Position numbers and translations under genes: made by a program
NCBI RefSeq assembly: GCF_011074955.1
Contig: NZ_WUQJ01000005.1
Location: 1-64,000, forward strand
Reading direction: 5' to 3'
Length of the DNA: 64,000 nt
DNA from: Marinobacter caseinilyticus
Lineage (GTDB): Bacteria > Pseudomonadota > Gammaproteobacteria > Pseudomonadales > Oleiphilaceae
The notes under the pieces: model-generated
Told to the model about the DNA's origin: nothing
The model's database searches: none
What the model saw: the letters and a program-made list of their open reading frames with translations, nothing else
Part shown: positions 1 through 64,000 of the stretch, one piece after another
Position numbering within the stretch: the stretch's first letter is position 1
How the letters are laid out: the number at the start of each line of letters is the position of its first letter

Positions 1-1
1 C

Positions 2-85
2 CCGCCCTACCCCTGTTACAGCGCACCCGGTGAACGGGTTGAATACCTCGATTCGGACCGGCCCCGCCAGCTCGCCATCCTATGA
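2..85 (+). CDS. C-terminal fragment of an unidentified protein
   Basis: An open frame enters from the left edge and stops with TGA at 83-85. It encodes 27 residues ending in ...DRPRQLAIL. The start lies outside the window, so no family can be assigned. A short dyad (GACCAG at 96-101, CTGGTC at 112-117) follows the stop and could help termination. It lies upstream of the HlyD/ABC genes in the same direction, so an exporter partner or regulator is possible, but nothing in the visible residues shows it. Confidence 0.4.
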   Translation, partial: PPYPCYSAPGERVEYLDSDRPRQLAIL

Positions 86-223
86 TCACTGCCCCGACCA
101 GGCCTCACGGGCTGGTCAGGCACCCACGTCGTGGCGATTTGGCTCCAGCAACACTCTTTCCTGAACTAATATTAAAAAGAATGCTCAAGCCCTGTACATG
201 ACACTAAGGAAAGTGACACCCGC

Positions 224-1255
224 ATGGCTAAGACGACCGCACCTCAGGATGGGAGGCACCGGAGGCACGCCCATTTGTCCGCCGGTCTCAGACTCAGGCT
301 AGTGACGGCGGTGGCGGTCATGGCCTTGGCTCTGACGGCTTGCAGCGAATCCGAACCCTGGCCCTGGCAGGGCTATGTGGAGGGTGACACGCTGTACATC
401 GGCGCACCCTTGCCGGGCATGCTCACACAGCTTGACGTTGAACGCGGGGACCAGGTTCAGGCCGGGCAACCATTGTTTGCACTCGACCGGGCACCCGAGG
501 ACGCGGCGTTACGGGAAGCCGATGCCAGGGTCAAAACCGCCGAAGCGACCCTCGCCGACCTCCAGAAAGGCCAACGGCCGGCGGAACTTGAAGTGCTGCA
601 AGCCCAGTATCGGCAGGCGCAGGCAGCGCTAACCCTGTCTCGCAACCAATGGCGACGCGTCGATACGCTGGCGGCCGAGGGCGCAGCCTCCCAGGCCGAA
701 CGCGACGACGCACAAACCCGTCTTCAGCGCGACCAGCAGCAGGTTCGGGCTTTGCGGGCGCAGTTGGATATCGCCCGCCTGGGTGAGCGGGAAGATCGCA
801 TTGCCGCCGCCCAGGCACAACTGACCGCGGCCAGAGCGCAACGGGAGCAAATTCAATGGCGCCTGACCGAAAAGACCCAGACCGCACCCGACACCGGACA
901 GGTCCAGGACATCCTTTTTCGTCCGGGTGAGTTTGTGCCCGCCGGCCAGCCGGTGGTCGCATTGCTGTCACCGCACCGTTTCCGAATTCGTTTTTTTGTG
1001 CCCGAGACGGCACTGGCCCAGTTGCGGACCGGCGATGAGGTGACGGTCCGTTGTGACGGCTGCGCCACGCCCTTTCAGGCCACCATACGTTTTATCAGTG
1101 GCGAAGCCGCCTACACCCCGCCCTTCATTTACAGCCGCAACACCCGCGATAAATTTGTCTATCGGGTAGACGCCGAGCCCCGGACAGACCGCTCGACGAC
1201 CTTACACCCCGGGCAGCCAGTGGATGTGCATGCCCCGGACACTGTGCCGCCATGA
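224..1255 (+). CDS. HlyD-family membrane fusion protein, lipid-anchored
   Basis: Periplasmic adaptor of a tripartite ABC exporter, 343 residues. The N-terminus has an Arg-rich n-region, a hydrophobic stretch at about 26-39 and a lipobox LTAC with Cys40, which predicts a lipoprotein rather than a membrane-spanning adaptor. A biotinyl/lipoyl-like half motif follows (about 60-85). Then comes a long Ala/Gln/Glu/Arg coiled-coil hairpin (about 88-215) and a second lipoyl half with a beta-barrel (about 220-335). The stop overlaps the ATPase start by 4 bp (ATGA), so the three genes are probably co-translated. The arrangement resembles YbhG/YhiI-type exporters. No outer-membrane channel gene is visible. 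The substrate is unknown. Confidence 0.9.
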   Translation: MAKTTAPQDGRHRRHAHLSAGLRLRLVTAVAVMALALTACSESEPWPWQGYVEGDTLYIGAPLPGMLTQLDVERGDQVQAGQPLFALDRAPEDAALREADARVKTAEATLADLQKGQRPAELEVLQAQYRQAQAALTLSRNQWRRVDTLAAEGAASQAERDDAQTRLQRDQQQVRALRAQLDIARLGEREDRIAAAQAQLTAARAQREQIQWRLTEKTQTAPDTGQVQDILFRPGEFVPAGQPVVALLSPHRFRIRFFVPETALAQLRTGDEVTVRCDGCATPFQATIRFISGEAAYTPPFIYSRNTRDKFVYRVDAEPRTDRSTTLHPGQPVDVHAPDTVPP

Positions 1256-2178
1256 CAGCCCCGGCCCCGGTGATCCATGTGGAAGGACTCAGCAAGTCAT
1301 TCCAGGGCAAGCTGGCCGTCGATCATGTCAGCCTCGAAATAGACCAGGGCGACATTTTTGGTTTCCTGGGCCCCAACGGCAGTGGCAAAACCACCACCAT
1401 TCGCCTGCTTTGTGGCTTGCTGACACCCGACGAGGGCACCGGCACTTGCCTCGGTCACGACCTCCTCCGTGAGGCTTACCAAATCAAGCGCCAGGTGGGG
1501 TATATGACCCAGCGCTTCAGTTTTTACGAAGACCTCACCATTCGCGAAAATCTGGATTTTGTGGCGCGGATCTATGGCATGACGCAGCGGCAGGACGTTG
1601 TTGACGCCGCCATCGACCGCCTCAACCTGACGGATCGCCAGCATCAACTGGCCGGCACCCTGTCTGGCGGCTGGAAACAGCGCCTGGCACTGACCGCCTG
1701 CACGTTGCACCAACCCCGTTTGCTGCTCCTGGACGAACCCACCGCCGGAGTAGACCCCCAAGCCCGGCGCGACTTCTGGGACCAGATTCATCACCTGGCC
1801 GCCGACGGCATTACTGTGCTGGTGTCCACCCATTACATGGACGAAGCTGAACGCTGCAGCCGCCTCGGCTATATCGCTTCCGGCCGATTGCTCGCCGATG
1901 GCACCCCGCAGTCGCTGGTGGCAGAGTCGGAGCTGAGCACCTGGGCCATCGATGGGACAGACATTCACCGGCTTGGGGACACGCTCAAATCCGTGCCCGC
2001 GGCACAACAGATTGTGCCTTTCGGTACTCGACTCTACGTCTCCGGCACCGACACCGCAGCGCTCAAAAGCACCATGGACGCGATTGCTCGAAAACCGGGG
2101 TTTCAGGTGCACCCGGTATCGCCCCGACTGGAAGACATTTTCACCCGCCTGATGCAGAGGCAGGAGGACACCCAATGA
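1252..2178 (+). CDS. ABC transporter ATP-binding protein (ABC-2 exporter type)
   Basis: Cytoplasmic ATPase of 308 residues with a single nucleotide-binding domain. Visible motifs are Walker A GPNGSGKT at about 40-47, a Q-loop in GYMTQRFS, the signature LSGGWKQR, Walker B LLLLDEPTAGVD and the H-loop VSTHYMDEAE. The Trp in the signature is usual for the YbhF/YhhI-like exporters that work with HlyD adaptors. The C-terminal 80 residues resemble the accessory domain common in this subfamily. It overlaps both neighbours by 4 bp. It has one ATPase domain, unlike the two-domain E. coli YbhF, so it should act as a homodimer with the permease encoded next. Confidence 0.95.
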   Translation: MTAPAPVIHVEGLSKSFQGKLAVDHVSLEIDQGDIFGFLGPNGSGKTTTIRLLCGLLTPDEGTGTCLGHDLLREAYQIKRQVGYMTQRFSFYEDLTIRENLDFVARIYGMTQRQDVVDAAIDRLNLTDRQHQLAGTLSGGWKQRLALTACTLHQPRLLLLDEPTAGVDPQARRDFWDQIHHLAADGITVLVSTHYMDEAERCSRLGYIASGRLLADGTPQSLVAESELSTWAIDGTDIHRLGDTLKSVPAAQQIVPFGTRLYVSGTDTAALKSTMDAIARKPGFQVHPVSPRLEDIFTRLMQRQEDTQ

Positions 2179-3311
2179 ACCGCTGGTTTTCACTGGACCG
2201 GCTGTGGGCCATGGTGCGCAAAGAATTTATCCAGATGCGCCGGGACCGGCTCACGTTTGCGATGATGGTCGGAATCCCGGTGCTCCAACTGACCCTGTTC
2301 GGCTTCGCCATCAATTCCGACCCCCGCCACCTGCCGATGGCGATACTGGACGCAGACCAATCGACTTACACCCGTACCATTGTCGCGGCACTCCGGCACA
2401 CGCGTTATTTTGACCTGACCCACCACGCCCGGAACGAAGCCCAGGCCAGCGCGCTTCTGGCCCAAGGCGACGTTCAATTCGTGCTGTCGATTCCCGCGGA
2501 CTTCACCCGTCGGCTGCTGCGTGGCGAACGCCCCTCGCTGCTTCTGCAGGCCGATGCCACCGACCCGGCCGCCACCTCCAATGCCCTGGCGGTGCTGAGC
2601 CGACTCGAGCAGCAGGCACTGACGCAGGATCTGCGGGGGCCGCTGGCCAATCTGCGAGGCACAGCACCACCGTTTGAGTTCACGGTTCACCGCCGCTACA
2701 ACCCCGAAGGCATCACCCAGTTCAACATTGTACCGGGCCTGATGGGCGTCATTCTCACCATGACCATGATCGTGATGACCGGTCTGGCGGTGACACGGGA
2801 ACATGAACGCGGCACCATGGAAAACCTGCTCGCCATGCCTGTCTCGCCGATAGAAGTGATGGTCGGGAAGATCGTGCCCTATATTTTTGTCGGCTACATT
2901 CAGGTCGCCGTGATTTTGGTGGCCGCACGCTGGGTGTTCGATGTTCCCATGCTGGGTTCGTTTGGTTTGCTGCTCGCCGGTACGTTGCTGTTCATTGTCG
3001 CCAATCTGACCGTCGGCATTACCTTTTCCAGCCTCGCCAACAATCAGACCCAGGCCATGCAGATGTCGTTTTTCTTCTTTTTGCCATCGATCCTGCTGTC
3101 CGGCTTTATGTTTCCGTTCCGCGGTATGCCCGGGTGGGCACAGTACGCCGGAGAGGTGCTTCCCCTGACCCATTTCTTGCGGTTTATCCGCGGGCTGATG
3201 TTGAAGGGCAACGAATTCAGTCAGCTCTGGCCGCACCTCTGGCCGCTGCTGATGTTTACCGGCGCCATCCTGTTGCTGGGCCTGCTACGCTACAGGCGCA
3301 CGCTGGACTAA
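2175..3311 (+). CDS. ABC-2 type permease
   Basis: Inner-membrane permease, 378 residues. There is one hydrophobic segment near residues 24-46, a large extracytoplasmic loop to about 170, then five closely spaced membrane segments. The conserved ABC-2 stretch GTMENLLAMPVSPIEVMVGK is present just before the third segment. It completes a three-gene exporter with the adaptor and ATPase. E. coli-type loci have two different permeases (YbhS/YbhR), but here only one is present, so a homodimer is likely. The following 166 bases hold no gene and separate it from the CoA transferase. Confidence 0.93.
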   Translation: MNRWFSLDRLWAMVRKEFIQMRRDRLTFAMMVGIPVLQLTLFGFAINSDPRHLPMAILDADQSTYTRTIVAALRHTRYFDLTHHARNEAQASALLAQGDVQFVLSIPADFTRRLLRGERPSLLLQADATDPAATSNALAVLSRLEQQALTQDLRGPLANLRGTAPPFEFTVHRRYNPEGITQFNIVPGLMGVILTMTMIVMTGLAVTREHERGTMENLLAMPVSPIEVMVGKIVPYIFVGYIQVAVILVAARWVFDVPMLGSFGLLLAGTLLFIVANLTVGITFSSLANNQTQAMQMSFFFFLPSILLSGFMFPFRGMPGWAQYAGEVLPLTHFLRFIRGLMLKGNEFSQLWPHLWPLLMFTGAILLLGLLRYRRTLD

Positions 3312-3477
3312 CACGACGTCCGTCCCGGCTCCCGTCACGCCGATACCGCGTTTAACGCATTCAATCGGCCGGCGCGTGCGTATACCATGGAGCAACACGC
3401 AGCTCGCCGCAGTGTCGGCGCATTCATCAGCACTGGCCATTCGGAGTCAGGCGCTGGAGTAACAGGAGACCGCTGGA

Positions 3478-4668
3478 ATGACAGGCCCGCTAGACGGCAT
3501 TCGCATTATTGATCTGACCGCCATGGTATCCGGCCCTTTGGCAACCATGATGCTGGCCGATCAGGGTGCGGAGGTGGTCAAAATCGAAAACCCCGCTGGG
3601 GGCGACTTTACGCGCTCGGCAGCCAACCGCCAGAACGGTGTTTCGGCATCTTTTCTCAACAACAATCGCAACAAACGCTCGGTGGCCATCAACCTGAAAG
3701 AGCCCGCCGGACGGGACGCCCTTATGAACCTCGTAGCCACGGCGGATGTCTTCGTGCAGAACTTTCGGCCCGGTGTGATTGAACGCATGGGTCTGGGTGA
3801 GGATCGGCTCCGCGAAGTGGCTCCCAACCTGATCTATGTTTCCATCAGTGGTTTCGGTGAAACCGGACCCTACGCGGACCGGCCGGTGTATGACCCGCTG
3901 ATCCAGGGTCTGTCGGGACTTGCCACAGTGCAGGCCGGCTCGGATGAGCGACGGCCACAGCTGGTGCGCACCATCTTGCCGGACAAACTGACCGGCGTTA
4001 CCGCTGCCCAGGCCATCACCGCCGCCCTGTTTGCCCGGGAACGCAATGGCGCAGGCCAGCACGTTCGTTTGTCCATGCTGGACACCGTGGTCGCATTTCT
4101 CTGGGGCTCGGACATGGGCAGCCAAACCTTCGTGCAGGGCGAACTGCCGCAGCAGGCCGCCGCCAGTTTTCAGGACCTGATCTACGAAACCGCGGCCGGT
4201 TACATCACCATCGCGGTGCAGAATGACCGGGAATGGCATGCCCTGATTCGCGCCTTGGATAAACCCGAATGGCTGGACGACCCCCGCTTCCTGACGGCCG
4301 AATTGCGACAGACCCATATTGACGCCCGCCTTGACCTGATTCAGTCCGTCGTCCGCACCCGTTCAGCGGCTTATTGGCTAGACCAATTCCAGGCCGAGAA
4401 CGTACCTTGCGCACCGGTGTTGACCCGCAGTGAATTGCTCAGTCACCCCCAGGTACAGGCCAACGATGTGCTCCACGAATACGATCATCCCCTGGCCGGC
4501 CGGCTACGCCAGGCGCGTGCGCCGGCCCGATTTTCCGCCTGTACCGGCGAAACGCCGGTGGGCGCGCCAACGTTGGGGCAAGACACTTTCGCTGTGTTGT
4601 CCGCGTGCGGATACGATCAGGATACGCTGGCCCAATGGGTTCGGTATGGCATCGTGGCCGCCGAATAA
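3478..4668 (+). CDS. CaiB/BaiF (family III) CoA transferase
   Basis: Transfers CoA between acyl-CoA and a free acid through an Asp-linked anhydride. The 396 residues match the usual family length. The N-terminus (GPLDGIRIIDLT) is typical. Asp169 in ILPDKLTG falls where the catalytic aspartate of formyl-CoA transferase sits. The ISGFGETGPYADRPVYD stretch is also conserved. A GGAGACC-type ribosome site sits just before the ATG. A GST gene starts 25 bases after the stop, so the two may be co-transcribed. The acyl substrate cannot be told from the sequence. Confidence 0.93.
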   Translation: MTGPLDGIRIIDLTAMVSGPLATMMLADQGAEVVKIENPAGGDFTRSAANRQNGVSASFLNNNRNKRSVAINLKEPAGRDALMNLVATADVFVQNFRPGVIERMGLGEDRLREVAPNLIYVSISGFGETGPYADRPVYDPLIQGLSGLATVQAGSDERRPQLVRTILPDKLTGVTAAQAITAALFARERNGAGQHVRLSMLDTVVAFLWGSDMGSQTFVQGELPQQAAASFQDLIYETAAGYITIAVQNDREWHALIRALDKPEWLDDPRFLTAELRQTHIDARLDLIQSVVRTRSAAYWLDQFQAENVPCAPVLTRSELLSHPQVQANDVLHEYDHPLAGRLRQARAPARFSACTGETPVGAPTLGQDTFAVLSACGYDQDTLAQWVRYGIVAAE

Positions 4669-4693
4669 TGGCTACTCATACGGAGCAGGACCT

Positions 4694-5395
4694 ATGATCG
4701 ATTTCTATTACTGGCCAACCCCCAATGGGTGGAAGGTGTCCATCATGCTGGAGGAATGTGGCCTCAATTACCGGATGATTCCAGTCAACATCGGCCGGGG
4801 CGAACAGTTCAGCCCGGAGTTCCTGGCCATCAGCCCAAATAACCGTATGCCGGCCATCGTTGATCACGATGTCGACGGTACGCCGTTGCCCATTTTCGAG
4901 TCCGGCGCTATCCTGCTCCATCTGGCCGAGAAAACCGGACGGTTCAGGCCCTCCGACGCCCGTGGGCGCAAGGAGATGTACGAATGGCTGTTCTGGCAAG
5001 TCGGCAATCTGGGCCCCATGGCCGGCCAGGTCAGCCATTTTGTCAATTACGCGTCAGGCGACCATCCTTATTCCGCTGAGCGCTACAACAATGAATACAA
5101 TCGCTGCCTCGGTGTGCTTGAACGACGGCTGCAGACCAGGCCCTACCTGCTGGGCGATGATTACAGTATCGCAGACATGGCGTCCTGGCCCTGGGTTCTG
5201 ATCGCCAAACCCCTGGGCCAGACACTGGAAGAATTCCCTCAGGTGCGGCGCTGGCGCACCGCCATCAAAGAACGCCCCGCAGTGCAGACCGGCGTCAACC
5301 TCGGCAAGGAGTTCCGCCGCAGCGCGCCGCCGGATGAGCACGAACGCAGCATTCTGTTTGGCCAGAACAGCCAGACGGGTGATAAGACTCCGTAA
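4694..5395 (+). CDS. yfcG: Glutathione S-transferase, YfcG/Nu-class type
   Basis: Thiol-disulfide-type GST of 233 residues. The start (MIDFYYWPTPNGWKVSIML) and the later FESGAILLHLAEKTG and WLFWQVGNLGPM stretches follow E. coli YfcG closely. That family has GSH-dependent disulfide-bond reductase activity and uses a TPN motif instead of a catalytic Ser or Cys; here the motif is TPNGWK. The upstream in-frame sequence lies inside the CoA transferase. The ATG at 4694, preceded by GGAGCAGG, is the natural start. The C-terminal 20 residues are an unconserved extension. Confidence 0.93.
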   Translation: MIDFYYWPTPNGWKVSIMLEECGLNYRMIPVNIGRGEQFSPEFLAISPNNRMPAIVDHDVDGTPLPIFESGAILLHLAEKTGRFRPSDARGRKEMYEWLFWQVGNLGPMAGQVSHFVNYASGDHPYSAERYNNEYNRCLGVLERRLQTRPYLLGDDYSIADMASWPWVLIAKPLGQTLEEFPQVRRWRTAIKERPAVQTGVNLGKEFRRSAPPDEHERSILFGQNSQTGDKTP

Positions 5396-5525
5396 ACGAT
5401 TGAATTCGGTGTTTTGAAGGCATCTGTTTTAACATGGGCGCCGGACCTCAACACTCCGGTCCTACCCGGACCAGTCACCGGTACTGCCAACCACCGTCAA
5501 CAGCACACAGCTTCAAGGTAACGAT

Positions 5526-6317
5526 ATGGAACTGATTCTCGCCTGCTCCGCTCTCGGCATTGTGGCGGGCATCCTCGCCGGGATGCTTGGTATTGGCGGT
5601 GGCGTCGTCATTGTACCGGCATTGATCCTGATCCTGACCGCACAGGGCTATCCCGGCGAATTTGTGGTTATTTCGGCGGTTGCCACCTCCCTGGCCACTA
5701 TTATTTTCACCTCCATCTCCGCTGCCCGCGCACAGATCAAACGCAAGGCGGTGGACTGGCCGATCTTCCGGCGCTGGGCCCTGCTGGTGGTGATTGGCAG
5801 TTTCCTCAGTGGCTTCATCGCTGCCCGTTTGCCGGCCGTTGTGCTGGAGATAGGGATTGCCTGCTTCCTCCTGGTGGTCTCCCTCATCATGCTCAGCCGC
5901 TGGGTGCCCGACCCCGCCCGCACCATGCCCGGTGCCGCAGGGACTTCCGTGCTCGGGCTTTTCAGCGGCACGTTGTCCGGGTTGGCCGGCATTGGCGGCG
6001 GCAACGTCATGGTGCCCCTGATGGTGTTTTTCAATATTCCCATGCAACGCGCAGTGGCCACCTCCAGCACCCTCGGATTTCCGTTGGCACTGGTGGGTAC
6101 TGCCGGCTACGTAATCTCCGGCTGGAATCAGACCATCACTGACTGGACTCTCGGGTACGTCTATCTGCCAGCGGCCGCACTGATTACTGTATTCACCGTG
6201 TTGATGGCCCCGGTGGGTGTCACCCTCAGTCACAAGATTCCAGCCCCGACCCTGAAGCGCTGCTTCGGTGGCCTGTTGCTGCTGGTGGCCGGCAGGATGT
6301 TGTATAACGCCCTGTGA
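5526..6317 (+). CDS. TSUP (TauE/SafE) family membrane transporter
   Basis: Predicted anion exporter of 263 residues, almost entirely hydrophobic, with about eight membrane segments. The two halves show the related glycine-rich motifs typical of the family (GMLGIGGGVVIVPAL and LSGLAGIGGGNVMVPLM). TauE/SafE proteins are linked to sulfite, sulfoacetate and related organosulfur export, but substrates vary and none can be assigned here. An AAGGTAACG ribosome site precedes the ATG. It converges on the MscS gene with only 12 bases between stops. Confidence 0.92.
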   Translation: MELILACSALGIVAGILAGMLGIGGGVVIVPALILILTAQGYPGEFVVISAVATSLATIIFTSISAARAQIKRKAVDWPIFRRWALLVVIGSFLSGFIAARLPAVVLEIGIACFLLVVSLIMLSRWVPDPARTMPGAAGTSVLGLFSGTLSGLAGIGGGNVMVPLMVFFNIPMQRAVATSSTLGFPLALVGTAGYVISGWNQTITDWTLGYVYLPAAALITVFTVLMAPVGVTLSHKIPAPTLKRCFGGLLLLVAGRMLYNAL

Positions 6318-6329
6318 GATGGCACCGAC

Positions 6330-7481
6330 TCAACCAGCGCCGCGAGCCCCTTTTCCAGACGCCGGTTTCGTGGTTGTTGGGGGACTGCCGGAGGCTCGGG
6401 CTGGCGATGGGGCTTTGTGGCTGTCACTGTCACGCACCTCCAATACTTGCGCCCGCATGCGCGGCAAATGTTCCGGATAACGGGCCTGAATGAATGCCAC
6501 CAACCCTTCGCGAACCGCGCAGCGAAGGTCCCAGGTCTTACTGGAATCGGAACCACTCATCAGAAAGCGAATTTCCAGGGCCCGCTCATCCGAGTCGGTG
6601 ACCTGCACGGTCTCGGTCTTTTCGTCCCAAAGCTTGGAGGCCCGCAGCAAACGGGCAAACTCCTCCCGTAAAGGCGCAACCGGCATGGCGTAATCAACCC
6701 ACAAGTAGACACTGCCCATAATCTCCGCCGAATGCCGAGACCAGTTCTGAAACGGATTCTCAATGAACCATTGCAGCGGAACGATCAAACGGCGCAAATC
6801 CCATACGCGCAGCACCACGTATGTGGACGTCACTTCTTCGACCCAGCACCACTCGTCTTCGACCCGAAGCACATCGTCAATCCGAAATGGCTGGGTGAGC
6901 GCGATCTGCATGCCGGCCAGCAAATTACCCAACACGGGACGTGCCGCAAAGCCAAGAATGACGCCCCCAATGCCGGCCGAGGCCAACAAACTGGCGCCCA
7001 GTTGCTGAACGGACTGGAACGTCATCAGCGCGGCGCCCAGACCCACAATAACGATAAGGATATTCAGACCCCGCACCAGAAACCGGGTTTGGGTCTCGAC
7101 CTTCCGGGCGCGTTTCCACTGCCCCTCCAGCACCGGATTCAGCTTTACAATCACTTCGCCAATGGCGGAAGTGCAGCGCACGAGAGCCCAGGTCAGAGCC
7201 AGAATCAGCAACAAAGTGGCGAGGCTTTGCAAGGTGTCCAGCCACGGCAAATCTCCAGGTGCCGCCGCCAACACAACGTTCAGTACCAGCAGACACAGAA
7301 AAACACCGAGCGCGCGAGCCGCCGCATCCAAAAATAATCGTGCAACGGCAGTGGGCTCAGAGAAGTGGCGGATGATCGCCAGTGCCAAACGGTAGATCAG
7401 GTAGGTTGCCACCACGGCCAGCAGCGCAGTCAGGCTTGGCGTCAACCATGCGCTAAGTCCGGCCTCGATCAATTGCAACAT
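6330..7481 (-). CDS. MscS-family mechanosensitive ion channel
   Basis: Inner-membrane channel that releases solutes on hypo-osmotic shock, 383 residues. There are four to five membrane segments in the first 190 residues. The pore-lining helix is Gly/Ala-rich (LLASAGIGGVILGFAARPVLGN), followed by the MscS beta domain (PFRIDDVLRVEDEWCWVEEV) and the alpha/beta C-terminal domain. The last 35 residues are Pro/Ser/Thr/Lys-rich and probably disordered. AGGA lies 8 bases before the ATG. The upstream gene on this strand is an unknown 258-residue protein 167 bases away. Confidence 0.92.
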   Translation of the reverse strand: MLQLIEAGLSAWLTPSLTALLAVVATYLIYRLALAIIRHFSEPTAVARLFLDAAARALGVFLCLLVLNVVLAAAPGDLPWLDTLQSLATLLLILALTWALVRCTSAIGEVIVKLNPVLEGQWKRARKVETQTRFLVRGLNILIVIVGLGAALMTFQSVQQLGASLLASAGIGGVILGFAARPVLGNLLAGMQIALTQPFRIDDVLRVEDEWCWVEEVTSTYVVLRVWDLRRLIVPLQWFIENPFQNWSRHSAEIMGSVYLWVDYAMPVAPLREEFARLLRASKLWDEKTETVQVTDSDERALEIRFLMSGSDSSKTWDLRCAVREGLVAFIQARYPEHLPRMRAQVLEVRDSDSHKAPSPARASGSPPTTTKPASGKGARGAG

Positions 7482-7648
7482 CCCAAGCTCCTGAATTTTC
7501 AGACTGGAACCTGCAAATTAGCGCATGAACAGAATGAGTGAAAGCGAAAGGCAACATCGGACCGGCGGCGTGCCGTCCAAGGGATTGGTTTGAACCAACC
7601 TGGCCTGGCGCACCCGGGTCGGGTTATCGACCCGGTACTGCGGCGCGG

Positions 7649-8425
7649 CTAGGACTGTTTTCGGGTCTGGGCGACCGGGGACACCTTAAGCCCCAACTCC
7701 TCGCGGTACAGAATATTGCCAATACCGAGCACAATATTCTCGATGGTGAGGTTGCCCGACAGTGTCGCCTTACCCAGGTTCACACTGCGTTCCAGAATCA
7801 GCACCAATTTGAGCAAGTCCACCAACCGGATAAGCAAATCCAGCAGCCCAAAGGCTTCCGGTGGATCGGTCATATGCTGACGGGCGAATTGTTTTGCCGC
7901 ATCAACGATGCTCGCCTGGTGTCGGGTCAGGCCTTCGGGATTTATCTTCATCATGGAGTCGAAACGTTGTTGGCGTTCCAGTTTGATCGCTTCCATACAG
8001 ACGGTTTCATTATGGTCAGCCGAGGCATCAAGACGGGCGATCCCCGCCAGCCGGAAATCCACTGTGCCCTCTTTTCGACGGCGTTCGAATTCGTGTTTCA
8101 GGCTACTGCGGGCATGGGGCAGAAACTGACTGATTGCCTGTTCTCGGGCCACCGTCAAATCATCCTGAGCGGCCTCATTAACCAGCGTGCTCAGAATCTG
8201 AACGCAATGCACCAAATCGCCCCAGAGGTCGGGATCAATGACCTCCGGGTCTTCGGGGAGCCTCCGGTTAATGACAACAAAATCAAAATAAAGGGACGTA
8301 ACGTCTTGTTCAGACAGGTGGGATTTGTCGATGACATGCCGTAGCCCGAATTCATCAATCTCCCGCAACAGACCGGGAATCAACATGAGGACGTAATGTT
8401 TTGCACCTGTAGACAGATTGGCCAT
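7649..8425 (-). CDS. Hypothetical protein, mostly helical
   Basis: Not recognised. The 258 residues show no signal peptide or obvious membrane helix. The composition suggests a soluble, mostly alpha-helical protein. A leucine-rich segment at about 190-215 (LLDLLIRLVDLLKLVLILE) could be amphipathic or a packing helix. The start is supported by GGAGG 5 bases upstream of the ATG. It sits between an MscS channel gene and a STAS/SEC14-like gene on the same strand, so a membrane-stress or lipid-related role is a context guess only. Codon use looks like its neighbours. Confidence 0.75.
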   Translation of the reverse strand: MANLSTGAKHYVLMLIPGLLREIDEFGLRHVIDKSHLSEQDVTSLYFDFVVINRRLPEDPEVIDPDLWGDLVHCVQILSTLVNEAAQDDLTVAREQAISQFLPHARSSLKHEFERRRKEGTVDFRLAGIARLDASADHNETVCMEAIKLERQQRFDSMMKINPEGLTRHQASIVDAAKQFARQHMTDPPEAFGLLDLLIRLVDLLKLVLILERSVNLGKATLSGNLTIENIVLGIGNILYREELGLKVSPVAQTRKQS

Positions 8426-8651
8426 TGCGCCTCCCTATATACCGGTTACTCCAGCGTTTCCACACGCTTCCGGGGTGTAAAGCCATCAGCCTTAGGTTAA
8501 AAATAGCACGATTGCCTGGCTCAGTCCGTTGCTTTTTTGATCGCCTGCGATGGGCCGACAGTTCCCCGAACCACCCAGCCATGGGCGCGAGTTGATTCAA
8601 TCTGACGCCAGTCGCACCCCCGTTCGGGCCGGGTGTTGCGAGTGGCCTAAC

Positions 8652-9032
8652 TCATCGATTCAGCCACTTAATCGCGTCTGCTTCATGCTCGAAGAACTTT
8701 AAGTCACCCGCGATAAACCAGCTGCCAATTTTCGCAACGGCATCCGACCAACTCTTGTGACCAAAAACTGCGATTCTCTCAAACTGATTGCCATGCTCCA
8801 GGCCCAGGTTGAAATCGTCCCAGGCCGCACGGACCTCCCAGCCCTCGAGATCGGTTGCATCGAACAGGACCCTTACATTCCGGGTTTTCACGGTGGCAAG
8901 TGCAGAGTTGATCATTGGTGTAATGGTTTTATAGTCCTCGTGGGTAAGCTTCCCCTGTGCTTTCATGGACACAAAGACGTGGTCACCGACGCGATCGATG
9001 CCGATTGACAGGCCATGCCGTTTAGTAGTCAT
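8652..9032 (-). CDS. STAS/SEC14 (SpoIIAA-like) domain protein
   Basis: Small soluble protein of 126 residues. The family resemblance is in the order VSMKAQGKLTHEDY, then VRVLFDATDLEGWE, then FERIAVFGHKSW, then KFFEHEADAIKWL, which matches the SpoIIAA-like (CRAL-TRIO/STAS fold) proteins. Related proteins are proposed to bind lipophilic ligands or act as anti-anti-sigma-like modules; the ligand is unknown. I chose the internal ATG at 9032 because AAGGAGAA sits 8 bases upstream. The longer frame to 9137 has no conserved residues before this Met. Confidence 0.87.
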   Translation of the reverse strand: MTTKRHGLSIGIDRVGDHVFVSMKAQGKLTHEDYKTITPMINSALATVKTRNVRVLFDATDLEGWEVRAAWDDFNLGLEHGNQFERIAVFGHKSWSDAVAKIGSWFIAGDLKFFEHEADAIKWLNR

Positions 9033-9358
9033 CTCCAAGTTCTCCTTGTTGAAGTGACGCCGGACGAGCGAGCGGTAACCAACAACTCCCGAGCCGTCCA
9101 GTAAACACATTGTTGGTGTCTTATTAACCCAAACCACAGGCCCGGGATTTTAAACACCAACCCACAATCAGACTGCCACAGGGCGATAATACTTGCCTTG
9201 ATTTAAGACAGCCGGAACGCGTATTTGTTCAGCCCGGGACACGATAACTCCATCCGTCGCAATCAATGCTATTCTGGTTTTCACACTCACCGAGGGGATC
9301 TCACCGCTGGCGGGCAATCCCTGATGAACAAGCCACTTACAATCGCGAGGACCATCCG
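9033..9358. other. Intergenic region between STAS gene and MDR oxidoreductase
   Basis: About 326 bases separate the divergent starts. The upstream in-frame extensions of both flanking genes here carry no conserved residues. It must hold both promoters. I see no strong dyad or RNA structure. Confidence 0.5.
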
Positions 9359-10366
9359 ATGAACATCGTGACGCTCTCCAGTCCAGGCGGGCTGGACCAA
9401 CTCAAGATCAGTGATAGCCCTGCACCGGGCGAACCGGGGCCTGGTGAACTCCGGGTCCGTATCCACGCCAACTCCCTCAACTTTCACGATTATGCCGTCG
9501 TGACTGGTGCAATCCCGAGTCAGGACGGTCGTGTTCCCATGGCGGATGGGGCGGGTGTCGTTGAAGCGACCGGTAAAGGTGTAACGGATTTCCAGATCGG
9601 TGACCACGTGGTGTCGACATTCTTTCCGCATTGGCTGGACGGCCCCGCACCCATCGACAACTTCACCACGACACCGGGTGATGGCCAGGACGGTTATGCC
9701 CGTGAACAGGTCATTCGGCCACAGAACTGGTTTACCCGTGCCCCCAAGGGTTATAGCCATGCCGAAGCGGCCACACTGACCACGGCCGGCCTGACCGCAT
9801 GGCGGGCACTGGTGGTCAATGGCGGCCTCAAAGCCGGAGATACTGTCCTGACGCTGGGTACCGGTGGGGTTTCCATATTCGCACTGCAGTTTGCCAAGCT
9901 TATGGGTGCCCAGGTGATTGCCACCTCCTCATCAGACCAGAAACTTGAACGGCTTAAGGCGCTGGGGGCAGATCACACCATAAATTACAAAACCACACCG
10001 GCCTGGGGCCAGAGGGTGAAAGACCTGACCGATGGCCAGGGCGTTGATCACGTGGTTGAAGTCGGGGGCCCGGGCACCCTGCCCGAATCGATCGACGCCG
10101 TGCGAATTGGCGGTCACATCTCACTGATCGGTGTGCTGACGGGCCGGTCTGGCGAAGTCCCCACGTCCAAATTGATGGCCAAACAGGCACGCCTTCAGGG
10201 ATTGATTGTCGGCAGCCGGGCCCATCAACTGGCGATGATCCGCGCCATTGAAGCCAATGGCCTGCGGCCAATTATTGATCGCTCGTTTGCCCTGGAAGAG
10301 ATCGCCGATGCCTTCCGGCATGAAGAATCCGGGCGTCACTTCGGGAAAATCTGCCTGACATTCTGA
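9359..10366 (+). CDS. Zinc-independent MDR-family NAD(P)H dehydrogenase
   Basis: Medium-chain dehydrogenase/reductase of 335 residues. The N-terminal GroES-like domain lacks the catalytic zinc Cys: the position has LNFHDY instead of CxTD. The Rossmann domain has the motif VLTLGTGGVSIFALQFAK, close to alcohol dehydrogenase/quinone oxidoreductase-like proteins of the MDR superfamily. It probably reduces or oxidises a carbonyl or quinone compound with NADPH, an inference from family. The ATG at 9359 is preceded by GCGAGG at about 8 bases. The frame upstream to 9266 is not conserved in character. Confidence 0.9.
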   Translation: MNIVTLSSPGGLDQLKISDSPAPGEPGPGELRVRIHANSLNFHDYAVVTGAIPSQDGRVPMADGAGVVEATGKGVTDFQIGDHVVSTFFPHWLDGPAPIDNFTTTPGDGQDGYAREQVIRPQNWFTRAPKGYSHAEAATLTTAGLTAWRALVVNGGLKAGDTVLTLGTGGVSIFALQFAKLMGAQVIATSSSDQKLERLKALGADHTINYKTTPAWGQRVKDLTDGQGVDHVVEVGGPGTLPESIDAVRIGGHISLIGVLTGRSGEVPTSKLMAKQARLQGLIVGSRAHQLAMIRAIEANGLRPIIDRSFALEEIADAFRHEESGRHFGKICLTF

Positions 10367-10463
10367 CCTCGTCCTACAGGAAAGGTGGAACACCTCACAG
10401 CGGCCCACCCCGATGGCGGGCCGCTTGCGCGATCCATTGGGCACCCGCCCGGCGTGAGATCAC

Positions 10464-10643
10464 TCAGAAAAAATAGTACCGGATCATCTGCAGCACGATT
10501 AACAACGCCAAAAGAGGAAACACAAACCGGGACAGTTTGCTTATATCGCGGGGCTCGCCTTTGGGCGCGTACTTTTCAATGAGCGGAATCAGAATGACCA
10601 GGGCGAGAAAAAGCACCCCAAGGATTATCAGCAACGTACCCAT
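10464..10643 (-). CDS. Small two-helix membrane protein
   Basis: A 59-residue protein with hydrophobic helices at about 3-20 and 40-57 separated by a charged loop (EKYAPKGEPRDISKLSR). The ATG at 10643 has a perfect AGGAGG 8 bases upstream, which decides the start over the TTG 18 bases earlier. Such short proteins often modulate larger membrane proteins, but no function can be assigned. It is transcribed toward the MDR oxidoreductase gene and lies downstream of merR on the same strand, so it may share that transcript. Confidence 0.75.
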   Translation of the reverse strand: MGTLLIILGVLFLALVILIPLIEKYAPKGEPRDISKLSRFVFPLLALLIVLQMIRYYFF

Positions 10644-10748
10644 AACGAATGCCTCCTGCAATAAGGCCTGGGACGGTCGTCAGATCCATCGCCTGGCCGC
10701 GGTGGCTGATGGTTCAGCCTGCGCCAACCATGGTCCTGTCCACCGACG

Positions 10749-11174
10749 TTAATGCTCGCCTCCGGTGTTCACCGGTACTTGCCCGACGATGGCGGCAAGC
10801 TCGTCCGAACCGAGGCAAGCGCCCTGGGTCCAGGTTGCCTCAAGTGTGCGTTTCAGTGCCTGCATGGTCGCTTGCTTGTCGTTGAGGGCCTGGATCAGCG
10901 CGGCCGCCTCCGCCATTTTCTCGTCCAGCCGTTGCAGGATGTCGTCATGGTCCCAGCCACCATGCTGACCGAACAGCGCCTGCAGATCATCCAGTGAAAA
11001 CCCCAGGCGCTGACCAAACTGAATCAGCCGCAGCCGTTGCAATGCGGCGTCATCAAACAATCGATAGCCGCCGGCCGATCGCCCGGAAGCCTGCAGCAAA
11101 CCTCTGTCTTCGTAATAACGAATCGCGCTGCTTTTGAGGCCCACAGCTTTGGCGAGTTGCCCAATCTGCATCAT
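10749..11174 (-). CDS. MerR-family transcriptional regulator
   Basis: DNA-binding activator/repressor of 141 residues. The N-terminal winged helix-turn-helix is clear (IGQLAKAVGLKSSAIRYYED and GGYRLFDDAALQRL), followed by a long dimerisation coiled coil (about 80-120). A single Cys in GACLGSDEL lies at the C-terminal end of that helix. There are no paired SoxR-type cysteines, so a metal or Fe-S sensor is not supported. It is divergent from the flavin oxidoreductase gene at 11258 with an operator-like dyad between them, so it likely controls that gene in response to an electrophile or small molecule. Confidence 0.92.
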   Translation of the reverse strand: MMQIGQLAKAVGLKSSAIRYYEDRGLLQASGRSAGGYRLFDDAALQRLRLIQFGQRLGFSLDDLQALFGQHGGWDHDDILQRLDEKMAEAAALIQALNDKQATMQALKRTLEATWTQGACLGSDELAAIVGQVPVNTGGEH

Positions 11175-11195
11175 CGTTCAGTCCCAGCTAACACT

Positions 11196-11209
11196 TGAGT
11201 TTAAAGTCA
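11196..11209. promoter_or_regulatory. Dyad in the merR/oxidoreductase divergent promoter
   Basis: The 14-base sequence TGAGTTTAAAGTCA is palindromic except for one pair. It lies 22 bases before the merR start and 49 bases before the oxidoreductase start. Position and form suit a MerR-family operator, but I could not fit a convincing 19-20 bp spacer promoter around it. Confidence 0.45.
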
Positions 11210-11257
11210 GCTTGAATGTTACCTTGTTCGTATTGACCACGCGAGGAGTGTCATTTC

Positions 11258-12493
11258 ATGTCAGCAGCGGTATTCGATGCATTCACACTGAATTCTGGTG
11301 GCGAGCTTAAAAATCGTCTGGTGAAAGCCGCGATGGAGGAGAATCTGGCCGCGCCGGGGCAACTGCCCGGCCGTCAGTTATTCAATCTGTATGATCAATG
11401 GGCTCGCGGCGGCACCGGATTGCTGATTACCGGCAATGTGATGGTGGACCGGCTCGCCATGACCGGGCCTGGTGGGGTGGCATTGGAAGCAGACACGCCG
11501 CTGGCGCCGTTTCAGGAGTGGGCGTCGGTGGTGCATCGTCATGGCGCCAAGGTCTGGATGCAGATCAATCATCCCGGGCGGCAGGTATTCCGTAAGATGG
11601 CGGGTAAAAATATCGCTCCGTCTGCAGTTGGCCTGGCGCTTGGCAAACACTCAGGGTTGTTTGAACTGCCCCGGGCAATGACAGACTCGGATATCGAGGA
11701 TGTGATTCAGCGCTTTGTTGCAACCGCCGCCCAGGCGGAACGTGCCGGCTTTGATGGGGTTGAAATCCACGCCGCCCACGGCTACCTACTGGCCCAGTTC
11801 CTGTCACCCCTGACCAACCAGCGCAGTGATCGCTGGGGTGGCAGTCTGGAGAATCGGACCCGGTTGTTGAGGGACATTGCCGCCCGGATCCGGACCACGG
11901 TGGCCCCCGGCTTTGCGGTTGCCGTCAAACTCAATTCCGCGGATTTTCAGCGCGGGGGGTTTGATATCGAAGACGCCGAACAGGTTCTGGGATCACTTGC
12001 CGAGCTCAACATTGACCTGGTAGAGCTCTCCGGCGGGAGCTATGAATCACCAGCCATGCAGGGTCGCACGGCCGATGGCCGTACCCTGGCCAGAGAGGCC
12101 TACTTTCTGGAATTTGCCAAAGTACTCTCGGCCGCATCACCGATGCCGCTGATGCTGACCGGTGGCATCCGCCGCCTGCCCATTGCCCAGGAGGTGCTGG
12201 CCAGCGGCGTCGAGCTGGTGGGCATGGCCAGTGCACTGGCGCAGGCACCGGATTTGCCATCGCGCTGGCGCACCGAACCGAACGCCAGCGGTGATATCGT
12301 CCAGGTGCACTGGAAAGACAAGACCCTGGGCGGGCTTGCCAATATGGCGTTGGTGCGCCGACAACTCCGGCGCATGGGGGCCAACCGTAAACCAGCCAGG
12401 CGACTGTCGGCGATTCTGTCCATCGTCCTGGACCAGTATCGACTGGCGGGTCTGACCAAAAACTACCGACGGAACGTGAGTCAGGCGAGCTGA
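11258..12493 (+). CDS. NADH:flavin oxidoreductase (old yellow enzyme family)
   Basis: FMN-dependent ene-reductase-type enzyme, 411 residues. Conserved parts of the TIM barrel are visible: MQINHPGRQ, FDGVEIHAAHGYLLAQFLSP, NQRSDRWGGSLENRTRLL and the C-terminal LTGGIRR with VGMASALAQAPDLP. Members reduce activated C=C bonds or nitro compounds with NAD(P)H. There is no C-terminal FAD/Fe-S extension as in 2,4-dienoyl-CoA reductase. It is divergent from merR, which suggests inducible control. The next gene is an NfsA-like nitroreductase, which supports an electrophile-detoxification theme. Confidence 0.92.
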   Translation: MSAAVFDAFTLNSGGELKNRLVKAAMEENLAAPGQLPGRQLFNLYDQWARGGTGLLITGNVMVDRLAMTGPGGVALEADTPLAPFQEWASVVHRHGAKVWMQINHPGRQVFRKMAGKNIAPSAVGLALGKHSGLFELPRAMTDSDIEDVIQRFVATAAQAERAGFDGVEIHAAHGYLLAQFLSPLTNQRSDRWGGSLENRTRLLRDIAARIRTTVAPGFAVAVKLNSADFQRGGFDIEDAEQVLGSLAELNIDLVELSGGSYESPAMQGRTADGRTLAREAYFLEFAKVLSAASPMPLMLTGGIRRLPIAQEVLASGVELVGMASALAQAPDLPSRWRTEPNASGDIVQVHWKDKTLGGLANMALVRRQLRRMGANRKPARRLSAILSIVLDQYRLAGLTKNYRRNVSQAS

Positions 12494-12688
12494 TGCGCCG
12501 GTCAAGCATGGGTGTGAAATGGCTGTGTCACTGACCCGCGCGAGTCGTGACCGCAACGGCCGGATACACCTGCCTACGACCGGCAGCCGGCACGGCATGT
12601 CCTCACCCGGTCGCATCCCGGCGATTTAGCAGGCAGAATGAGACCATTCCGTATTTTGGCTCAACCAATCACACACCGATGAGGCCCC

Positions 12689-13426
12689 ATGAACCCGACC
12701 ATCGAACTACTCAAATCCCACCGCTCCATTCGCAACTTTACCGACCAGAAAATTCCACGGCCGTTGTTCGAGGAGCTGATTCGGGCTGGCCAGAGCGCAG
12801 CAACGTCAAGCCATGTGCAAGCCTATTCAATCATTCACGTGGTGAACCCCGACAATCGTGCAAAGATCGCCGAACTGGCCGGAGGTCAGGCCTACGTTGC
12901 CGACAGCTCCGACTTTCTGGTCTTCTGCGCCGATATGAAGCGCTCGACCGGTGCTGCCGAGCGCGCGGGAGCCGAGGTGGTCCGAGGTATGACGGAACAC
13001 TTACTGGTAGCCAGTGTTGATACGGCCCTGATGGCACAGAACATTGCCGTGGCAGCAGAATCCGAAGGCCTGGGGTTGTGCTATATCGGCGGTATCCGCA
13101 ATAACCCCGCCGACGTCAGCGACATTCTGCGTTTGCCGGAGCATGTGTACCCGGTCTTCGGCATGTGCCTGGGTTACCCCGATCAAAATCCCGAGATCAA
13201 ACCCCGGCTGCCGCTGGCGTCCATCCTGAAAGAAGATTACTACCAGGACGAGCAGGACATCGACCAGATCGCTGCGTTTGACAGCGAAATGCGCACGTAT
13301 TACCTCGAGCGTACCGGGGGCAACAAGGACACCACCTGGTCGGAACAGCTGAAACCGCTGTTTACTTCCAAGCTGCGCCCACACATGCGGTCGTTCCTGC
13401 AAGGTAAGGGCTTTGAGATGAAGTAA
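12689..13426 (+). CDS. nfsA: NfsA-like oxygen-insensitive NADPH nitroreductase
   Basis: Two-electron flavin reductase of 245 residues, close to the 240 of E. coli NfsA. The start NPTIELLKSHRSIRNFTDQ, the AATSSHVQAYSIIHV stretch, and GLCYIGGIRNNP with VYPVFGMCLGYP are typical of the NfsA/FRP family, which uses FMN and NADPH on nitroaromatics, quinones and chromate. No ribosome site stronger than GATGAGGCCCC is seen before the ATG. It ends against a convergent hairpin shared with the next gene. Confidence 0.92.
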   Translation: MNPTIELLKSHRSIRNFTDQKIPRPLFEELIRAGQSAATSSHVQAYSIIHVVNPDNRAKIAELAGGQAYVADSSDFLVFCADMKRSTGAAERAGAEVVRGMTEHLLVASVDTALMAQNIAVAAESEGLGLCYIGGIRNNPADVSDILRLPEHVYPVFGMCLGYPDQNPEIKPRLPLASILKEDYYQDEQDIDQIAAFDSEMRTYYLERTGGNKDTTWSEQLKPLFTSKLRPHMRSFLQGKGFEMK

Positions 13427-13444
13427 TCACCACGGTGATCAACA

Positions 13445-13476
13445 CCACAGACGGGGGGCCGTAGCCCCGTCCGTGG
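13445..13476. terminator. Convergent hairpin between nfsA and eIF2B-like gene
   Basis: CCAC, one mismatch, then GACGGGG pairs with CCCCGTC and GTGG across an 8-base loop. It sits between two converging stops. No clear T-run follows on either side, so it may work as a weak bidirectional terminator. Confidence 0.6.
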
Positions 13477-13505
13477 CGATTCGGTTCGATGTATCGGCCC
13501 TGAGA

Positions 13506-14354
13506 CTAACCGGTCCGCTCAGTAATCAACGTTACTCCCTCAGTAAACCGTACTTCTTCAAAAACATCCCCGGAATATCGCAACTTCGGCAGGCGTTTCC
13601 GGGAATCCCCCAGCACAAATACAGGTTTGCCCAGCGCCGTCATCGTCGCCACGATGCCACGACTGCCACGTTTGTTCACAAAATGGCGGTCATTGTACTG
13701 ATCCATACCCAGCCAGGCAGCGTCCAGTTTGCTGGCCACGCGGGGCAAATCGGCGTCCTCAACCAGCCGTGTCGCAATCCCGGCGTCCCGCAACGCCTGG
13801 AACTGCAACGCACCCTCACCCTCAGGTTCGGAGCGGGTCTGCCAAATCTCCAGGCCTGGCATCCTATGCGCAACCCATGCCACCACCCGGATCACCACTC
13901 CACTGTGACTGTGGGTGAGAATGCGCTTGTTTCGCCAGTCCTTTCTCCGGATCAGGCGTTTGGCAATGACTTCATCAAGACCAAGCCAGCGCGCCTCATA
14001 GGCCTCCAGCCAGGTGAAAAAGTGATCGCCGATATAAGGCTCCAACGCATCCAGCAGGTGGTAAACCACCACCATGGACCGGTCGATGGTGCGTAATCGC
14101 GCAAAGGCCCAGGACAACTTCTGTAGCGACTGCTTATTACCTCGCAGCCGTTTAAACTCGGCACAGATTCTGTCGGCCAGTATTGACGAGCCGTGCTGCC
14201 GGTCGTTGACAATGGCGTCTATCGCTTCTTCAAAAGTATCGTGGGCGGGTGGCTTATACGAAGAGGTATCGCTCGATGCACTGTCAAAGACACTGTGCTC
14301 GGACAGCGTGGTACTCAAAGACGATTTCTTAAAGAAAGTATCTTGCGGTTTCAT
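13506..14354 (-). CDS. eIF2B alpha/beta/delta-like protein
   Basis: A 282-residue protein with the Rossmann-like core of the eIF2B/MtnA (IF-2B) superfamily: ILTHSHSGVVIRVV, the sugar-binding-like IWQTRSEPEGEG and the C-terminal SGDVFEEV. The first 35 residues are Ser/Thr-rich and probably disordered. Bacterial members of this group include methylthioribose-1-phosphate and ribose-1,5-bisphosphate isomerases, but the usual catalytic GADR motif is not seen; the equivalent area reads AAWLGMDQYNDRHFVNKRGS. Isomerase activity is therefore doubtful. AGGA precedes the ATG by 8 bases. Confidence 0.8.
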   Translation of the reverse strand: MKPQDTFFKKSSLSTTLSEHSVFDSASSDTSSYKPPAHDTFEEAIDAIVNDRQHGSSILADRICAEFKRLRGNKQSLQKLSWAFARLRTIDRSMVVVYHLLDALEPYIGDHFFTWLEAYEARWLGLDEVIAKRLIRRKDWRNKRILTHSHSGVVIRVVAWVAHRMPGLEIWQTRSEPEGEGALQFQALRDAGIATRLVEDADLPRVASKLDAAWLGMDQYNDRHFVNKRGSRGIVATMTALGKPVFVLGDSRKRLPKLRYSGDVFEEVRFTEGVTLITERTG

Positions 14355-14527
14355 GAGGTCATCCTGACGTTATGCTTTCCGACATTCCGCTCGCTTTTAA
14401 GCAACTGTCACAGGTGTCAATGCCGTTCATTGCCTACCGGCCGGTGCCTCAGCGACGTTGGCAGCCACCGGCAGGGTTCACCCCAAGCATCCTCCCGACG
14501 CTGATCAGAATCAACCGCCCGGCATGA

Positions 14528-15514
14528 CTATTCGGTCATCAATTCGAGGACGAAATCCGGAGTCAGCCGGTAACCCGCAAAATCCTGAGCCAGGCACAGA
14601 TTGCCGCGGTAGATCGATCGTGCTTCGTCGGCGACCTCCTCGATGTTCGGTGCGGAGCTGCTCTGGGTTTGAGGGCTGGATCGGAACTGGTAGCGCGAGC
14701 TGAAGTGCGTGAGCACCAGGTTGGGCACACCGATCGCATCCGCAAACCGAGCCACCTGGGCGGCGGAACTATGCTGGGGCCACGGACCAATGCGGTCGGA
14801 AACCGCCTGGGTGTATGTTGCCTCATGAATCAGCACGTGCGCGTTCTGGCAGGCGTCCGCCAACAGCTCGGGGGTATCGTTATCGCCAGCCACTACAATC
14901 CGGCGCGGTGTTCGTGGAATCAGCGTATACGTCTTCGCTCTGAGCACTTTGCCATCGTCCATCGTCACGTCCTGACCTTGCTGGAGTTGGCCCCAAACGG
15001 GGCCGGCGTCAATACCGTCCTCCCGAAGCGCATCGGTCAGAAGCCGCCGCTGGAGATTGTTCTCGGTGAACACGAATGCTCGACAGGGAACCCGGTGGGA
15101 AAGTGTTGCAGCAGTCACCGCAACAGCCTGGTCTTGCCAGCGAAAATCCGGGGCTTCGGAATCAATAAATTCCAGCTCATACCCCAGATTTGAATCGGTA
15201 TGACTCAGGGCAACCTCAATGAAGGGCCGAAGCGATGCCGGCGCGATGATCGGCAGCGGTTCGGTCCGCCCAGCCATGGACGCACTCGCCAGCAAACCTG
15301 GTAAGCCAAAGGTGTGGTCGCCGTGAACATGCGTGATAAAAATAGCCTGCAGTTGCACCGGCGAATACCGGGTGCGCAGCAACTGTTGCTGGGTACCCTC
15401 ACCACAATCAATCAGATACCACTGCCTGGGGCTCCCATGGCGCAGCGCCAGCCCAGTCACATTACGGGCTTTGGTCGGGGTGCCCGCCGAAGTACCCAAA
15501 AAAGTGAATTCCAT
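14528..15514 (-). CDS. rnz: Ribonuclease Z
   Basis: Zinc-dependent tRNA 3' endonuclease of 328 residues. The metallo-beta-lactamase signature THVHGDHTFGLPGL gives the HxHxDH zinc site. Further metal ligands lie in VVAGDN, LIHEATYTQA and LVLTHFSSRY, all as in ElaC/RNase Z. The ATG at 15514 begins MEFTFLGTSAGTPTKARN, the canonical family start; the upstream extension to 15568 is not conserved. The exosite between the two halves appears short, as in other gammaproteobacterial enzymes. Confidence 0.94.
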   Translation of the reverse strand: MEFTFLGTSAGTPTKARNVTGLALRHGSPRQWYLIDCGEGTQQQLLRTRYSPVQLQAIFITHVHGDHTFGLPGLLASASMAGRTEPLPIIAPASLRPFIEVALSHTDSNLGYELEFIDSEAPDFRWQDQAVAVTAATLSHRVPCRAFVFTENNLQRRLLTDALREDGIDAGPVWGQLQQGQDVTMDDGKVLRAKTYTLIPRTPRRIVVAGDNDTPELLADACQNAHVLIHEATYTQAVSDRIGPWPQHSSAAQVARFADAIGVPNLVLTHFSSRYQFRSSPQTQSSSAPNIEEVADEARSIYRGNLCLAQDFAGYRLTPDFVLELMTE

Positions 15515-15750
15515 GGTTTGCCCACTTCCGCTCGCTGATGTGATTTTGGCGTCGACCGCGCCTGTCAAAGCGGCGCGATCCCCCGTCGATCAACCAGGGA
15601 CCCCTGAACAACTCCTTGTGCTCTCGGCCCAGAGGGAAGCGCCCAGGGTCAAGACCCGCCGTTCAGCGAATGGCCGCTTGCCCTTTGCAAATGGCGCGAC
15701 GCTGCAGATGGGTGCTTCAGGCGTTGCCCTTCGGGGCGCTCAGAGGCTCG

Positions 15751-16611
15751 CTAGAGTTTATCCTGCGTTTTGGTCTCAAAATCGCTCGCACTGTGCCGCT
15801 CGTGCAGTTGCTCAGACGGCTCGCCCCAAGTTCGGTTCACCATACGCCCCCGCTGCACCGCTGGCCGCTGTGCCACCTCTTCCGTCCAGCGAAGCACGTT
15901 CTTGTAGGTGTGCGTTTGCAGAAATTCGGCGGCATCGTAGACCTTGTTCATGACCAGCGCGCCGTACCAGGGCCAGATCGCCATGTCCGCAATGGTGTAC
16001 TCATCGCCCGCAATGTATTGGTTGTCAGCCAGTTGGCGGTCAAGCACATCGAGTTGCCGCTTGACCTCCATAGTGTAGCGGTTGATCGGGTATTCGTACT
16101 TCTCCGGCGCGTAGGCGTAAAAATGACCAAAACCACCGCCGAGCATCGGTGCACTGCCCATCTGCCAGAACAGCCAGGACAGACACTCGGTGCGCGCGGC
16201 AAGGTCTGTTGGTAGGAAGGCCTTAAATTTTTCAGCCAGATACAGCAGGATTGAGCCAGATTCGAAGACCCGGAGCGCCGGGGTTTCGCTTTGGTCCAGC
16301 AACGCCGGAATCTTGGAGTTGGGGTTAACGCTCACAAAGCCGCTGCCAAACTGATCGCCGTCTTTTATCCGGATCGGATAAGCATCGTATTCCGCGCCGT
16401 CAATGCCCTTGGCCAACAATTCCTCCAGCATGATGGTGACTTTCACCCCGTTCGGTGTCGCCAGGGAATAGAGCTGCAGGGGGTGCTTTCCCACCGGCAA
16501 TGCCTTGTCGTGGGTGGGGCCGGCAATTGGGCGGTTGATATTGGCAAACTCGCCACCGCTCGCTGCGTCCCATGTCCAGACTTTCGGCGGTGTGTAGGTT
16601 GTGTCGGTCAT
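15751..16611 (-). CDS. yghU: Glutathione-dependent disulfide-bond oxidoreductase (YghU-like)
   Basis: Nu-class GST of 286 residues, matching the E. coli YghU length of 288. The long N-terminal lead (TYTPPKVWTWDAASGGEFAN), PLQLYSLATPNGVKVTIMLE, NPNSKIPALLD, FESGSILLYLAEKF and the GGGFGHFYAYAPEKYEYPI loop are YghU hallmarks. The enzyme binds two glutathiones and reduces disulfides or peroxides. It is on the same strand as, and upstream of, rnz with a 236-base gap, so an independent promoter is likely. Confidence 0.95.
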   Translation of the reverse strand: MTDTTYTPPKVWTWDAASGGEFANINRPIAGPTHDKALPVGKHPLQLYSLATPNGVKVTIMLEELLAKGIDGAEYDAYPIRIKDGDQFGSGFVSVNPNSKIPALLDQSETPALRVFESGSILLYLAEKFKAFLPTDLAARTECLSWLFWQMGSAPMLGGGFGHFYAYAPEKYEYPINRYTMEVKRQLDVLDRQLADNQYIAGDEYTIADMAIWPWYGALVMNKVYDAAEFLQTHTYKNVLRWTEEVAQRPAVQRGRMVNRTWGEPSEQLHERHSASDFETKTQDKL

Positions 16612-16981
16612 AGCGTCGCTCTCGATTTCTGGTATTGAAGTATGGTCTGACCTTACTGGTACGCACCCGGGTTAGCTATTAGTTCTACCCTATCGCCTCG
16701 GTTGCGCTGTTGCATACTGTGCCTGATCCTGATGACACAGGCTGGGGTTGTCCGGATGGTGGATGGCATCCGCCAGCGGCTGAGTAAACCATCTTCCTGG
16801 CCATCGTAACGCATCCGTGGGCGTTCAATGGATGTGAACTGACCGACAAGTACGCGAAACGTAACACTTCTATGACAAAGCCGATGCTTTCATCCTCGGC
16901 GTTAGGTCGTATACTTCGGTGTGTGGCCGCTGCAGTATGAGCGGCCGACGCTCCGTTGATCGCGTACCCGAAGAGTGAATA
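16612..16981. other. Intergenic region between yghU and lytic transglycosylase
   Basis: A 370-base divergent region. A good -10-like TATACT lies near 16910 in the + direction, about 70 bases before the transglycosylase start. I see no coding frame with conserved character and no strong hairpin. Confidence 0.45.
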
Positions 16982-17683
16982 ATGACAAGCGGCACACGAA
17001 CCCTGCTCCCCTCACTGGCAATTCTGGCACTGGCATTCGCCCTGCCAGTCATGGCCGATACAATTAAACGTATCGTGCACCCGGACGGGTCGGTGGAGTT
17101 CACCAACATCAACGAGCGTGAGCGCAAACGTGCCTCCAGCAAGGACGAGGTGGTGTTTCGCTACAAGGACGAACGCGGCGTCGTTGCCTACACCAGTATT
17201 CAGCCGGCCACCCACGAGTACGAAATCATTCGCTTTGAGTGCTATGCCTGCGACCCCAACTCCACCGTCAACTGGCGCACCACACCGTTGTTCCGGAAAC
17301 CGTTCCGGAATGAAATTAAAACCGCGGCCCTGGAATTTGATGTTGACCCGGCTCTGGTGCGGGCGGTTATCCATGCCGAATCGGCCTTCAATGATAAGGC
17401 TCTCTCCGCCAAAGGTGCCCAGGGGCTGATGCAGCTGATGCCGGCCACCGCGCGGGAACTGGGCGTACGGGATGCCATGCGGGCCCCGGAAAACATCCGC
17501 GGTGGAGTCAATTACCTGGCCAAGATGCTCAAGCGGTTTGGCGGTGACACCCGACTGGCCACCGCGGCCTACAACGCAGGCCCCGGGGCCGTTGGCCGCT
17601 ATAACGGCATACCGCCTTTTGCCGAAACAAAGGCCTATGTTGAGCGGGTGGGTATTTTGCGGGAACGCTACGCCTCCCGCTAG
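16982..17683 (+). CDS. Periplasmic lytic transglycosylase (SLT domain)
   Basis: Cleaves peptidoglycan glycan strands, 233 residues. A signal peptide covers about residues 1-26 (hydrophobic LLPSLAILALAFALP then VMA). A DUF4124-like segment (RIVHPDGSVEFTNI) follows. The Slt70-type catalytic domain starts near residue 110, with Glu in AVIHAESAFN, GAQGLMQLMPATA and AAYNAGPGAV. The length and DUF4124-SLT order are common in gammaproteobacteria. The start has only a weak AGAGTGAA ribosome site. The gene stands alone. Confidence 0.93.
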   Translation: MTSGTRTLLPSLAILALAFALPVMADTIKRIVHPDGSVEFTNINERERKRASSKDEVVFRYKDERGVVAYTSIQPATHEYEIIRFECYACDPNSTVNWRTTPLFRKPFRNEIKTAALEFDVDPALVRAVIHAESAFNDKALSAKGAQGLMQLMPATARELGVRDAMRAPENIRGGVNYLAKMLKRFGGDTRLATAAYNAGPGAVGRYNGIPPFAETKAYVERVGILRERYASR

Positions 17684-18038
17684 TGCGCGCTGGGCGCCAC
17701 CGCGCCACAACCCATTACGTCTCAATTCATCACGCCACCAGCCATCACGCCACAACCTGTGCCGCTGCGGCGAAATGAGCCCCAATACCCAAGACTTCCG
17801 TACCTCTCGCCAATGTCCTCCGACAATTCCGAAGCCAACGCCTCGGTATAGGCTATTCTTTGCAATGAAACGCACGTGAAAGGCTCTGGCCCCTGCGCTG
17901 GGCGCCGACGGACAGGAAACGGGTGTCGGCGGGCTTAAAAAAAATCACATGCTTTCAGCACCCGATGTCGCTAATACTGAATGAAGTGCGTGACGTTTTC
18001 GGGTGCGTCCGAGCAAGCCAGCGGGGAAGGCTGAAGCC
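17684..18038. other. Intergenic region with a GC-rich dyad
   Basis: These 355 bases hold no convincing gene. The 5' part is a repeat-like run of short CACGCCAC / CATCACGCCA words (about 17695-17760). A 7-bp perfect inverted repeat (CGCCGAC 17903-17909, GTCGGCG 17925-17931) with a 15-base loop lies upstream of the GMC gene, followed by an A-run. Confidence 0.5.
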
Positions 18039-19391
18039 ATGATTCTCGATCAAGTTAAACACCGTCATTACGACGTTATTATCCTCGGCAGCGGTCCCGC
18101 CGGTATCTCCACGGCGCTCGAATTGTCCAAAATACCCGCCCTTAAAATCGCTGTTATTGAAAGCGGGTTACTGGAACCACACCCAACGATTCAGACCCTC
18201 GGGAGCGTTCAGTTAGTGGGCGACTTGACCGACGATTATTTCCCCATGCACACGCAACGCTGCTTTGGCGGCAGCTCGACCATCTGGGGCGGGTTTTGCG
18301 CTGTGCTGGAGAAGCGAGCCTTCAGGGCTCAGGCATGGCCGATTCCTTACCGGGAAATAGACCGCTGGTACCCCGCTGCCGCCCACATGATCGAATTGCC
18401 AGACGACGCTTATCGGCAACCAACACTCGCCATTGCAGGCACATCGGAGCTGGTTTACAAACCCTTTTACCTGAGTCCGCCGGTCCGGTTTAATAAAAAA
18501 TACCATTCCTTTTTCCTGCATCACCCCCGCGTCGACCTGATACTGGGCACCACCGGACTCCGCCTGTTAACCCGGGGGTGCACCGTCACAGCCATGGAAC
18601 TTCAAGCCTCGCTTGCGCCCCGGCGCCCTCCAATGTCTGTGACGGCCGACACCTTCGTCCTTGCCTGCGGTGGGGTGGGCAACCCTCGGTTGCTGCAGCT
18701 CTCCAATATCGTTGAGAACATGCCCGTCGGACTCGGCCTCATGGAGCACCCACACCTTTACGCAGTAGCCGACATATATCTGGATCGGGAAAGGCTCCCA
18801 AATGGCATCCAAGAGGATCCACGTGTGGTGCATGCGTTGCAATTATCGGACAACTATTGCGTTGAGCACGGCGTCCTGTCTTTCAGTGCCGATTTCAACC
18901 TGAGGCAGAAGACCTCAACGGTACTGATCGGAAAGCGACGCGAGGTGCTTCATACCCCCGTCACCATTCGGGCCGAGATTGCGCCGGATTTCAGAAACTC
19001 CGTACGCGACAGCGACCAGCGCAATTACCTTGGAATTGCGATGCCACGCGTTGAGTTCCAGTACCGTTACCAGGATCTGGCTCGCGAGGGCTGGCACCGG
19101 TTCGGTAAGGCGTTGCTGCAGTCTGGACTGGGACGCCCCTCCACCTTGCGGCCCGAATTCAAGCTCCACAGCGGCGGACACTTGATGGGGACAACACGCA
19201 TGGGTTGGTCAGCGGCCGATTCCGTTGTCGACGGCAACTGCCGCGTGCACACCACCGACAACCTGTACGTCGCCGGTTCCTCGGTTTTTCCTGCCGGTGG
19301 TGCCTCCAATCCGACGTATACTATAGTGGCGATGGCGTTGCGACTGGGCGCGCACATTGCCCGCTCTTTGGGAGGGGATCCGCATGGATAG
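18039..19391 (+). CDS. GMC-family FAD-dependent oxidoreductase
   Basis: Glucose-methanol-choline type dehydrogenase, 450 residues. The FAD-binding motif is VIILGSGPAGISTALEL at about 13-29. GGSSTIWGGFC binds the flavin, and the C-terminal half has HLMGTTRMG and NLYVAGSSVFPAGGASNPT with the conserved family ending. The ATG at 18039 has GGGGAAGG upstream; the GTG at 18003 adds nothing conserved. The last codons overlap the next gene by 8 bases, implying translational coupling to a small secreted-looking protein. By analogy with gluconate and sorbitol dehydrogenases it may be the catalytic subunit of a membrane-linked sugar or alcohol dehydrogenase. Confidence 0.9.
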   Translation: MILDQVKHRHYDVIILGSGPAGISTALELSKIPALKIAVIESGLLEPHPTIQTLGSVQLVGDLTDDYFPMHTQRCFGGSSTIWGGFCAVLEKRAFRAQAWPIPYREIDRWYPAAAHMIELPDDAYRQPTLAIAGTSELVYKPFYLSPPVRFNKKYHSFFLHHPRVDLILGTTGLRLLTRGCTVTAMELQASLAPRRPPMSVTADTFVLACGGVGNPRLLQLSNIVENMPVGLGLMEHPHLYAVADIYLDRERLPNGIQEDPRVVHALQLSDNYCVEHGVLSFSADFNLRQKTSTVLIGKRREVLHTPVTIRAEIAPDFRNSVRDSDQRNYLGIAMPRVEFQYRYQDLAREGWHRFGKALLQSGLGRPSTLRPEFKLHSGGHLMGTTRMGWSAADSVVDGNCRVHTTDNLYVAGSSVFPAGGASNPTYTIVAMALRLGAHIARSLGGDPHG

Positions 19392-19785
19392 ACGCACGTT
19401 GCTCATCGGGCTCGGAGGCATGGCCGCATGGCTCAGCATCGGCGGCTGTGCCCGGATTCTGCCCATGGACCGCCGCCCCGGGCCTGGCGACACAGACGCG
19501 CCCGCACTTTCCCTCAGTGCGCAGCTTGCGGAGCTCGCAGACCCCCAATTCAGCGATTATTCGGCAGGCTGGTCGTTGTCGGCACTGCGTTCAGAGATGG
19601 CGCGCAAAGGCGTCATCTCAACACGCCATGGAATAAACTATGAAAAATTGACCGAGCTGACGCGACGTGAACCGCTTATGGTCTACAAAGGTTTTTATTA
19701 CACGCAGACCGAACTTGAGCTGTACGCTCTGGCTTACCTGCACGCAGGCGCTTCGGCAAGTATACGGGCCATCGAAGAGCAATGA
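19384..19785 (+). CDS. Small Tat/lipoprotein-like partner of GMC oxidoreductase
   Basis: 133 residues. The N-terminus MDRRTLLIGLGGMAAWLSIG has twin Arg before a hydrophobic stretch and a possible lipobox (SIGGC, Cys22), so a Tat-exported lipoprotein is plausible. The body is short and shows LSAQLAELADPQFSDYSAGW and VYKGFYYTQTELELYALAYL. It overlaps the GMC gene by 8 bp. Small subunits of FAD sugar dehydrogenases are also Tat-signalled and encoded beside a GMC subunit, so that role is inferred; the sequence itself does not clearly match one. Confidence 0.75.
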   Translation: MDRRTLLIGLGGMAAWLSIGGCARILPMDRRPGPGDTDAPALSLSAQLAELADPQFSDYSAGWSLSALRSEMARKGVISTRHGINYEKLTELTRREPLMVYKGFYYTQTELELYALAYLHAGASASIRAIEEQ

Positions 19786-19830
19786 TGGGGGCATGACCGA
19801 TCGGAGCGAGCGCGATCAATCTCTCGTTTC

Positions 19831-19854
19831 AAAAAAGGCCCCGAATTTGGGGCC
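19831..19854 (-). terminator. Intrinsic terminator of the outer-membrane barrel gene
   Basis: Read on the minus strand, GGCCCC pairs with GGGGCC around a 6-base loop and is followed by six T. It lies 21 bases past the stop of the gene at 19876-20388. This is the clearest intrinsic terminator in the window. Confidence 0.9.
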
Positions 19855-19875
19855 CAATGATCAACGTTTGGCGAG

Positions 19876-20388
19876 TCAGAAGTTAAAGCCGATGCCGGCA
19901 CTGTATGCCCAGGCACCATCGTCAAAGTTGCTCTCGGCTTCATCGGCGTTATCAAAGAAAATCTGATACTCCGTCTGGAAAGTGACATAAGTCTTCGGTT
20001 TGACGTAATATTTCACCCCACCTTCCGGTCCGGCGAAGAACGTTTCGTCAACATCATCCCCGTAAATGCCACCAATATTGCCGCCAACGAAGGGCTGCCA
20101 CTGGCCCAAATCAAAATGATAATCCGCGAATACCCGAGTCGCACCCGACCAGCTTGAGTTACCGGTGGAATCGGAAAAGCCGGCGCTTTGGCGCAAGCCC
20201 AAGGCGGTGCTGGCACTATAGAATTGGCCTAAATCAAAGCTGATACTGGCTGTATTGGAGTCGAAATCCGTATCGCTCGCACCCGAGCCTGTCAGTGAGA
20301 AAAGGCGATCACCTGCCTGTGGGTCGGCCAAAACAAGTGTCGATGACAAAGCCAAACAGAGAACTGCAAGAGAATGCTTCCATTTCAT
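19876..20388 (-). CDS. Small outer-membrane beta-barrel protein
   Basis: A 170-residue protein with a Sec signal peptide (residues about 1-21, cut after VLA). It has alternating hydrophobic/polar strands rich in Tyr, Phe, Gly and Asp, and a C-terminal Phe (AGIGFNF), the standard outer-membrane insertion signal. The pattern suits an eight-stranded barrel such as OmpW/OmpA-N/PagP-sized proteins. The start has AAGGAGG 9 bases upstream. It ends in a strong terminator and has a long leader. Ligand or function is unknown. Confidence 0.85.
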   Translation of the reverse strand: MKWKHSLAVLCLALSSTLVLADPQAGDRLFSLTGSGASDTDFDSNTASISFDLGQFYSASTALGLRQSAGFSDSTGNSSWSGATRVFADYHFDLGQWQPFVGGNIGGIYGDDVDETFFAGPEGGVKYYVKPKTYVTFQTEYQIFFDNADEAESNFDDGAWAYSAGIGFNF

Positions 20389-21312
20389 GATGTTGCCTCC
20401 TTATTAACGCACCTATAACTCAACAGCGCCCCACCCGTATGAACGCCGCTGACTATTGAACGCTCCCTGCGCCGAGCGTTAACCGGCCCCGAGAACTGCC
20501 GTATAACGGCTACCCTTAAGGATAGGACAGGACAACGGCGAGAGTCGTCGGCGAGCAGCATTTGTAATGTGCTGACCAATCAGGCTGCAGCCGATTGATT
20601 GACGCTGCGAATCTGACAACCGACAACGGTGTTCTTTGTAGTCTCTCCTGCCGGAGGGTTGGTGCCGGCGTCTTTTTGCCATTGACCAAAAACAAGCAAC
20701 CCTCTGATTTGCGCAAAAAACAGTCAGGTTTAGGGGCGCTGTCGGGGGGGATTTTCGTGGGCAACACGCCATACTGCCATCAGATTCGGGCGTAAAAGTA
20801 GCCCCTGCGGTGTCCCTGCCAGGCAATCATTTTCGAAACCAGACAATCAGGTGCCTGCGCTTAACCTTAACGTAATTTAATGCTGCAAATGAACATCTCG
20901 GACAACTCGAACCTGCAAGGGCGGTCACCACTGCGCGTCGATTTGGACCGTAGGTTGTCCACGGTGCAGCGGCTGCCGCCGCCTTTTTGGGCTTACGAGT
21001 GCGCTATCTGTCCGCCGGGACGGTCCGACTGCATTCCACTCATGCAGGATGCACAGGCGTTACACGGAAGAATATTGTTGAGGGTCGCCTGGGTATTAAC
21101 CTGGCAACGCCTGAAGCCACCGACGGGTCACGAGTGTATCGACACGCCGGCGGCTACGAAGCCAGCAAACTCGAAGCATCGCTCAGGGTAAGGGCATTGG
21201 CGGCCGACCATGACAGAGGTAATTGCCGCCAGCGCCGGATTTTAGGATCTGCAGCACAGGCATCAGATCGAGGTCAGCTCCGGGTCCATACGCCGGGCAT
21301 TCGGGCCATCGC
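20389..21312. other. Long intergenic region with several hairpins
   Basis: No frame in these 924 bases looks like a real gene. Frames of about 100 codons exist on both strands but have poor composition and no ribosome sites. Structured spots are AACGCTC/GAGCGTT (20459-20480) and CAATC-GGCT/AGCC-GATTG (20577-20597). GCCGG/CCGGC followed by TCTTTTT on the + strand lies at 20650-20677. It may be a long leader of the barrel gene, an unannotated RNA or degraded DNA. Confidence 0.5.
20650..20677 (+). terminator. Possible plus-strand intrinsic terminator
   Basis: A 5-bp GC stem (GCCGG, CCGGC) with a 10-base loop is followed by GTCTTTTT. There is no obvious gene before it on this strand, so it would end a short RNA if real. 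The stem is short. Confidence 0.35.
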
Positions 21313-21624
21313 CTAGCCAACCGGCTGGCAGCCTCTTACGGCCAGCGCGATGTTCACGCTGGCCTGGATCTGGTCAGCGTAACTGGCCGCTGAGTTCACG
21401 CCCCTTTGCGCCAATGAACCGGCAGTGGGGCTGACCAACTGGCTGAGCTCAGTTAATGCCTGAGCCGATTGCCGGTCAGCGTTGTAGGCACGGTAAGCCT
21501 GATAGATTTTCGGGCAGGTTACCCCGGTGCCGTCCGTGGCGGCCTGACCCATGTAGCTGGAAGTTTCGCACCCGGTCAGAAGGGTTGTGGCGAGGGCGGC
21601 GATCAAAACAACGGTGATCTTCAA
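21313..21624 (-). CDS. Small lipoprotein
   Basis: A 103-residue predicted lipoprotein with signal ITVVLIAALATTLLTGC, Cys19 being the lipidated residue. The mature part is short, with YQAYRAYNADRQSAQALTEL and a C-terminal Cys in AVRGCQPVG that could form a disulfide. I chose the TTG at 21624 because AAGGGAA lies 7 bases upstream and it gives a normal signal peptide. The GTG at 21654 would add ten charged residues. It is divergent from the LysR gene. Function unknown. Confidence 0.7.
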   Translation of the reverse strand: MKITVVLIAALATTLLTGCETSSYMGQAATDGTGVTCPKIYQAYRAYNADRQSAQALTELSQLVSPTAGSLAQRGVNSAASYADQIQASVNIALAVRGCQPVG

Positions 21625-21917
21625 AATGCGTTCCCTTTTTGATTGAGCGAACACCGCCAGGCGATGTTCAAATTTCTACTGCGGTCGACCATTCCGGATT
21701 ATACACAGATTAGCCGTGATGCCAGGACGGGGCGAACCTCCTGTCTGAAGCGGCACGCACGTTCACTCCATGCGTTACGGTGGCAGCCATCCGGGATGTT
21801 AACTCAACCCAGCCCTGCCAGGCGTACCGGGCAACGATAAGCTATGCTTTTGGTAATTCCATCAGCCACTGTGTCATGTCTGGCAGACCAACGGCCGAAC
21901 CCAAAAGTAGAGCACTC

Positions 21918-22850
21918 ATGAACTTTAACCGTTTGGAAACCTTTGTCTGGGTTGCCACTCTTAAAAGCTTTCGAAAGGCTGCAGAGCGCCAATGCACCAC
22001 CCAGCCCGCCATTTCCAATCGAATTGCTGCCCTGGAGGAAGAGCTCGGCGTCAAGCTGTTTGAACGCGACTCCGGTCCGACCACCCTGACCACCAAGGGC
22101 CAGGAATTGCTGCCTTACGCTGAAAAAATAATTCTGATGTCCCAGCAGCTTCGCATGCGGGCAGACAAGGTTGCGCTGTTGTCGGGCATGCTCAGGCTGG
22201 GTGTCTCGGAAACCATTGTTCACTCCTGGCTGCCGGATTTTTTCCGTGCACTGCACACCATGATGCCCAATCTGGACGTTGAAATTACCGTCGATGTATC
22301 GGTTAACCTCAGTGCCGGATTGCTGGACCGGTCCCTGGACCTGGCCTTTTTGATGGGGCCCGTCTCAGAGCCCCGAATCGCCAACCGGGAGCTGTGCAGC
22401 TTTCCCCTGACCTGGGTCGCCAGCCCATCACTGAACTTGCCCAATCGGGCGCTGCAGCTTGAAGATCTGGCCGAGCATCCGATCATTACCTATGCCAGGA
22501 ACACCAAGCCATTTGCGGAAATCAGTCAGAAATTCAAACAACTCGACGACTTTTCAGTCCGGTTTTATTCCTCCAGTTCGCTGGCCGCCTGCCATCGGTT
22601 GACGCTGGACGGCATTGGCGTCTCCACGCTGCCATTCAGTGTCGTCTCCGATGAACTGGACAATGGCAGCCTGGTCCAGCTTGAGACAACCTGGACACCC
22701 TCTGAGCTCGTCTTTACTGCGTCCTACCCCAACGCGCCGTTCAACCCCGTTGCCGAGCTGGCCGGCAATCTCGCTGTCTCGGTGGCCCAGGAGTATTCCT
22801 CGCCTGATCATCACAAAAAGTTATCACTCAGCACAAAAAATCATAATTAG
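21918..22850 (+). CDS. LysR-family transcriptional regulator of the 5-oxoproline locus
   Basis: 310 residues. The N-terminal winged helix (FNRLETFVWVATLKSFRKAA then TTQPAISNRIAALEEELG) is typical LysR, and the rest is a periplasmic-binding-protein-like effector domain. The ATG at 21918 gives the canonical MNFNRLETF start. The ycsI-like gene begins 66 bases downstream in the same direction and is followed by the TRAP and pxp genes. This regulator therefore probably senses 5-oxoproline or a related acid, which is a context inference. Confidence 0.93.
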   Translation: MNFNRLETFVWVATLKSFRKAAERQCTTQPAISNRIAALEEELGVKLFERDSGPTTLTTKGQELLPYAEKIILMSQQLRMRADKVALLSGMLRLGVSETIVHSWLPDFFRALHTMMPNLDVEITVDVSVNLSAGLLDRSLDLAFLMGPVSEPRIANRELCSFPLTWVASPSLNLPNRALQLEDLAEHPIITYARNTKPFAEISQKFKQLDDFSVRFYSSSSLAACHRLTLDGIGVSTLPFSVVSDELDNGSLVQLETTWTPSELVFTASYPNAPFNPVAELAGNLAVSVAQEYSSPDHHKKLSLSTKNHN

Positions 22851-22916
22851 ATATTTTCGCTCAGTGGCCTAATCTGTCGTAAAGCTACATAACAATGTCA
22901 ATGAGGGGTTTCCGAC

Positions 22917-23732
22917 ATGCCGCTGCACACCTACTCCGCTTTCAAGACGAATCTACTCCAACAGACAGCGTCGCTGCGCACCCTCATTCGCAACAATGAG
23001 CACACCGGTGCAACCAGTGGCCTGGCGCAGAGCCTGGTGCAGGGCAACGTGGTCATTCTACCTGCCGACTGGGCCGCCGATTTTCTGATGTACTGTCAAC
23101 GCAACCCGGTCGCCTGTCCTCTCATTGCGATCTCACAGCCGGGTGACCCGGCGTTGCCGGAACTGGGTCTGGATATTGATATCCGCACCGACGTGCCGGA
23201 GTACCAGGTATTTCGTGGGGGCCAGCGGGAAGAAACCGCCTACGACATCCGCGACCTGTGGCAAGACGATTTCGTGACCTTCGTGCTGGGCTGCTCATTC
23301 TCTTTTGAAGATGCGCTGATTCGGGCGGGTCTGTCGATTCGGAACATCGAGGCCGGGTGCAATGTATCGATGTATCGCTCATCGATTGCCACCGTGCCGG
23401 CCGGCCGCTTCAGCGGCGACATGGTAGTGTCCATGCGGCCCTTTAGTGGCGCCGACGCGATTCGGGCAGTGCAGGTAACCACTCGGCTGCCCAAGGCCCA
23501 CGGCGCGCCCGTGCACCTTGGCAACCCGGCCCAGATTGGCATCCGGGACCTCGCCCGCCCAGACTTCGGCGATGCCATAACTATTCGCGACGATGAAGTC
23601 CCTCTGTTCTGGGCCTGCGGTGTCACCCCCCAGATCGCCTTGGAACACGCTCGCCCCCCCATTGCCATCACCCACGTACCGGGAAAGATGTTGCTGACCG
23701 AACGACTGAACGAGGAACTGGCCGTGCTCTGA
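22917..23732 (+). CDS. DUF1445 (YcsI-like) putative hydro-lyase
   Basis: 271 residues matching the DUF1445/YcsI family along its whole length: the start [67 protein letters not shown], and the end [22 protein letters not shown] related mitochondrial enzyme is a D-glutamate cyclase producing 5-oxo-D-proline. That fits this place beside 5-oxoprolinase genes. In Bacillus ycsI also sits with ycsF and kipIA. The enzyme reaction here is inferred from family and context. Confidence 0.9.
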
Positions 23733-23867
23733 CCAACGCGAACTGACCAAAGCACTGCCATACTGAGGAACACCACCATCAGGAAATTACCGGCCAGGAA
23801 GCCTTGGCTGCGACCTACGCTCATCGCAGACCCATAACCTAAAACAGTGAACAGCAAGGAGAGAACC

Positions 23868-24842
23868 ATGATCCATAAACTCACAACCACTGCCGTCATG
23901 CTTGGCGCCCTCTTCACTTCGTCCGCCTTTGCGGATAAATGGCACATGCCGACGCCTTATGGCGACGCCAACCTGCCGACGAAAATTGCGTATGAATTTG
24001 CCGACGCGATTCGTACCGGAACCGACGGTGAGATTGACGTTACCGTGCACTCCGGCGCGTCGCTGGTAAAACACCCGGAAATCCCCCGCGCCGTGCGCAC
24101 CGGGCAGGTGCAGTTGGGCGAAATATTCATTGGCATCATGGGCAACACCCATCCGGTGTTCAAGCACGACAACATTCCGTTCCTTGCGACCAACTTCGAG
24201 GATGCCGAAAAACTGTGGCACGCTGCCCGACCCGAGATTGACAAGCAGCTCGACAAAGAAGGCATGAAGCTGCTCTACGCCGTGCCCTGGCCCGCACAGA
24301 GTCTGTACACCAAGATTCCCGTGCAAACGTTAAAAGATCTGGAAGGCCTGAAGATGCGCGCCTACAGCCCCTCCACGTCACGCCTTGCGGACCTGATGAG
24401 CACCACACCGACCACGGTTCAGGTTCCCGAGATTCCCCAGGCATTCAGCACCGGCATCATCGACGCCATGATCACGTCGCCCTCAACCGGCGCCAACGGT
24501 CAGGCCTGGGACTATCTGTCGTACTACACCGACATCAAGGCCTGGATTCCGAAAAACGTCGTTGTGGTGAACAAGCGCGCGTTCCTGCGTCTGGACGATG
24601 ACATGCAACAGGTCATTCTCGATGCCGCTGCCGCCGCTGAAGCCCGGGGCTGGGAAGGCGTGCGCAAAACCGCGGCAGAAGACACCGCAACGCTGGCCGA
24701 GAATGGCATTAAGGTTTCCGAGCCTACACCGGAGCTGATGGCCGAGCTGGAAAAAATCGGCGACATCATGATCAAGGAATGGGAAGCGGAAGCACCCAGC
24801 GAAGTGGGCACCATTCTGTCCACATACCGCGCCGATCGCTAA
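23868..24842 (+). CDS. TRAP transporter substrate-binding protein (DctP family)
   Basis: Periplasmic solute receptor, 324 residues. The signal peptide is residues 1-22 (cut after AFA). The DctP fold is shown by HSGASLVKHPEIPRAVRTGQ and LKMRAYSPSTSRLADLM, where Arg164 is the conserved carboxylate-binding arginine. The start ATG has AAGGAG 7 bases upstream, so the GTG at 23847 is rejected. It is followed by small and large TRAP permease genes and then pxpABC, so the ligand is most likely 5-oxoproline (pyroglutamate) or a similar acid. Confidence 0.93.
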   Translation: MIHKLTTTAVMLGALFTSSAFADKWHMPTPYGDANLPTKIAYEFADAIRTGTDGEIDVTVHSGASLVKHPEIPRAVRTGQVQLGEIFIGIMGNTHPVFKHDNIPFLATNFEDAEKLWHAARPEIDKQLDKEGMKLLYAVPWPAQSLYTKIPVQTLKDLEGLKMRAYSPSTSRLADLMSTTPTTVQVPEIPQAFSTGIIDAMITSPSTGANGQAWDYLSYYTDIKAWIPKNVVVVNKRAFLRLDDDMQQVILDAAAAAEARGWEGVRKTAAEDTATLAENGIKVSEPTPELMAELEKIGDIMIKEWEAEAPSEVGTILSTYRADR

Positions 24843-24901
24843 GAGATCATTTGACAGGAGGCCCCTGACGTTGCTGGGGTCTCCCTGACGGAGTCGTTGT
24901 T

Positions 24902-25420
24902 ATGACCTCTTTTCGAGATAAGTTCTATCTGGCCTCCGGTTACGCTGCTGGCTTCTGCATCGCCCTGATTATGGTGATTATCCTGGTACAGATTGTCGGT
25001 CGCCTGTTCGGCTTTATTGTGCCCTCGGCGGAGAATGTCTCCGGATATGCGCTGGCCGCCTCGACGTTTTTCGGGCTTGCTTACACCTTCCGTGAAGGCG
25101 GGCACATCCGAGTCACCCTGGTGATTCAGAACTGGTCTGCCAAGGCTCGATTTGTTCAGGAACTGGCCGTGCTGCTGCTTGGTCTGGGCCTTGCCAGCTA
25201 CATGACATTCTACTGCTGGCACATGGTCTATGAATCCTACATCTTTGAAGAGGTCTCCCACGGCTATATTCCTATCCCCATCTGGATTCCGCAGATACCG
25301 GTCGGCCTCGGCATGCTGGCGTTCAACATTGCCATCCTCGACGATCTGATCGCGGTGCTGCGCAAGCGCACCCCCTCCTATCAGAGCCATGAAAATGAAC
25401 TCAACCTGGAGGAAGTGTGA
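24902..25420 (+). CDS. TRAP transporter small permease (DctQ)
   Basis: 172 residues with four membrane segments (about 13-35, 48-65, 85-105, 130-150), as in DctQ proteins that pair with the large subunit in sodium-driven uptake. The motif AASTFFGLAYTFREGGHIRVTL is conserved in the family. Its stop shares one base with the large permease start (TGATG), so the two subunits are translationally coupled. Confidence 0.92.
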   Translation: MTSFRDKFYLASGYAAGFCIALIMVIILVQIVGRLFGFIVPSAENVSGYALAASTFFGLAYTFREGGHIRVTLVIQNWSAKARFVQELAVLLLGLGLASYMTFYCWHMVYESYIFEEVSHGYIPIPIWIPQIPVGLGMLAFNIAILDDLIAVLRKRTPSYQSHENELNLEEV

Positions 25421-26727
25421 TGGACATGACCGTACTCTCCATCGTGCTCGCCGTCGCCATGCTCGCCATGCTGGCGCTAGGTGTCTGGGTCTCGCTGACC
25501 CTGGTTGGCATTGGCGTGCTCGGCTTGCTGCTCTCGGGCAACGATCAGATCGGCTTGCTCTTCGCAACGTCGAGCTGGGGTGCCAGCACCGGCTGGTCCC
25601 TGACGGCCCTGCCCATGTTTATCTGGATGGGCGAGGTGTTGTTCCGCACCAAGCTGTCCGAAGACCTGTTCAAAGGGTTGTCACCCTGGCTGAGTGGGTT
25701 GCCGGGCAAACTGCTGCACGTCAACATCCTGAGCTGTGGTATTTTTGCCGCGGTGTCAGGCTCCTCAGCCGCTACCGCCGCCACGATTGGCCGCATGACT
25801 TTGCCGGAACTGAAAGCCCAGGGTTACAGCGACCGCATGGCCATTGGCACGTTGGCCGGGTCCGGCACCCTGGGGTTGCTGATTCCTCCGTCCATCATCC
25901 TGATCGTGTACGGCGTTGCCGCAGAAGTTTCCATTGGCCGACTGTTCATTGCCGGGGCACTTCCCGGCCTGATGCTCATCGTCCTGTTCATGGGCTATAC
26001 CATGATCTGGGCACTGCTGAACAAGAACGAGCTGCCAAGGAATGAGCATAAGCGAATCGGGTTTTCGGAAAAAATCAAAGCCCTGCGCATGCTGCTGCCC
26101 ATTGTTGGCCTGATTATTTTTGTGCTCGGCTCGATCTATGGCGGCCTGACCACACCGACCGAAGCGGCCGCTCTCGGCGTATTTGGCGCACTGTTGCTGG
26201 CTGCCGCCACCGGCTCGCTGAGTCTTCAGAGTTTCAATGAAAGTCTGCTTGGGGCGGTCAAGAGTTCCTGCATGATTGGACTGATTCTGGTGGGGGCCCA
26301 TTTTCTGACCCTGGCGATGGGTTTCCTCGGCATTCCGCGCGGCCTCGCTGAGTGGATCGGCGGCATGACCCTGTCGTCATTTGAGCTGCTGCTGTACCTG
26401 ACGGCGCTGTTTGTGATTCTGGGTTGCTTCCTGGACGGTATTTCCGTGGTCGTGCTGACGGTGGCCGTTGTCCTGCCCATGGTTCAGCAGGCGGGCATCG
26501 ATCTGCTCTGGTTCGGCATCTACATCGTGCTGGTGGTTGAGATGGCGCAAATCACGCCGCCGGTCGGGTTCAACCTGTTTGTCATTCAGGCGCTGACCGG
26601 CAAGGACATCCTGTACGTCGCCCGGGCGGCCTTGCCGTTCTTCCTCATCATCATGGCGGCTCTGTTTTTAATTGGCTGGTTCCCGGAGATCGTGACCTAT
26701 CTCCCACAAACCATGAGGGGCAGCTGA
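25420..26727 (+). CDS. TRAP transporter large permease (DctM)
   Basis: 435 residues, about 12 membrane segments. Family landmarks include LPMFIWMGEVLFRTKLSEDLF, AAVSGSSAATAATIGRMTLPEL and GTLGLLIPPSIILIVYGVAAE, which form the substrate and sodium sites of the elevator domain. The C-terminal VVEMAQITPPVGFNLFVIQAL is also typical. The ATG overlaps the DctQ stop by one base and has GGAGGA 6 bases upstream. pxpA follows 32 bases downstream. Confidence 0.95.
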   Translation: MDMTVLSIVLAVAMLAMLALGVWVSLTLVGIGVLGLLLSGNDQIGLLFATSSWGASTGWSLTALPMFIWMGEVLFRTKLSEDLFKGLSPWLSGLPGKLLHVNILSCGIFAAVSGSSAATAATIGRMTLPELKAQGYSDRMAIGTLAGSGTLGLLIPPSIILIVYGVAAEVSIGRLFIAGALPGLMLIVLFMGYTMIWALLNKNELPRNEHKRIGFSEKIKALRMLLPIVGLIIFVLGSIYGGLTTPTEAAALGVFGALLLAAATGSLSLQSFNESLLGAVKSSCMIGLILVGAHFLTLAMGFLGIPRGLAEWIGGMTLSSFELLLYLTALFVILGCFLDGISVVVLTVAVVLPMVQQAGIDLLWFGIYIVLVVEMAQITPPVGFNLFVIQALTGKDILYVARAALPFFLIIMAALFLIGWFPEIVTYLPQTMRGS

Positions 26728-26759
26728 CTGCCCCAGCCGAGTCATTCTGGAGGTCTGAA

Positions 26760-27494
26760 ATGAAACTTAATTGCGATATGGGCGAGAGCTTTGGCGCCTG
26801 GACCAAGGGCATGGACGCTGACGTCATGCCCTACGTCGACATGGCCAACATTGCTTGCGGCTTCCACGCGTCCGACCCGCTGACCATGGACGACACGGTC
26901 AAACTGGCGCTGGCAGAAGGTGTCAGCATCGGCGCGCACCCGGGCTATCCCGATCTGATTGGTTTTGGCCGTCGGCACATGGAGCTTGATCCGGCAGAGC
27001 TCAAGCCCATTCTGGTGTATCAGATGGCCGCCCTGGACGGTATTTGTCGTTCTCACGGAGCCGCGATCGAATACGTCAAGCCCCATGGCGCGCTTTACAA
27101 CCGGATGATGATCGACGAGCCCACGCTCAGGGCGGTGATGTCTGCGGTGCGGGCGTATGCCCCCCATTGCCCATTGGTGGTCATGGCGACGCCGGAATCC
27201 GAGCGGATTCTTACCCTGGCGGACGAATTTGGTCTTGAGATCTCGTTTGAGGCCTTCTCCGATCGCGCCTACAGCGATGAAGGCCGTCTGGTGAGCCGAT
27301 CCCAGCCGGGTGCCGTGCATCAGACCCGCGAGGCGATTGAACAACAGGTCACCCAGATCATCCGGGAAGGCTGCGTGACCTCAATCACCGGCAAGACGAT
27401 TCCGATCAAGGCTGATACCATCTGCATTCATGGCGACAGCCATCACGCCGCCGATGCCGCCCGACACATGCGGGACGTTGTTGACTCATTATGA
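26760..27494 (+). CDS. pxpA: 5-oxoprolinase subunit A (LamB/YcsF family)
   Basis: 244 residues, the usual family length. The signature start KLNCDMGESFGAW, then MANIACGFHASDP, GAHPGYPDL, KPHGALYN and the C-terminal ICIHGDSHHAA are diagnostic. PxpA with PxpBC hydrolyses 5-oxoproline to glutamate using ATP. A GGAGGTCTGAA ribosome site precedes the ATG. Its stop overlaps the pxpB start (ATGA). Confidence 0.96.
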   Translation: MKLNCDMGESFGAWTKGMDADVMPYVDMANIACGFHASDPLTMDDTVKLALAEGVSIGAHPGYPDLIGFGRRHMELDPAELKPILVYQMAALDGICRSHGAAIEYVKPHGALYNRMMIDEPTLRAVMSAVRAYAPHCPLVVMATPESERILTLADEFGLEISFEAFSDRAYSDEGRLVSRSQPGAVHQTREAIEQQVTQIIREGCVTSITGKTIPIKADTICIHGDSHHAADAARHMRDVVDSL

Positions 27495-28183
27495 AAATCG
27501 AGGCGATCAACGAGAATACCTGCATCGTTTACCTGGGCGACGAGATTCACGAAGCCATCGCCGAAAAGGTCAAACAGGCAGTGGTCAGCATTCGCCGGTC
27601 GATGGCGGACGTGGTGCTGGATTTGGTGCCCTCCTACACCTCGGTGATGGTGTGTTTCGACCTCACCAAAACCGATCGGTTCGCCATGGCCTCGCGCCTC
27701 AGGCAAGCGCTTGGTGAGCCGGTGGCGGAGAGCGAGCAGCCGGGCACGGCTCGCACCATCGAACTCCCGGTCTACTACGCCCCGGAAGTTGGCCTGGACC
27801 TCGACGACGTCTGCCAGGCATCCGGGCTGCCCATGGAGGACGTTGTCAATCTGCACACCGGTTGTGAATACCGCGTTTATGCCATCGGTTTCAGCCCCGG
27901 CTTTGCCTATCTGGGCAGCACCGACGATCGCATCGCGGTGCCTCGCAAATCGACGCCCCGGCTGAAAGTGCCCACCGGCAGTGTGGGTATCGCCGGTACC
28001 CAAACCGCGATCTACCCCAGCTCCACTCCCGGCGGCTGGCAAATTGTCGGCCGCACGCCGAGCAAGATGATCGACTGGAACAGCGAATCACTGGCGTTGA
28101 TGCAAGTGGGTGACCGGGTTCGTTTCCGGTCAATCGATCGGCAGGAATACATTGATCTGGGAGGCACCTTCGATGAGCTTTGA
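27491..28183 (+). CDS. pxpB: 5-oxoprolinase subunit B (KipI-like)
   Basis: 230 residues. Conserved family elements are DLVPSYTSVMVCFDLTK, YYAPEVGLDLDDVC, YRVYAIGFSPGFAYLG and PTGSVGIAGTQTAIYP, with PGGWQIVGRTP. KipI/PxpB forms a complex with PxpC that phosphorylates or activates the 5-oxoproline ring in cooperation with PxpA. It overlaps pxpA by 4 bp and pxpC by 11 bp, which suggests stoichiometric co-production. KipI in Bacillus also inhibits a sporulation kinase, but no such context exists here. Confidence 0.96.
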   Translation: MKIEAINENTCIVYLGDEIHEAIAEKVKQAVVSIRRSMADVVLDLVPSYTSVMVCFDLTKTDRFAMASRLRQALGEPVAESEQPGTARTIELPVYYAPEVGLDLDDVCQASGLPMEDVVNLHTGCEYRVYAIGFSPGFAYLGSTDDRIAVPRKSTPRLKVPTGSVGIAGTQTAIYPSSTPGGWQIVGRTPSKMIDWNSESLALMQVGDRVRFRSIDRQEYIDLGGTFDEL

Positions 28184-29111
28184 GGTTCTGAACCCTGGCA
28201 TGCTGGCGTTGCTGCAGGATACTGGCCGCGTGGGGTACCAGCATATCGGTGTCACCACCGGCGGTCCGATGGACGAACACGCATTCTTGTGGGCCAACCG
28301 CCTGCTGGACAACGCCCTGGATGCACCCCAGCTGGAAATCACCTTCGGCAAGCTCAGCCTGCTTGCCCATGCGGACACCTGCATCGCCATCACCGGGGCA
28401 GACCTGGGGGCCCGTATTAATGACCGGCAGGCGCCCCCATGGCGAACCCACCGTATCCGGCGCGGTGACCGAATCGACTTCAACACCCCGGTCGCGGGTT
28501 TGCGGGCCTACCTTGCGGTTGCCGGCGGATTTCAGCCGACATTCAAGCTGGGCAGTTGCGCCACGGTCAGCCGGGAAGGTCTGGGCGGGTTCGACGGCCA
28601 GGGCAAAAAACTGGCCAAAGGCGACAAGCTGCCGTTTAACCCGGGAACCGATGAGATAGCCGCAGCCGTGCCACCGGAAGACATTCCGGACTACCGACAA
28701 TCCTTGCGACTGGGCGTGATTCCTGGGTACCAATACCCGCACTTTACCCCGATTGCACGGGCCAGGTTTTTCAGCAGTGCTTATGAAGTGAGCCAAAACA
28801 TTGACCGGATGGGCTATCGCCTCACGGGCGACGCCGTCCATTCCGAATTGGATGGCATCATCTCCGAAGGTATCGCGTACGGCGCCATCCAGATACCGGC
28901 CGACGGTCAGCCGATCGTGTTAATGAAGGACCGCCAAACCATCGGCGGCTACCCCAAGATCGGCAGCCTCAGCGCCCTGGGCGCGGGCCAACTGGCCCAG
29001 CGCGGCCCCGGGGCCTCTGTCAGTTTCTACGCCATGGACGTCGGCGAAGCGGAAGCCCTGCGGATGATATTCCAGCACCGTCTGAAAACCGCGACGCTGC
29101 TTGCGGCCTGA
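28173..29111 (+). CDS. pxpC: 5-oxoprolinase subunit C (KipA-like, biotin-dependent carboxylase-like)
   Basis: 312 residues. The start FEVLNPGMLALLQDTGRVGY and the motifs GVTTGGPMDEHAFLWAN, TFGKLSLLAHADTCIAITGAD and SEGIAYGAIQIPADGQPIVL are typical of KipA. The ATG at 28173 lies inside the end of pxpB and has GGGAGGC 7 bases upstream. It ends the 5-oxoproline operon. A GC-rich dyad follows 17 bases after the stop. Confidence 0.96.
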   Translation: MSFEVLNPGMLALLQDTGRVGYQHIGVTTGGPMDEHAFLWANRLLDNALDAPQLEITFGKLSLLAHADTCIAITGADLGARINDRQAPPWRTHRIRRGDRIDFNTPVAGLRAYLAVAGGFQPTFKLGSCATVSREGLGGFDGQGKKLAKGDKLPFNPGTDEIAAAVPPEDIPDYRQSLRLGVIPGYQYPHFTPIARARFFSSAYEVSQNIDRMGYRLTGDAVHSELDGIISEGIAYGAIQIPADGQPIVLMKDRQTIGGYPKIGSLSALGAGQLAQRGPGASVSFYAMDVGEAEALRMIFQHRLKTATLLAA

Positions 29112-29127
29112 TGCATCATCACAGCCA

Positions 29128-29146
29128 GCGCGGGTTTAAACCGCGC
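29128..29146. terminator. Convergent hairpin after pxpC
   Basis: GCGCGG (29128-29133) pairs with CCGCGC (29141-29146) around GTTTAAA, between the pxpC stop and the FIST-like gene stop. No T-run follows in either direction. It may act on both converging transcripts. Confidence 0.55.
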
Positions 29147-29175
29147 CCTCTGGCATCGGCGCGCGAACACCGGCA

Positions 29176-30186
29176 TCAGGTTTGCTCGAGAATCAGGTAG
29201 ACGGCGGTTTGATTCAACAGCTGGTAGGCCACCTCACCGAAGGTGATCGGACCGGTAAGACCCGCCGTCTTCCGACCTTCAAGCTCTGAATACAAATAAT
29301 TCAGGATGCAGTTGCAGCCAAACAGGACGGTGCCCTTCTCCTCCCCCATCGCGGCGATGAACTGCTCCGGGTAGTTGCTCATCGGTTTTGCAAAATGATA
29401 GGTCACGTCTTCAAAGATCGGAGCAAAAAAGCTGACGGTTTCCGTGGCTTCATCGACGGCCTGAATGCTTACGTTTAACAGCGCGCCGCAATAATCCGCC
29501 ACCAGTGGCAATCGGTGATCGATTCTCAGATTCCGCATCGCTTGGGCGAGATTGCCGGGTTCGCCGTCGATGAGACAGGCGCCGGCGGAAAACCCGGTCT
29601 CCGGAAACTGAACACCGGGGCCATCACCAGCTTCAAACACATTCACCGTATGCACCGTCACGGTTTCATTGTCGGCAAGGGGGACGTGCAACACCACCGC
29701 GCGGTCATGAAACAGGGAGCCGGTTGTGCCGTCCACCACGGCGGCGTCGGCTTTGCCAATGTCACTCACATGAACCCCCGCCACCCAGCCGGCGATGGGT
29801 TTAATATACATATCCGGCAGATTGGGCGCGTGGCGCGCATACTCTTCCAGAATGTGACTGCCGGCCGGCAAAATAATGATCGAATAGCCCTCCTCGGGTG
29901 CGTCTTCCAGCACCTGTGCCAAGCGATCAGAATCGTAGTTAATGACGTTGGCAGGCCCATCGCCAAGACACTGGACAAATACCTTATCCTGACTGCACAC
30001 ACCCCCTTCCGACGCCATGAAATAGGGCGTCGTGCCACCGATCCATCGGCCTTTGGGCAGAGACAGCAATAGGGATTGCGCGCCGCCAATGGCGAGGTTG
30101 AGGCCCGCAAGAATCAATTCCGATGCCTGAGCCACCGACATCAGCCCGCCGCAATCACTGCCCTGCCGTACCTGCACCCCGCTCAC
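29176..30186 (-). CDS. FIST-like sensory domain protein
   Basis: 336 residues, soluble. The C-terminal half resembles a FIST_C domain (VLFGCNCILNYLYSELEG, then LTGPITFGEVAYQLLNQTAV), and the N-terminal half has a FIST_N-like arrangement (KPIAGWVAGVHV, VVDGTTGSLFHDRAVVLHV). FIST proteins are thought to bind small ligands such as amino acids and feed signalling systems. The start is a GTG that overlaps the upstream gene stop by 4 bases. It has no kinase, GGDEF or MCP output of its own, so the coupled upstream gene is the best candidate partner. Confidence 0.7.
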   Translation of the reverse strand: MSGVQVRQGSDCGGLMSVAQASELILAGLNLAIGGAQSLLLSLPKGRWIGGTTPYFMASEGGVCSQDKVFVQCLGDGPANVINYDSDRLAQVLEDAPEEGYSIIILPAGSHILEEYARHAPNLPDMYIKPIAGWVAGVHVSDIGKADAAVVDGTTGSLFHDRAVVLHVPLADNETVTVHTVNVFEAGDGPGVQFPETGFSAGACLIDGEPGNLAQAMRNLRIDHRLPLVADYCGALLNVSIQAVDEATETVSFFAPIFEDVTYHFAKPMSNYPEQFIAAMGEEKGTVLFGCNCILNYLYSELEGRKTAGLTGPITFGEVAYQLLNQTAVYLILEQT

Positions 30187-30914
30187 GATACCTGCACCTG
30201 TTCGTGTTGCCGGAAATCATTCAGCTGTTCAATTTCATGACTCAGTTGCGATTCGTGCTTGATGAAGAAGCGGCGAATGGCATTCACCCGGATGATCTTG
30301 GCATCGTGCGTTGTGAGTCTGGGAAATTCCTGGCGGGATCGGGCAAGCAATAACTTGAGGCCAAGCAGTCCCACATCAATAGGCCGCTCCGACTCCAGCA
30401 GCCTGAACCAGGCCGGATCTCCCGTGGGCGGGATAGCCTGAGCCGCCGGATTTACCTCATCGTCAGTCTCAAGCTTAAACAGCGTGCCATGGTCTTCACC
30501 GGTCAGCTGACCGTGGGTAACGGCGTGGCGAATCTGCCAGGCCAGATGGACATCAATCTCAAGCAAGCTGCACACCTGACGATACCCAAGTCCGGCCCGC
30601 AGGCACTCGATCACGCGCTGGGCCAGCCCATGGGTAAAATCACTCTCGACACTGCCGAGGAACGCCAACTGGGTATTGTCGTCGGGGCCGTCAGACGGTT
30701 CAGGCAGTGAGGCATGGATGAACGCTTTATATTCACCAATATTGGCATGGCGCCAACGACACTCCGGTCGTTCAATTGCCTTCCGGCCAAACCACTTTTT
30801 ACCCGTGCCAAGGTACGCATGCAGCTCTCTGCTTTGGGTGTCCACCTGAACCCGACTCACGTCCCACGGCTTCTTTAAACCCAACAGTTGCCGACACATT
30901 TCCGTGTCTCTCAT
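30183..30914 (-). CDS. Domesticated ISL3-transposase N-terminal-like protein
   Basis: 243 residues. The first 70 residues follow the N-terminus of ISL3-family transposases: MRDTEMCRQLLGLKKPWDV, a VQVD strand, CRWRHANIGEYKAFIHASLP. An HTH-like part comes next (ECLRAGLGYRQVCSLLEIDV). The CPxCG zinc-ribbon cysteines expected between the first two blocks are missing, and the DDE catalytic domain is absent. It is replaced by about 110 residues of unrelated helical sequence. No inverted repeats flank it. It overlaps the FIST-like gene by 4 bp. I infer a stable host protein that may keep DNA-binding or protein-contact function. Confidence 0.65.
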   Translation of the reverse strand: MRDTEMCRQLLGLKKPWDVSRVQVDTQSRELHAYLGTGKKWFGRKAIERPECRWRHANIGEYKAFIHASLPEPSDGPDDNTQLAFLGSVESDFTHGLAQRVIECLRAGLGYRQVCSLLEIDVHLAWQIRHAVTHGQLTGEDHGTLFKLETDDEVNPAAQAIPPTGDPAWFRLLESERPIDVGLLGLKLLLARSRQEFPRLTTHDAKIIRVNAIRRFFIKHESQLSHEIEQLNDFRQHEQVQVS

Positions 30915-31162
30915 AACGCCCCCGGCAAAAACAGTGATAGTTCATCTACTCTGTCACCCGGCCCAGGGCAGCGGAACAACGCCAATGGCGGAATTTCCTG
31001 CGACTTAGGTATTGCTCAATAAGATGCAGTCATTCACCGGCTCACAAGCCCTGCGTTGAGACGATCTGAATACCGGCAAACTGGTGGGATCGTTCAGGGG
31101 CTTGGCGCCACGCGCCACCCGGGGTCTGGATCGGCGACGTTGGATTGTTGAGACAGAATGGG

Positions 31163-31738
31163 CTAAGCCTCCGCCAGGTTCCGTGCCAGCATTTCCCGCA
31201 TCATGCTGTAACTCAAGCCCCAGATACAGCACCCCTGATAGCAACAACACGGCATGCGAAGCTTACCCAAAAGGGTTTGCCACAGGCGTACCGACTGGTT
31301 CTCCCCAGCGGCAAGATAGTCCAGAGGGATCCACACGGTCTGTTGTACCTCATGGTTGAGGGTCGGGGTATCCGGCCCCCGCCACTCAAACACATAAGGC
31401 GTCACCACCATGAGCCGCCAGCGACTGTGATGACGGGTTAACAGATCCGAGAGCCGAGCCCGGTAGTGGCCATGGTGAGACAGATCCAGACCGGTTTCCT
31501 CCAGCGTTTCTCGCAGCGCGGCGGCACGGGAACCGGTATCGTCCGCCTGCAATCGGCCACCCGGGAACGCCATATCACCGGACCAGGGGTCACCCTCACA
31601 GTGGGCGCGCTGGATAAACAGCAGTTCCGGGGGCAAACCCGGGGGACGACGATAAATCAGCGCCACCGAGGCACGGGTAACTCGACGCCGAAAAGGCAAC
31701 TTTCGCGGGCGTAATGCCGCGGCCCAAGTCCTGCTCAA
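31163..31738 (-). CDS. Nudix hydrolase, NudL/CoA-pyrophosphatase-like
   Basis: 191 residues. The Nudix region reads FPGGRLQADD...AALRETLEETGLDL. The spacing between the GG and REXXEE parts matches the NudL/CoA-pyrophosphatase subgroup, which has one extra residue compared with the basic Nudix box. Upstream, LLFIQRAHCEGDPWSGDMAF is the matching substrate-side motif. A Cys-rich stretch MPCCCYQGCCIWGLSYSMM near the end corresponds to the subgroup IWGLT region. Probable substrates are CoA or other nucleoside diphosphate derivatives. Confidence 0.88.
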   Translation of the reverse strand: MSRTWAAALRPRKLPFRRRVTRASVALIYRRPPGLPPELLFIQRAHCEGDPWSGDMAFPGGRLQADDTGSRAAALRETLEETGLDLSHHGHYRARLSDLLTRHHSRWRLMVVTPYVFEWRGPDTPTLNHEVQQTVWIPLDYLAAGENQSVRLWQTLLGKLRMPCCCYQGCCIWGLSYSMMREMLARNLAEA

Positions 31739-32015
31739 GACACACCCCTGTTACTCATCATCATTTTTCTTCTCAATGTTGCCTGGCCAGCGGATCATCA
31801 CCCAAGGGCTGAACACCCGAATCAGAATAGCATCCTTACGGTAACGGCAAAGCGTCGATGTCGGGATCTCGTGAAGGCCTCCTGAAGGGCCTGGAAGGAT
31901 TGGCCTGGTCTGAATGGTATTGGCAACAGGCTATGGCACCTGTCACATCGCATTTGACGAACACCATCCCACTGTGCAAAAAATAAGCTATGCTCGACGG
32001 AACGGAGCAATCATT
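31739..32015. other. Intergenic region upstream of cfa
   Basis: 277 bases between divergent nudix and cfa genes. CTATGCT at 31988-31994 is a good -10 element of the sigma-S-preferred type, 22 bases before the cfa start. No -35 at ideal distance is visible, which is also common for sigma-S promoters. Confidence 0.4.
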
Positions 32016-33185
32016 ATGAGCGGAATTCGTGGAATCCATAATCGTGTCCAACCCTCGCCAGTCCCCACCTTACGTGGCTCAGACAATCTCCGAACCATCA
32101 CCGAACTGCTCGCATCGGCCGATATTCAGATCGGTGGCAAACGCTCTTGGGACATCCGGCTTATTGCCCCGGGCGTGATCGAGAGAGTCTTGGCGCATGG
32201 CAACCTTGGGCTCGGCGAAGCCTATATGGATGGTGATTGGGAGTGCGACCAGTTGGATGAATTCTTCTGCCGACTGTTAAGTTGCCAGTTGGACCAGCAC
32301 TTCAAGTCCCGCAACCATCTGCTCTTGGTTCTCAGCGCAACCCTGCGCAATCTGCAGCGAGGCCGCCGAGTATGGCAGGTGGCGCGGGCGCACTATGACC
32401 TGGGCAATGATTTTTACCAGGCCATGCTGGGCCCCCGCATGGCGTACAGTTGTGGCTACTGGAAGCAGGCGGGCACCCTGGACCAGGCTCAGGACGCAAA
32501 ACTGGAGCTGATCTGTCGCAAGCTTGGCCTGCAACCGGGTATGCGCGTGCTCGACATTGGCTGCGGCTGGGGTTGCTTTATGGGGTATGCCGCAGAACAT
32601 TACGGTGTCGAATGCGTCGGTGTGACAGTGTCCCAGGCGCAGGCCGACTGGGCCCGGGCTCGCTACGCCGGAATGCCTGTTGAAGTCAGATTACAAGACT
32701 ACCGAGCGCTTCGGGGTTCGTTCGACCGGATCGCCAGCATCGGGATGTTCGAACACGTGGGCCGCAAGAACCACCGCGCATTCATGCAGGTTGTGGCTCG
32801 CTGCCTCACCAGGGACGGATTATGCCTGCTTCACACCATTGGTAAAAACAAGACCCACACCATCCCTGACCGGTGGACCGACAAGTACATATTCCCCAAT
32901 GGCGACTTACCGTCACTTCGTCAGATCGGTGATGCCTGTGAAGGCTTATTTGTGGCAGAGGACCTGGAAAATTTCGGGGCTGACTATGACAAGACGCTGA
33001 TGGCCTGGTACGCCAACTTTCACGCCGCTTGGCCGATCTTCAGTGACAGGCTGGGCGATCGTTTCTATCGGATGTGGCGGTATTACCTGCTGTCCTGTGC
33101 CGGGGCCTTTCGCGCCCGGGATCTGCAACTCTGGCAGTGGGTACTCTCCCAGACCGGTGTGCGTGGCGGGTACGTGCGGCCTTAG
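32016..33185 (+). CDS. cfa: Cyclopropane-fatty-acyl-phospholipid synthase
   Basis: Methylates unsaturated phospholipid acyl chains with SAM, 389 residues, like E. coli Cfa (382). The N-terminal lipid-binding part contains GLGEAYMDGDWECDQLDEFF. The methyltransferase part has HYDLGNDFYQAMLGPRMAYS, the SAM motif VLDIGCGWGCFMGYAAEHYG, and FDRIASIGMFEHVGRKNH. IPDRWTDKYIFPNGDLPS and the ending SQTGVRGGYVRP are typical. The ATG at 32016 has GGAGC upstream. A sigma-S-like -10 suggests stationary-phase expression. Confidence 0.96.
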   Translation: MSGIRGIHNRVQPSPVPTLRGSDNLRTITELLASADIQIGGKRSWDIRLIAPGVIERVLAHGNLGLGEAYMDGDWECDQLDEFFCRLLSCQLDQHFKSRNHLLLVLSATLRNLQRGRRVWQVARAHYDLGNDFYQAMLGPRMAYSCGYWKQAGTLDQAQDAKLELICRKLGLQPGMRVLDIGCGWGCFMGYAAEHYGVECVGVTVSQAQADWARARYAGMPVEVRLQDYRALRGSFDRIASIGMFEHVGRKNHRAFMQVVARCLTRDGLCLLHTIGKNKTHTIPDRWTDKYIFPNGDLPSLRQIGDACEGLFVAEDLENFGADYDKTLMAWYANFHAAWPIFSDRLGDRFYRMWRYYLLSCAGAFRARDLQLWQWVLSQTGVRGGYVRP

Positions 33186-33275
33186 GCGCCCACATTACCA
33201 ACGCGCAGAGACCTGCTGCGAATGGTTGTTGGCGACACAGAGTCATGGCCGTTCCCAGGGCAACCATGAGCGCCA

Positions 33276-34058
33276 CTATAAAACCTGACCAGACATAATA
33301 ATGCCCAGCCCCACGCCAATGGCGACGACACCCAAGCCTTTGGCCAGCCACTCTCCGCCCGGTATTGTTTTCTCCAGTAACACAATCACGGCAATGGCGG
33401 CGATCACACTCAGGTCCATCACCCCACCGACAAAAAGCAGCGCCATCAGCGCACCGCAGCAACCAACACAGTAGGCACCGTGGACAATGCCCATCTCAAA
33501 GGCACCCGCCAGACCCGGCTGCCAATGCCGAGTGATAAAGAACAGGGGCCCCCGACAATGAGTCAGGCAGGCTTGCTTCCAGGGTGACCATTGGTAGATA
33601 CCGGCCGCGATGAGTACCAGCCCACTGAACAGGACGTTCTGGCTACGCATCGCCGGGCTGAGCACCGCCCATAGTTCCAGCCGCCACTGCAGCGTCGTGG
33701 CGACCAGGCTGAACACGGCCCAAACAGTGAGGTAGCCGCCGGCAAACAAAGCCGTGCCAAGTGCGCCCCGAATCAGATGATTCTTTCGTGCGACCTGGCG
33801 GTAGAGCAGGATCATGGGCGCCGCACTCGGAAGCATCATGGCGATCATCATGATGCTCCACATGGCCAGCATCAGTGCAAAATACGTCGGCGTCCAGGGT
33901 TTGAACGCCATCATCTCGCCCGGCGCCATCGCGCCCATTTCTGCCGCTAATCCGGCCAGATACCACCAGCACAGCAGCATGACGGCCACCAAGGCAATCA
34001 GCGGTGCCAAGCCATCCCGGGTGGTCAGGTGAGCGAACGGACTGTGACCGCCACGCAT
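33276..34058 (-). CDS. DUF2182 integral membrane protein
   Basis: 260 residues with about seven membrane segments. The family core MWSIMMIAMMLPSAAPMILLY is visible near residues 70-90, with Met-rich faces that could hold a metal ion. DUF2182 proteins are described as predicted metal-binding membrane proteins; no biochemical role is established. It lies 18 bases after the DUF1326 gene, and the two families commonly occur together. The first helix is preceded by a short cytoplasmic stretch (RGGHSPFAHLTTRDG). Confidence 0.88.
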   Translation of the reverse strand: MRGGHSPFAHLTTRDGLAPLIALVAVMLLCWWYLAGLAAEMGAMAPGEMMAFKPWTPTYFALMLAMWSIMMIAMMLPSAAPMILLYRQVARKNHLIRGALGTALFAGGYLTVWAVFSLVATTLQWRLELWAVLSPAMRSQNVLFSGLVLIAAGIYQWSPWKQACLTHCRGPLFFITRHWQPGLAGAFEMGIVHGAYCVGCCGALMALLFVGGVMDLSVIAAIAVIVLLEKTIPGGEWLAKGLGVVAIGVGLGIIMSGQVL

Positions 34059-34076
34059 CCCTTTGCTCCTGCCAAC

Positions 34077-34712
34077 TTAGCGATAGACGCCGCTCGGTCC
34101 GATATCCATATGCACCAGATGGCTGTGACTGCCAATCAGTTCCAGCGGTATGCCTGCATGCGCTTTGGTATTGCCCTTGCCCACTTCCGCAACGTCGAAT
34201 TCAAAGCCATCCGGCAAGTCGATACGAGCCCGGATCTCTTCGCCAGTGACAGGATTGAGAATGGGCTCCCCGATGGCATCAATCAGGTTGCCCACCTTCA
34301 CGCTGGCGTGCCTCGCCTCAACATCACAGGAAATATCAATTGGACAGAAGATCGGATCGTGCATTTTGCTCAGAGTACCCGCAAAGACGTTAAAAAACGT
34401 CGCCCCGGGTTCCGACGTGTCACCCGACAAAATCGCCATGATGGCATCCCGCTGCGCGGCGTCCGCCCGTTCGTCAATAAACGCCTGGCCCTGACCATTG
34501 CCCTCATGGATGGCCCCCGGCCATTTCAAAGTCATGGCGAAAGCCAAATCATTCAGAGGTGTGTCACCGAAATGCCCATCCTCTACCCGTATCGCCGCGA
34601 AGGCCTCACAGTGGCCTCGGCTGGGTCGGCCACCGAACTGACACGGGCATCCGTAATCACAGTTGCAATTAACAAATTCCAGTCCCTTAATTCGCCAATC
34701 CACTTTGTTCAT
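34077..34712 (-). CDS. DUF1326 protein with CxC...CPC motif
   Basis: 211 residues. The N-terminal LEFVNCNCDYGCPCQF holds four closely spaced Cys (16, 18, 22, 24), followed by Cys35, the signature of the family and a plausible metal or redox site. No signal peptide is present. The C-terminal half is beta-rich. The start has GGAGAGGAG upstream. It is the first gene of a two-gene unit with DUF2182. A perfect palindrome TAGACGTCTA lies 24 bases before the start. Confidence 0.88.
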   Translation of the reverse strand: MNKVDWRIKGLEFVNCNCDYGCPCQFGGRPSRGHCEAFAAIRVEDGHFGDTPLNDLAFAMTLKWPGAIHEGNGQGQAFIDERADAAQRDAIMAILSGDTSEPGATFFNVFAGTLSKMHDPIFCPIDISCDVEARHASVKVGNLIDAIGEPILNPVTGEEIRARIDLPDGFEFDVAEVGKGNTKAHAGIPLELIGSHSHLVHMDIGPSGVYR

Positions 34713-34735
34713 CGCCGCTACTCCTCTCCCTAATG

Positions 34736-34745
34736 TAGACGTCTA
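34736..34745. promoter_or_regulatory. Perfect 10-base palindrome containing AGACGTCT
   Basis: TAGACGTCTA lies 24 bases upstream of the DUF1326 start. Its core equals the 8-base MetJ met box, but a MetJ operator needs at least two adjacent boxes and only one is seen. It could serve another dimeric regulator, or be chance. Confidence 0.35.
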
Positions 34746-34999
34746 TATAAGGTTAAACCCGTCTCATAGGACCGGCTATGCCTTCGTGGCAGGGTATTAG
34801 ACTTTTTAAGACACAAAACCGGATCAATATTCTTGCTGGATTTATGGCAAAAGACGGATTGAAATGATCGTCGAGCAACCAGAGGCAGGCAGGTTAGCGC
34901 TATGTCACATGGGGGACGTATACCGGATTCATTGTGCTGACCTGAATGGCCATGGCGCGGGCTGGCCCGGGCGTTTGGTTCCCGGACCCGTCAATGCTC

Positions 35000-35020
35000 A
35001 CCCGATGAACAGAATCGGGT
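35000..35020 (-). terminator. Hairpin downstream of the EfpL gene
   Basis: ACCCGAT and ATCGGGT form a 7-bp stem with a 7-base loop, 13 bases beyond the EfpL stop on the minus strand. There is no T-run, so efficiency is uncertain. Confidence 0.45.
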
Positions 35021-35032
35021 CCGTTGTGCTGG

Positions 35033-35599
35033 CTACGCACGCCCCAGGAAACGTCGCTCATCCACGTTTACTTTGATTCTGTCACCGGTAGAGATATGTT
35101 CGGGCACCTGAATCACCAGCCCGGTCGACAGGGTGGCGGGCTTTGTTCTGGCGGTTGCCGAACCACCCTTGATTGACGGATCGGTTTCCATGATCTCAAG
35201 GTCCACGGTTGGCGGTAAACCCAGAGACACCGGCACGTCGCTCACCAGAATCACGGTCAGCCCTTGCGTATCCTCGCTGATAAACAACAGCTCATCAGCG
35301 ATAGCCTCCCTGTTCAGGCTGTATTGTGTGTAGTCTTCGCTGTCCATGAAGACGTACTCATCACCATCGGCGTACGAGAACGTTGCAGGGCGACGGGTTA
35401 AATCCGCCAGATTCAACATATCCGAGTCTTTAAACGTCTCGTCAATCTTGTTGTTCGTTACCACATCGTAAAGTCGCATCCGATACAGGCTGCCACCGGC
35501 CCGACCTTGCGGAACAGACCGTTCGATGTCTCTGACGAAGTAAACCCTGCCGCCATATTCAACGGCGGAATTCTTTTTTATTTCACTGGCTTTTGGCAT
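35033..35599 (-). CDS. yeiP: Elongation factor P-like protein (EfpL/YeiP)
   Basis: Relieves ribosome stalling at proline-rich and other difficult motifs, 188 residues against 190 for E. coli YeiP. The start [20 protein letters not shown] and the end [18 protein letters not shown] are clearly YeiP-like. The tip of domain I reads [11 protein letters not shown] with Arg33. This matches the unmodified arginine of EfpL rather than the modified lysine or the rhamnosylated arginine loop of EF-P. The ATG at 35599 starts the conserved sequence. Longer upstream frames are unconserved. Confidence 0.93.
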
Positions 35600-35861
35600 T
35601 TTCTCTGATTCCAAACGAAAGGTGGGACAACAAAGCTGCTGATATACCATGACCACAAGCAGTATGCGACAGCAACCTTCAGAGCGCCTGGAACGACACT
35701 CTTTTCCTGCAAAATGCTCGCTCGCTTTGACCACGACGAACGACCCTTGCCCGACACCGGATTCCTCGTGGTCCATGCACAGGTTTTAGCCGATGGCAGG
35801 CTCCGCGGGGCCAATTCGATACGAATTCAAGCGTTCACTTAAGTACCCCTTCCACCAGGTA

Positions 35862-37775
35862 CTAGTTCACAGTCAGTTGTATCTCATCCGCTTTATCGCC
35901 ATTGACAATGACACGGGCGGTCCATGCCCCCGGGGAGTCTTTGTTGATGTCGGGCGCGTAATAAACATAACCGGGATTGAACCCAGCATTTTGTGGAAAC
36001 TGGGGCTGATATTGAAAACTGACCCGCCCGGAGGCATCGCGCAACTGAATCACCACATTCAGGTCTGTTACCTGTGGGTTATCGAATGCAACGTAGAGAA
36101 AGATTGGGCGGCCACTATCAAAATCGAATTGATGGTTCTCATCAAGCGGAGAGCCAATCCGGGAAAGCCCCGTAGTGGGTATTACAATCAGTCTCAACCC
36201 ATTATGTCGCGTAAACGGCACCCAAAATTTGGTTGGCTCTACCTGTTCATTGTTACGATAGAAATTGCTGAGTATGGGGCGTCCATTCTCAGAGAACAGT
36301 TTTATTTCTCCATTCGCTTTTCCAAGATTCAGCTCACCGCTAGAGATAACATTGCCGTTACTGGAATATTCCTGAAAGGGCCCGTCGCCGACATCGTTCC
36401 GGATTCCCATTTGGGTAACGATATTGCCTTCACTATTAAGACGCTGCATCTTTTGATAGACATCGTTTTCATAAAAATGAAATTCTTTTTGTCTGTTATC
36501 TTCGAAAATGATGGCCCGTCCTTCCTTACGGCCATCTGAATAGTAGGTTTTTGAGACTAACGGGCCCGATGACGTTTTAAGTATGACGAGTTCATGAGTC
36601 GCCATTGGATCGTCTACGAATTTTTCTGCCAGCTCGACATATTGTTTATTCCGGAACAGACCAGCGCTCAGAGTTTCAGCTTGCTGAAAAGCGTTAACTG
36701 CCTTGTCGTACCTTTGCAAATAGAGCGAGATTTCACCTAATTGAAAGAACGCAAAATCATCAGTTGGGTCCACCAAGGCAGACCGACGCGTGGAGACAAT
36801 CGCCGCCTCATGCTTTCCCAATCGATGCTGGATGGCACCTATAATCCGCCAGGCACGGGCATTGTACGGCCAGTTCTGAACCGACGCCTGAAGATACGGC
36901 AACGCCTTCTCAAACTGGCGACTGCAACTGAAGGCTTTGCCAAGATAATAGCCGCTCGTGCTATCGGGGTAGAATTCATAGACTCGCCGGTAGTCATCGA
37001 TTTTGTCGCAGGGCTGACCCGGCTGAGCATTAATATTAGCAATCATCCAGGTCACTTCCGCCGACTTGAGCCACGGGGCGGACGCGTATTGCGCTCTCAG
37101 GATTTCAAGAAACTGCTTTTGCTGTTCTTCACTGCCACCCCATTTGGGGGCAAGGGCTCCCAAATAGCTGCTGTGAAGCCACACCATATTAGGATCACGT
37201 TTGAGGCCCTGTGCGTATAGTCTGGTTAGTGCATCAGGATTGCCCAGCCTCATGGCGATCTCCAGTTCAACGGCATAAGGGTATGCGCTGTCGTGGTTGA
37301 GAGACTTCACTATCTCAAGATCGTTCAAGCTCAATGCGAACAGGCGACGCATTTCAGACAATTGTGCGTCGGATGTGTCCCCGATATAACCGGTCCCTCG
37401 CGCTCTTATTCCCTGCCGCATCCGATAATTTGCTCTGGCAAGATGGGCGACCGCATTCCCCGGCACGGCCTCCACCCATTCGTCAAAATAGCCGGTCAGC
37501 CATGTTTCGGGGCGGCTCAGGGCCTCCAGTGCGAATGCCATTTCCAAGCTGCTCCCATCACTGTTTGAGCTGGCATGCGGGGCTAGCTGAGAAGACAACG
37601 CCTCATATTTCTTGGCCAACAGCAAGCTCAAATACTGATGGCCGCTGATTGAAAGGTCAGGCGTCAGGTTACCTTCTTCAAAGATATCCACCGGTTCATT
37701 GCTGAACAGGCACCCAGTAAGAATTGACACAACAAACAGCAAGCATGCCGAGGTTCGAAATACATGTGACATCAT
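35862..37775 (-). CDS. Large lipoprotein with TPR and YwqK/MORN-like repeats
   Basis: 637 residues. A lipobox (SILTGC, Cys22) predicts a lipoprotein. Residues about 75-400 are helical with TPR-like periodicity (for example WPYNARAWRIIGAIQHRLGK and FAFFQLGEISLYLQRYDKAV). About 415-520 are repeats of the YwqK/MORN_2 type (TYYSDGRKEGRAIIF, EYSSNGNVISSGELNLGKAN). The last 130 residues look beta-rich, with FDNPQVTDLNVVIQL. The ATG at 37775 has AAGG 8 bases upstream. MORN_2 repeats also occur in antitoxin-like and effector proteins, but no partner toxin is seen. Function unknown. Confidence 0.8.
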   Translation of the reverse strand: MMSHVFRTSACLLFVVSILTGCLFSNEPVDIFEEGNLTPDLSISGHQYLSLLLAKKYEALSSQLAPHASSNSDGSSLEMAFALEALSRPETWLTGYFDEWVEAVPGNAVAHLARANYRMRQGIRARGTGYIGDTSDAQLSEMRRLFALSLNDLEIVKSLNHDSAYPYAVELEIAMRLGNPDALTRLYAQGLKRDPNMVWLHSSYLGALAPKWGGSEEQQKQFLEILRAQYASAPWLKSAEVTWMIANINAQPGQPCDKIDDYRRVYEFYPDSTSGYYLGKAFSCSRQFEKALPYLQASVQNWPYNARAWRIIGAIQHRLGKHEAAIVSTRRSALVDPTDDFAFFQLGEISLYLQRYDKAVNAFQQAETLSAGLFRNKQYVELAEKFVDDPMATHELVILKTSSGPLVSKTYYSDGRKEGRAIIFEDNRQKEFHFYENDVYQKMQRLNSEGNIVTQMGIRNDVGDGPFQEYSSNGNVISSGELNLGKANGEIKLFSENGRPILSNFYRNNEQVEPTKFWVPFTRHNGLRLIVIPTTGLSRIGSPLDENHQFDFDSGRPIFLYVAFDNPQVTDLNVVIQLRDASGRVSFQYQPQFPQNAGFNPGYVYYAPDINKDSPGAWTARVIVNGDKADEIQLTVN

Positions 37776-38185
37776 CAGGTAAGCCTTGGGCTGGGAATAG
37801 TCGGGGTTCAATAAGGAAAAAATGAGGTGTCATGTTCAGCGGCCACGAGACCGCGACATGACGACTCTTCGATTGTGAAGGGTGTTGGGATGAACCAGGT
37901 CAATTGGCGAGACAAAGCGTGCAGGCACTGTAAGCTCCTTCTTAAGTTTTCTTGCAGATGGCTTCCGTTACACCCTCTGGTAACACCCTAACCGACGGCG
38001 AATACCGTGTCTGAAAATTTTTGTAAAATCAGTTGCCCCCGCGCCCACGGCCCACATGACTGTTGTATTACACCTCTGGCGAGAACCTGTGCCCCGGCCC
38101 GAAACCTTGAAAACCGAACGCAGTAACCAAGGACCAATTGAACGGGTCTATTGAATGTGTTTTATTTCAACAAAAGGAGAACCCC
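37776..38185. other. Intergenic region with a possible leader ORF
   Basis: 410 bases between divergent starts. On the minus strand a 30-codon frame (37836-37928) has a strong ribosome site. A direct repeat of TAACACCCT occurs near 37965-37992. Promoters for the VOC gene and the lipoprotein gene should lie here. Confidence 0.4.
37836..37928 (-). CDS. Possible 30-residue leader peptide
   Basis: GTG start with GAAGGAG 6 bases upstream, 30 codons and TGA. The peptide begins MPARFVSPIDLVHPN and ends in an Arg/Ser-rich tail. It lies 60 bases ahead of the TPR/MORN lipoprotein gene on the same strand. The ribosome site is the only positive evidence; there is no conserved motif. Confidence 0.3.
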   Translation of the reverse strand: MPARFVSPIDLVHPNTLHNRRVVMSRSRGR

Positions 38186-38611
38186 ATGAGCCTCTCACCC
38201 TTTCATCTCGCAATTCCCGTTTATGATCTTCAGGCGGCCCGATCGTTCTACCGTGAGGTGTTGGGCCTGGAGGAAGGTCGCTCCAGCACCCAGTGGGTCG
38301 ATTTCAACTTTTATGGCCACCAGCTTGTCATTCATGAACAGCCCCAGACGCCGTCCCAGGAGCACGCTCATACCAACCCGGTCGACGGGCATGACGTACC
38401 TGTGCCGCATTTCGGGATCGTGTTGGAATGGGCGCAATGGGAGGCGCTGGCCGAACGCCTGAAGTCTTTCGGGGTCGCATTCGTGATTGCCCCCTGCATT
38501 CGCTTCAAGGGCGAAGTGGGTGAGCAGGCGACCATGTTCCTGATGGACCCCTGCGGCAATGCACTCGAGTTCAAGGCGTTTCAGGACATGAGTCAGTTAT
38601 TTGCCAAGTGA
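38186..38611 (+). CDS. VOC-family (glyoxalase-like) protein
   Basis: 141 residues with the vicinal oxygen chelate pattern: [55 protein letters not shown] and [15 protein letters not shown]. His near residue 9, His49-51 and the final Glu of ALEFK could ligate a divalent metal. Similar proteins are annotated as glyoxalase-like dioxygenases of unknown substrate. The start has AAGGAG 7 bases upstream, so the earlier TTG at 38138 is not used. Confidence 0.88.
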
Positions 38612-38619
38612 TGGCACTA

Positions 38620-38641
38620 AGCCGGGCAATGAGCCCCGGCT
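38620..38641 (+). terminator. Hairpin after the VOC gene
   Basis: AGCCGGG (38620-38626) pairs with CCCGGCT (38635-38641) and is followed by CCTTC. It starts 8 bases after the stop. The T content is modest. Confidence 0.55.
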
Positions 38642-38702
38642 CCTTCACGATGTGCAGGTATAGCAACGCACCTCAAGCCCTGGTGTATAACCGCCCTCAC
38701 GA

Positions 38703-40616
38703 TCAGGCCTTCGCCTTCCTGGGCGTCGGTCTCCGTGTGCCTTGTACCCTTTTACGCCCGCCAGCAGAGGGGCTGGCACCCGACTGCTTCCGCTTGCGTG
38801 CGATGGGCGTGGGCGGCGCCGGCTCATTGCGCAGATAAGCTCCCGGTGCCGGCTCTATCACGGGTAATTCACCGGCCCCGGGCTGACGTGCTGTGACTTC
38901 GCCACCCGCATACTGCTCTACCCAAACCAGCCAATCCGGCCACCAGGAGCCTTCAAACTCTTCAGCCGCTTTCAACCAGGCCTCCGGTGGCAGGCCGACA
39001 TCCTGATTCACCCGATAACCGTATTTCTTCTTGGCGGGCGGGTTAATGATGCCAGCAATGTGACCCGAGCCCCCCAAGACAAAACGCACCGGCCCACCCA
39101 GGCTCTGGGAGCCCCGGTAGCAGGACGTCCAGGGGGCAATATGATCTTCGATGGCGGACGCAAAGTAACTCGGCACCTGAACCTGCCCCAGGTCAATGGG
39201 AACGCCGGCCAGCTCAATCCCGCCGGGCTCTTTCAGTTTGTTCTTGAGATACATGTTGCGTAAGTAGAAGCTGTGCATGGCCTTGGGCAGGCGAGTGGCG
39301 TCTGAGTTCCAGTAAAGCAGGTCAAACGGTGGCGTGTCGCGGCCCAGCAAATAGTTGTTTTTGAAGAATGACCATATAAGGCTGTTGGCACGCAGCATAT
39401 TGAACGCCGAAGCCATCGAGGCACCTTCAAGGTAGCCCTGTTTTTTCATCGCCTTTTCGAGCTTTTTGATCATGTCCTCGTCAATGAAAACGGACAGATC
39501 ACCGACGTCTGAAAAGTCCAACAGGCTGTTGAAGAAGGTGGCGCTCTTGATCCTGTCGTCGCCCTTGGCCGCCAACCAGGCCAGGGTACAACCAAGCAGG
39601 GTTCCGCCAATGCAGTAGCCGACGGCATTCACTTCACGTTCGCCAGTGGCTTTTTCAATGGCATCCAGGGCCTCCACCGGGCCCTCCAGCATATAGTCCT
39701 CAAACCCTTTGTCAGCATGCTCTGGCCCGGGATTCACCCAGGAAATCACGAAGACCGTATGACCCTGCTCCACCCAATAGCGGATAAACGATTTTTTCTC
39801 GCCCAGATCCAGAATGTAGTACTTGTTGATCCAGGGCGGGACGACCAGCAGCGGTCGGCGATGCACGGTTTCGGTGGTTGGCCGGTACTGAATCAGCTGC
39901 ATCAGGTCGTTCTGGTAAATCACATCCCCGGGCGTATTCGCCAGGTTTTCACCCACTTCAAACGCGTCCGGGTCAGACATGCGGAAGGCTATCTGACCAT
40001 CGGCCTCGTCCAGGTCACGCATGAGATTGGCGAACCCTCGAAGCAGGTTCCGCCCACGCGTCCGAATGGTTGCGCGCAAGACCTCAGGATTGCTGAGGAT
40101 GAAATTACTGGGCGCAACCGCATCGGTTATCTGTCCGGTAAAAAACCGTACTTTACGCCGGTCCTGGTCATCCAGATTCCGAACATCCTCAATGGTGTCC
40201 ATGATCCATCGGTTTGACATCAGATAGGCTTGCTGGATGACATTAAAGGCCCAAACGTCGCGCCAGGCGTGATCACTGAACCTTGCATCGCCACGTTCGG
40301 GATCGGCAACGTGCATGGGCTCTTTGCTCACCAAGCTGACCAGCGCGGACGTTGAAAAGATGGCCGCATTCTGCATCAACCGCATTTCGGCAGTAATGAG
40401 GGTATCCGGCTGCGTGACGAGCTTACCGGCAAGGTGCACAAACGGTTTGGCAATACTTTTCATACTGGCCGGGTTCGGGCGGCCACCCTTCAGCTGACGA
40501 ATCACTGAGCGCGCAAGCAGACGGCTACCATGAACTCCAGCCCTGGCCAAAGATTTTCGTATAACCTTCGGCTCAAAGTCGTCGTCGGTGACAGTTTTAA
40601 CAGTTGTTTTCGGCAT
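38703..40616 (-). CDS. phaC: Class I poly(R)-hydroxyalkanoate synthase with basic tail
   Basis: Polymerises hydroxyacyl-CoA into granule polyester, 637 residues, longer than the typical 560-600. The lipase-like box GYCIGGT gives Cys335. The predicted triad is completed by Asp491 (SAIEDHIAPW) and His519 (GSGHIAG). WVNPGPEHADKGFEDYMLEG and NPPAKKKYGY are class I markers. From about 605 the protein ends in a Lys/Arg/Pro/Ser-rich tail (ARKRKQSG, GGRKRVQG, RRPTPRKAKA) that resembles the basic tails of PHA granule-nucleoid proteins. The ATG at 40616 has GGGAGG about 10 bases upstream. phaB lies directly upstream in the operon. Confidence 0.95.
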   Translation of the reverse strand: MPKTTVKTVTDDDFEPKVIRKSLARAGVHGSRLLARSVIRQLKGGRPNPASMKSIAKPFVHLAGKLVTQPDTLITAEMRLMQNAAIFSTSALVSLVSKEPMHVADPERGDARFSDHAWRDVWAFNVIQQAYLMSNRWIMDTIEDVRNLDDQDRRKVRFFTGQITDAVAPSNFILSNPEVLRATIRTRGRNLLRGFANLMRDLDEADGQIAFRMSDPDAFEVGENLANTPGDVIYQNDLMQLIQYRPTTETVHRRPLLVVPPWINKYYILDLGEKKSFIRYWVEQGHTVFVISWVNPGPEHADKGFEDYMLEGPVEALDAIEKATGEREVNAVGYCIGGTLLGCTLAWLAAKGDDRIKSATFFNSLLDFSDVGDLSVFIDEDMIKKLEKAMKKQGYLEGASMASAFNMLRANSLIWSFFKNNYLLGRDTPPFDLLYWNSDATRLPKAMHSFYLRNMYLKNKLKEPGGIELAGVPIDLGQVQVPSYFASAIEDHIAPWTSCYRGSQSLGGPVRFVLGGSGHIAGIINPPAKKKYGYRVNQDVGLPPEAWLKAAEEFEGSWWPDWLVWVEQYAGGEVTARQPGAGELPVIEPAPGAYLRNEPAPPTPIARKRKQSGASPSAGGRKRVQGTRRPTPRKAKA

Positions 40617-40699
40617 TAACGGCACCCCTCCCTCAGCCACCACTCCGGGATTCAGAGTGATGGCTGTTGATGTATCTGAACGCCAGGATTGGCACGACC

Positions 40700-41443
40700 C
40701 TACATATACACACCGCCATTAACATTGATCTGCTGGCCGGTAATGTAATCGCCCTCTGCGGCGATAAACACCACGGCACGGGCTATTTCCTCGGGTTTGC
40801 CGAAGCGCCCCATCGGCACACGGGCAATGATCTTTTCGCGTATGTTGGAGGGCACCTGACTCAGCATTTCAGTTTCTGTAAAGCCCGGCGCGATGGCGTT
40901 CACAGTGATATTGTGTCTGGCTACTTCCAGCGCCAAGGTTTTGGTAAAGGCAATGATGCCGCCTTTGCTGGCTGCGTAGTTGGCCTGCCCGAAGTTACCT
41001 GCCTGTCCCACAAAGGACGTGATATTGACGATGCGGCCATATTCCTGAGCGATCATGATGTCCAACACTTCCGAGCAGGTCGCATAGACGCTGCCAAGAT
41101 TGGTGTTGAGGACTTCATTCCAGTCGTCATCCGTGAGCTTTTTCATGGTCTTATCGCGCGTTATACCGGCGTTATTGATCAGGATGTCAATGCGCCCCCA
41201 TTGCTCATGCACCGAGCGAATGAGGTTGCGGGCGGCGGTCATATCGGACAGATCCGCCTGAATCGACAACGCCCGAACACCCAAGCCTTCAATTTCCTTG
41301 GTCGTGCTGTCAGCCTCGGACTGACGAGAGCGATAATTGATCGCCACATCCGCGCCGCGACTTGCAAGTTGCAGGGCGATTTCCCGCCCTATCCCACGAG
41401 AACCACCCGTGACGATGGCCACTTTACCTTTAAGATCGTCCAT
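40700..41443 (-). CDS. phaB: Acetoacetyl-CoA reductase (PhaB) or FabG-type SDR
   Basis: Short-chain dehydrogenase of 247 residues that should reduce acetoacetyl-CoA to (R)-3-hydroxybutyryl-CoA with NADPH. The nucleotide motif TGGSRGIG, NNAG, the catalytic Ser in ITSFVGQAGNFGQ and YAASK (Tyr, Lys) are present. The VGQ.GNFGQANYAASK stretch is a PhaB feature. A good GGAGGT lies 7 bases before the ATG at 41443. It sits between phaZ and phaC on the same strand, which supports PhaB rather than housekeeping FabG. Confidence 0.92.
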   Translation of the reverse strand: MDDLKGKVAIVTGGSRGIGREIALQLASRGADVAINYRSRQSEADSTTKEIEGLGVRALSIQADLSDMTAARNLIRSVHEQWGRIDILINNAGITRDKTMKKLTDDDWNEVLNTNLGSVYATCSEVLDIMIAQEYGRIVNITSFVGQAGNFGQANYAASKGGIIAFTKTLALEVARHNITVNAIAPGFTETEMLSQVPSNIREKIIARVPMGRFGKPEEIARAVVFIAAEGDYITGQQINVNGGVYM

Positions 41444-41607
41444 TCCTGTCACCTCCATTCTTGTTTTAAGTATGGCCCCGCCAGAGAGCGAACAGGTCGG
41501 TTCCGACCGAGGCCGTTCTGCACCAACACTGAACAAAAACTGTTCACTCTCTACTTACGCTAGCAGAGGCCCGAAGACCTAACAACCAAGTTCAGCATCA
41601 CAGCGTA

Positions 41608-42825
41608 TCAAGCCGATCGAATAAATTTTTGCAGCTGTGGCGCTATCTCGTCTCGCCAGCGCCGGCCGTTGAATACACCATAGTGACCGACACCCGGCTG
41701 GAGATGATGCAAGCGCCTGGAACTCGGCACATTGATGCACAGGTCGTGGGCGGCGCGGGTCTGGCCCGGGCTGGAAATATCGTCCTTCTCGCCCTCGATC
41801 GTCATCAGGGCGGTATTGTGAATGGCCGCGGGGTCGACCAGACGACCACGGTGTCTGAAGCAACCGCGGGCAAGGTGAAATTCCTGAAACACCCGCTGGA
41901 TGGTATCGAGGTAATAAGTCTCTGGCAGATCCATCACCGCAAGGTACTCATCGTAAAAGTCACGGTGTCGCGTCACCTCATCGGCGTTGTTGTCGCGGAT
42001 TGATCGAAAGAGTCCGCGATAGGCATCCACATGACGGTCAAAATTCATATTGATAAATCCCGTCAACTGCAAAAACCCAGGGTATACCCGTCGCATGACG
42101 CCGGGGTAAGGCGCCGGTACCGTGTGAATCAGGTTTTTCCTGAACCAGGCAAGCTTGTGTTTGGAGGCCAACTCGCAGGGCGCAGTCGGGTCGATACGGC
42201 CGTCAATCGGGCCACTCATCAGTGCCAGTGAGCGAGGCGCGGCCGGATGATCATCGGCAGCCATCAGCGCAGTTGCCGCAAGTACCGGCACCACCGGCTG
42301 GCAGACCGCGAGCACATGGACATCAGGCCCCAGATGCGCAATAAAATCGATAACGTAATCAATGTAATCGTCGAGACTGAAGCTGCCTTCTGTCGCCGGC
42401 ACCATACACGCGTCGCGCCAGTCGGTGATGTACACGTCATGCGCCGGCAGCATGGCCTCTACCGTGCCGCGCAACAGTGACGCAAAGTGGCCGGACAGCG
42501 GGGCGACAATCAACAGCTTTGGATCGTCCGGGCGCTCAACGTTGCGCTCAAAGTGCTTGAGCTGACCAAAGGGCTTACGCCTGGCGATGCGCTCGGTGAC
42601 CTTTACCGTTTCCCCATCACATACGGTCGAATGGAGGTTAAAGGCCGGTTTGGGATAACGCCGGGTGAGATCGTTGAAGACACCGTAGGCAGAAGCAAGA
42701 CTCCGGCTTCCCGGAATGCGGGACATTGGGCTAAGGGGATGACTCAGCAAGGCACTTTGAGCGCTGGCCAGCATGCGCACCGGCTTAAGCGCCGCGCGAC
42801 TCATTTCATGAGCGAAATACATCAT
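41608..42825 (-). CDS. phaZ: Intracellular polyhydroxyalkanoate depolymerase
   Basis: Breaks down PHA granules, 405 residues. The conserved start YFAHEMSRAALKPVRMLA, the nucleophile box with Cys (VLAVCQPVVPVLAAT), ITDWRDACMVP, GPIDGRIDPT and the late GVGHYGVFNGRRWRDEI match the intracellular PhaZ1 family, which uses a Cys in place of Ser. AGGA lies 8 bases before the ATG. It heads the phaZ-phaB-phaC unit, so depolymerase and synthase may share a transcript. A perfect dyad is centred about 38 bases upstream. Confidence 0.94.
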   Translation of the reverse strand: MMYFAHEMSRAALKPVRMLASAQSALLSHPLSPMSRIPGSRSLASAYGVFNDLTRRYPKPAFNLHSTVCDGETVKVTERIARRKPFGQLKHFERNVERPDDPKLLIVAPLSGHFASLLRGTVEAMLPAHDVYITDWRDACMVPATEGSFSLDDYIDYVIDFIAHLGPDVHVLAVCQPVVPVLAATALMAADDHPAAPRSLALMSGPIDGRIDPTAPCELASKHKLAWFRKNLIHTVPAPYPGVMRRVYPGFLQLTGFINMNFDRHVDAYRGLFRSIRDNNADEVTRHRDFYDEYLAVMDLPETYYLDTIQRVFQEFHLARGCFRHRGRLVDPAAIHNTALMTIEGEKDDISSPGQTRAAHDLCINVPSSRRLHHLQPGVGHYGVFNGRRWRDEIAPQLQKFIRSA

Positions 42826-42854
42826 GGTGTGGTCCTGTTCATATTCAGGGTGAG

Positions 42855-42872
42855 AGGTAATCGTGATTACCT
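42855..42872. promoter_or_regulatory. Perfect dyad operator candidate upstream of phaZ
   Basis: AGGTAATC and GATTACCT form perfect 8-base arms around GT, 30 bases before the phaZ start. Size and symmetry suit a dimeric HTH regulator. On RNA it could also form a small hairpin in the phaZ leader. Confidence 0.5.
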
Positions 42873-42891
42873 GGGTTTGTCATAAATCCCT

Positions 42892-42920
42892 TTACCCGAT
42901 TTTCAGCATACTCTTATCCT
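42892..42920 (+). promoter_or_regulatory. Predicted sigma-70-type promoter of the candidate sRNA
   Basis: TTACCC (42892-42897) and TATCCT (42915-42920) with exactly 17 bases between them. Transcription would start near 42927 and run into the hairpins that end at 43028. Confidence 0.4.
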
Positions 42921-42926
42921 GAAGCT

Positions 42927-43028
42927 GAAGAAAAAACCATTGCGGGCTCGTCAGCGAGGCCTGGACCCCAGACGTATCCTCCGAGCCGGAGTCGGGGTCT
43001 GACACAGTGCCGGGGCGGCACTCTTTTT
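42927..43028 (+). ncRNA. Candidate small RNA, about 100 nt
   Basis: Predicted from structure only. After a promoter-like pair the region has a small CTCG/CGAG hairpin. A strong stem follows (GACCCC and GAC against GTC and GGGGTC, 42964-42999, with an inner TCC/GGA). Then AGTGCC/GGCACT is followed directly by CTTTTT. No coding frame is present, and both flanking genes point away from or lie well beyond it. No known RNA family was recognised. Confidence 0.4.
43006..43028 (+). terminator. Intrinsic terminator of the candidate sRNA
   Basis: A 6-bp perfect stem AGTGCC/GGCACT with loop GGGGC-type bases is followed by CTTTTT. There is no + strand gene upstream, so it must serve a short transcript. 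Confidence 0.65.
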
Positions 43029-43466
43029 GCGGTCCTGGAAAATCCCTCGCTGTAACTTTCTGAGGCAATTTCAGGGCACCTCAGGCGCGTTCCAAACGCC
43101 AGGCCGGTTTCGTTCGCCGCTTTCGTTTTTTAATAAAAACTATCGATTCGGTCAGCATAAGTAATTTAAAACAATTTATCGGAGTTGCTATAAGTATGTT
43201 AGTGCGATCGAAGCGGAGCAACTCTCCTGCTGTGGTGCCGAACCATGGGTGCCAACGACATTTAAAACGCACGCAGGTTTGGTCGTCTACACTTTAGGAC
43301 GGCCAAAGATTTGGGAAGCCCAGAGCGACAGGAAGGACCAATTGTCAGGCATTGCTGTTTCGGGAAGACCACGAAACGGATCAATTGGAAGCACATTCGT
43401 CGTCTGTGCTTACGGTTCAGTCCGATCAACACAGCATCAGTCGAAGTAACAACGCCACAACAGTAA

Positions 43467-45692
<2,226 letters not shown>

Positions 45693-45714
45693 CACAAGCG
45701 AACCCACTAAACGT

Positions 45715-45749
45715 CGTCGGGCGCTGCCAAATGGGGTCAGCGCCCGACG
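45715..45749. terminator. Strong hairpin between katG and the convergent SBP gene
   Basis: CGTCGGGCGCTG and CAGCGCCCGACG form a perfect 12-bp stem with an 11-base loop, 22 bases after the katG stop. It also lies downstream of the gene on the other strand. The stem is strong although the T-run is short. Confidence 0.75.
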
Positions 45750-45813
45750 TTCGCTGTGCGGCCAAGGCGAACCAACAAATGCCCGGAGTCCGCCACCGGA
45801 CACAAGCAGAGTG

Positions 45814-46551
45814 TCAGGTGACCATCAAAAAGGAACGTACAGAGTACCTGCAACGTGCGTAGCCTCCCGACGCCTTAAGTTTCTTCAACTGTTCAGACAA
45901 CGTCTCAATGAACACTCGGTTGCTCTCCGTATTGTGGCAATGCAAGCGGTCAAAACTGACCAGCAATTCGTAACCCTGTTCGTAACTCAACCTGGGCAAA
46001 AAAGGATTGATATCCGGTACCGCCGCGATGACTGCCTCTACCCTACCCCGCTCAAGCATCCTCACCGCCTGTTGCTCAGAACCCACCATGACAACCTTGC
46101 CTGACTCTGCAAGCACACTGTCCAAGTAGAGTTCGTGCCCCATGATGGCCGCCAAACGGAGTTTCTGCCAATCACCGACTGAGGAAATCGGAGGCTCACC
46201 CCTGACCGTAAAAATATGGAAACTGAACTTGCCCAAGGGGTAACTGGAGACCAACTCCTTTGGACTGTAGCGCTTGTCCAACACATCTCCGAAACTGTAA
46301 ATGCAGTCCACGTCCCGGTCGTCGAAGGCGACGATCGCCCGGCGATAAGGGAAAAACACCGATTTTATATCGGCGCCCACAGGCTCCATCGCCTCCTTTA
46401 AAAGACGCTGATAGATGCCCGAGCCATTTTCTTCCAACAAATGAGCAATGGGCGGAACCGCTATTCGGATTGGGTCGGCGGTTACCATGGCAGGCATGCT
46501 CGCAAGACAACACGCACCCACCCACCGCAATGCAAATTTTCTGACGTTCAC
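45814..46551 (-). CDS. Family 3-type periplasmic solute-binding protein, orphan
   Basis: 245 residues. A signal peptide runs from the GTG start (VRKFALRWVGACCLASMP, cut after VTA). The mature part looks like the SBP_bac_3 fold (IRIAVPPIAHLLEENGSGIY, PYRRAIVAFDDRDVDCIYSF, AVRMLERGRVEAVIAAVPDI). The upstream in-frame extension to 46638 is Arg-rich and lacks a hydrophobic signal, so GTG at 46551 with GGAGAG about 12 bases upstream is preferred. There are no ABC permease genes nearby, so it may act alone or be a sensor. Ligand unknown. Confidence 0.8.
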   Translation of the reverse strand: MNVRKFALRWVGACCLASMPAMVTADPIRIAVPPIAHLLEENGSGIYQRLLKEAMEPVGADIKSVFFPYRRAIVAFDDRDVDCIYSFGDVLDKRYSPKELVSSYPLGKFSFHIFTVRGEPPISSVGDWQKLRLAAIMGHELYLDSVLAESGKVVMVGSEQQAVRMLERGRVEAVIAAVPDINPFLPRLSYEQGYELLVSFDRLHCHNTESNRVFIETLSEQLKKLKASGGYARCRYSVRSFLMVT

Positions 46552-46688
46552 AAGCCCTGCTCTCTCCGCTGACAAGTCGACAGCCGCAACCCTGCGGGGC
46601 ATTGGCAACGGCCAAAACAATGAGCGTTCAGCGCCCAATTTTGAGGTGGATTATAGCGGGTTTTGCGGCAACTCACCGTCAGCCGTCG

Positions 46689-47564
46689 TCAACGTTTGAA
46701 AAATCTCAGAAGTTCATCAGTCACCGCCTCGGGTGCTTCCTCTGCCAGGAAATGCCCGCAACTCAGCGCCCGCCCCGTCACATTTTCGGCATAGCCAGCC
46801 CAAACATTGAGAACATCGTAGGTGCGATGGACAAACCCCTTATCACCCCAAAGCACCAGCAGCGGGCATTCAATGTTACGGCTCCGGTCGGCGTCGTCAT
46901 GGTCCAGGTCAATGCCCGCGGCGGCACGATAGTCTTCGCATGTTGCGTGAATGGTATCGAGTTGGCTGAAACATTCGATGTAGGCGGCCACCACTTCGGG
47001 GTCAAAATGGGCGCCGGGCGCACTCCAGCGCTTGAGCTTCTCGGTCAGAAAATACGCCGGGTCAGCACCGATCAGCCGCTCCGGCAAACCATCGGGCTGA
47101 ATCAGGAAAAACCAGTGATAGTAGCCGGTGGCGAACGCCTGATCTGTGTGTTCATACATGTATTGGGTGGGTGCTATGTCCATCACACAGGCCCGCATTA
47201 CCTTCTCTGGATAATCGAGCGCCAGCCGATGGGTCACTCGGGCGCCACGATCGTGGCCGGCGACATAAAATGTCTCGTAACCCAGTGCCGCCATCACCTC
47301 CACCATATCGCGTGCCATCTCGCGCTTGGAATAAATGCCGTGATCGGCGGTTGAGGCGGGCTTTGCGCTGTGCCCGTAGCCGCGCAGATCAGGACAGACA
47401 ACATGGAAGGTTTTGGCAAGTTCCGGAGCGACAAGGTGCCACATGGCGTGAGTTTCGGGATAACCATGTATCAGCAGCAGCGGTGGACCCTCACCGCCAT
47501 GGGCGAGATTGATCGTGGCCCCGGCGGTGTCAATTTTCAGTATTTCAAAATCAGCAACGTTCAT
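46689..47564 (-). CDS. Alpha/beta hydrolase, haloacetate dehalogenase-like
   Basis: 291 residues. The nucleophile motif AGHDRGARVTHRLALDYPEK has Asp in place of Ser, as in fluoroacetate dehalogenases and epoxide hydrolases. LLLIHGYPETHAMWHLV gives the oxyanion HGYP motif, VCPDLRGYG follows, and the C-terminal ALSCGHFLAEEAPEAV has the His. HWFFLIQPDGLPERLIGADP is characteristic of haloacetate dehalogenases. The ATG at 47564 has GGAG 6 bases upstream. It starts 35 bases after the pilU stop and may share its transcript. Confidence 0.9.
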   Translation of the reverse strand: MNVADFEILKIDTAGATINLAHGGEGPPLLLIHGYPETHAMWHLVAPELAKTFHVVCPDLRGYGHSAKPASTADHGIYSKREMARDMVEVMAALGYETFYVAGHDRGARVTHRLALDYPEKVMRACVMDIAPTQYMYEHTDQAFATGYYHWFFLIQPDGLPERLIGADPAYFLTEKLKRWSAPGAHFDPEVVAAYIECFSQLDTIHATCEDYRAAAGIDLDHDDADRSRNIECPLLVLWGDKGFVHRTYDVLNVWAGYAENVTGRALSCGHFLAEEAPEAVTDELLRFFKR

Positions 47565-47598
47565 GACCAACTCCCGCTAAAGTCCCCGGCACGATCAC

Positions 47599-48801
47599 TC
47601 AAAACGTATTTTTAGGTGCTTGTGGGTCGTCATCCTCGTCGTCGTCGATTCGTTCAAGCTCCAGTGTCAAACCGGTAGATTTTGGTTCACTGCCGGCGGT
47701 TTCTGCCGCCGGTGCCGCTTTGGGCGAGGCCGTCTCGCCCTCCACCAATTTGATGCGAAGCCGTAGATTGTTGGGTGAATCGGCATTGGCAATGGCGTCA
47801 TCCAGGGTGATCCGCTTTTCCCGATACAAATTAAACAGAGCGGCATCGAAGGTTTGCATCCCAAGATTCTCCGACTTCTCCATGATCTCTTTGATTTCAG
47901 TCAGGCGGTTCTTGAGAATCAGTTCCTGAATGGTCTTGGTGCCCAGCAGGACCTCCACGGCGGCACATCGCTTACCGTCAGCGGTAGGCACCAGGCGCTG
48001 GGACACGAAGCCCCGAAGGTTTTGCGCCAGGCTCATCAGCAACGCCGGCCGTTTTTCATCCGGAAACAGGTTGATGATGCGCTCCAGCGCCTGATTCGAA
48101 TTGTTGGCGTGCAGTGTGGAAATTGCCAGATGGCCGGTCTCGGCAAATTCCAGCGCATGTTCCATGGTTTCCCGATCACGGATCTCACCAATCAAAATGA
48201 CGTCAGGGGCCTGTCGCAGGGTGTTTTTCAGGGCATTCTTGAAGCTGCGGGTATCAACACCGACTTCCCGCTGGTTGATCAAGGATTTTTTGTGTTTATG
48301 AACGAACTCAACCGGGTCTTCAATGGTAATGATGTGGCCCCCGACGTTGCTGTTCCGATGATCGATCAAGGCCGCTAGCGAGGTCGACTTACCCGACCCG
48401 GTGCCACCCACGAACAGCACCAGTCCGCGCTTGAACATCACCAATTCCTTCAGTACCGGTGGCAAGCCCAAGTCTTCGAACTTCGGAATGTCGGTCTTGA
48501 TGTTGCGTGCAACGATCGCGACTTCGTTCCGCTGCTTAAAGATATTGACCCGAAACCGTCCGATGCCGGAAATCGAGATCGCCAGGTTCATTTCGAGTTC
48601 GCTCTCAAACACCTTGCGCTGCTCATCGTCCATGATCTCATTGGCAATCGTCTCGACCTCACCGGGTTTCAGCGGCTCCCTGGACAGCGGTTTGAGGTCA
48701 CCCTGGAATTTACCGCAAGGGGGCGCGCCCGTACTGAGATAAAGGTCTGAGCCGTCTTTTTTTGCCAGAATATTCAGGTACCGGTCAATCGGAGTCGCCA
48801 T
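47599..48801 (-). CDS. pilU: Twitching motility ATPase PilU
   Basis: Type IV pilus retraction ATPase, 400 residues. The PilT/PilU core has GGTGSGKST (Walker A), DVILIGEIRDRETM (Walker B), AETGHLAISTLHANN (His box) and the N-terminal PAS-like domain. The C-terminal 50 residues are acidic and unstructured (DDDEDDDPQAPKN), as in PilU rather than PilT. No pilT is in the window, although pilT often precedes pilU; its usual place just upstream is taken by a 391-base gap and then putA. Confidence 0.95.
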   Translation of the reverse strand: MATPIDRYLNILAKKDGSDLYLSTGAPPCGKFQGDLKPLSREPLKPGEVETIANEIMDDEQRKVFESELEMNLAISISGIGRFRVNIFKQRNEVAIVARNIKTDIPKFEDLGLPPVLKELVMFKRGLVLFVGGTGSGKSTSLAALIDHRNSNVGGHIITIEDPVEFVHKHKKSLINQREVGVDTRSFKNALKNTLRQAPDVILIGEIRDRETMEHALEFAETGHLAISTLHANNSNQALERIINLFPDEKRPALLMSLAQNLRGFVSQRLVPTADGKRCAAVEVLLGTKTIQELILKNRLTEIKEIMEKSENLGMQTFDAALFNLYREKRITLDDAIANADSPNNLRLRIKLVEGETASPKAAPAAETAGSEPKSTGLTLELERIDDDEDDDPQAPKNTF

Positions 48802-49192
48802 GGGTCAAAATTCCACTAAGTGTATGATCGCCCGATAATACCTGAATGCCGATAAAACGGTGGCGTAACAAGCATCGGAAATTCGTCTTAAGGTGCCTGA
48901 GGGAGCACGAAAAAAAAAGCCCTGCCATCATTGAATACAGCAAGACATCTGAACCAATTGATTATCGCTCAGTCCACGGCGTCAGCCATGTTTGCGAAAA
49001 AAAAGCGCGAAGCCAGCAGGGCTGGCACTATTTTCCAGGCGAAGGTTGCCAGACAAGGAGTGTCAGGCAAAAAGGCCAGGCAAAAAGCGCCAGGCATCGT
49101 TCGGCCAGGGGGAGTGGCCGCTTGACGATTGATACCTCCCGGCCAGGGCAACCCTCCGATGAGAAGGTTGCCCGCTGGGTACGATAATACGG
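48802..49192. other. Intergenic region between pilU and putA
   Basis: 391 bases. The middle carries a short imperfect direct repeat of CAGGCAAAAAG-type words (about 49065-49095). The right part has the GGGCAACC/GGTTGCCC hairpin. A 113-codon frame on the + strand has very basic, unpatterned sequence and no ribosome site, so no gene is called. Confidence 0.5.
49146..49173 (-). terminator. Hairpin downstream of putA
   Basis: GGGCAACC and GGTTGCCC form a perfect 8-bp stem with a 12-base loop, 20 bases past the putA stop on the minus strand. There is no T-run. Confidence 0.5.
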
Positions 49193-52100
49193 CTACTCGG
49201 AGGCCGCAATCAGGCTGGCGTTACCGCCGGCTGCCGTGGTGTCCACGCACAGATGGCGCTCAATCACAAACCGTTGATCCAGGGTATGCTCCGTGATCAA
49301 TGGCAGCAGCGCACCGTCGCGCTTGGCCAGTGCCAGGCGATACTCCTTCAGTAACGCCGGCTCGGCACAACTGACCACCGCCTCGAATCCAGTCGCCGTT
49401 GCCAACGCGTCCGGTTGCAGCAGACCCTCGATACCCACGATGGGGAGGCCAGCGTTAGCAGCGCGGCCGACAACATCGTCCACACCCGGTGCAATCACCA
49501 CCACCTTGTTGCCCTGTGACAACGCCGTTGCGGCCTGTTCCAGCGCCGTGTCCTTATCCGGGCCGAGACACACCACCACACCACGGGCATGGTTGGTCAG
49601 CCGGTTCAGCTCACCGGTCGGTCCGGGCATTTCTTCAACGTGGGCATCCAACGGCTCCGGCACGCTACCGAAGATGGGCTTCATCGCATCAATCCGGGCG
49701 TCCGGTGCGAGTGTCTTGGTGCTGGACAGCTTGCCAATAAGCCCTTCCAACTTCTTGGCATCCACCTTCTTGCCACCAGACTCTGCGGGGCGCTGGACCG
49801 TGCTTCCTTTCAGGAAGCGACGCACATACTGCGGGCCGCCCGCCTTCGGACCGGTACCCGACAAGCCTTCACCGCCAAACGGTTGTGAGCCGACGATGGC
49901 GCCAATCTGGTTACGATTGACGTAGACATTGCCTACCTTGATACGGCCGGCAATACGTTCCACACGACGGTCAACACGAGTATGAATGCCGAACGTCAGA
50001 CCGTAACCTTTGGCATTGACCGCGTCCACCACCTTGTCGATGTCCTTGGCCTCAAAGGTAGCGACATGAAGGATGGGGCCAAAGATCTCTTCTTCCATTT
50101 CTTCAATACCGCTCACACTGATGACCGCCGGAGACACATAAGTGCCTTTTTCCGGTACCTGCAGTTTTTTCAGCAGTCGACCCTTACGCTCAAACTTGTC
50201 GCAGTGATCCACGATTTTTTTACGGGCGGCCTCATCGATGACAGGGCCAACATCTGTGGACAATAACCACGGATCGCCAATGCCCAGTTCTTCCATGGCG
50301 CCATAGAGCATTTCAAGCAGGTTTTCGGCAATGTCTTTCTGCACGTACAACATGCGCAGGGCCGAACACCGCTGGCCGGCGCTCTGGAACGAGGATGCCA
50401 GCACATCGCGTACAACCTGTTCCGGCAGCGCGGTCGAATCGACAATCATGGCATTCAGGCCACCAGTTTCCGCCACCAGAGCAGCGTCCGGCGCCATGTT
50501 CTCCGCCATGACCTTGTCGATTCGCTGGGCCGTAGCGGTAGACCCTGTGAAGCACACACCCGACAAGCGGGAATCCGACGTCAACGCGCCACCCACGGTG
50601 GCACCGGTGCCTGGCAACAGCTGGACCGCATCTTTCGGAATGCCGGCTTCGTGCATCAGCTCCACTGCGCGCACAGCCAGCAAGGAGGTTTGCTCCGCCG
50701 GTTTGGCGAGCACCGTATTGCCCGCAGCGAGGTTGGCAAGAATCTGACCGGTAAAGATGGCCAGGGGGAAGTTCCAGGGGGAGATACAGCAAATCACCCC
50801 GCGAGCATCTCCGCTATCCTTGTAACGCAAGCCTTCATTGGCGTAATACTGCGAGAAATCGACGGCTTCCCGGATTTCGGCAATGCCGTCCAGCAGTGAC
50901 TTACCCGCTTCCCTTGTCGTCAGTGCAAACAGCTCGTGGGCGTGCGCCTCGTAAAGATCGCCCACTTTGCGAACACACGCGGCTCGCTCTTCCGCTGACT
51001 TGGCAGACCAGGTCTTAAAACCTTCCTGGGCCGCGGCAATGGCGGTATCGACATCGGCTTCAGAGGCCTGGGTGACGTGGCCCACCGTGTCTTCCGGATT
51101 GGCGGGGTTACGCACCACCTGCACTTCCGTGCCGGCTACATTGCCCGCAATCACCGGCCCGCCCGTCCAGCGATGGTCGCGGAACGCGTCACGGCCCTTA
51201 TCGATCTCGGCCACCGTCAAGGGATCGGTAATGTCCCAGCCTTTCGAATTCCGGCGCTGCTCACCGAACAATTTCCTGGGGTGCACGATGGCCTTGCTGG
51301 AGATGTTTTCACCCATCTCCTTGACCGAATCGATTGGGTCCTTGGCAATTTCCTCCGGCGTGATGCGAGTATCCACAATCTGGTTGACGAAGGAACTGTT
51401 GGCCCCGTTCTCCAGCAGGCGGCGCACCAGATAAGCCAGCAGGTCGACGTGGGCACCCACCGGAGCGTAGATGCGACACGGAACGCCGCTGGCTTTGAGT
51501 ACCTCATTGTGCAGCGACTCACCCATCCCGTGCAGACGCTGGAACTCGTAATTATTCAGGCCCTTGATCTTGGCCAGCTCAATAATTGCTGATACGGAGT
51601 GTGCATTGTGGGTGGCAAACTGCGGGTAGATCCGGTCAGTCATGTTGAGCAACTTGGTCGCGCAGGACAAGAATGACACATCGCTGCAGGCTTTGCGGGT
51701 AAACACCGGAAAGCCGTCCAGTCCCATAACCTGAGCGCGCTTGATCTCGGCATCCCAGTAGGCGCCTTTCACCAAACGAACCATGATGCGGCGGTCCAGT
51801 TTTTCTGCCAACCCATACAGCCAGTCCAGCGTGTGAGCCGAGCGCTTGCCGAATGCCTGCACCACGACACCAAAGCCGTCCCAACCGGCCAGTTCCGGGT
51901 CGGACAGAATCGCTTCGATCACGTCCAGTGACAGGTCCAGCCGATCTTGCTCCTCGGCGTCGATGTTGAAGCCCATGTTACCAACAGCGGCTTTCTTCGC
52001 CAGTTGCAACGCCCGGGGTACGAGTTCGTTCATCACCCGCTCTTTATTGCCATACTCATAGCGCGCAAGCAGCGCCGACAATTTCACTGAGATGCCGGGG

Positions 52101-52822
52101 TTTTTACGCACATCGCCTTTGCAAGACTTGGCAATGCTGTCGATAGCATTGGCATAGGATTCAAAATAGCGCTTGGCATCGGCATCGGTTCGCGCGGCTT
52201 CGCCCAGCATGTCGTACGAATAGGTGTAGCCTTTCGCCATGTAGCCCTTGGCTTCGTCTTGTGCCTCTTCGATATTACGGCCCAGCACAAACTGCCGGCC
52301 CATCTCTTTCATGGCTTGACCGGCTACGGTGCGAACTACCGGCTCACCGAGTCGCTTAACCAGTTTGCGAAGGGTTTCGCCCACACTCTGGCGCTCAGAA
52401 TCCTTGAGCAGGTTACTGGTCATCAACAGGGCGATTGTGGCGGTGTTGATCAGTGAAGACGACGCCTTACCTACGTGCGTGCCCCAACTGCCGGAGGTGA
52501 TCTTGTCTTCAATCAGGGCATGAATGGTGGTGTTGTCGGGCACCCTTAACAGGGCTTCCGCCAAACACATCAAGGCCACACCTTCTTTGGTGGTGAGGCC
52601 ATACTCCGCCAGAAACTTCTCCATAATAGTGGACTTGGCGCTCTTGCGAACACTGCGCACCAAGTCCGCCGCGCGCGCTGAAATCGCCTGGCGCTCGGAC
52701 TGGGACAACTGCGCACCAGCAATCATCTCCCGAATTACGGTGTATTCGTCGGCGAGATAATATTCACGAATCGCCTGCCGGCTGTCGACAAGTGCGGGCG
52801 TTTCTGATTGCTGCGGTCTCAT
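49193..52822 (-). CDS. putA: Bifunctional proline dehydrogenase / glutamate semialdehyde dehydrogenase PutA
   Basis: Oxidises proline to glutamate using FAD then NAD, 1209 residues. The proline dehydrogenase barrel occupies about 190-490 (NIDAEEQDRLDLSLD, RLVKGAYWDAEIKRAQ). The aldehyde dehydrogenase domain is about 560-1020, with Glu785 (AETGG) and the catalytic Cys819 (SAGQRCSALR). A C-terminal ALDH-fold domain with the conserved last residues follows. The N-terminus lacks the ribbon-helix-helix DNA-binding domain of E. coli or Pseudomonas PutA, so it fits the type B architecture and cannot autorepress. No put regulator or putP is nearby. Confidence 0.96.
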   Translation of the reverse strand: MRPQQSETPALVDSRQAIREYYLADEYTVIREMIAGAQLSQSERQAISARAADLVRSVRKSAKSTIMEKFLAEYGLTTKEGVALMCLAEALLRVPDNTTIHALIEDKITSGSWGTHVGKASSSLINTATIALLMTSNLLKDSERQSVGETLRKLVKRLGEPVVRTVAGQAMKEMGRQFVLGRNIEEAQDEAKGYMAKGYTYSYDMLGEAARTDADAKRYFESYANAIDSIAKSCKGDVRKNPGISVKLSALLARYEYGNKERVMNELVPRALQLAKKAAVGNMGFNIDAEEQDRLDLSLDVIEAILSDPELAGWDGFGVVVQAFGKRSAHTLDWLYGLAEKLDRRIMVRLVKGAYWDAEIKRAQVMGLDGFPVFTRKACSDVSFLSCATKLLNMTDRIYPQFATHNAHSVSAIIELAKIKGLNNYEFQRLHGMGESLHNEVLKASGVPCRIYAPVGAHVDLLAYLVRRLLENGANSSFVNQIVDTRITPEEIAKDPIDSVKEMGENISSKAIVHPRKLFGEQRRNSKGWDITDPLTVAEIDKGRDAFRDHRWTGGPVIAGNVAGTEVQVVRNPANPEDTVGHVTQASEADVDTAIAAAQEGFKTWSAKSAEERAACVRKVGDLYEAHAHELFALTTREAGKSLLDGIAEIREAVDFSQYYANEGLRYKDSGDARGVICCISPWNFPLAIFTGQILANLAAGNTVLAKPAEQTSLLAVRAVELMHEAGIPKDAVQLLPGTGATVGGALTSDSRLSGVCFTGSTATAQRIDKVMAENMAPDAALVAETGGLNAMIVDSTALPEQVVRDVLASSFQSAGQRCSALRMLYVQKDIAENLLEMLYGAMEELGIGDPWLLSTDVGPVIDEAARKKIVDHCDKFERKGRLLKKLQVPEKGTYVSPAVISVSGIEEMEEEIFGPILHVATFEAKDIDKVVDAVNAKGYGLTFGIHTRVDRRVERIAGRIKVGNVYVNRNQIGAIVGSQPFGGEGLSGTGPKAGGPQYVRRFLKGSTVQRPAESGGKKVDAKKLEGLIGKLSSTKTLAPDARIDAMKPIFGSVPEPLDAHVEEMPGPTGELNRLTNHARGVVVCLGPDKDTALEQAATALSQGNKVVVIAPGVDDVVGRAANAGLPIVGIEGLLQPDALATATGFEAVVSCAEPALLKEYRLALAKRDGALLPLITEHTLDQRFVIERHLCVDTTAAGGNASLIAASE

Positions 52823-53226
52823 GGTTGTACCCTCATAATTGTGAGCCCTGCCCGCTGTCTTTAGCGGTCAAGACTGTTTCACGGTAAAGCAGGACCCGCA
52901 TACCGTTTATTTTGTCTCATTCAGATTTTAACAGATAAATAAGAATATGATTTTAAAGACAAAACGGCCTGAGCCACTAACACAGATGTCATGCAAGTCC
53001 CTGCGACAAATTTTTCTCTCACTCATCAGCATAGCTGTGATGTCGGAGACTTGCAGGAATCGTCAGATTCAAGCACGTCCGTCCCACCGTCACGGCTATT
53101 GGGCCAGCCCTACCTAAGGTTTCATACTATGGTGCTGAGGTCTACGTCATGGTTCGCCAGGGAGATCAGAATTCGCCGGCTCCCTGAAAATTGTAGGCTG
53201 ACGCTGCGATATGAGCACGAGCCTGC
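52823..53226. other. Intergenic region upstream of putA
   Basis: 404 bases. The AT-rich part next to putA (52910-52965) probably holds its promoter. A 7-bp hairpin CAGGGAG/CTCCCTG at 53158-53186 is near the stop of the GST-like gene on the minus strand and may terminate it. No gene is seen. Confidence 0.45.
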
Positions 53227-53877
53227 TCACAAATCCTGCGCCGGCATCGTTTCGGCCAACTGGTTATCCAACGCCTGGGCCGCCACCAATGCCGGCCGAT
53301 TGGCGAGCTTCGCGGCGTACGCCTCAAATTCCGGTCGTCTGGGTAGTGAGCCAAACTGCATACCCCACAAAATGTGGGCGCCCACGTACACATCCGCCGC
53401 CGTAAAGCGGTCACCCGCCACGTAACCCGAGCCGGAAACGGCCAGCGCCAAGGTGTCCAGGGTCAGGTCATAGTTGCCGTAACCGACCATCCGCTGCTGC
53501 TCCTGACGGACGGTTACCTTCAGCGAATGGTTTACAAGCGCCGCTTCCAGCGGCCCGGCGGCGAAGAACAGCCAACGGTAATAGTCGGCCCGATCCATGG
53601 GCGCGGGCGCCAGACCGGCATCCGGAAAGGTATCGGCAAGGTAGGCACAGATGGCGGCGCACTCAGTCACTACATGCCCCTTGTGAGTGATCGCCGGCAC
53701 CTTCCCCATTGGGTTGATGGCCAGATAATCGGGCGCCTTCATCTCAGTCTCGTAGGCCAATAAAACCTGGCGGTAGTCCGCACCGGTTTCTTCCAGCATC
53801 CAGCGAACGATCCGGCCCCGGGACATCGGATTGGTATAAAAGACAAGGCCACAATCAGGGGATTCGGTGAGTGCCAT
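53227..53877 (-). CDS. Glutathione S-transferase family protein
   Basis: 216 residues with an N-terminal thioredoxin-like domain (LVFYTNPMSRGRIVRWMLEE, MGKVPAITHKGHVVTECAAI) and a C-terminal helical domain (FTAADVYVGAHILWGM). The usual N-terminal Tyr/Ser is represented by the NPMSRGR motif, with Ser following the Pro. Similar to GstB/Beta-like GSTs; substrate unknown. The gene is isolated, with divergent lipoprotein genes upstream. Confidence 0.9.
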   Translation of the reverse strand: MALTESPDCGLVFYTNPMSRGRIVRWMLEETGADYRQVLLAYETEMKAPDYLAINPMGKVPAITHKGHVVTECAAICAYLADTFPDAGLAPAPMDRADYYRWLFFAAGPLEAALVNHSLKVTVRQEQQRMVGYGNYDLTLDTLALAVSGSGYVAGDRFTAADVYVGAHILWGMQFGSLPRRPEFEAYAAKLANRPALVAAQALDNQLAETMPAQDL

Positions 53878-54241
53878 AATAATCCTCCCTATTTAATGAA
53901 TGGACACAATGAGAGATTAGCTGAGACTGGTTTGATGTGTGAGGGGCTCGCCAGCTCGACACGACCGACCCCGTTTCCTCAACCAGTGCGGTATTCCACC
54001 GTGAATCCGACTTTTCCTTTCTACTCCGAGATCTTCTTCGTAACGCTCTGATGTTGTTTTGTAACGATTTTACCACCAGATCAACGACCATCCCGGAGTT
54101 GCCTATACTCTTTTTGCTTTGACATCGGCCTGACCAACAACGTCCAGGCCCTTACATCCATGGCGTATCCCTGTCGCACCCTGCCCCCATGGTCCGGCCC
54201 AGGCTCGATTAATACCTCAATTGACGGATAATAAAGGAGTA
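53878..54241. other. Divergent intergenic region before the lipoprotein pair
   Basis: 364 bases. A TATACT box near 54104-54109 (+ strand) would fit a promoter for the lipoproteins. No coding frame with good features is present. Confidence 0.4.
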
Positions 54242-54817
54242 ATGATTTTGAAAAACCGGTCAAATAACATCTACTGGGTCACGCTAATGGCATTATTTAG
54301 CGCAACCCTACTCTCTGGATGCGCGTCGATGGGTGACGGTCGCAGTGTGGATGACCCAACCAATTCACTGGTGTTTGCCTACATTGATATGGACGACGCA
54401 CCAACTGACATGAGCTACGCGAAGCTGCAACAGGTTGCGCCCAAGTCGGAGGCCGGTTACTGGGGTATGGGGACCGATGAAGGCATCATCGTGAACCAGT
54501 ACATTCCACCGGGTTCGTTTCAGATTGCTCACTTTGGCGGCAACTCGTTCCTGATGGGTGAACACCAGTATTCGTTTCCCACTTACGGCCGCAACGCCAC
54601 CGCAGTCACCATCGAACAACCCGGCATATATTTCCTGGGGGCTTACAAATACCAGGACGTGGACACAGGCTTTTTTGAGGCCGGCAAGTTCTCCATGGAG
54701 CCCATCACCTCGCCCACGGAACAGGCGCTACTCAAAACCATCGTGACGATGGACTGGGTTAAAGGCACTCAGTGGGAAGCCCGCATTCGCAAACGTCTGA
54801 TGGAGTTATCGCAATGA
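54242..54817 (+). CDS. Lipoprotein, first of a coupled pair
   Basis: 191 residues from ATG. The signal (WVTLMALFSATLLSGC, Cys27) predicts lipidation. The mature part is a compact beta-rich domain (SLVFAYIDMDDAP, IVNQYIPPGSFQIAHFGG, AVTIEQPGIYFLGAYKY), reminiscent of DUF2846-like lipoproteins. The ribosome site AAAGGAG is only 2 bases before this ATG but 8 bases before a TTG at 54248, so the true start may be the TTG, two codons later. Its stop overlaps the next gene by 4 bp. Confidence 0.8.
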   Translation: MILKNRSNNIYWVTLMALFSATLLSGCASMGDGRSVDDPTNSLVFAYIDMDDAPTDMSYAKLQQVAPKSEAGYWGMGTDEGIIVNQYIPPGSFQIAHFGGNSFLMGEHQYSFPTYGRNATAVTIEQPGIYFLGAYKYQDVDTGFFEAGKFSMEPITSPTEQALLKTIVTMDWVKGTQWEARIRKRLMELSQ

Positions 54818-55446
54818 CACGCATTTGTTCCCGCTACGCTGGCCTGGGCATCGTTCTGGCGTGTAGTTTATTGGCGATGGGTTGTGTGCCGAGCTCGTCA
54901 ATCAAGCCGGTTGAAAACCTGACCCAAGTCGGCACCGGCAGCGTGATCGTGGTTGGAAAAATTGAGCTTGAGCCCGGGCTGGCGCCAGACGAGCAAGTGC
55001 TGGGTTCCAATTTCGAGGAATTTCGTGATCTCGCGCTGGTCATTACCGATACCGAACTTCGGACGCCCAACGAAACCATGAGCCTCGGAGATCTGACGCG
55101 CCGCATTAACGCACCAATGGGCCAGACCTTTTACGTTGGCCATGAGGCGCAACCTTTCTACATCCTGAAATCGTGGGTGGTGATGAATGCCGAGATCAAA
55201 GTCGTGTCTCCGAGCGCCACACCCGTGCCCGGCAACGCTCCGCTGTCAGGCATCTTTAAGGTCGAGATGACGCCGGGTGACCGGGCAATTTATATCGGCA
55301 CCATTCGCTATCACCGTGACCCGTTTTTTAGCACTGAGAAAGTGGAGGTGATTGACGATTTTGCCCAGGCAACAATCGATTTCAAGCAGAAGTTTGGCAC
55401 TCAGATCGCCTTACGGAAATCGTTGGCGCAGCCCATTGGGCAATGA
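54814..55446 (+). CDS. Lipoprotein, second of a coupled pair
   Basis: 210 residues. Lipobox LLAMGC with Cys24. The mature domain repeats a theme seen in the first lipoprotein: VGTGSVIVVGKIELEPGLAP, then VGHEAQPFYILKSWVVMNA and GDRAIYIGTIRYHRDPF, so the pair may be structurally related. The start overlaps the previous stop (ATGA). No enzyme motif is visible. A convergent hairpin follows the stop by 91 bases. Confidence 0.82.
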   Translation: MTRICSRYAGLGIVLACSLLAMGCVPSSSIKPVENLTQVGTGSVIVVGKIELEPGLAPDEQVLGSNFEEFRDLALVITDTELRTPNETMSLGDLTRRINAPMGQTFYVGHEAQPFYILKSWVVMNAEIKVVSPSATPVPGNAPLSGIFKVEMTPGDRAIYIGTIRYHRDPFFSTEKVEVIDDFAQATIDFKQKFGTQIALRKSLAQPIGQ

Positions 55447-55537
55447 CAAGGAGCAGCGTTCGGTCCGGTCGGCGGGTTCGCCCTGTCGGCGTTCTCGTAA
55501 CCATCACCCGATGATCTGCTATGGTCCCGCAACGCAA

Positions 55538-55560
55538 CGCCGGGCCTTGAGGGCCCGGCG
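55538..55560. terminator. Perfect 9-bp hairpin between convergent lipoprotein genes
   Basis: CGCCGGGCC and GGCCCGGCG enclose TTGAG. It lies between the stop at 55446 and the stop at 55629. It is a strong GC stem with no clear T-run. Confidence 0.65.
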
Positions 55561-55628
55561 CCCTGTGTCGCAGAGACGTTTAGCGACACGCCCACCAAGC
55601 AGGCCTCAGGGGCGCGCCAGACAGAACA

Positions 55629-57035
55629 CTAGATCTGCTTGTTGACCACAACAGACAGGTCGCTGCGATTGCCATCGATATCAAGCGTGCGGATGGCAAA
55701 ATACCAGGTGCCTTCGCCCAATTGATCCACCAGCAATTCTTCGACCGAGGCATCGCCCACGGCGAGGGTCTGTGCCAAGGCATCAGGAGCATTACCGTAG
55801 GCGACTTCAAAGCCGGCAATTTCACCCATGCTGAGGCTATCGCCGTTTTCCCGGGTCAGTGGCGCCGACCAGCTCAGTAAGGCGGCGTTCGCGGGTACCG
55901 ATGGTTCCACCACGGTATCCGTCGGCTCAGTGGTGGTTGTTCCGGTATCGGTAGTTCCAGTGTCAGTAGTTCCGGTATCGGTCGTGCCGGAAGTATCAGT
56001 ACCCCCTGTCGTGGCAACGGTTTCGTCAGTTGAGGGATCCGACTCGCCATAGACATCGGCAACCGTTTTGAAACGCTGCACATTGCGATACTCCACCACC
56101 ACCAGTTTCTGGCTAATGATGCTCGACTCCACCGTCACCTGAAGCTCGGACGCCTGCAATGCGGCGGCAGCGACAATGTCCGCCAGTGCCAGGTTATCGC
56201 CATTGCCCATAATATCAATCTGTCCGGTCGCAGCCACCTGCGTGGTCATGTCGCCCAGCACATCGGCAATACTGTTCCATTTTGGGTCATCATTGACCAG
56301 CGCCAGAAAGGCTGCGTTGGTGATGGCTACCTGAAGCGCATCTACCGACACATCACTGAGTTGATCAAGCTGAGTCAGGTCTGGCGGAGCCAGGCGCAAG
56401 GAACCTGCTGTCAGGCCGAACCAGCCCTCGACAGCCTGGTAAGCATCCGTCAGCGCCGCCGGGGAAAGTCCCTCGGCACTGCGTTCCGCCAGGGTTACCG
56501 CAAGATGGCTGAGCGGTGTCAGGTAGACCGTTTCTGCGGCCAGCTCTCCGGCGCCCAGAAGCACAAACCCACTGTCCAGGCCGAAAGTCTGGCCAAAAAC
56601 AACCGATCCGCCACCGGCTTGATCACAATGGGGAACGACATCACACACCATTTGGGTGGCCTGATCCGCACGAATCTCTACCAGCGCCCAACCATCATCC
56701 TGGCCCCGCAAACGCAATTCGTAACTGCCATCGTCTGCGGTTCTCACGGGCTTTGCAGCCAGCCGTTCCGGAGAGAAATAGCCAGCTTTGTCATCCAGCA
56801 GACGATTAGCCGTCACAATGCCTTGCTGGATAACACCCTTTATAGCGGCACCCGCCACACGAACAGTCGGGGCATCGCCGTTCTGAGTTTGCCCGCCGAC
56901 ACCGCCGTCGCTTTGAGCTTGCACATCGGCAGCATTGTTGCTGCTGGTGATATCCAGACCGCAGCCGGAAAGCAGGGCCACCAAGGGTAGTGTCAGCAGT
57001 CCTTGCTTTAACGTTTTCTTGCCGCAATATGACAT
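55629..57035 (-). CDS. Lipoprotein with repetitive Thr/Asp/Gly linker and fibronectin-like end
   Basis: 468 residues. Lipobox LLSGC (Cys25). A short spacer is followed by a carboxypeptidase-regulatory-like segment (VRTADDGSYELRLRGQDDG) and an alanine-rich helical domain (about 175-310). A low-complexity linker repeats TTDTG-type pentapeptides, encoded by 15-base DNA repeats. The end is a fibronectin type III-like domain (LLSWSAPLTRENGDSLS, VAYGNAPDA, WYFAIRTLDIDGN). The ATG at 57035 follows a weak GGTG site. Likely a surface-exposed protein; ligand unknown. Confidence 0.85.
   Translation of the reverse strand: MSYCGKKTLKQGLLTLPLVALLSGCGLDITSSNNAADVQAQSDGGVGGQTQNGDAPTVRVAGAAIKGVIQQGIVTANRLLDDKAGYFSPERLAAKPVRTADDGSYELRLRGQDDGWALVEIRADQATQMVCDVVPHCDQAGGGSVVFGQTFGLDSGFVLLGAGELAAETVYLTPLSHLAVTLAERSAEGLSPAALTDAYQAVEGWFGLTAGSLRLAPPDLTQLDQLSDVSVDALQVAITNAAFLALVNDDPKWNSIADVLGDMTTQVAATGQIDIMGNGDNLALADIVAAAALQASELQVTVESSIISQKLVVVEYRNVQRFKTVADVYGESDPSTDETVATTGGTDTSGTTDTGTTDTGTTDTGTTTTEPTDTVVEPSVPANAALLSWSAPLTRENGDSLSMGEIAGFEVAYGNAPDALAQTLAVGDASVEELLVDQLGEGTWYFAIRTLDIDGNRSDLSVVVNKQI
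55939..56001. repeat. Tandem 15-base repeats inside the lipoprotein linker
   Basis: Three units of GTTCCGGTATCGGTA-like sequence, plus an 18-base variant, encode a TTDTG-type linker on the minus strand. In-frame length changes are possible. Confidence 0.8.
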
Positions 57036-57476
57036 ATTTTTCACCAAATTATTGACAACTTGGGGAATCCTAACACGTCAATATTCGGCTTTTTGCGGCG
57101 AGCTCACCTTTTTCATTCGCCAAATGCGTCAAAAAACTGACACTTACAGCAAGTAACATTCAGTGACACGATGACGCTGGATGTAACGCTGAATTGGCGA
57201 TTAAAAAAGACACAAACGACTGATTTTAAGTCTTATATTTTTTGGCACTCTTCATTACAGGAACGAGAAAAACATGGAAGACAGGCGAGCCGTTACAAAT
57301 TAAATCGAGTTAAACCGCACCGAAATACCTCCACGAACGGTGCGGTTAACTCAAAAAGACCGGCCACACAGCGCGACCGTTGATACCGATCAGTGAAGTA
57401 CCAGACCTCTGACCCCCAAGTTCTGCAGCCCACGGGTTATGCAGAGCCTGCAACAACACGGCGATGGTTGCGGTGT
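57036..57476. other. Intergenic region with a long inverted repeat
   Basis: 441 bases. ACCGCACCG (57314-57322) and CGGTGCGGT (57338-57346), extended by AGTTAA/TTAACT with one bulged A, form a strong stem. Frames here are short and lack support. Confidence 0.5.
57314..57346. repeat. Strong inverted repeat upstream of the tautomerase stop
   Basis: Nine perfect pairs with a 15-base loop, plus flanking AGTTAA/TTAACT symmetry. On the minus strand a T-rich run follows, so it could terminate the tautomerase transcript from 130 bases away. Confidence 0.55.
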
Positions 57477-57692
57477 TTACCCTTTCTGCATGTCGTGAAT
57501 CATTGCGGCAGTTAAAGCGTTGCCTCCAATGCCCCACTGCCCTTCCGGGACCTCTTCGATTTTCACCCAGGTAACCGGGCGCATCGCTTCACCTTCAATT
57601 TCGACCATGGTGTCGGTCAGCTTGCGGATCATCTGCGCTTTTTCTTCGTTGCTGAATACGTTCTCAATCAGGTTTACAGTAATGAGTGGCAT
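57477..57692 (-). CDS. 4-oxalocrotonate tautomerase family protein
   Basis: 71 residues, starting PLITVNLIENVFSNEEKAQM with the catalytic N-terminal Pro after Met removal. The ATG at 57692 is supported by GGAGAG upstream and gives the exact family start; the earlier start would bury Pro2. The enzymes tautomerise keto-acids or act as dehalogenases. It is divergent from an HxlR regulator with a palindromic operator between, so it is probably the regulated target. Confidence 0.92.
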   Translation of the reverse strand: MPLITVNLIENVFSNEEKAQMIRKLTDTMVEIEGEAMRPVTWVKIEEVPEGQWGIGGNALTAAMIHDMQKG

Positions 57693-57794
57693 GATCTGTC
57701 TCTCCTGCACATCGGTGTAATGGATGAATCAGAGATACTGGCTTCTGATCGGTCTATAGTAAGAAAGCGCCTGCGTTCGACCTAGTGCGCAGAC

Positions 57795-57833
57795 TGTAGT
57801 GGTGAACTACGTTTTCCGTAGTTCACCACTACA
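57795..57833. promoter_or_regulatory. Tandem HxlR-type operator (nested palindromes)
   Basis: Perfect 17-base arms (57795-57811 and 57817-57833) enclose 5 bases. Each arm holds its own inverted repeat GTAGT-N5-ACTAC (57796-57810 and 57818-57832). The two sites are spaced 22 bases, about two helical turns. It lies 30 bases before hxlR and about 100 bases before the tautomerase start. This fits two HxlR dimers binding side by side. Confidence 0.8.
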
Positions 57834-57863
57834 ATTAAAGGGGCCTGAACACTGGGGTAAGGT

Positions 57864-58547
57864 ATGGAATACGGTCAATTCTGTCCGGTTGCCAAAGCCA
57901 TGAGCCTGCTGGGCGAAAAGTGGACCCTGCTGATACTTCGCGAACTGCACATGGGCGCCACCCGCTTCAATGAGCTGCAACGCGGGTTGGCTCTGATTTC
58001 ACCCACCGTACTGACCAAACGTTTGAACGAACTCGCCGATGCGGAACTTATCCTGCGGAGGAAAATATCGGGCCAGCGGGGCTTCGAGTACTTCCTGACG
58101 CAAGCCGGCAAAGAAACGCTGCCGATGCTCAAGACGGTAGGTGAATGGGGTATGCGGTGGGCGCGAGGGGACCTTCGGGAAACCGATCTCGACGTTGAAT
58201 TGTTGATGCTCTACTTACAGCGCAGTATCAAAACCGAAAACCTGCCCGGCGATGAGGCGGTCATCAAGTTTGAATTCACCGATCTTCAAAAGCTGAATAA
58301 CTGGTGGCTGCTGGTCAAAGGCTGCAACGTCGACATCTGTCTGGAGAACCCTGGCAAAGATGTCGATGTCTATTTCACCACGGATCTCAGAACCATGGTG
58401 GCGTGCTGGATGGGAGACCGGACCTACAGGGCCGCCATTGCTGACAAAAGCCTCAGGTTGATCGGGCCATCGGTGCTCACTCGCAATGTCCAGGACTGGC
58501 TATCGGACAGCATATTCGCCGGCATACCGCCGGCTCGGGAGATTTGA
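57864..58547 (+). CDS. HxlR-family transcriptional regulator with C-terminal extension
   Basis: 227 residues. The HxlR winged helix is in the first 100 (CPVAKAMSLLGEKWTLLILR, GATRFNELQRGLALISPTVL, TKRLNELADAELILRR), with the conserved Cys8 near the start. The remaining 120 residues resemble an SCP2-like or sterol carrier-type domain (FTDLQKLNNWWLLVKGCNVD, GKDVDVYFTTDLRTMVA) and may bind a lipophilic ligand. It is probably autoregulated through the operator at 57795-57833. Confidence 0.9.
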   Translation: MEYGQFCPVAKAMSLLGEKWTLLILRELHMGATRFNELQRGLALISPTVLTKRLNELADAELILRRKISGQRGFEYFLTQAGKETLPMLKTVGEWGMRWARGDLRETDLDVELLMLYLQRSIKTENLPGDEAVIKFEFTDLQKLNNWWLLVKGCNVDICLENPGKDVDVYFTTDLRTMVACWMGDRTYRAAIADKSLRLIGPSVLTRNVQDWLSDSIFAGIPPAREI

Positions 58548-58622
58548 CCGCCGCAGCAGAGAACACAAGTAACTGACTGACTGCCACCCCAACCGAACAC
58601 ACTGGTGGATCGGGAGTGTTAA

Positions 58623-59975
58623 ATGAAACCTGACAATCGGCACAGCCGCCCATCCTCCGTCACCGAATTCAGACAACTGGAGGGCGTCTGGCGCTCGCAA
58701 GGTTATGGCAAAGTACTGCTGATCGGACGAGATGGGTACACCCTCTTTGAAGAAACCACCATCAGTTGTCAAAAACTCTTCGGCGGCACCATCGATGAGC
58801 TCGGCCATTATTACGAAGACCCCATCGTGTCCCCTGGCGGGCAGGTGTTCAGTGCCCACCGAGTCACCGGGGTCGCACGGGTCAGCTTCCGGCGCCTCAA
58901 GGCCTTGCCGGCCACGGCGGCAGCAACCCTGGCGCACGACCCGATAGACCCTGAATACAACTTCGACATCTTCTGGCGTACGTTCCATGAGCAGTACGCG
59001 CTGTTCGAACTGAAAGGCGTGGCCTGGGACCAGTCCTACCATACCTACCGCCCCCGAATAGACGCGAACAGCTCACGGGAAACCCTGTTTGCCACCATGG
59101 CGGCGATGCTGCGCCCACTGAAAGACGGCCATATCCGCCTTCACTCACCCTGGGGGCACTTCAATGCCGGCGCCCTGCCCGCGCTATACAAACGCCTGGC
59201 ACGCGAGTTGGAGGAGGCCAATGATGACCGGGAAATCACCAGTTACCTGGGCGACCTGAAAGAATGGCTCCACGATGTGATTCATGAGGACTATCTCGCC
59301 AACACGGTCCGCCACGGCTGCAAACGACTGGTGGAATGGGGGCGCCTGAACACCGCCACCGGCTACCTCAACATCCGGGCCATGGCAGGCCAAAGTGGCA
59401 AAACCGGCAACCCCACCGGCGACCTGAGGGCCATCGACGGTGTGATGCAGAATGTACTGGCCGACATAGGCAGCCTGCCAAATCTGGTGGTGGATATTCG
59501 TACCAATGGCGGCGGTTACGATGCCATCGCCCTGCGGTTTGCGGCCTATCTGATGGACCGCAAGCGGCTGGCCTTCAATAAGTCCGCCCGTCACGGCAAA
59601 GGCTTCACCGGAAAACAGGCTATCCACGTCACCCCCGCCAGCGGCGACACCTACCGCGGCAACCTGTTTGTGCTGACCAGCGAACTCACCGCCAGCGCTG
59701 CGGAAATCTTTGTGCTCTCGTTATTACAGCACCCGCGCCTGACCCTCATTGGCGAACCCACTCAGGGCATTCTCTCCGATACTCTGGAGCGCCACTTGCC
59801 CAACGGCTGGCATTTGACACTATCCAACGAAATCTACGAGGCCCACGCTGGCCAGCTCTACGAAGACGTCGGCATCCCGCCTCACATCCGTCTGCCCTAT
59901 CTTGGCCGCAAGGGGCGGGAAGCGGGCACAGATCCGATGTTGGAACGGGTATTGAAGCTGGTGTCTGCGGGATAA
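58623..59975 (+). CDS. S41 family peptidase-like protein, atypical active site
   Basis: 450 residues without a signal peptide. The C-terminal part matches TSPc/S41 (LVVDIRTNGGGYDAIALRFA, LFVLTSELTASAAEIFVLSL, LTLIGEPTQGILSD). The nucleophile Ser in LTASAAE is present. The Lys that completes the CtpA dyad about 25 residues later is replaced by GEPTQGI, so it may use a Tricorn-like or altered mechanism. The N-terminal 170 residues are not a PDZ by eye and include an RPRIDANSSRETLFATMAAM region. It sits alone after hxlR. Confidence 0.85.
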   Translation: MKPDNRHSRPSSVTEFRQLEGVWRSQGYGKVLLIGRDGYTLFEETTISCQKLFGGTIDELGHYYEDPIVSPGGQVFSAHRVTGVARVSFRRLKALPATAAATLAHDPIDPEYNFDIFWRTFHEQYALFELKGVAWDQSYHTYRPRIDANSSRETLFATMAAMLRPLKDGHIRLHSPWGHFNAGALPALYKRLARELEEANDDREITSYLGDLKEWLHDVIHEDYLANTVRHGCKRLVEWGRLNTATGYLNIRAMAGQSGKTGNPTGDLRAIDGVMQNVLADIGSLPNLVVDIRTNGGGYDAIALRFAAYLMDRKRLAFNKSARHGKGFTGKQAIHVTPASGDTYRGNLFVLTSELTASAAEIFVLSLLQHPRLTLIGEPTQGILSDTLERHLPNGWHLTLSNEIYEAHAGQLYEDVGIPPHIRLPYLGRKGREAGTDPMLERVLKLVSAG

Positions 59976-60106
59976 CACCGAACCCGCTGTTACCGGTCAA
60001 CCTCGGACAGCCAGCCCACGGCAAGCCGCCCAATGAGTGGTCATTCCGACGCAGTAATAGCGGTCATCAGACGTCAGTCAGGACTTGGCAAAAGCTCAGC
60101 CAAAGC

Positions 60107-60430
60107 CTAGCCAAAGTAATCCTGCATCCAATCAAACAACGTCTCCACCTTCACCTCGGCCAGCGTCACACGCTGAAACTCAGCGCTCGCCTCTTCATCC
60201 AGGGTGCCGAACTGGCAAAGCAGGGTACCGGGCTCCTCATCGTGCAGAATCAGCATGATGCGTCGGCGGGTGCGCAGGCAGTCGAGAGTTATGGCGTCCG
60301 CAGGAATGCCTACATCGCGCATACCGCGACGCACTCCCACCACCGGGTTGATGTGCTGATGGGCTTCTTGAATGCGCGCGTGCGCCTCGCTGGTCTTATC
60401 AGACAGCGCTTTCAGGGGGTCTTCGGCCAT
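60107..60430 (-). CDS. Hypothetical protein
   Basis: 107 residues, not recognised. The sequence is soluble and acidic with a helical N-terminus (LKALSDKTSEAHARIQEAHQ) and a beta-rich middle (AITLDCLRTRRRIMLILHDE). The ending WMQDYFG is aromatic. It is divergent from the chemoreceptor gene. Codon use resembles its neighbours. Confidence 0.7.
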   Translation of the reverse strand: MAEDPLKALSDKTSEAHARIQEAHQHINPVVGVRRGMRDVGIPADAITLDCLRTRRRIMLILHDEEPGTLLCQFGTLDEEASAEFQRVTLAEVKVETLFDWMQDYFG

Positions 60431-60690
60431 TCGGAGCCGCCTTCCTTTATTGCAGTGAATTCTGTGTGCATTACGTCAGTCCAACGACACAATTCTAACG
60501 GACGGTGGCGCCAAAGCCGAATCGGCCCACATCCGGTGCGTAACGCTGCGCCGGCATGCGCCATACCAGTGCATGGAAGCGGGCGAACACCGGCCCAAAC
60601 GGGCCTGTAGCCCGAGTCTTGGGGACCTCTCCCTACGGTATGCATTTTGCAATACGAAGTTTAGCGCGCTACCCACCACAAGGAAGAACA

Positions 60691-61857
60691 ATGAGCCCAC
60701 TGCTGTATCCTGCCGCCTTACTTGCCCACCCGTTCGGGCCCGGAGTGGTTATTGCTGGCCCTGCCCTGGCACTGATCACCGGAATGGGGCTGGTTATTTC
60801 AGGCTTTTCCTTCGCCGGGCTCATTGTGATGGCTGTGGCCGGGTACCTCACGACCGGTTTATTGACCCTGGCCCACAGCGAAGCCGGGACTTTGGTCGAG
60901 AGTTGCCAACGTCAGACACACAACATGGATTATCGCCTTCTCGACACACGCCTGAGCTTACTGGGCCCCGTCGCCCAGGCTTTCGCCAACACTTTGCGCG
61001 ACGCCCAGCGCCGTGAGCAAACCCTGGCCGACCGGCTGGCGGAAATCGCCCACGCCACTGGCGAACTGTCCCAGAGCAGTGAACTCATCGCCCTCAGCGC
61101 TGGCGAGCAGCGTCAGGCATCGGCTGCAACCTCCGCGGCCGTTGAGCAGATGAGCCAGAGCGTTGCGGAAGTGGCGCGCAATGCCCAGTTTTCTGAACAG
61201 GCCAGCGAGCAGGTCAGTGACCTGGTCAGGGAAGGTGGCAGCCGCCTGGCCACCGCCAGCGACACCATCGGTGCAATGGCCGCCGAAGCGGAACAAACCA
61301 CCCGGTTGATGACACAGCTGCTTGCCCAATTCCAGACCGTCACCACCATGACGGCCAGTATCAGCCAGATTGCAGACCAGACCAACCTGCTCGCCCTGAA
61401 TGCAGCAATCGAGGCGGCCCGTGCTGGTGCGGCCGGTGGCGGCTTTGCCGTTGTCGCCAACGAAGTACGCCAACTGGCCAACAACAGCCAGCAGTCGGCC
61501 AGAGACATTGGCGCCAATATTGCGAATGTCAGTCAAAAAATCGAAGCCACTCACCGCCAGATGGATCGACTGCTGGGCCAGGTTCAGGACAGCGTATCCC
61601 ACACCCAGGCGGTGCGGGATTGCCTTGAGCAAATACAAAGCCACTCCGTGCAAATGAATCAACAGGTCGCTTCCGTCGCACAGAACGCCCGGGAACAGGA
61701 CCTTGCCATAGGCGAGATTGCCAGCCAGATCGATACCATGCACCAACGAATCGACGCCAACGGTCAGGCGACCGAAGAAACCGATCGGATTGTTCAGCAT
61801 ATCCAGGGACTGACCACAGCCCTCTCAGGGGCGGTTATTATGAAAGGAGCTCAGTGA
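60691..61857 (+). CDS. Methyl-accepting chemotaxis protein without periplasmic domain
   Basis: 388 residues. Two membrane helices (about 17-38, 42-60) are joined by only a few residues, so there is no ligand-binding loop. The rest is a long coiled coil with the conserved tip [20 protein letters not shown] and [15 protein letters not shown], where CheA/CheW bind. There is no HAMP by eye between the helices and the coil. The ATG at 60691 has AAGGAAG 4 bases upstream. Its stop overlaps the next start (TGATG), so the next gene is probably its sensory partner. Confidence 0.93.
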
Positions 61858-62681
61858 TGGAACTGCTCATGGCGGCCGCGTCTGTCCTGACCCTGGTGAT
61901 TGTCGCCGTGCTGGTGATCCGGAAATCCCGGCGGACCCCGGCTAGACGGGCGGAAGGATTGCGTTTGCTGAAAGGCATGCGACACTTGCTGGAACACCTG
62001 CAACAGCACCGGGGCCTGACCACCGGATTCCTGGGCGGCGACCATTCCCTGAAACCAAAAATCGATCAGATCCGGCGGACGATCGCCGGCGATCTTAGCA
62101 ATCTGGATGCCTCCAGCCTGTCGCACCACGACCGCTGGCAGGCGTTTTCAGACCATTGGTCAAGGCTTGAAGGCGCCAGCCTGTCATTGCCTGTGACGGA
62201 TAACCTGAAACAGCATAATCAATTACTGGCCAATGTACTGCCACTGATTGAAGACATCGCGGCGCAGCATGCGTTGTTGTTCCTGACACAGCCCGGTGAT
62301 GGTGTGGCAACGCTCTGGCGCGAATTGCTGTACACCACGGAGTGGCTGGGCCAGGCACGGGCGCTGGGCACTGGTATTGCCGCTGCAGGTCAGAGCACGG
62401 GCGTCGAGCGCATCCGACTGGGTTTTCTCTGTGAGCGCATCCGGGCACTGTCCACCACCGCCCACACCGACCTGGCCGGGCACAGCCAGACCGGCTCATT
62501 ATCCCTGAAAGAAGCCAGCCAGACAGTCGCAACCCTGTTGTCGATTATCGACACCGAATTCCTGTCTGAATCAGCACCGAAGCTGCCCGCCAGCACGTAC
62601 TTCGACCAGGCCACCAAGGCCATTGGAGCCCAGTTCGCGGTCGTTGATGAAATGCTCCTGGCATTGCAGCACCACGTCTGA
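61857..62681 (+). CDS. Membrane-anchored NIT-like sensor, chemoreceptor partner
   Basis: 274 residues. One N-terminal membrane helix (about 4-21) is followed by KSRRTPARR, so the positive-inside rule puts the rest in the cytoplasm. The domain begins LLKGMRHLLEHLQQHRGLTTGFLGGD, the pattern of nitrate/nitrite-sensing (NIT) domains, and is all helical in appearance. The ATG lies 7 bases after AAGGAG and overlaps the MCP stop by one base. I infer that it gives ligand input to the MCP, but no contact site is known. Confidence 0.75.
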   Translation: MELLMAAASVLTLVIVAVLVIRKSRRTPARRAEGLRLLKGMRHLLEHLQQHRGLTTGFLGGDHSLKPKIDQIRRTIAGDLSNLDASSLSHHDRWQAFSDHWSRLEGASLSLPVTDNLKQHNQLLANVLPLIEDIAAQHALLFLTQPGDGVATLWRELLYTTEWLGQARALGTGIAAAGQSTGVERIRLGFLCERIRALSTTAHTDLAGHSQTGSLSLKEASQTVATLLSIIDTEFLSESAPKLPASTYFDQATKAIGAQFAVVDEMLLALQHHV

Positions 62682-62690
62682 CCTGCGGCG

Positions 62691-62715
62691 GGCAAACACA
62701 CGCCAGGGTGTTGCC
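62691..62715. terminator. Convergent hairpin between sensor and cupin genes
   Basis: GGCAA and CAC pair with GTG and TTGCC, with one bulged A, between two converging stops. Strength is moderate. Confidence 0.5.
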
Positions 62716-62722
62716 TGACCGA

Positions 62723-63001
62723 TCAGGACGCGCAGTGGCGCTTGCCCAAGAGGACACGGGCACCACCGGAACCGGTACGTTCAATGTGGCGCACCCCGGC
62801 GTCCAAGGCACACATCTCGCCGGCCTGAAAAGTCGTCACACCCTTCTCTGTGGCCAGCGTGAACGGGCCTTGCTGAACCAGAAGCAACACGTCGAAGGCA
62901 TGGGTGTGCAAGTCACCATCAGCGTGGGGCTCGTAGTCTTTGACCAACGGCGCCTCGAACCCCTTGTCTCGCAGCAGTTGCCTGAACAGGTTTTCATTCA
63001 C
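62723..63001 (-). CDS. Cupin domain protein
   Basis: 92 residues, single cupin. Likely metal ligands are His32 and His34 (DLHTHAFDVLLL) and His in GVRHIERTG, with the second motif GEMCALDAGVRHIE. Small cupins can be dioxygenases, isomerases or binding proteins. The substrate cannot be inferred. It converges with the chemoreceptor partner. Confidence 0.88.
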   Translation of the reverse strand: MNENLFRQLLRDKGFEAPLVKDYEPHADGDLHTHAFDVLLLVQQGPFTLATEKGVTTFQAGEMCALDAGVRHIERTGSGGARVLLGKRHCAS

Positions 63002-63289
63002 GTTCCAGTCCCCTTTTCCTCTTGAACAGCATCCACAATCGGATCAGATTGACGTTGATCAACCGGAATTGATCGAACAACAATCGACGAGTCCATTTAT
63101 TATAAGATATTGAGTCGAAACCACCCCTGGAAGATATTGCCTGGATCCGATCGCGGCCGCTTCCCCTCAAACGGTTTCACACTGGGCGAGCATCAAGAAA
63201 ACCGCTCCGGATTTTGGACAACAAATCGTCCTCTGCGGGTTTGTTTTACGCTAAGGTAGCCCCTCAACATGTCCCACAGGAGATTAGTC
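63002..63289. other. Intergenic region between cupin and YqeY genes
   Basis: 288 bases between divergent starts. It contains the promoters of both genes. No strong structure or further gene is seen. Confidence 0.4.
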
Positions 63290-63745
63290 ATGACCGCCCC
63301 GTCACTCAAGGAAACCCTCAGCAGCGCCGTAAAAGACGCCATGCGCAAGAAGGACAAACTCCGCCTTGTTACCCTGCGCATGGCTCAGGCTGCCATCAAA
63401 CAGATCGAGATTGATGAACGCCGCGAGCTGGGCGATGAGGAAGTCTTAAAGGTGCTGGACAAGATGCTGAAACAGCGCCGAGACGCGGCCAGTCAATACG
63501 ATGGTGCCGGTCGCGCAGAACTGGCCGACAAGGAACGGGCAGAAATGGTAATTATCGAAGAGTTCATGCCCGCCGCCCTTACCGAGGACGAACTGGACGG
63601 CCTGATCCATCAGGCGATCAGCGCCACCGGCGCGCAGAGCATGCAGGACATGGGCAGTGTGATGAACACCCTGCGGCCCCAGGTGCTTGGTCGCGTCGAA
63701 ATGGGCCACCTGAGCAAAAAGGTTCGGGCGGCACTGTCAGGTTAA
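63290..63745 (+). CDS. yqeY: GatB/YqeY domain protein
   Basis: 151 residues, helical, with the GatB tail-like fold: LKETLSSAVKDAMRKKDKLR, MLKQRRDAASQYDGAGRAEL, EEFMPAALTEDELDGLI and PQVLGRVEMGHLSKKVRAAL. YqeY proteins may bind tRNA-like substrates, but no enzyme activity is established. The ATG has AGGAG 8 bases upstream. The usual neighbours rpsU and dnaG are not in the window. Confidence 0.93.
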   Translation: MTAPSLKETLSSAVKDAMRKKDKLRLVTLRMAQAAIKQIEIDERRELGDEEVLKVLDKMLKQRRDAASQYDGAGRAELADKERAEMVIIEEFMPAALTEDELDGLIHQAISATGAQSMQDMGSVMNTLRPQVLGRVEMGHLSKKVRAALSG

Positions 63746-63823
63746 CGCCGCTCGTTGCAACCCGCATTTTGCCAGGCCATGGCGGCCACATTCTGGTGAC
63801 TACCATCGGGTTGCCACAAACGC

Positions 63824-63860
63824 ATTCGCCGCACACTGACCCACGAGGTGTGCGGCGAAT
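63824..63860. terminator. Perfect 13-bp hairpin after yqeY
   Basis: ATTCGCCGCACAC and GTGTGCGGCGAAT enclose 11 bases. It lies 78 bases after the yqeY stop, and the gene entering from the right on the minus strand ends just beyond. It probably separates converging transcripts. Confidence 0.7.
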
Positions 63861-63910
63861 CCACAAGGCTCGCAAATCAGGTTACGATTGGCTCGCCACC
63901 GGCTGACCGG

Positions 63911-64000
63911 TCAAGATACCCGCCAGCGCATCGGATGGCTCTGCTTCAGTACGCCCTGATCGTCCCAGTCATCCCAAGCGGTAAATGGAATGCCCTGTTC
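63911..64000 (-). CDS. C-terminal fragment of an unidentified protein
   Basis: A minus-strand frame enters from the right edge and stops with TGA at 63911-63913. Its residues begin EQGIPFTAWDDWDDQGVL and end MRWRVS. A second frame stopping at 63882 also has coding-like composition near its end (ALAGILTGQPVASQS). The true end of this gene is uncertain, and no family is recognised. Confidence 0.35.
   Translation of the reverse strand, partial: EQGIPFTAWDDWDDQGVLKQSHPMRWRVS

Follow-up and report, generated by a model that had tools for sequence, protein, structure and literature searches.

The question raised by this locus is whether a gene that begins like a transposase of the ISL3 family, and that lacks the catalytic part, is a host gene, and what such a gene would do beside a FIST-like neighbour. 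Transposase-derived regulators are best documented in eukaryotes. The window (the whole stretch of 64,000 nucleotides of Marinobacter caseinilyticus DNA that was analysed) holds one such gene, here called the partner gene, directly upstream of a gene of the family DUF6976. The original prediction had described it as a host gene derived from an ISL3 N-terminus, with the catalytic domain and the zinc site lost. Relatives were sought in samples of 369 genomes of the class, 293 of the order, 349 of the phylum and 124 of the genus. The features are listed in the table.

Features of the partner gene and its neighbour (positions in the window)
Feature	Positions	Strand	Remarks
Partner gene, 243 aa	30183-30914	-	ATG ORF
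Residues 1-72, beta-rich, collinear with the ISL3 N-terminal/zinc-ribbon region, cysteines missing	30699-30914	-	
Residues 93-136, helix-turn-helix (HTH) region, ISL3-like	30507-30638	-	HTH_23 in orthologues; lowest pN of four segments
Residues 137-160, variable linker	30435-30506	-	pLDDT < 50 for 138-158; highest pN
Residues 163-238, C-terminal helical unit, one copy here (3-5 in tandem elsewhere)	30201-30428	-	
DUF6976 protein, 336 aa, predicted FIST fold	29176-30186	-	PF22396, E 5.3e-127
Degenerate AAGT-N14-GCnnnnGT element (spacer 13, last base differs)	30982-31006	-	Alignment to orthologues

The partner ORF overlaps the downstream ORF by 4 bp (30183-30186). Its protein contains the motifs MRDTEMCRQLLGLKKPWDV and then CRWRHANIGEYKAFIHASLP, followed by an HTH-like stretch with predicted helices at residues 95-106, 111-118 and 122-133. 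No inverted repeats of at least 14 nt flank the gene between 29000 and 31300; the sole pair of at least 14 nt in this interval is 76% complementary and has one arm within the gene. The open frame, the 4-bp overlap and the absence of terminal repeats had been predicted, and all three were confirmed. In its own genome the protein matched only itself at E <= 1. With a single copy and no flanking inverted repeats, the objection that the gene might be one of many copies of a mobile element fails.

The predicted absence of the zinc cysteines and of the DDE region also held. No CPxCG pair was seen in the partner protein by reading, no Pfam match to DDE_Tnp_ISL3 (PF01610) was obtained with it, and a six-frame search of 26000-35000 with a seven-row profile of the ISL3 DDE region was negative (best E about 0.7). 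One PF01610 match in the same genome was rejected as an ISL3 DDE region: by reading, it lies in a desaturase-like protein. PF01610 matches positions 79-196 of desaturase-like proteins (L045-L049), perhaps the 'DesA/ISL3 alpha bundle tail' of NCBIfam. The predicted structure of the partner protein is modest (pLDDT 73, pTM 0.48). Foldseek gave no match to this model at E <= 0.001, a result compatible with a known fold, and fold comparison placed HTH proteins at Z <= 3.7, which is weak. Sequence comparison with the PDB gave chance-level matches only (best E 0.19), and PADLOC found nothing in the three proteins scanned.

The ISL3 link of the window protein was visible only via relatives, profiles or plasmid tblastn. 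Taken alone, the protein matched no ISL3 model of Pfam (HTH_23 was seen at E 0.16, below cut-off) and nothing in NCBIfam. When it was compared by tblastn with 72,556 plasmid records, two matches were obtained, both on plasmids of Polaromonas sp. JS666: one over residues 1-143 (E 3e-4), where nothing is annotated, and one over residues 1-132 (E 4e-4), annotated as an ISL3 family transposase. A profile of six orthologues matched 16 of the 369 class genomes, with 4 partner proteins and 12 transposase-like N-termini. Ten ORFs, some of them truncated, were taken from 9 of these 12 genomes as the ISL3-type set (G341, G291 and G249 were left out). The two of them that were tested with NCBIfam (L013 and L018) were both over the ISL3 transposase cut-off. 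When the 22 orthologues were aligned with the ten ISL3-type transposases by hhalign, E was 2.1e-13 over residues 1-135. As a control, an N-terminal profile of the ten transposases was run against the partners: 31 of 32 were over the inclusion threshold, with no other sequence among 1973 ORFs, and the N-terminal part of G642 was missed (E 0.72). The ten transposases had been found with the orthologue profile, so the hhalign result, the alignment and the profile control are not fully independent. The plasmid tblastn and the matches of two distant partners to curated models are independent lines. Of these partners, the one of G379 reached 28.0 bits with Zn_ribbon_ISL3 (cut-off 25.5) and the one of G177 21.6 bits, below the cut-off; both gave partial matches below cut-off to the NCBIfam ISL3 transposase model (E 1.1e-5 and 2.5e-7, respectively). 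HTH_23 was seen in 20 of the 22 orthologues, below cut-off where shown (best E 0.0017).

Residues 1-135 are thus homologous to the N-terminal region of ISL3 transposases. The ISL3 layout had been predicted for the first 70 residues; the motifs were found there and the similarity runs further, to about residue 135. The expected match to ISL3 profiles was not given by Pfam or NCBIfam for the window protein; it was given by hhalign, by the profile control and by the relatives.

Four cysteines (CPxC and CxC) are kept in the partners of G177 and G379, and the other aligned partners lack them. Among the relatives scanned, Zn_ribbon_ISL3 (PF14690) was over cut-off only in G379; weak matches were obtained in 3 of the 22 orthologues (best E 0.041). 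Zinc loss probably came after recruitment, because two distant relatives keep the zinc cysteines. Two full-length ISL3-type transposases, of 408 and 411 aa, also lack the zinc-ribbon cysteines (L018:272-1498 and L030:660-1895, genome G263), and the first is over the NCBIfam ISL3 cut-off all the same. Zinc loss alone is therefore no mark of domestication. It is true of the window protein, as predicted, and it is neither a trait of the whole family nor a diagnostic sign.

The rest of the protein had been predicted to consist of about 110 new residues. The last 75 or so (residues 163-238) proved to be a recurring unit, present one to five times per protein and, in at least one genome, in a protein that has no transposase part. 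One copy is present in the 22 proteins of Marinobacter, Pseudomonas and Halopseudomonas and in G340; other gammaproteobacteria have three (seven proteins from six order genomes), four (G379) or five (G177). In the order sample the unit was found in 8 of 293 genomes (the neighbourhood of one matching genome, G670, was left out). Two tandem pairs of partner and DUF6976 genes occur in G470 (L117:6237-10973). In G321 DUF6976 is preceded by an ORF that consists of the unit and lacks a transposase part, with E 2.3e-10 among 153 ORFs and 6.7e-9 among 4554. The ORF in the same place in G050 gave a weak match, second of the 153 ORFs (E 3.3e-4); among the 4554 its E was 0.0098, and it was outscored by an ORF of L071 lying opposite another gene (0.0015). 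Both ORFs were scored with a unit profile that left both out. The lone unit is an observation in G321 and is likely in G050, from its position. In neither lone-unit protein did the unit match a Pfam family. The unit was also considered as an ISL3 relic, and this was rejected (hhalign probability 0.2).

The neighbour is constant. Each of the 34 partner or lone-unit genes that were read with their surroundings is followed immediately, on its own strand, by DUF6976; these are the genes of the window, 21 named loci, G177, G379, G340, G321 and G050 and seven more from the order sample. At 19 of the 21 named loci the two ORFs share 4 bases. In the genus the partner was found in 17 of 124 genomes and DUF6976 in the same 17, at adjacent coordinates. 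DUF6976 was found in 6 of 369 class genomes, all six with the partner or a lone unit (the weak case of G050 counted), and in 3 of 349 genomes of the phylum sample. In one of the 17 genomes of the genus, G017 (L007, L110-L112), both genes are degraded: the partner match covers residues 1-89 only and DUF6976 is in three pieces.

The DUF6976 model (pLDDT 81, pTM 0.81) was nearest to the FIST domain of FBXO22, with four entries at Z 10.2-9.5 and, for the best, 201 residues at rmsd 4.1. Cyanuric acid hydrolases and barbiturase came next, at Z 5.4 and less. A resemblance of FIST to cyanuric acid hydrolases is described in the accessible part of the FBXO22 preprint (PMC11185555). Foldseek alone gave a weak match of the model to FIST (E 0.018). 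By sequence, FIST_C (PF10442) matched 8 of the 22 DUF6976 members (best E 0.0018), the window member not among them, and hhalign of DUF6976 with FIST proteins was weak (probability 25.6, E 7.5e-4). DUF6976 is thus predicted to have a FIST fold, with weaker support from sequence than from structure. That homologues of the partner always sit beside a FIST-like gene was borne out in all 34 genes, the fold of the neighbour being a prediction.

The 22 open orthologues are spread over three named genera and are 49-65% identical to the window protein. In the 14 least diverged orthologue pairs (13 of Pseudomonas/Halopseudomonas and one of Marinobacter, none including the window), dN/dS was 0.07-0.23. 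Mean pN over 52 pairs was 0.100 in the HTH, 0.114 in residues 1-72, 0.180 in the unit and 0.294 in the linker. The orthologues are under purifying selection, which is strongest in the HTH. The three-unit lineage keeps the HTH poorly; in G547 only positions 4-78 of the transposase profile are matched. DNA binding may therefore not be general.

The wider surroundings of the pair vary. In G177 it is followed by genes for a response regulator, CheW, an MCP, a CheA-type hybrid kinase and a receiver-kinase protein; the neighbourhood in G379 is similar, by reading. CheR- and CheB-like ORFs follow the pair in G050, also by reading, and a hybrid histidine kinase is encoded nearby in G321. REC-GGDEF and LapD-type GGDEF-EAL proteins adjoin the pair at a Marinobacter locus (L064), and a cNMP-CBS-DUF294 protein and an exonuclease follow it at a Pseudomonas locus (L067). 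A divergent neighbour in which a cNMP-binding domain is fused to an aldehyde-dehydrogenase region is found in G642, G461 and G547 (L115:5351-7108, L116:5158-6966 and L118:5077-6867). The window pair sits between ORFs resembling 5-oxoprolinase subunits (by reading) and a NUDIX gene, and no chemosensory gene adjoins it. Chemosensory or c-di-GMP neighbours are thus found in some lineages only; the location varies and the pairing is constant. When genome contigs were scanned with the partner alone as query, no relative was found, whereas an alignment used as query did find relatives. Phages gave no match, and the 8 pattern matches in viral contigs included no relative. With these results and only two ISL3-type matches on plasmids, carriage of the pair by mobile elements is unsupported.

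Upstream of the pair, the sequence AAGT-N14-GC[CGA]NNNGT is present in 19 of the 22 orthologues, a count made in the same, partly related sequences from which the pattern was derived. It is not present in this form in the window and is absent from 10 distant loci. In L062-L082 it lies about 90-100 bp before the start codon (133 in L082). At other spacers from 8 to 21 it occurred in none of 32 upstream regions; 0.09 of 32 were expected by base shuffling. This element is a candidate operator or promoter element. For an RNA element upstream, no consensus pairs were found, Rfam gave no match at threshold in 28000-34000, and there was one chance-level match.

The following mechanism is proposed. 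An ISL3 N-terminus with its zinc ribbon and HTH would have been recruited, probably in a single event, and fused to a unit whose partner is DUF6976. Catalysis would have been lost, and the zinc site would have been lost later in most lineages. The unit would dock on the FIST protein DUF6976, a putative sensor of some signal. The transposase-derived HTH would give the output, most likely by binding DNA as a regulator that the FIST protein switches. This reading, in which the partner and the FIST-fold protein make up a two-gene signalling module with the partner as its effector or adaptor, is given about even odds. The idea of a FIST-controlled effector was drawn by analogy with NosP, a FIST protein that controls a histidine kinase encoded beside it, according to the accessible part of PMC12570481. 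More tentatively, the module would consist of a FIST-fold sensor and of an ISL3 DNA-binding region fused to one to five FIST-docking units, whose number would set the number of sensors per effector.

The main rival, doubtful and yet a serious contender, is a scaffold or adaptor that does not bind DNA. The ISL3-derived domain would be structural or would serve protein interaction, and the protein would bring one to five FIST proteins to a complex of chemosensory or c-di-GMP signalling. The tandem units, the weak HTH of the three-unit lineage, the lone unit without an HTH in G321 and the MCP, CheW, CheA-type, CheR/CheB-like or GGDEF/EAL genes that adjoin several copies all fit such a scaffold. 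However, in the one-unit orthologues no segment is under tighter constraint than the HTH, and no such signalling gene is adjacent in the window or at some other loci.

A second rival concerns the direction of descent. In a tree of the N-terminal domains (6 of the 22 one-unit N-domains were taken), one branch (99/96) splits 16 recruited sequences from 10 transposase sequences; the tree is unrooted and many inner forks are weak. The single branch fits one recruitment; the direction, from transposase to host, is an inference. In the DUF6976 tree, for which 9 of the 22 one-unit DUF6976 proteins were taken, G321 and G050, the two genomes with a lone unit, fall apart, and G050 forms a long branch; the lone unit may be ancestral or a secondary loss. 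The one split of the N-domain tree fits either direction, so the N-terminal region of ISL3 transposases could instead stem from a DNA-binding host gene of the partner family. This is improbable: some genomes have several ISL3 matches (7 in G162), and such matches occur in many families of the class and on plasmids, whereas only 6 of 369 class genomes have the pair and transposase-like zinc cysteines are found in only two partners. The original claim of a host gene with an ISL3 N-terminus is supported in part: the origin, the single copy, the lack of a catalytic domain and the purifying selection stand, while the host function is putative and the direction of descent probable.

Very improbably, the ISL3 resemblance would be a convergence of a generic HTH and chance motifs. 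No curated ISL3 model matches the window protein itself, as this would predict, but the similarity is collinear over 135 residues, intermediates with zinc cysteines exist, Zn_ribbon_ISL3 is matched by G379 and a plasmid match was obtained by tblastn. A decaying insertion sequence whose frame is open by chance, suggested by an ISL3-like N-terminus without a catalytic domain and by the degraded pair of G017, is hardly tenable, being already contradicted by the purifying selection, the 22 open orthologues and the fixed partner, and having left no remnant of the DDE region or of repeats.

Because an ISL3-derived front part and a helical unit precede a FIST-type gene, the results suggest a signalling pair that has not been described before and that derives in part from a transposon. 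In the literature searched, which left most subscription journals outside, the name 'DUF6976' was absent. With the same coverage, no ISL3 domestication of this kind appeared by title or abstract among the best matches, and 'FIST domain' combined with 'transposase' gave only IS1311 typing, by title. The present case is a bacterial one. It can be traced from a transposase-like form that still has the zinc cysteines to a form without them in which the HTH is constrained, and it comes with a fixed partner gene and a unit that can be counted. For DUF6976 it offers a first lead, through the predicted FIST fold and, in some lineages, through neighbouring chemosensory or c-di-GMP genes.

Three known systems can be compared with the pair. 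ISL3 transposases (PF14690, PF13542 HTH_Tnp_ISL3, PF01610; NF033550) share the collinear N-terminal region of about 135 residues with the partner, and the zinc cysteines are common to them and to the relatives in G177 and G379. In contrast to these transposases, the partner has no DDE region and no flanking repeats, and it is a single-copy gene with an unrelated C-terminal unit and a fixed neighbour. Like DUF6976 by its predicted fold, NosP is a FIST protein encoded next to a putative signalling partner, as far as the accessible part of PMC12570481 describes it. DUF6976 differs from the FIST sensors NosP and FBXO22 in forming a Pfam family of its own, whose similarity to FIST_C is weak, and its partner is transposase-derived, whereas that of NosP is a histidine kinase. 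In the eukaryotic transposase-derived factors FHY3/FAR1 (PMC13306707) and in metazoan families (PMC10027918), a transposase part is likewise kept in a putative regulatory role, according to the accessible parts of both articles. Unlike these factors, the partner is bacterial, derived from ISL3 and paired with a protein of predicted FIST fold, and its DNA binding is putative.
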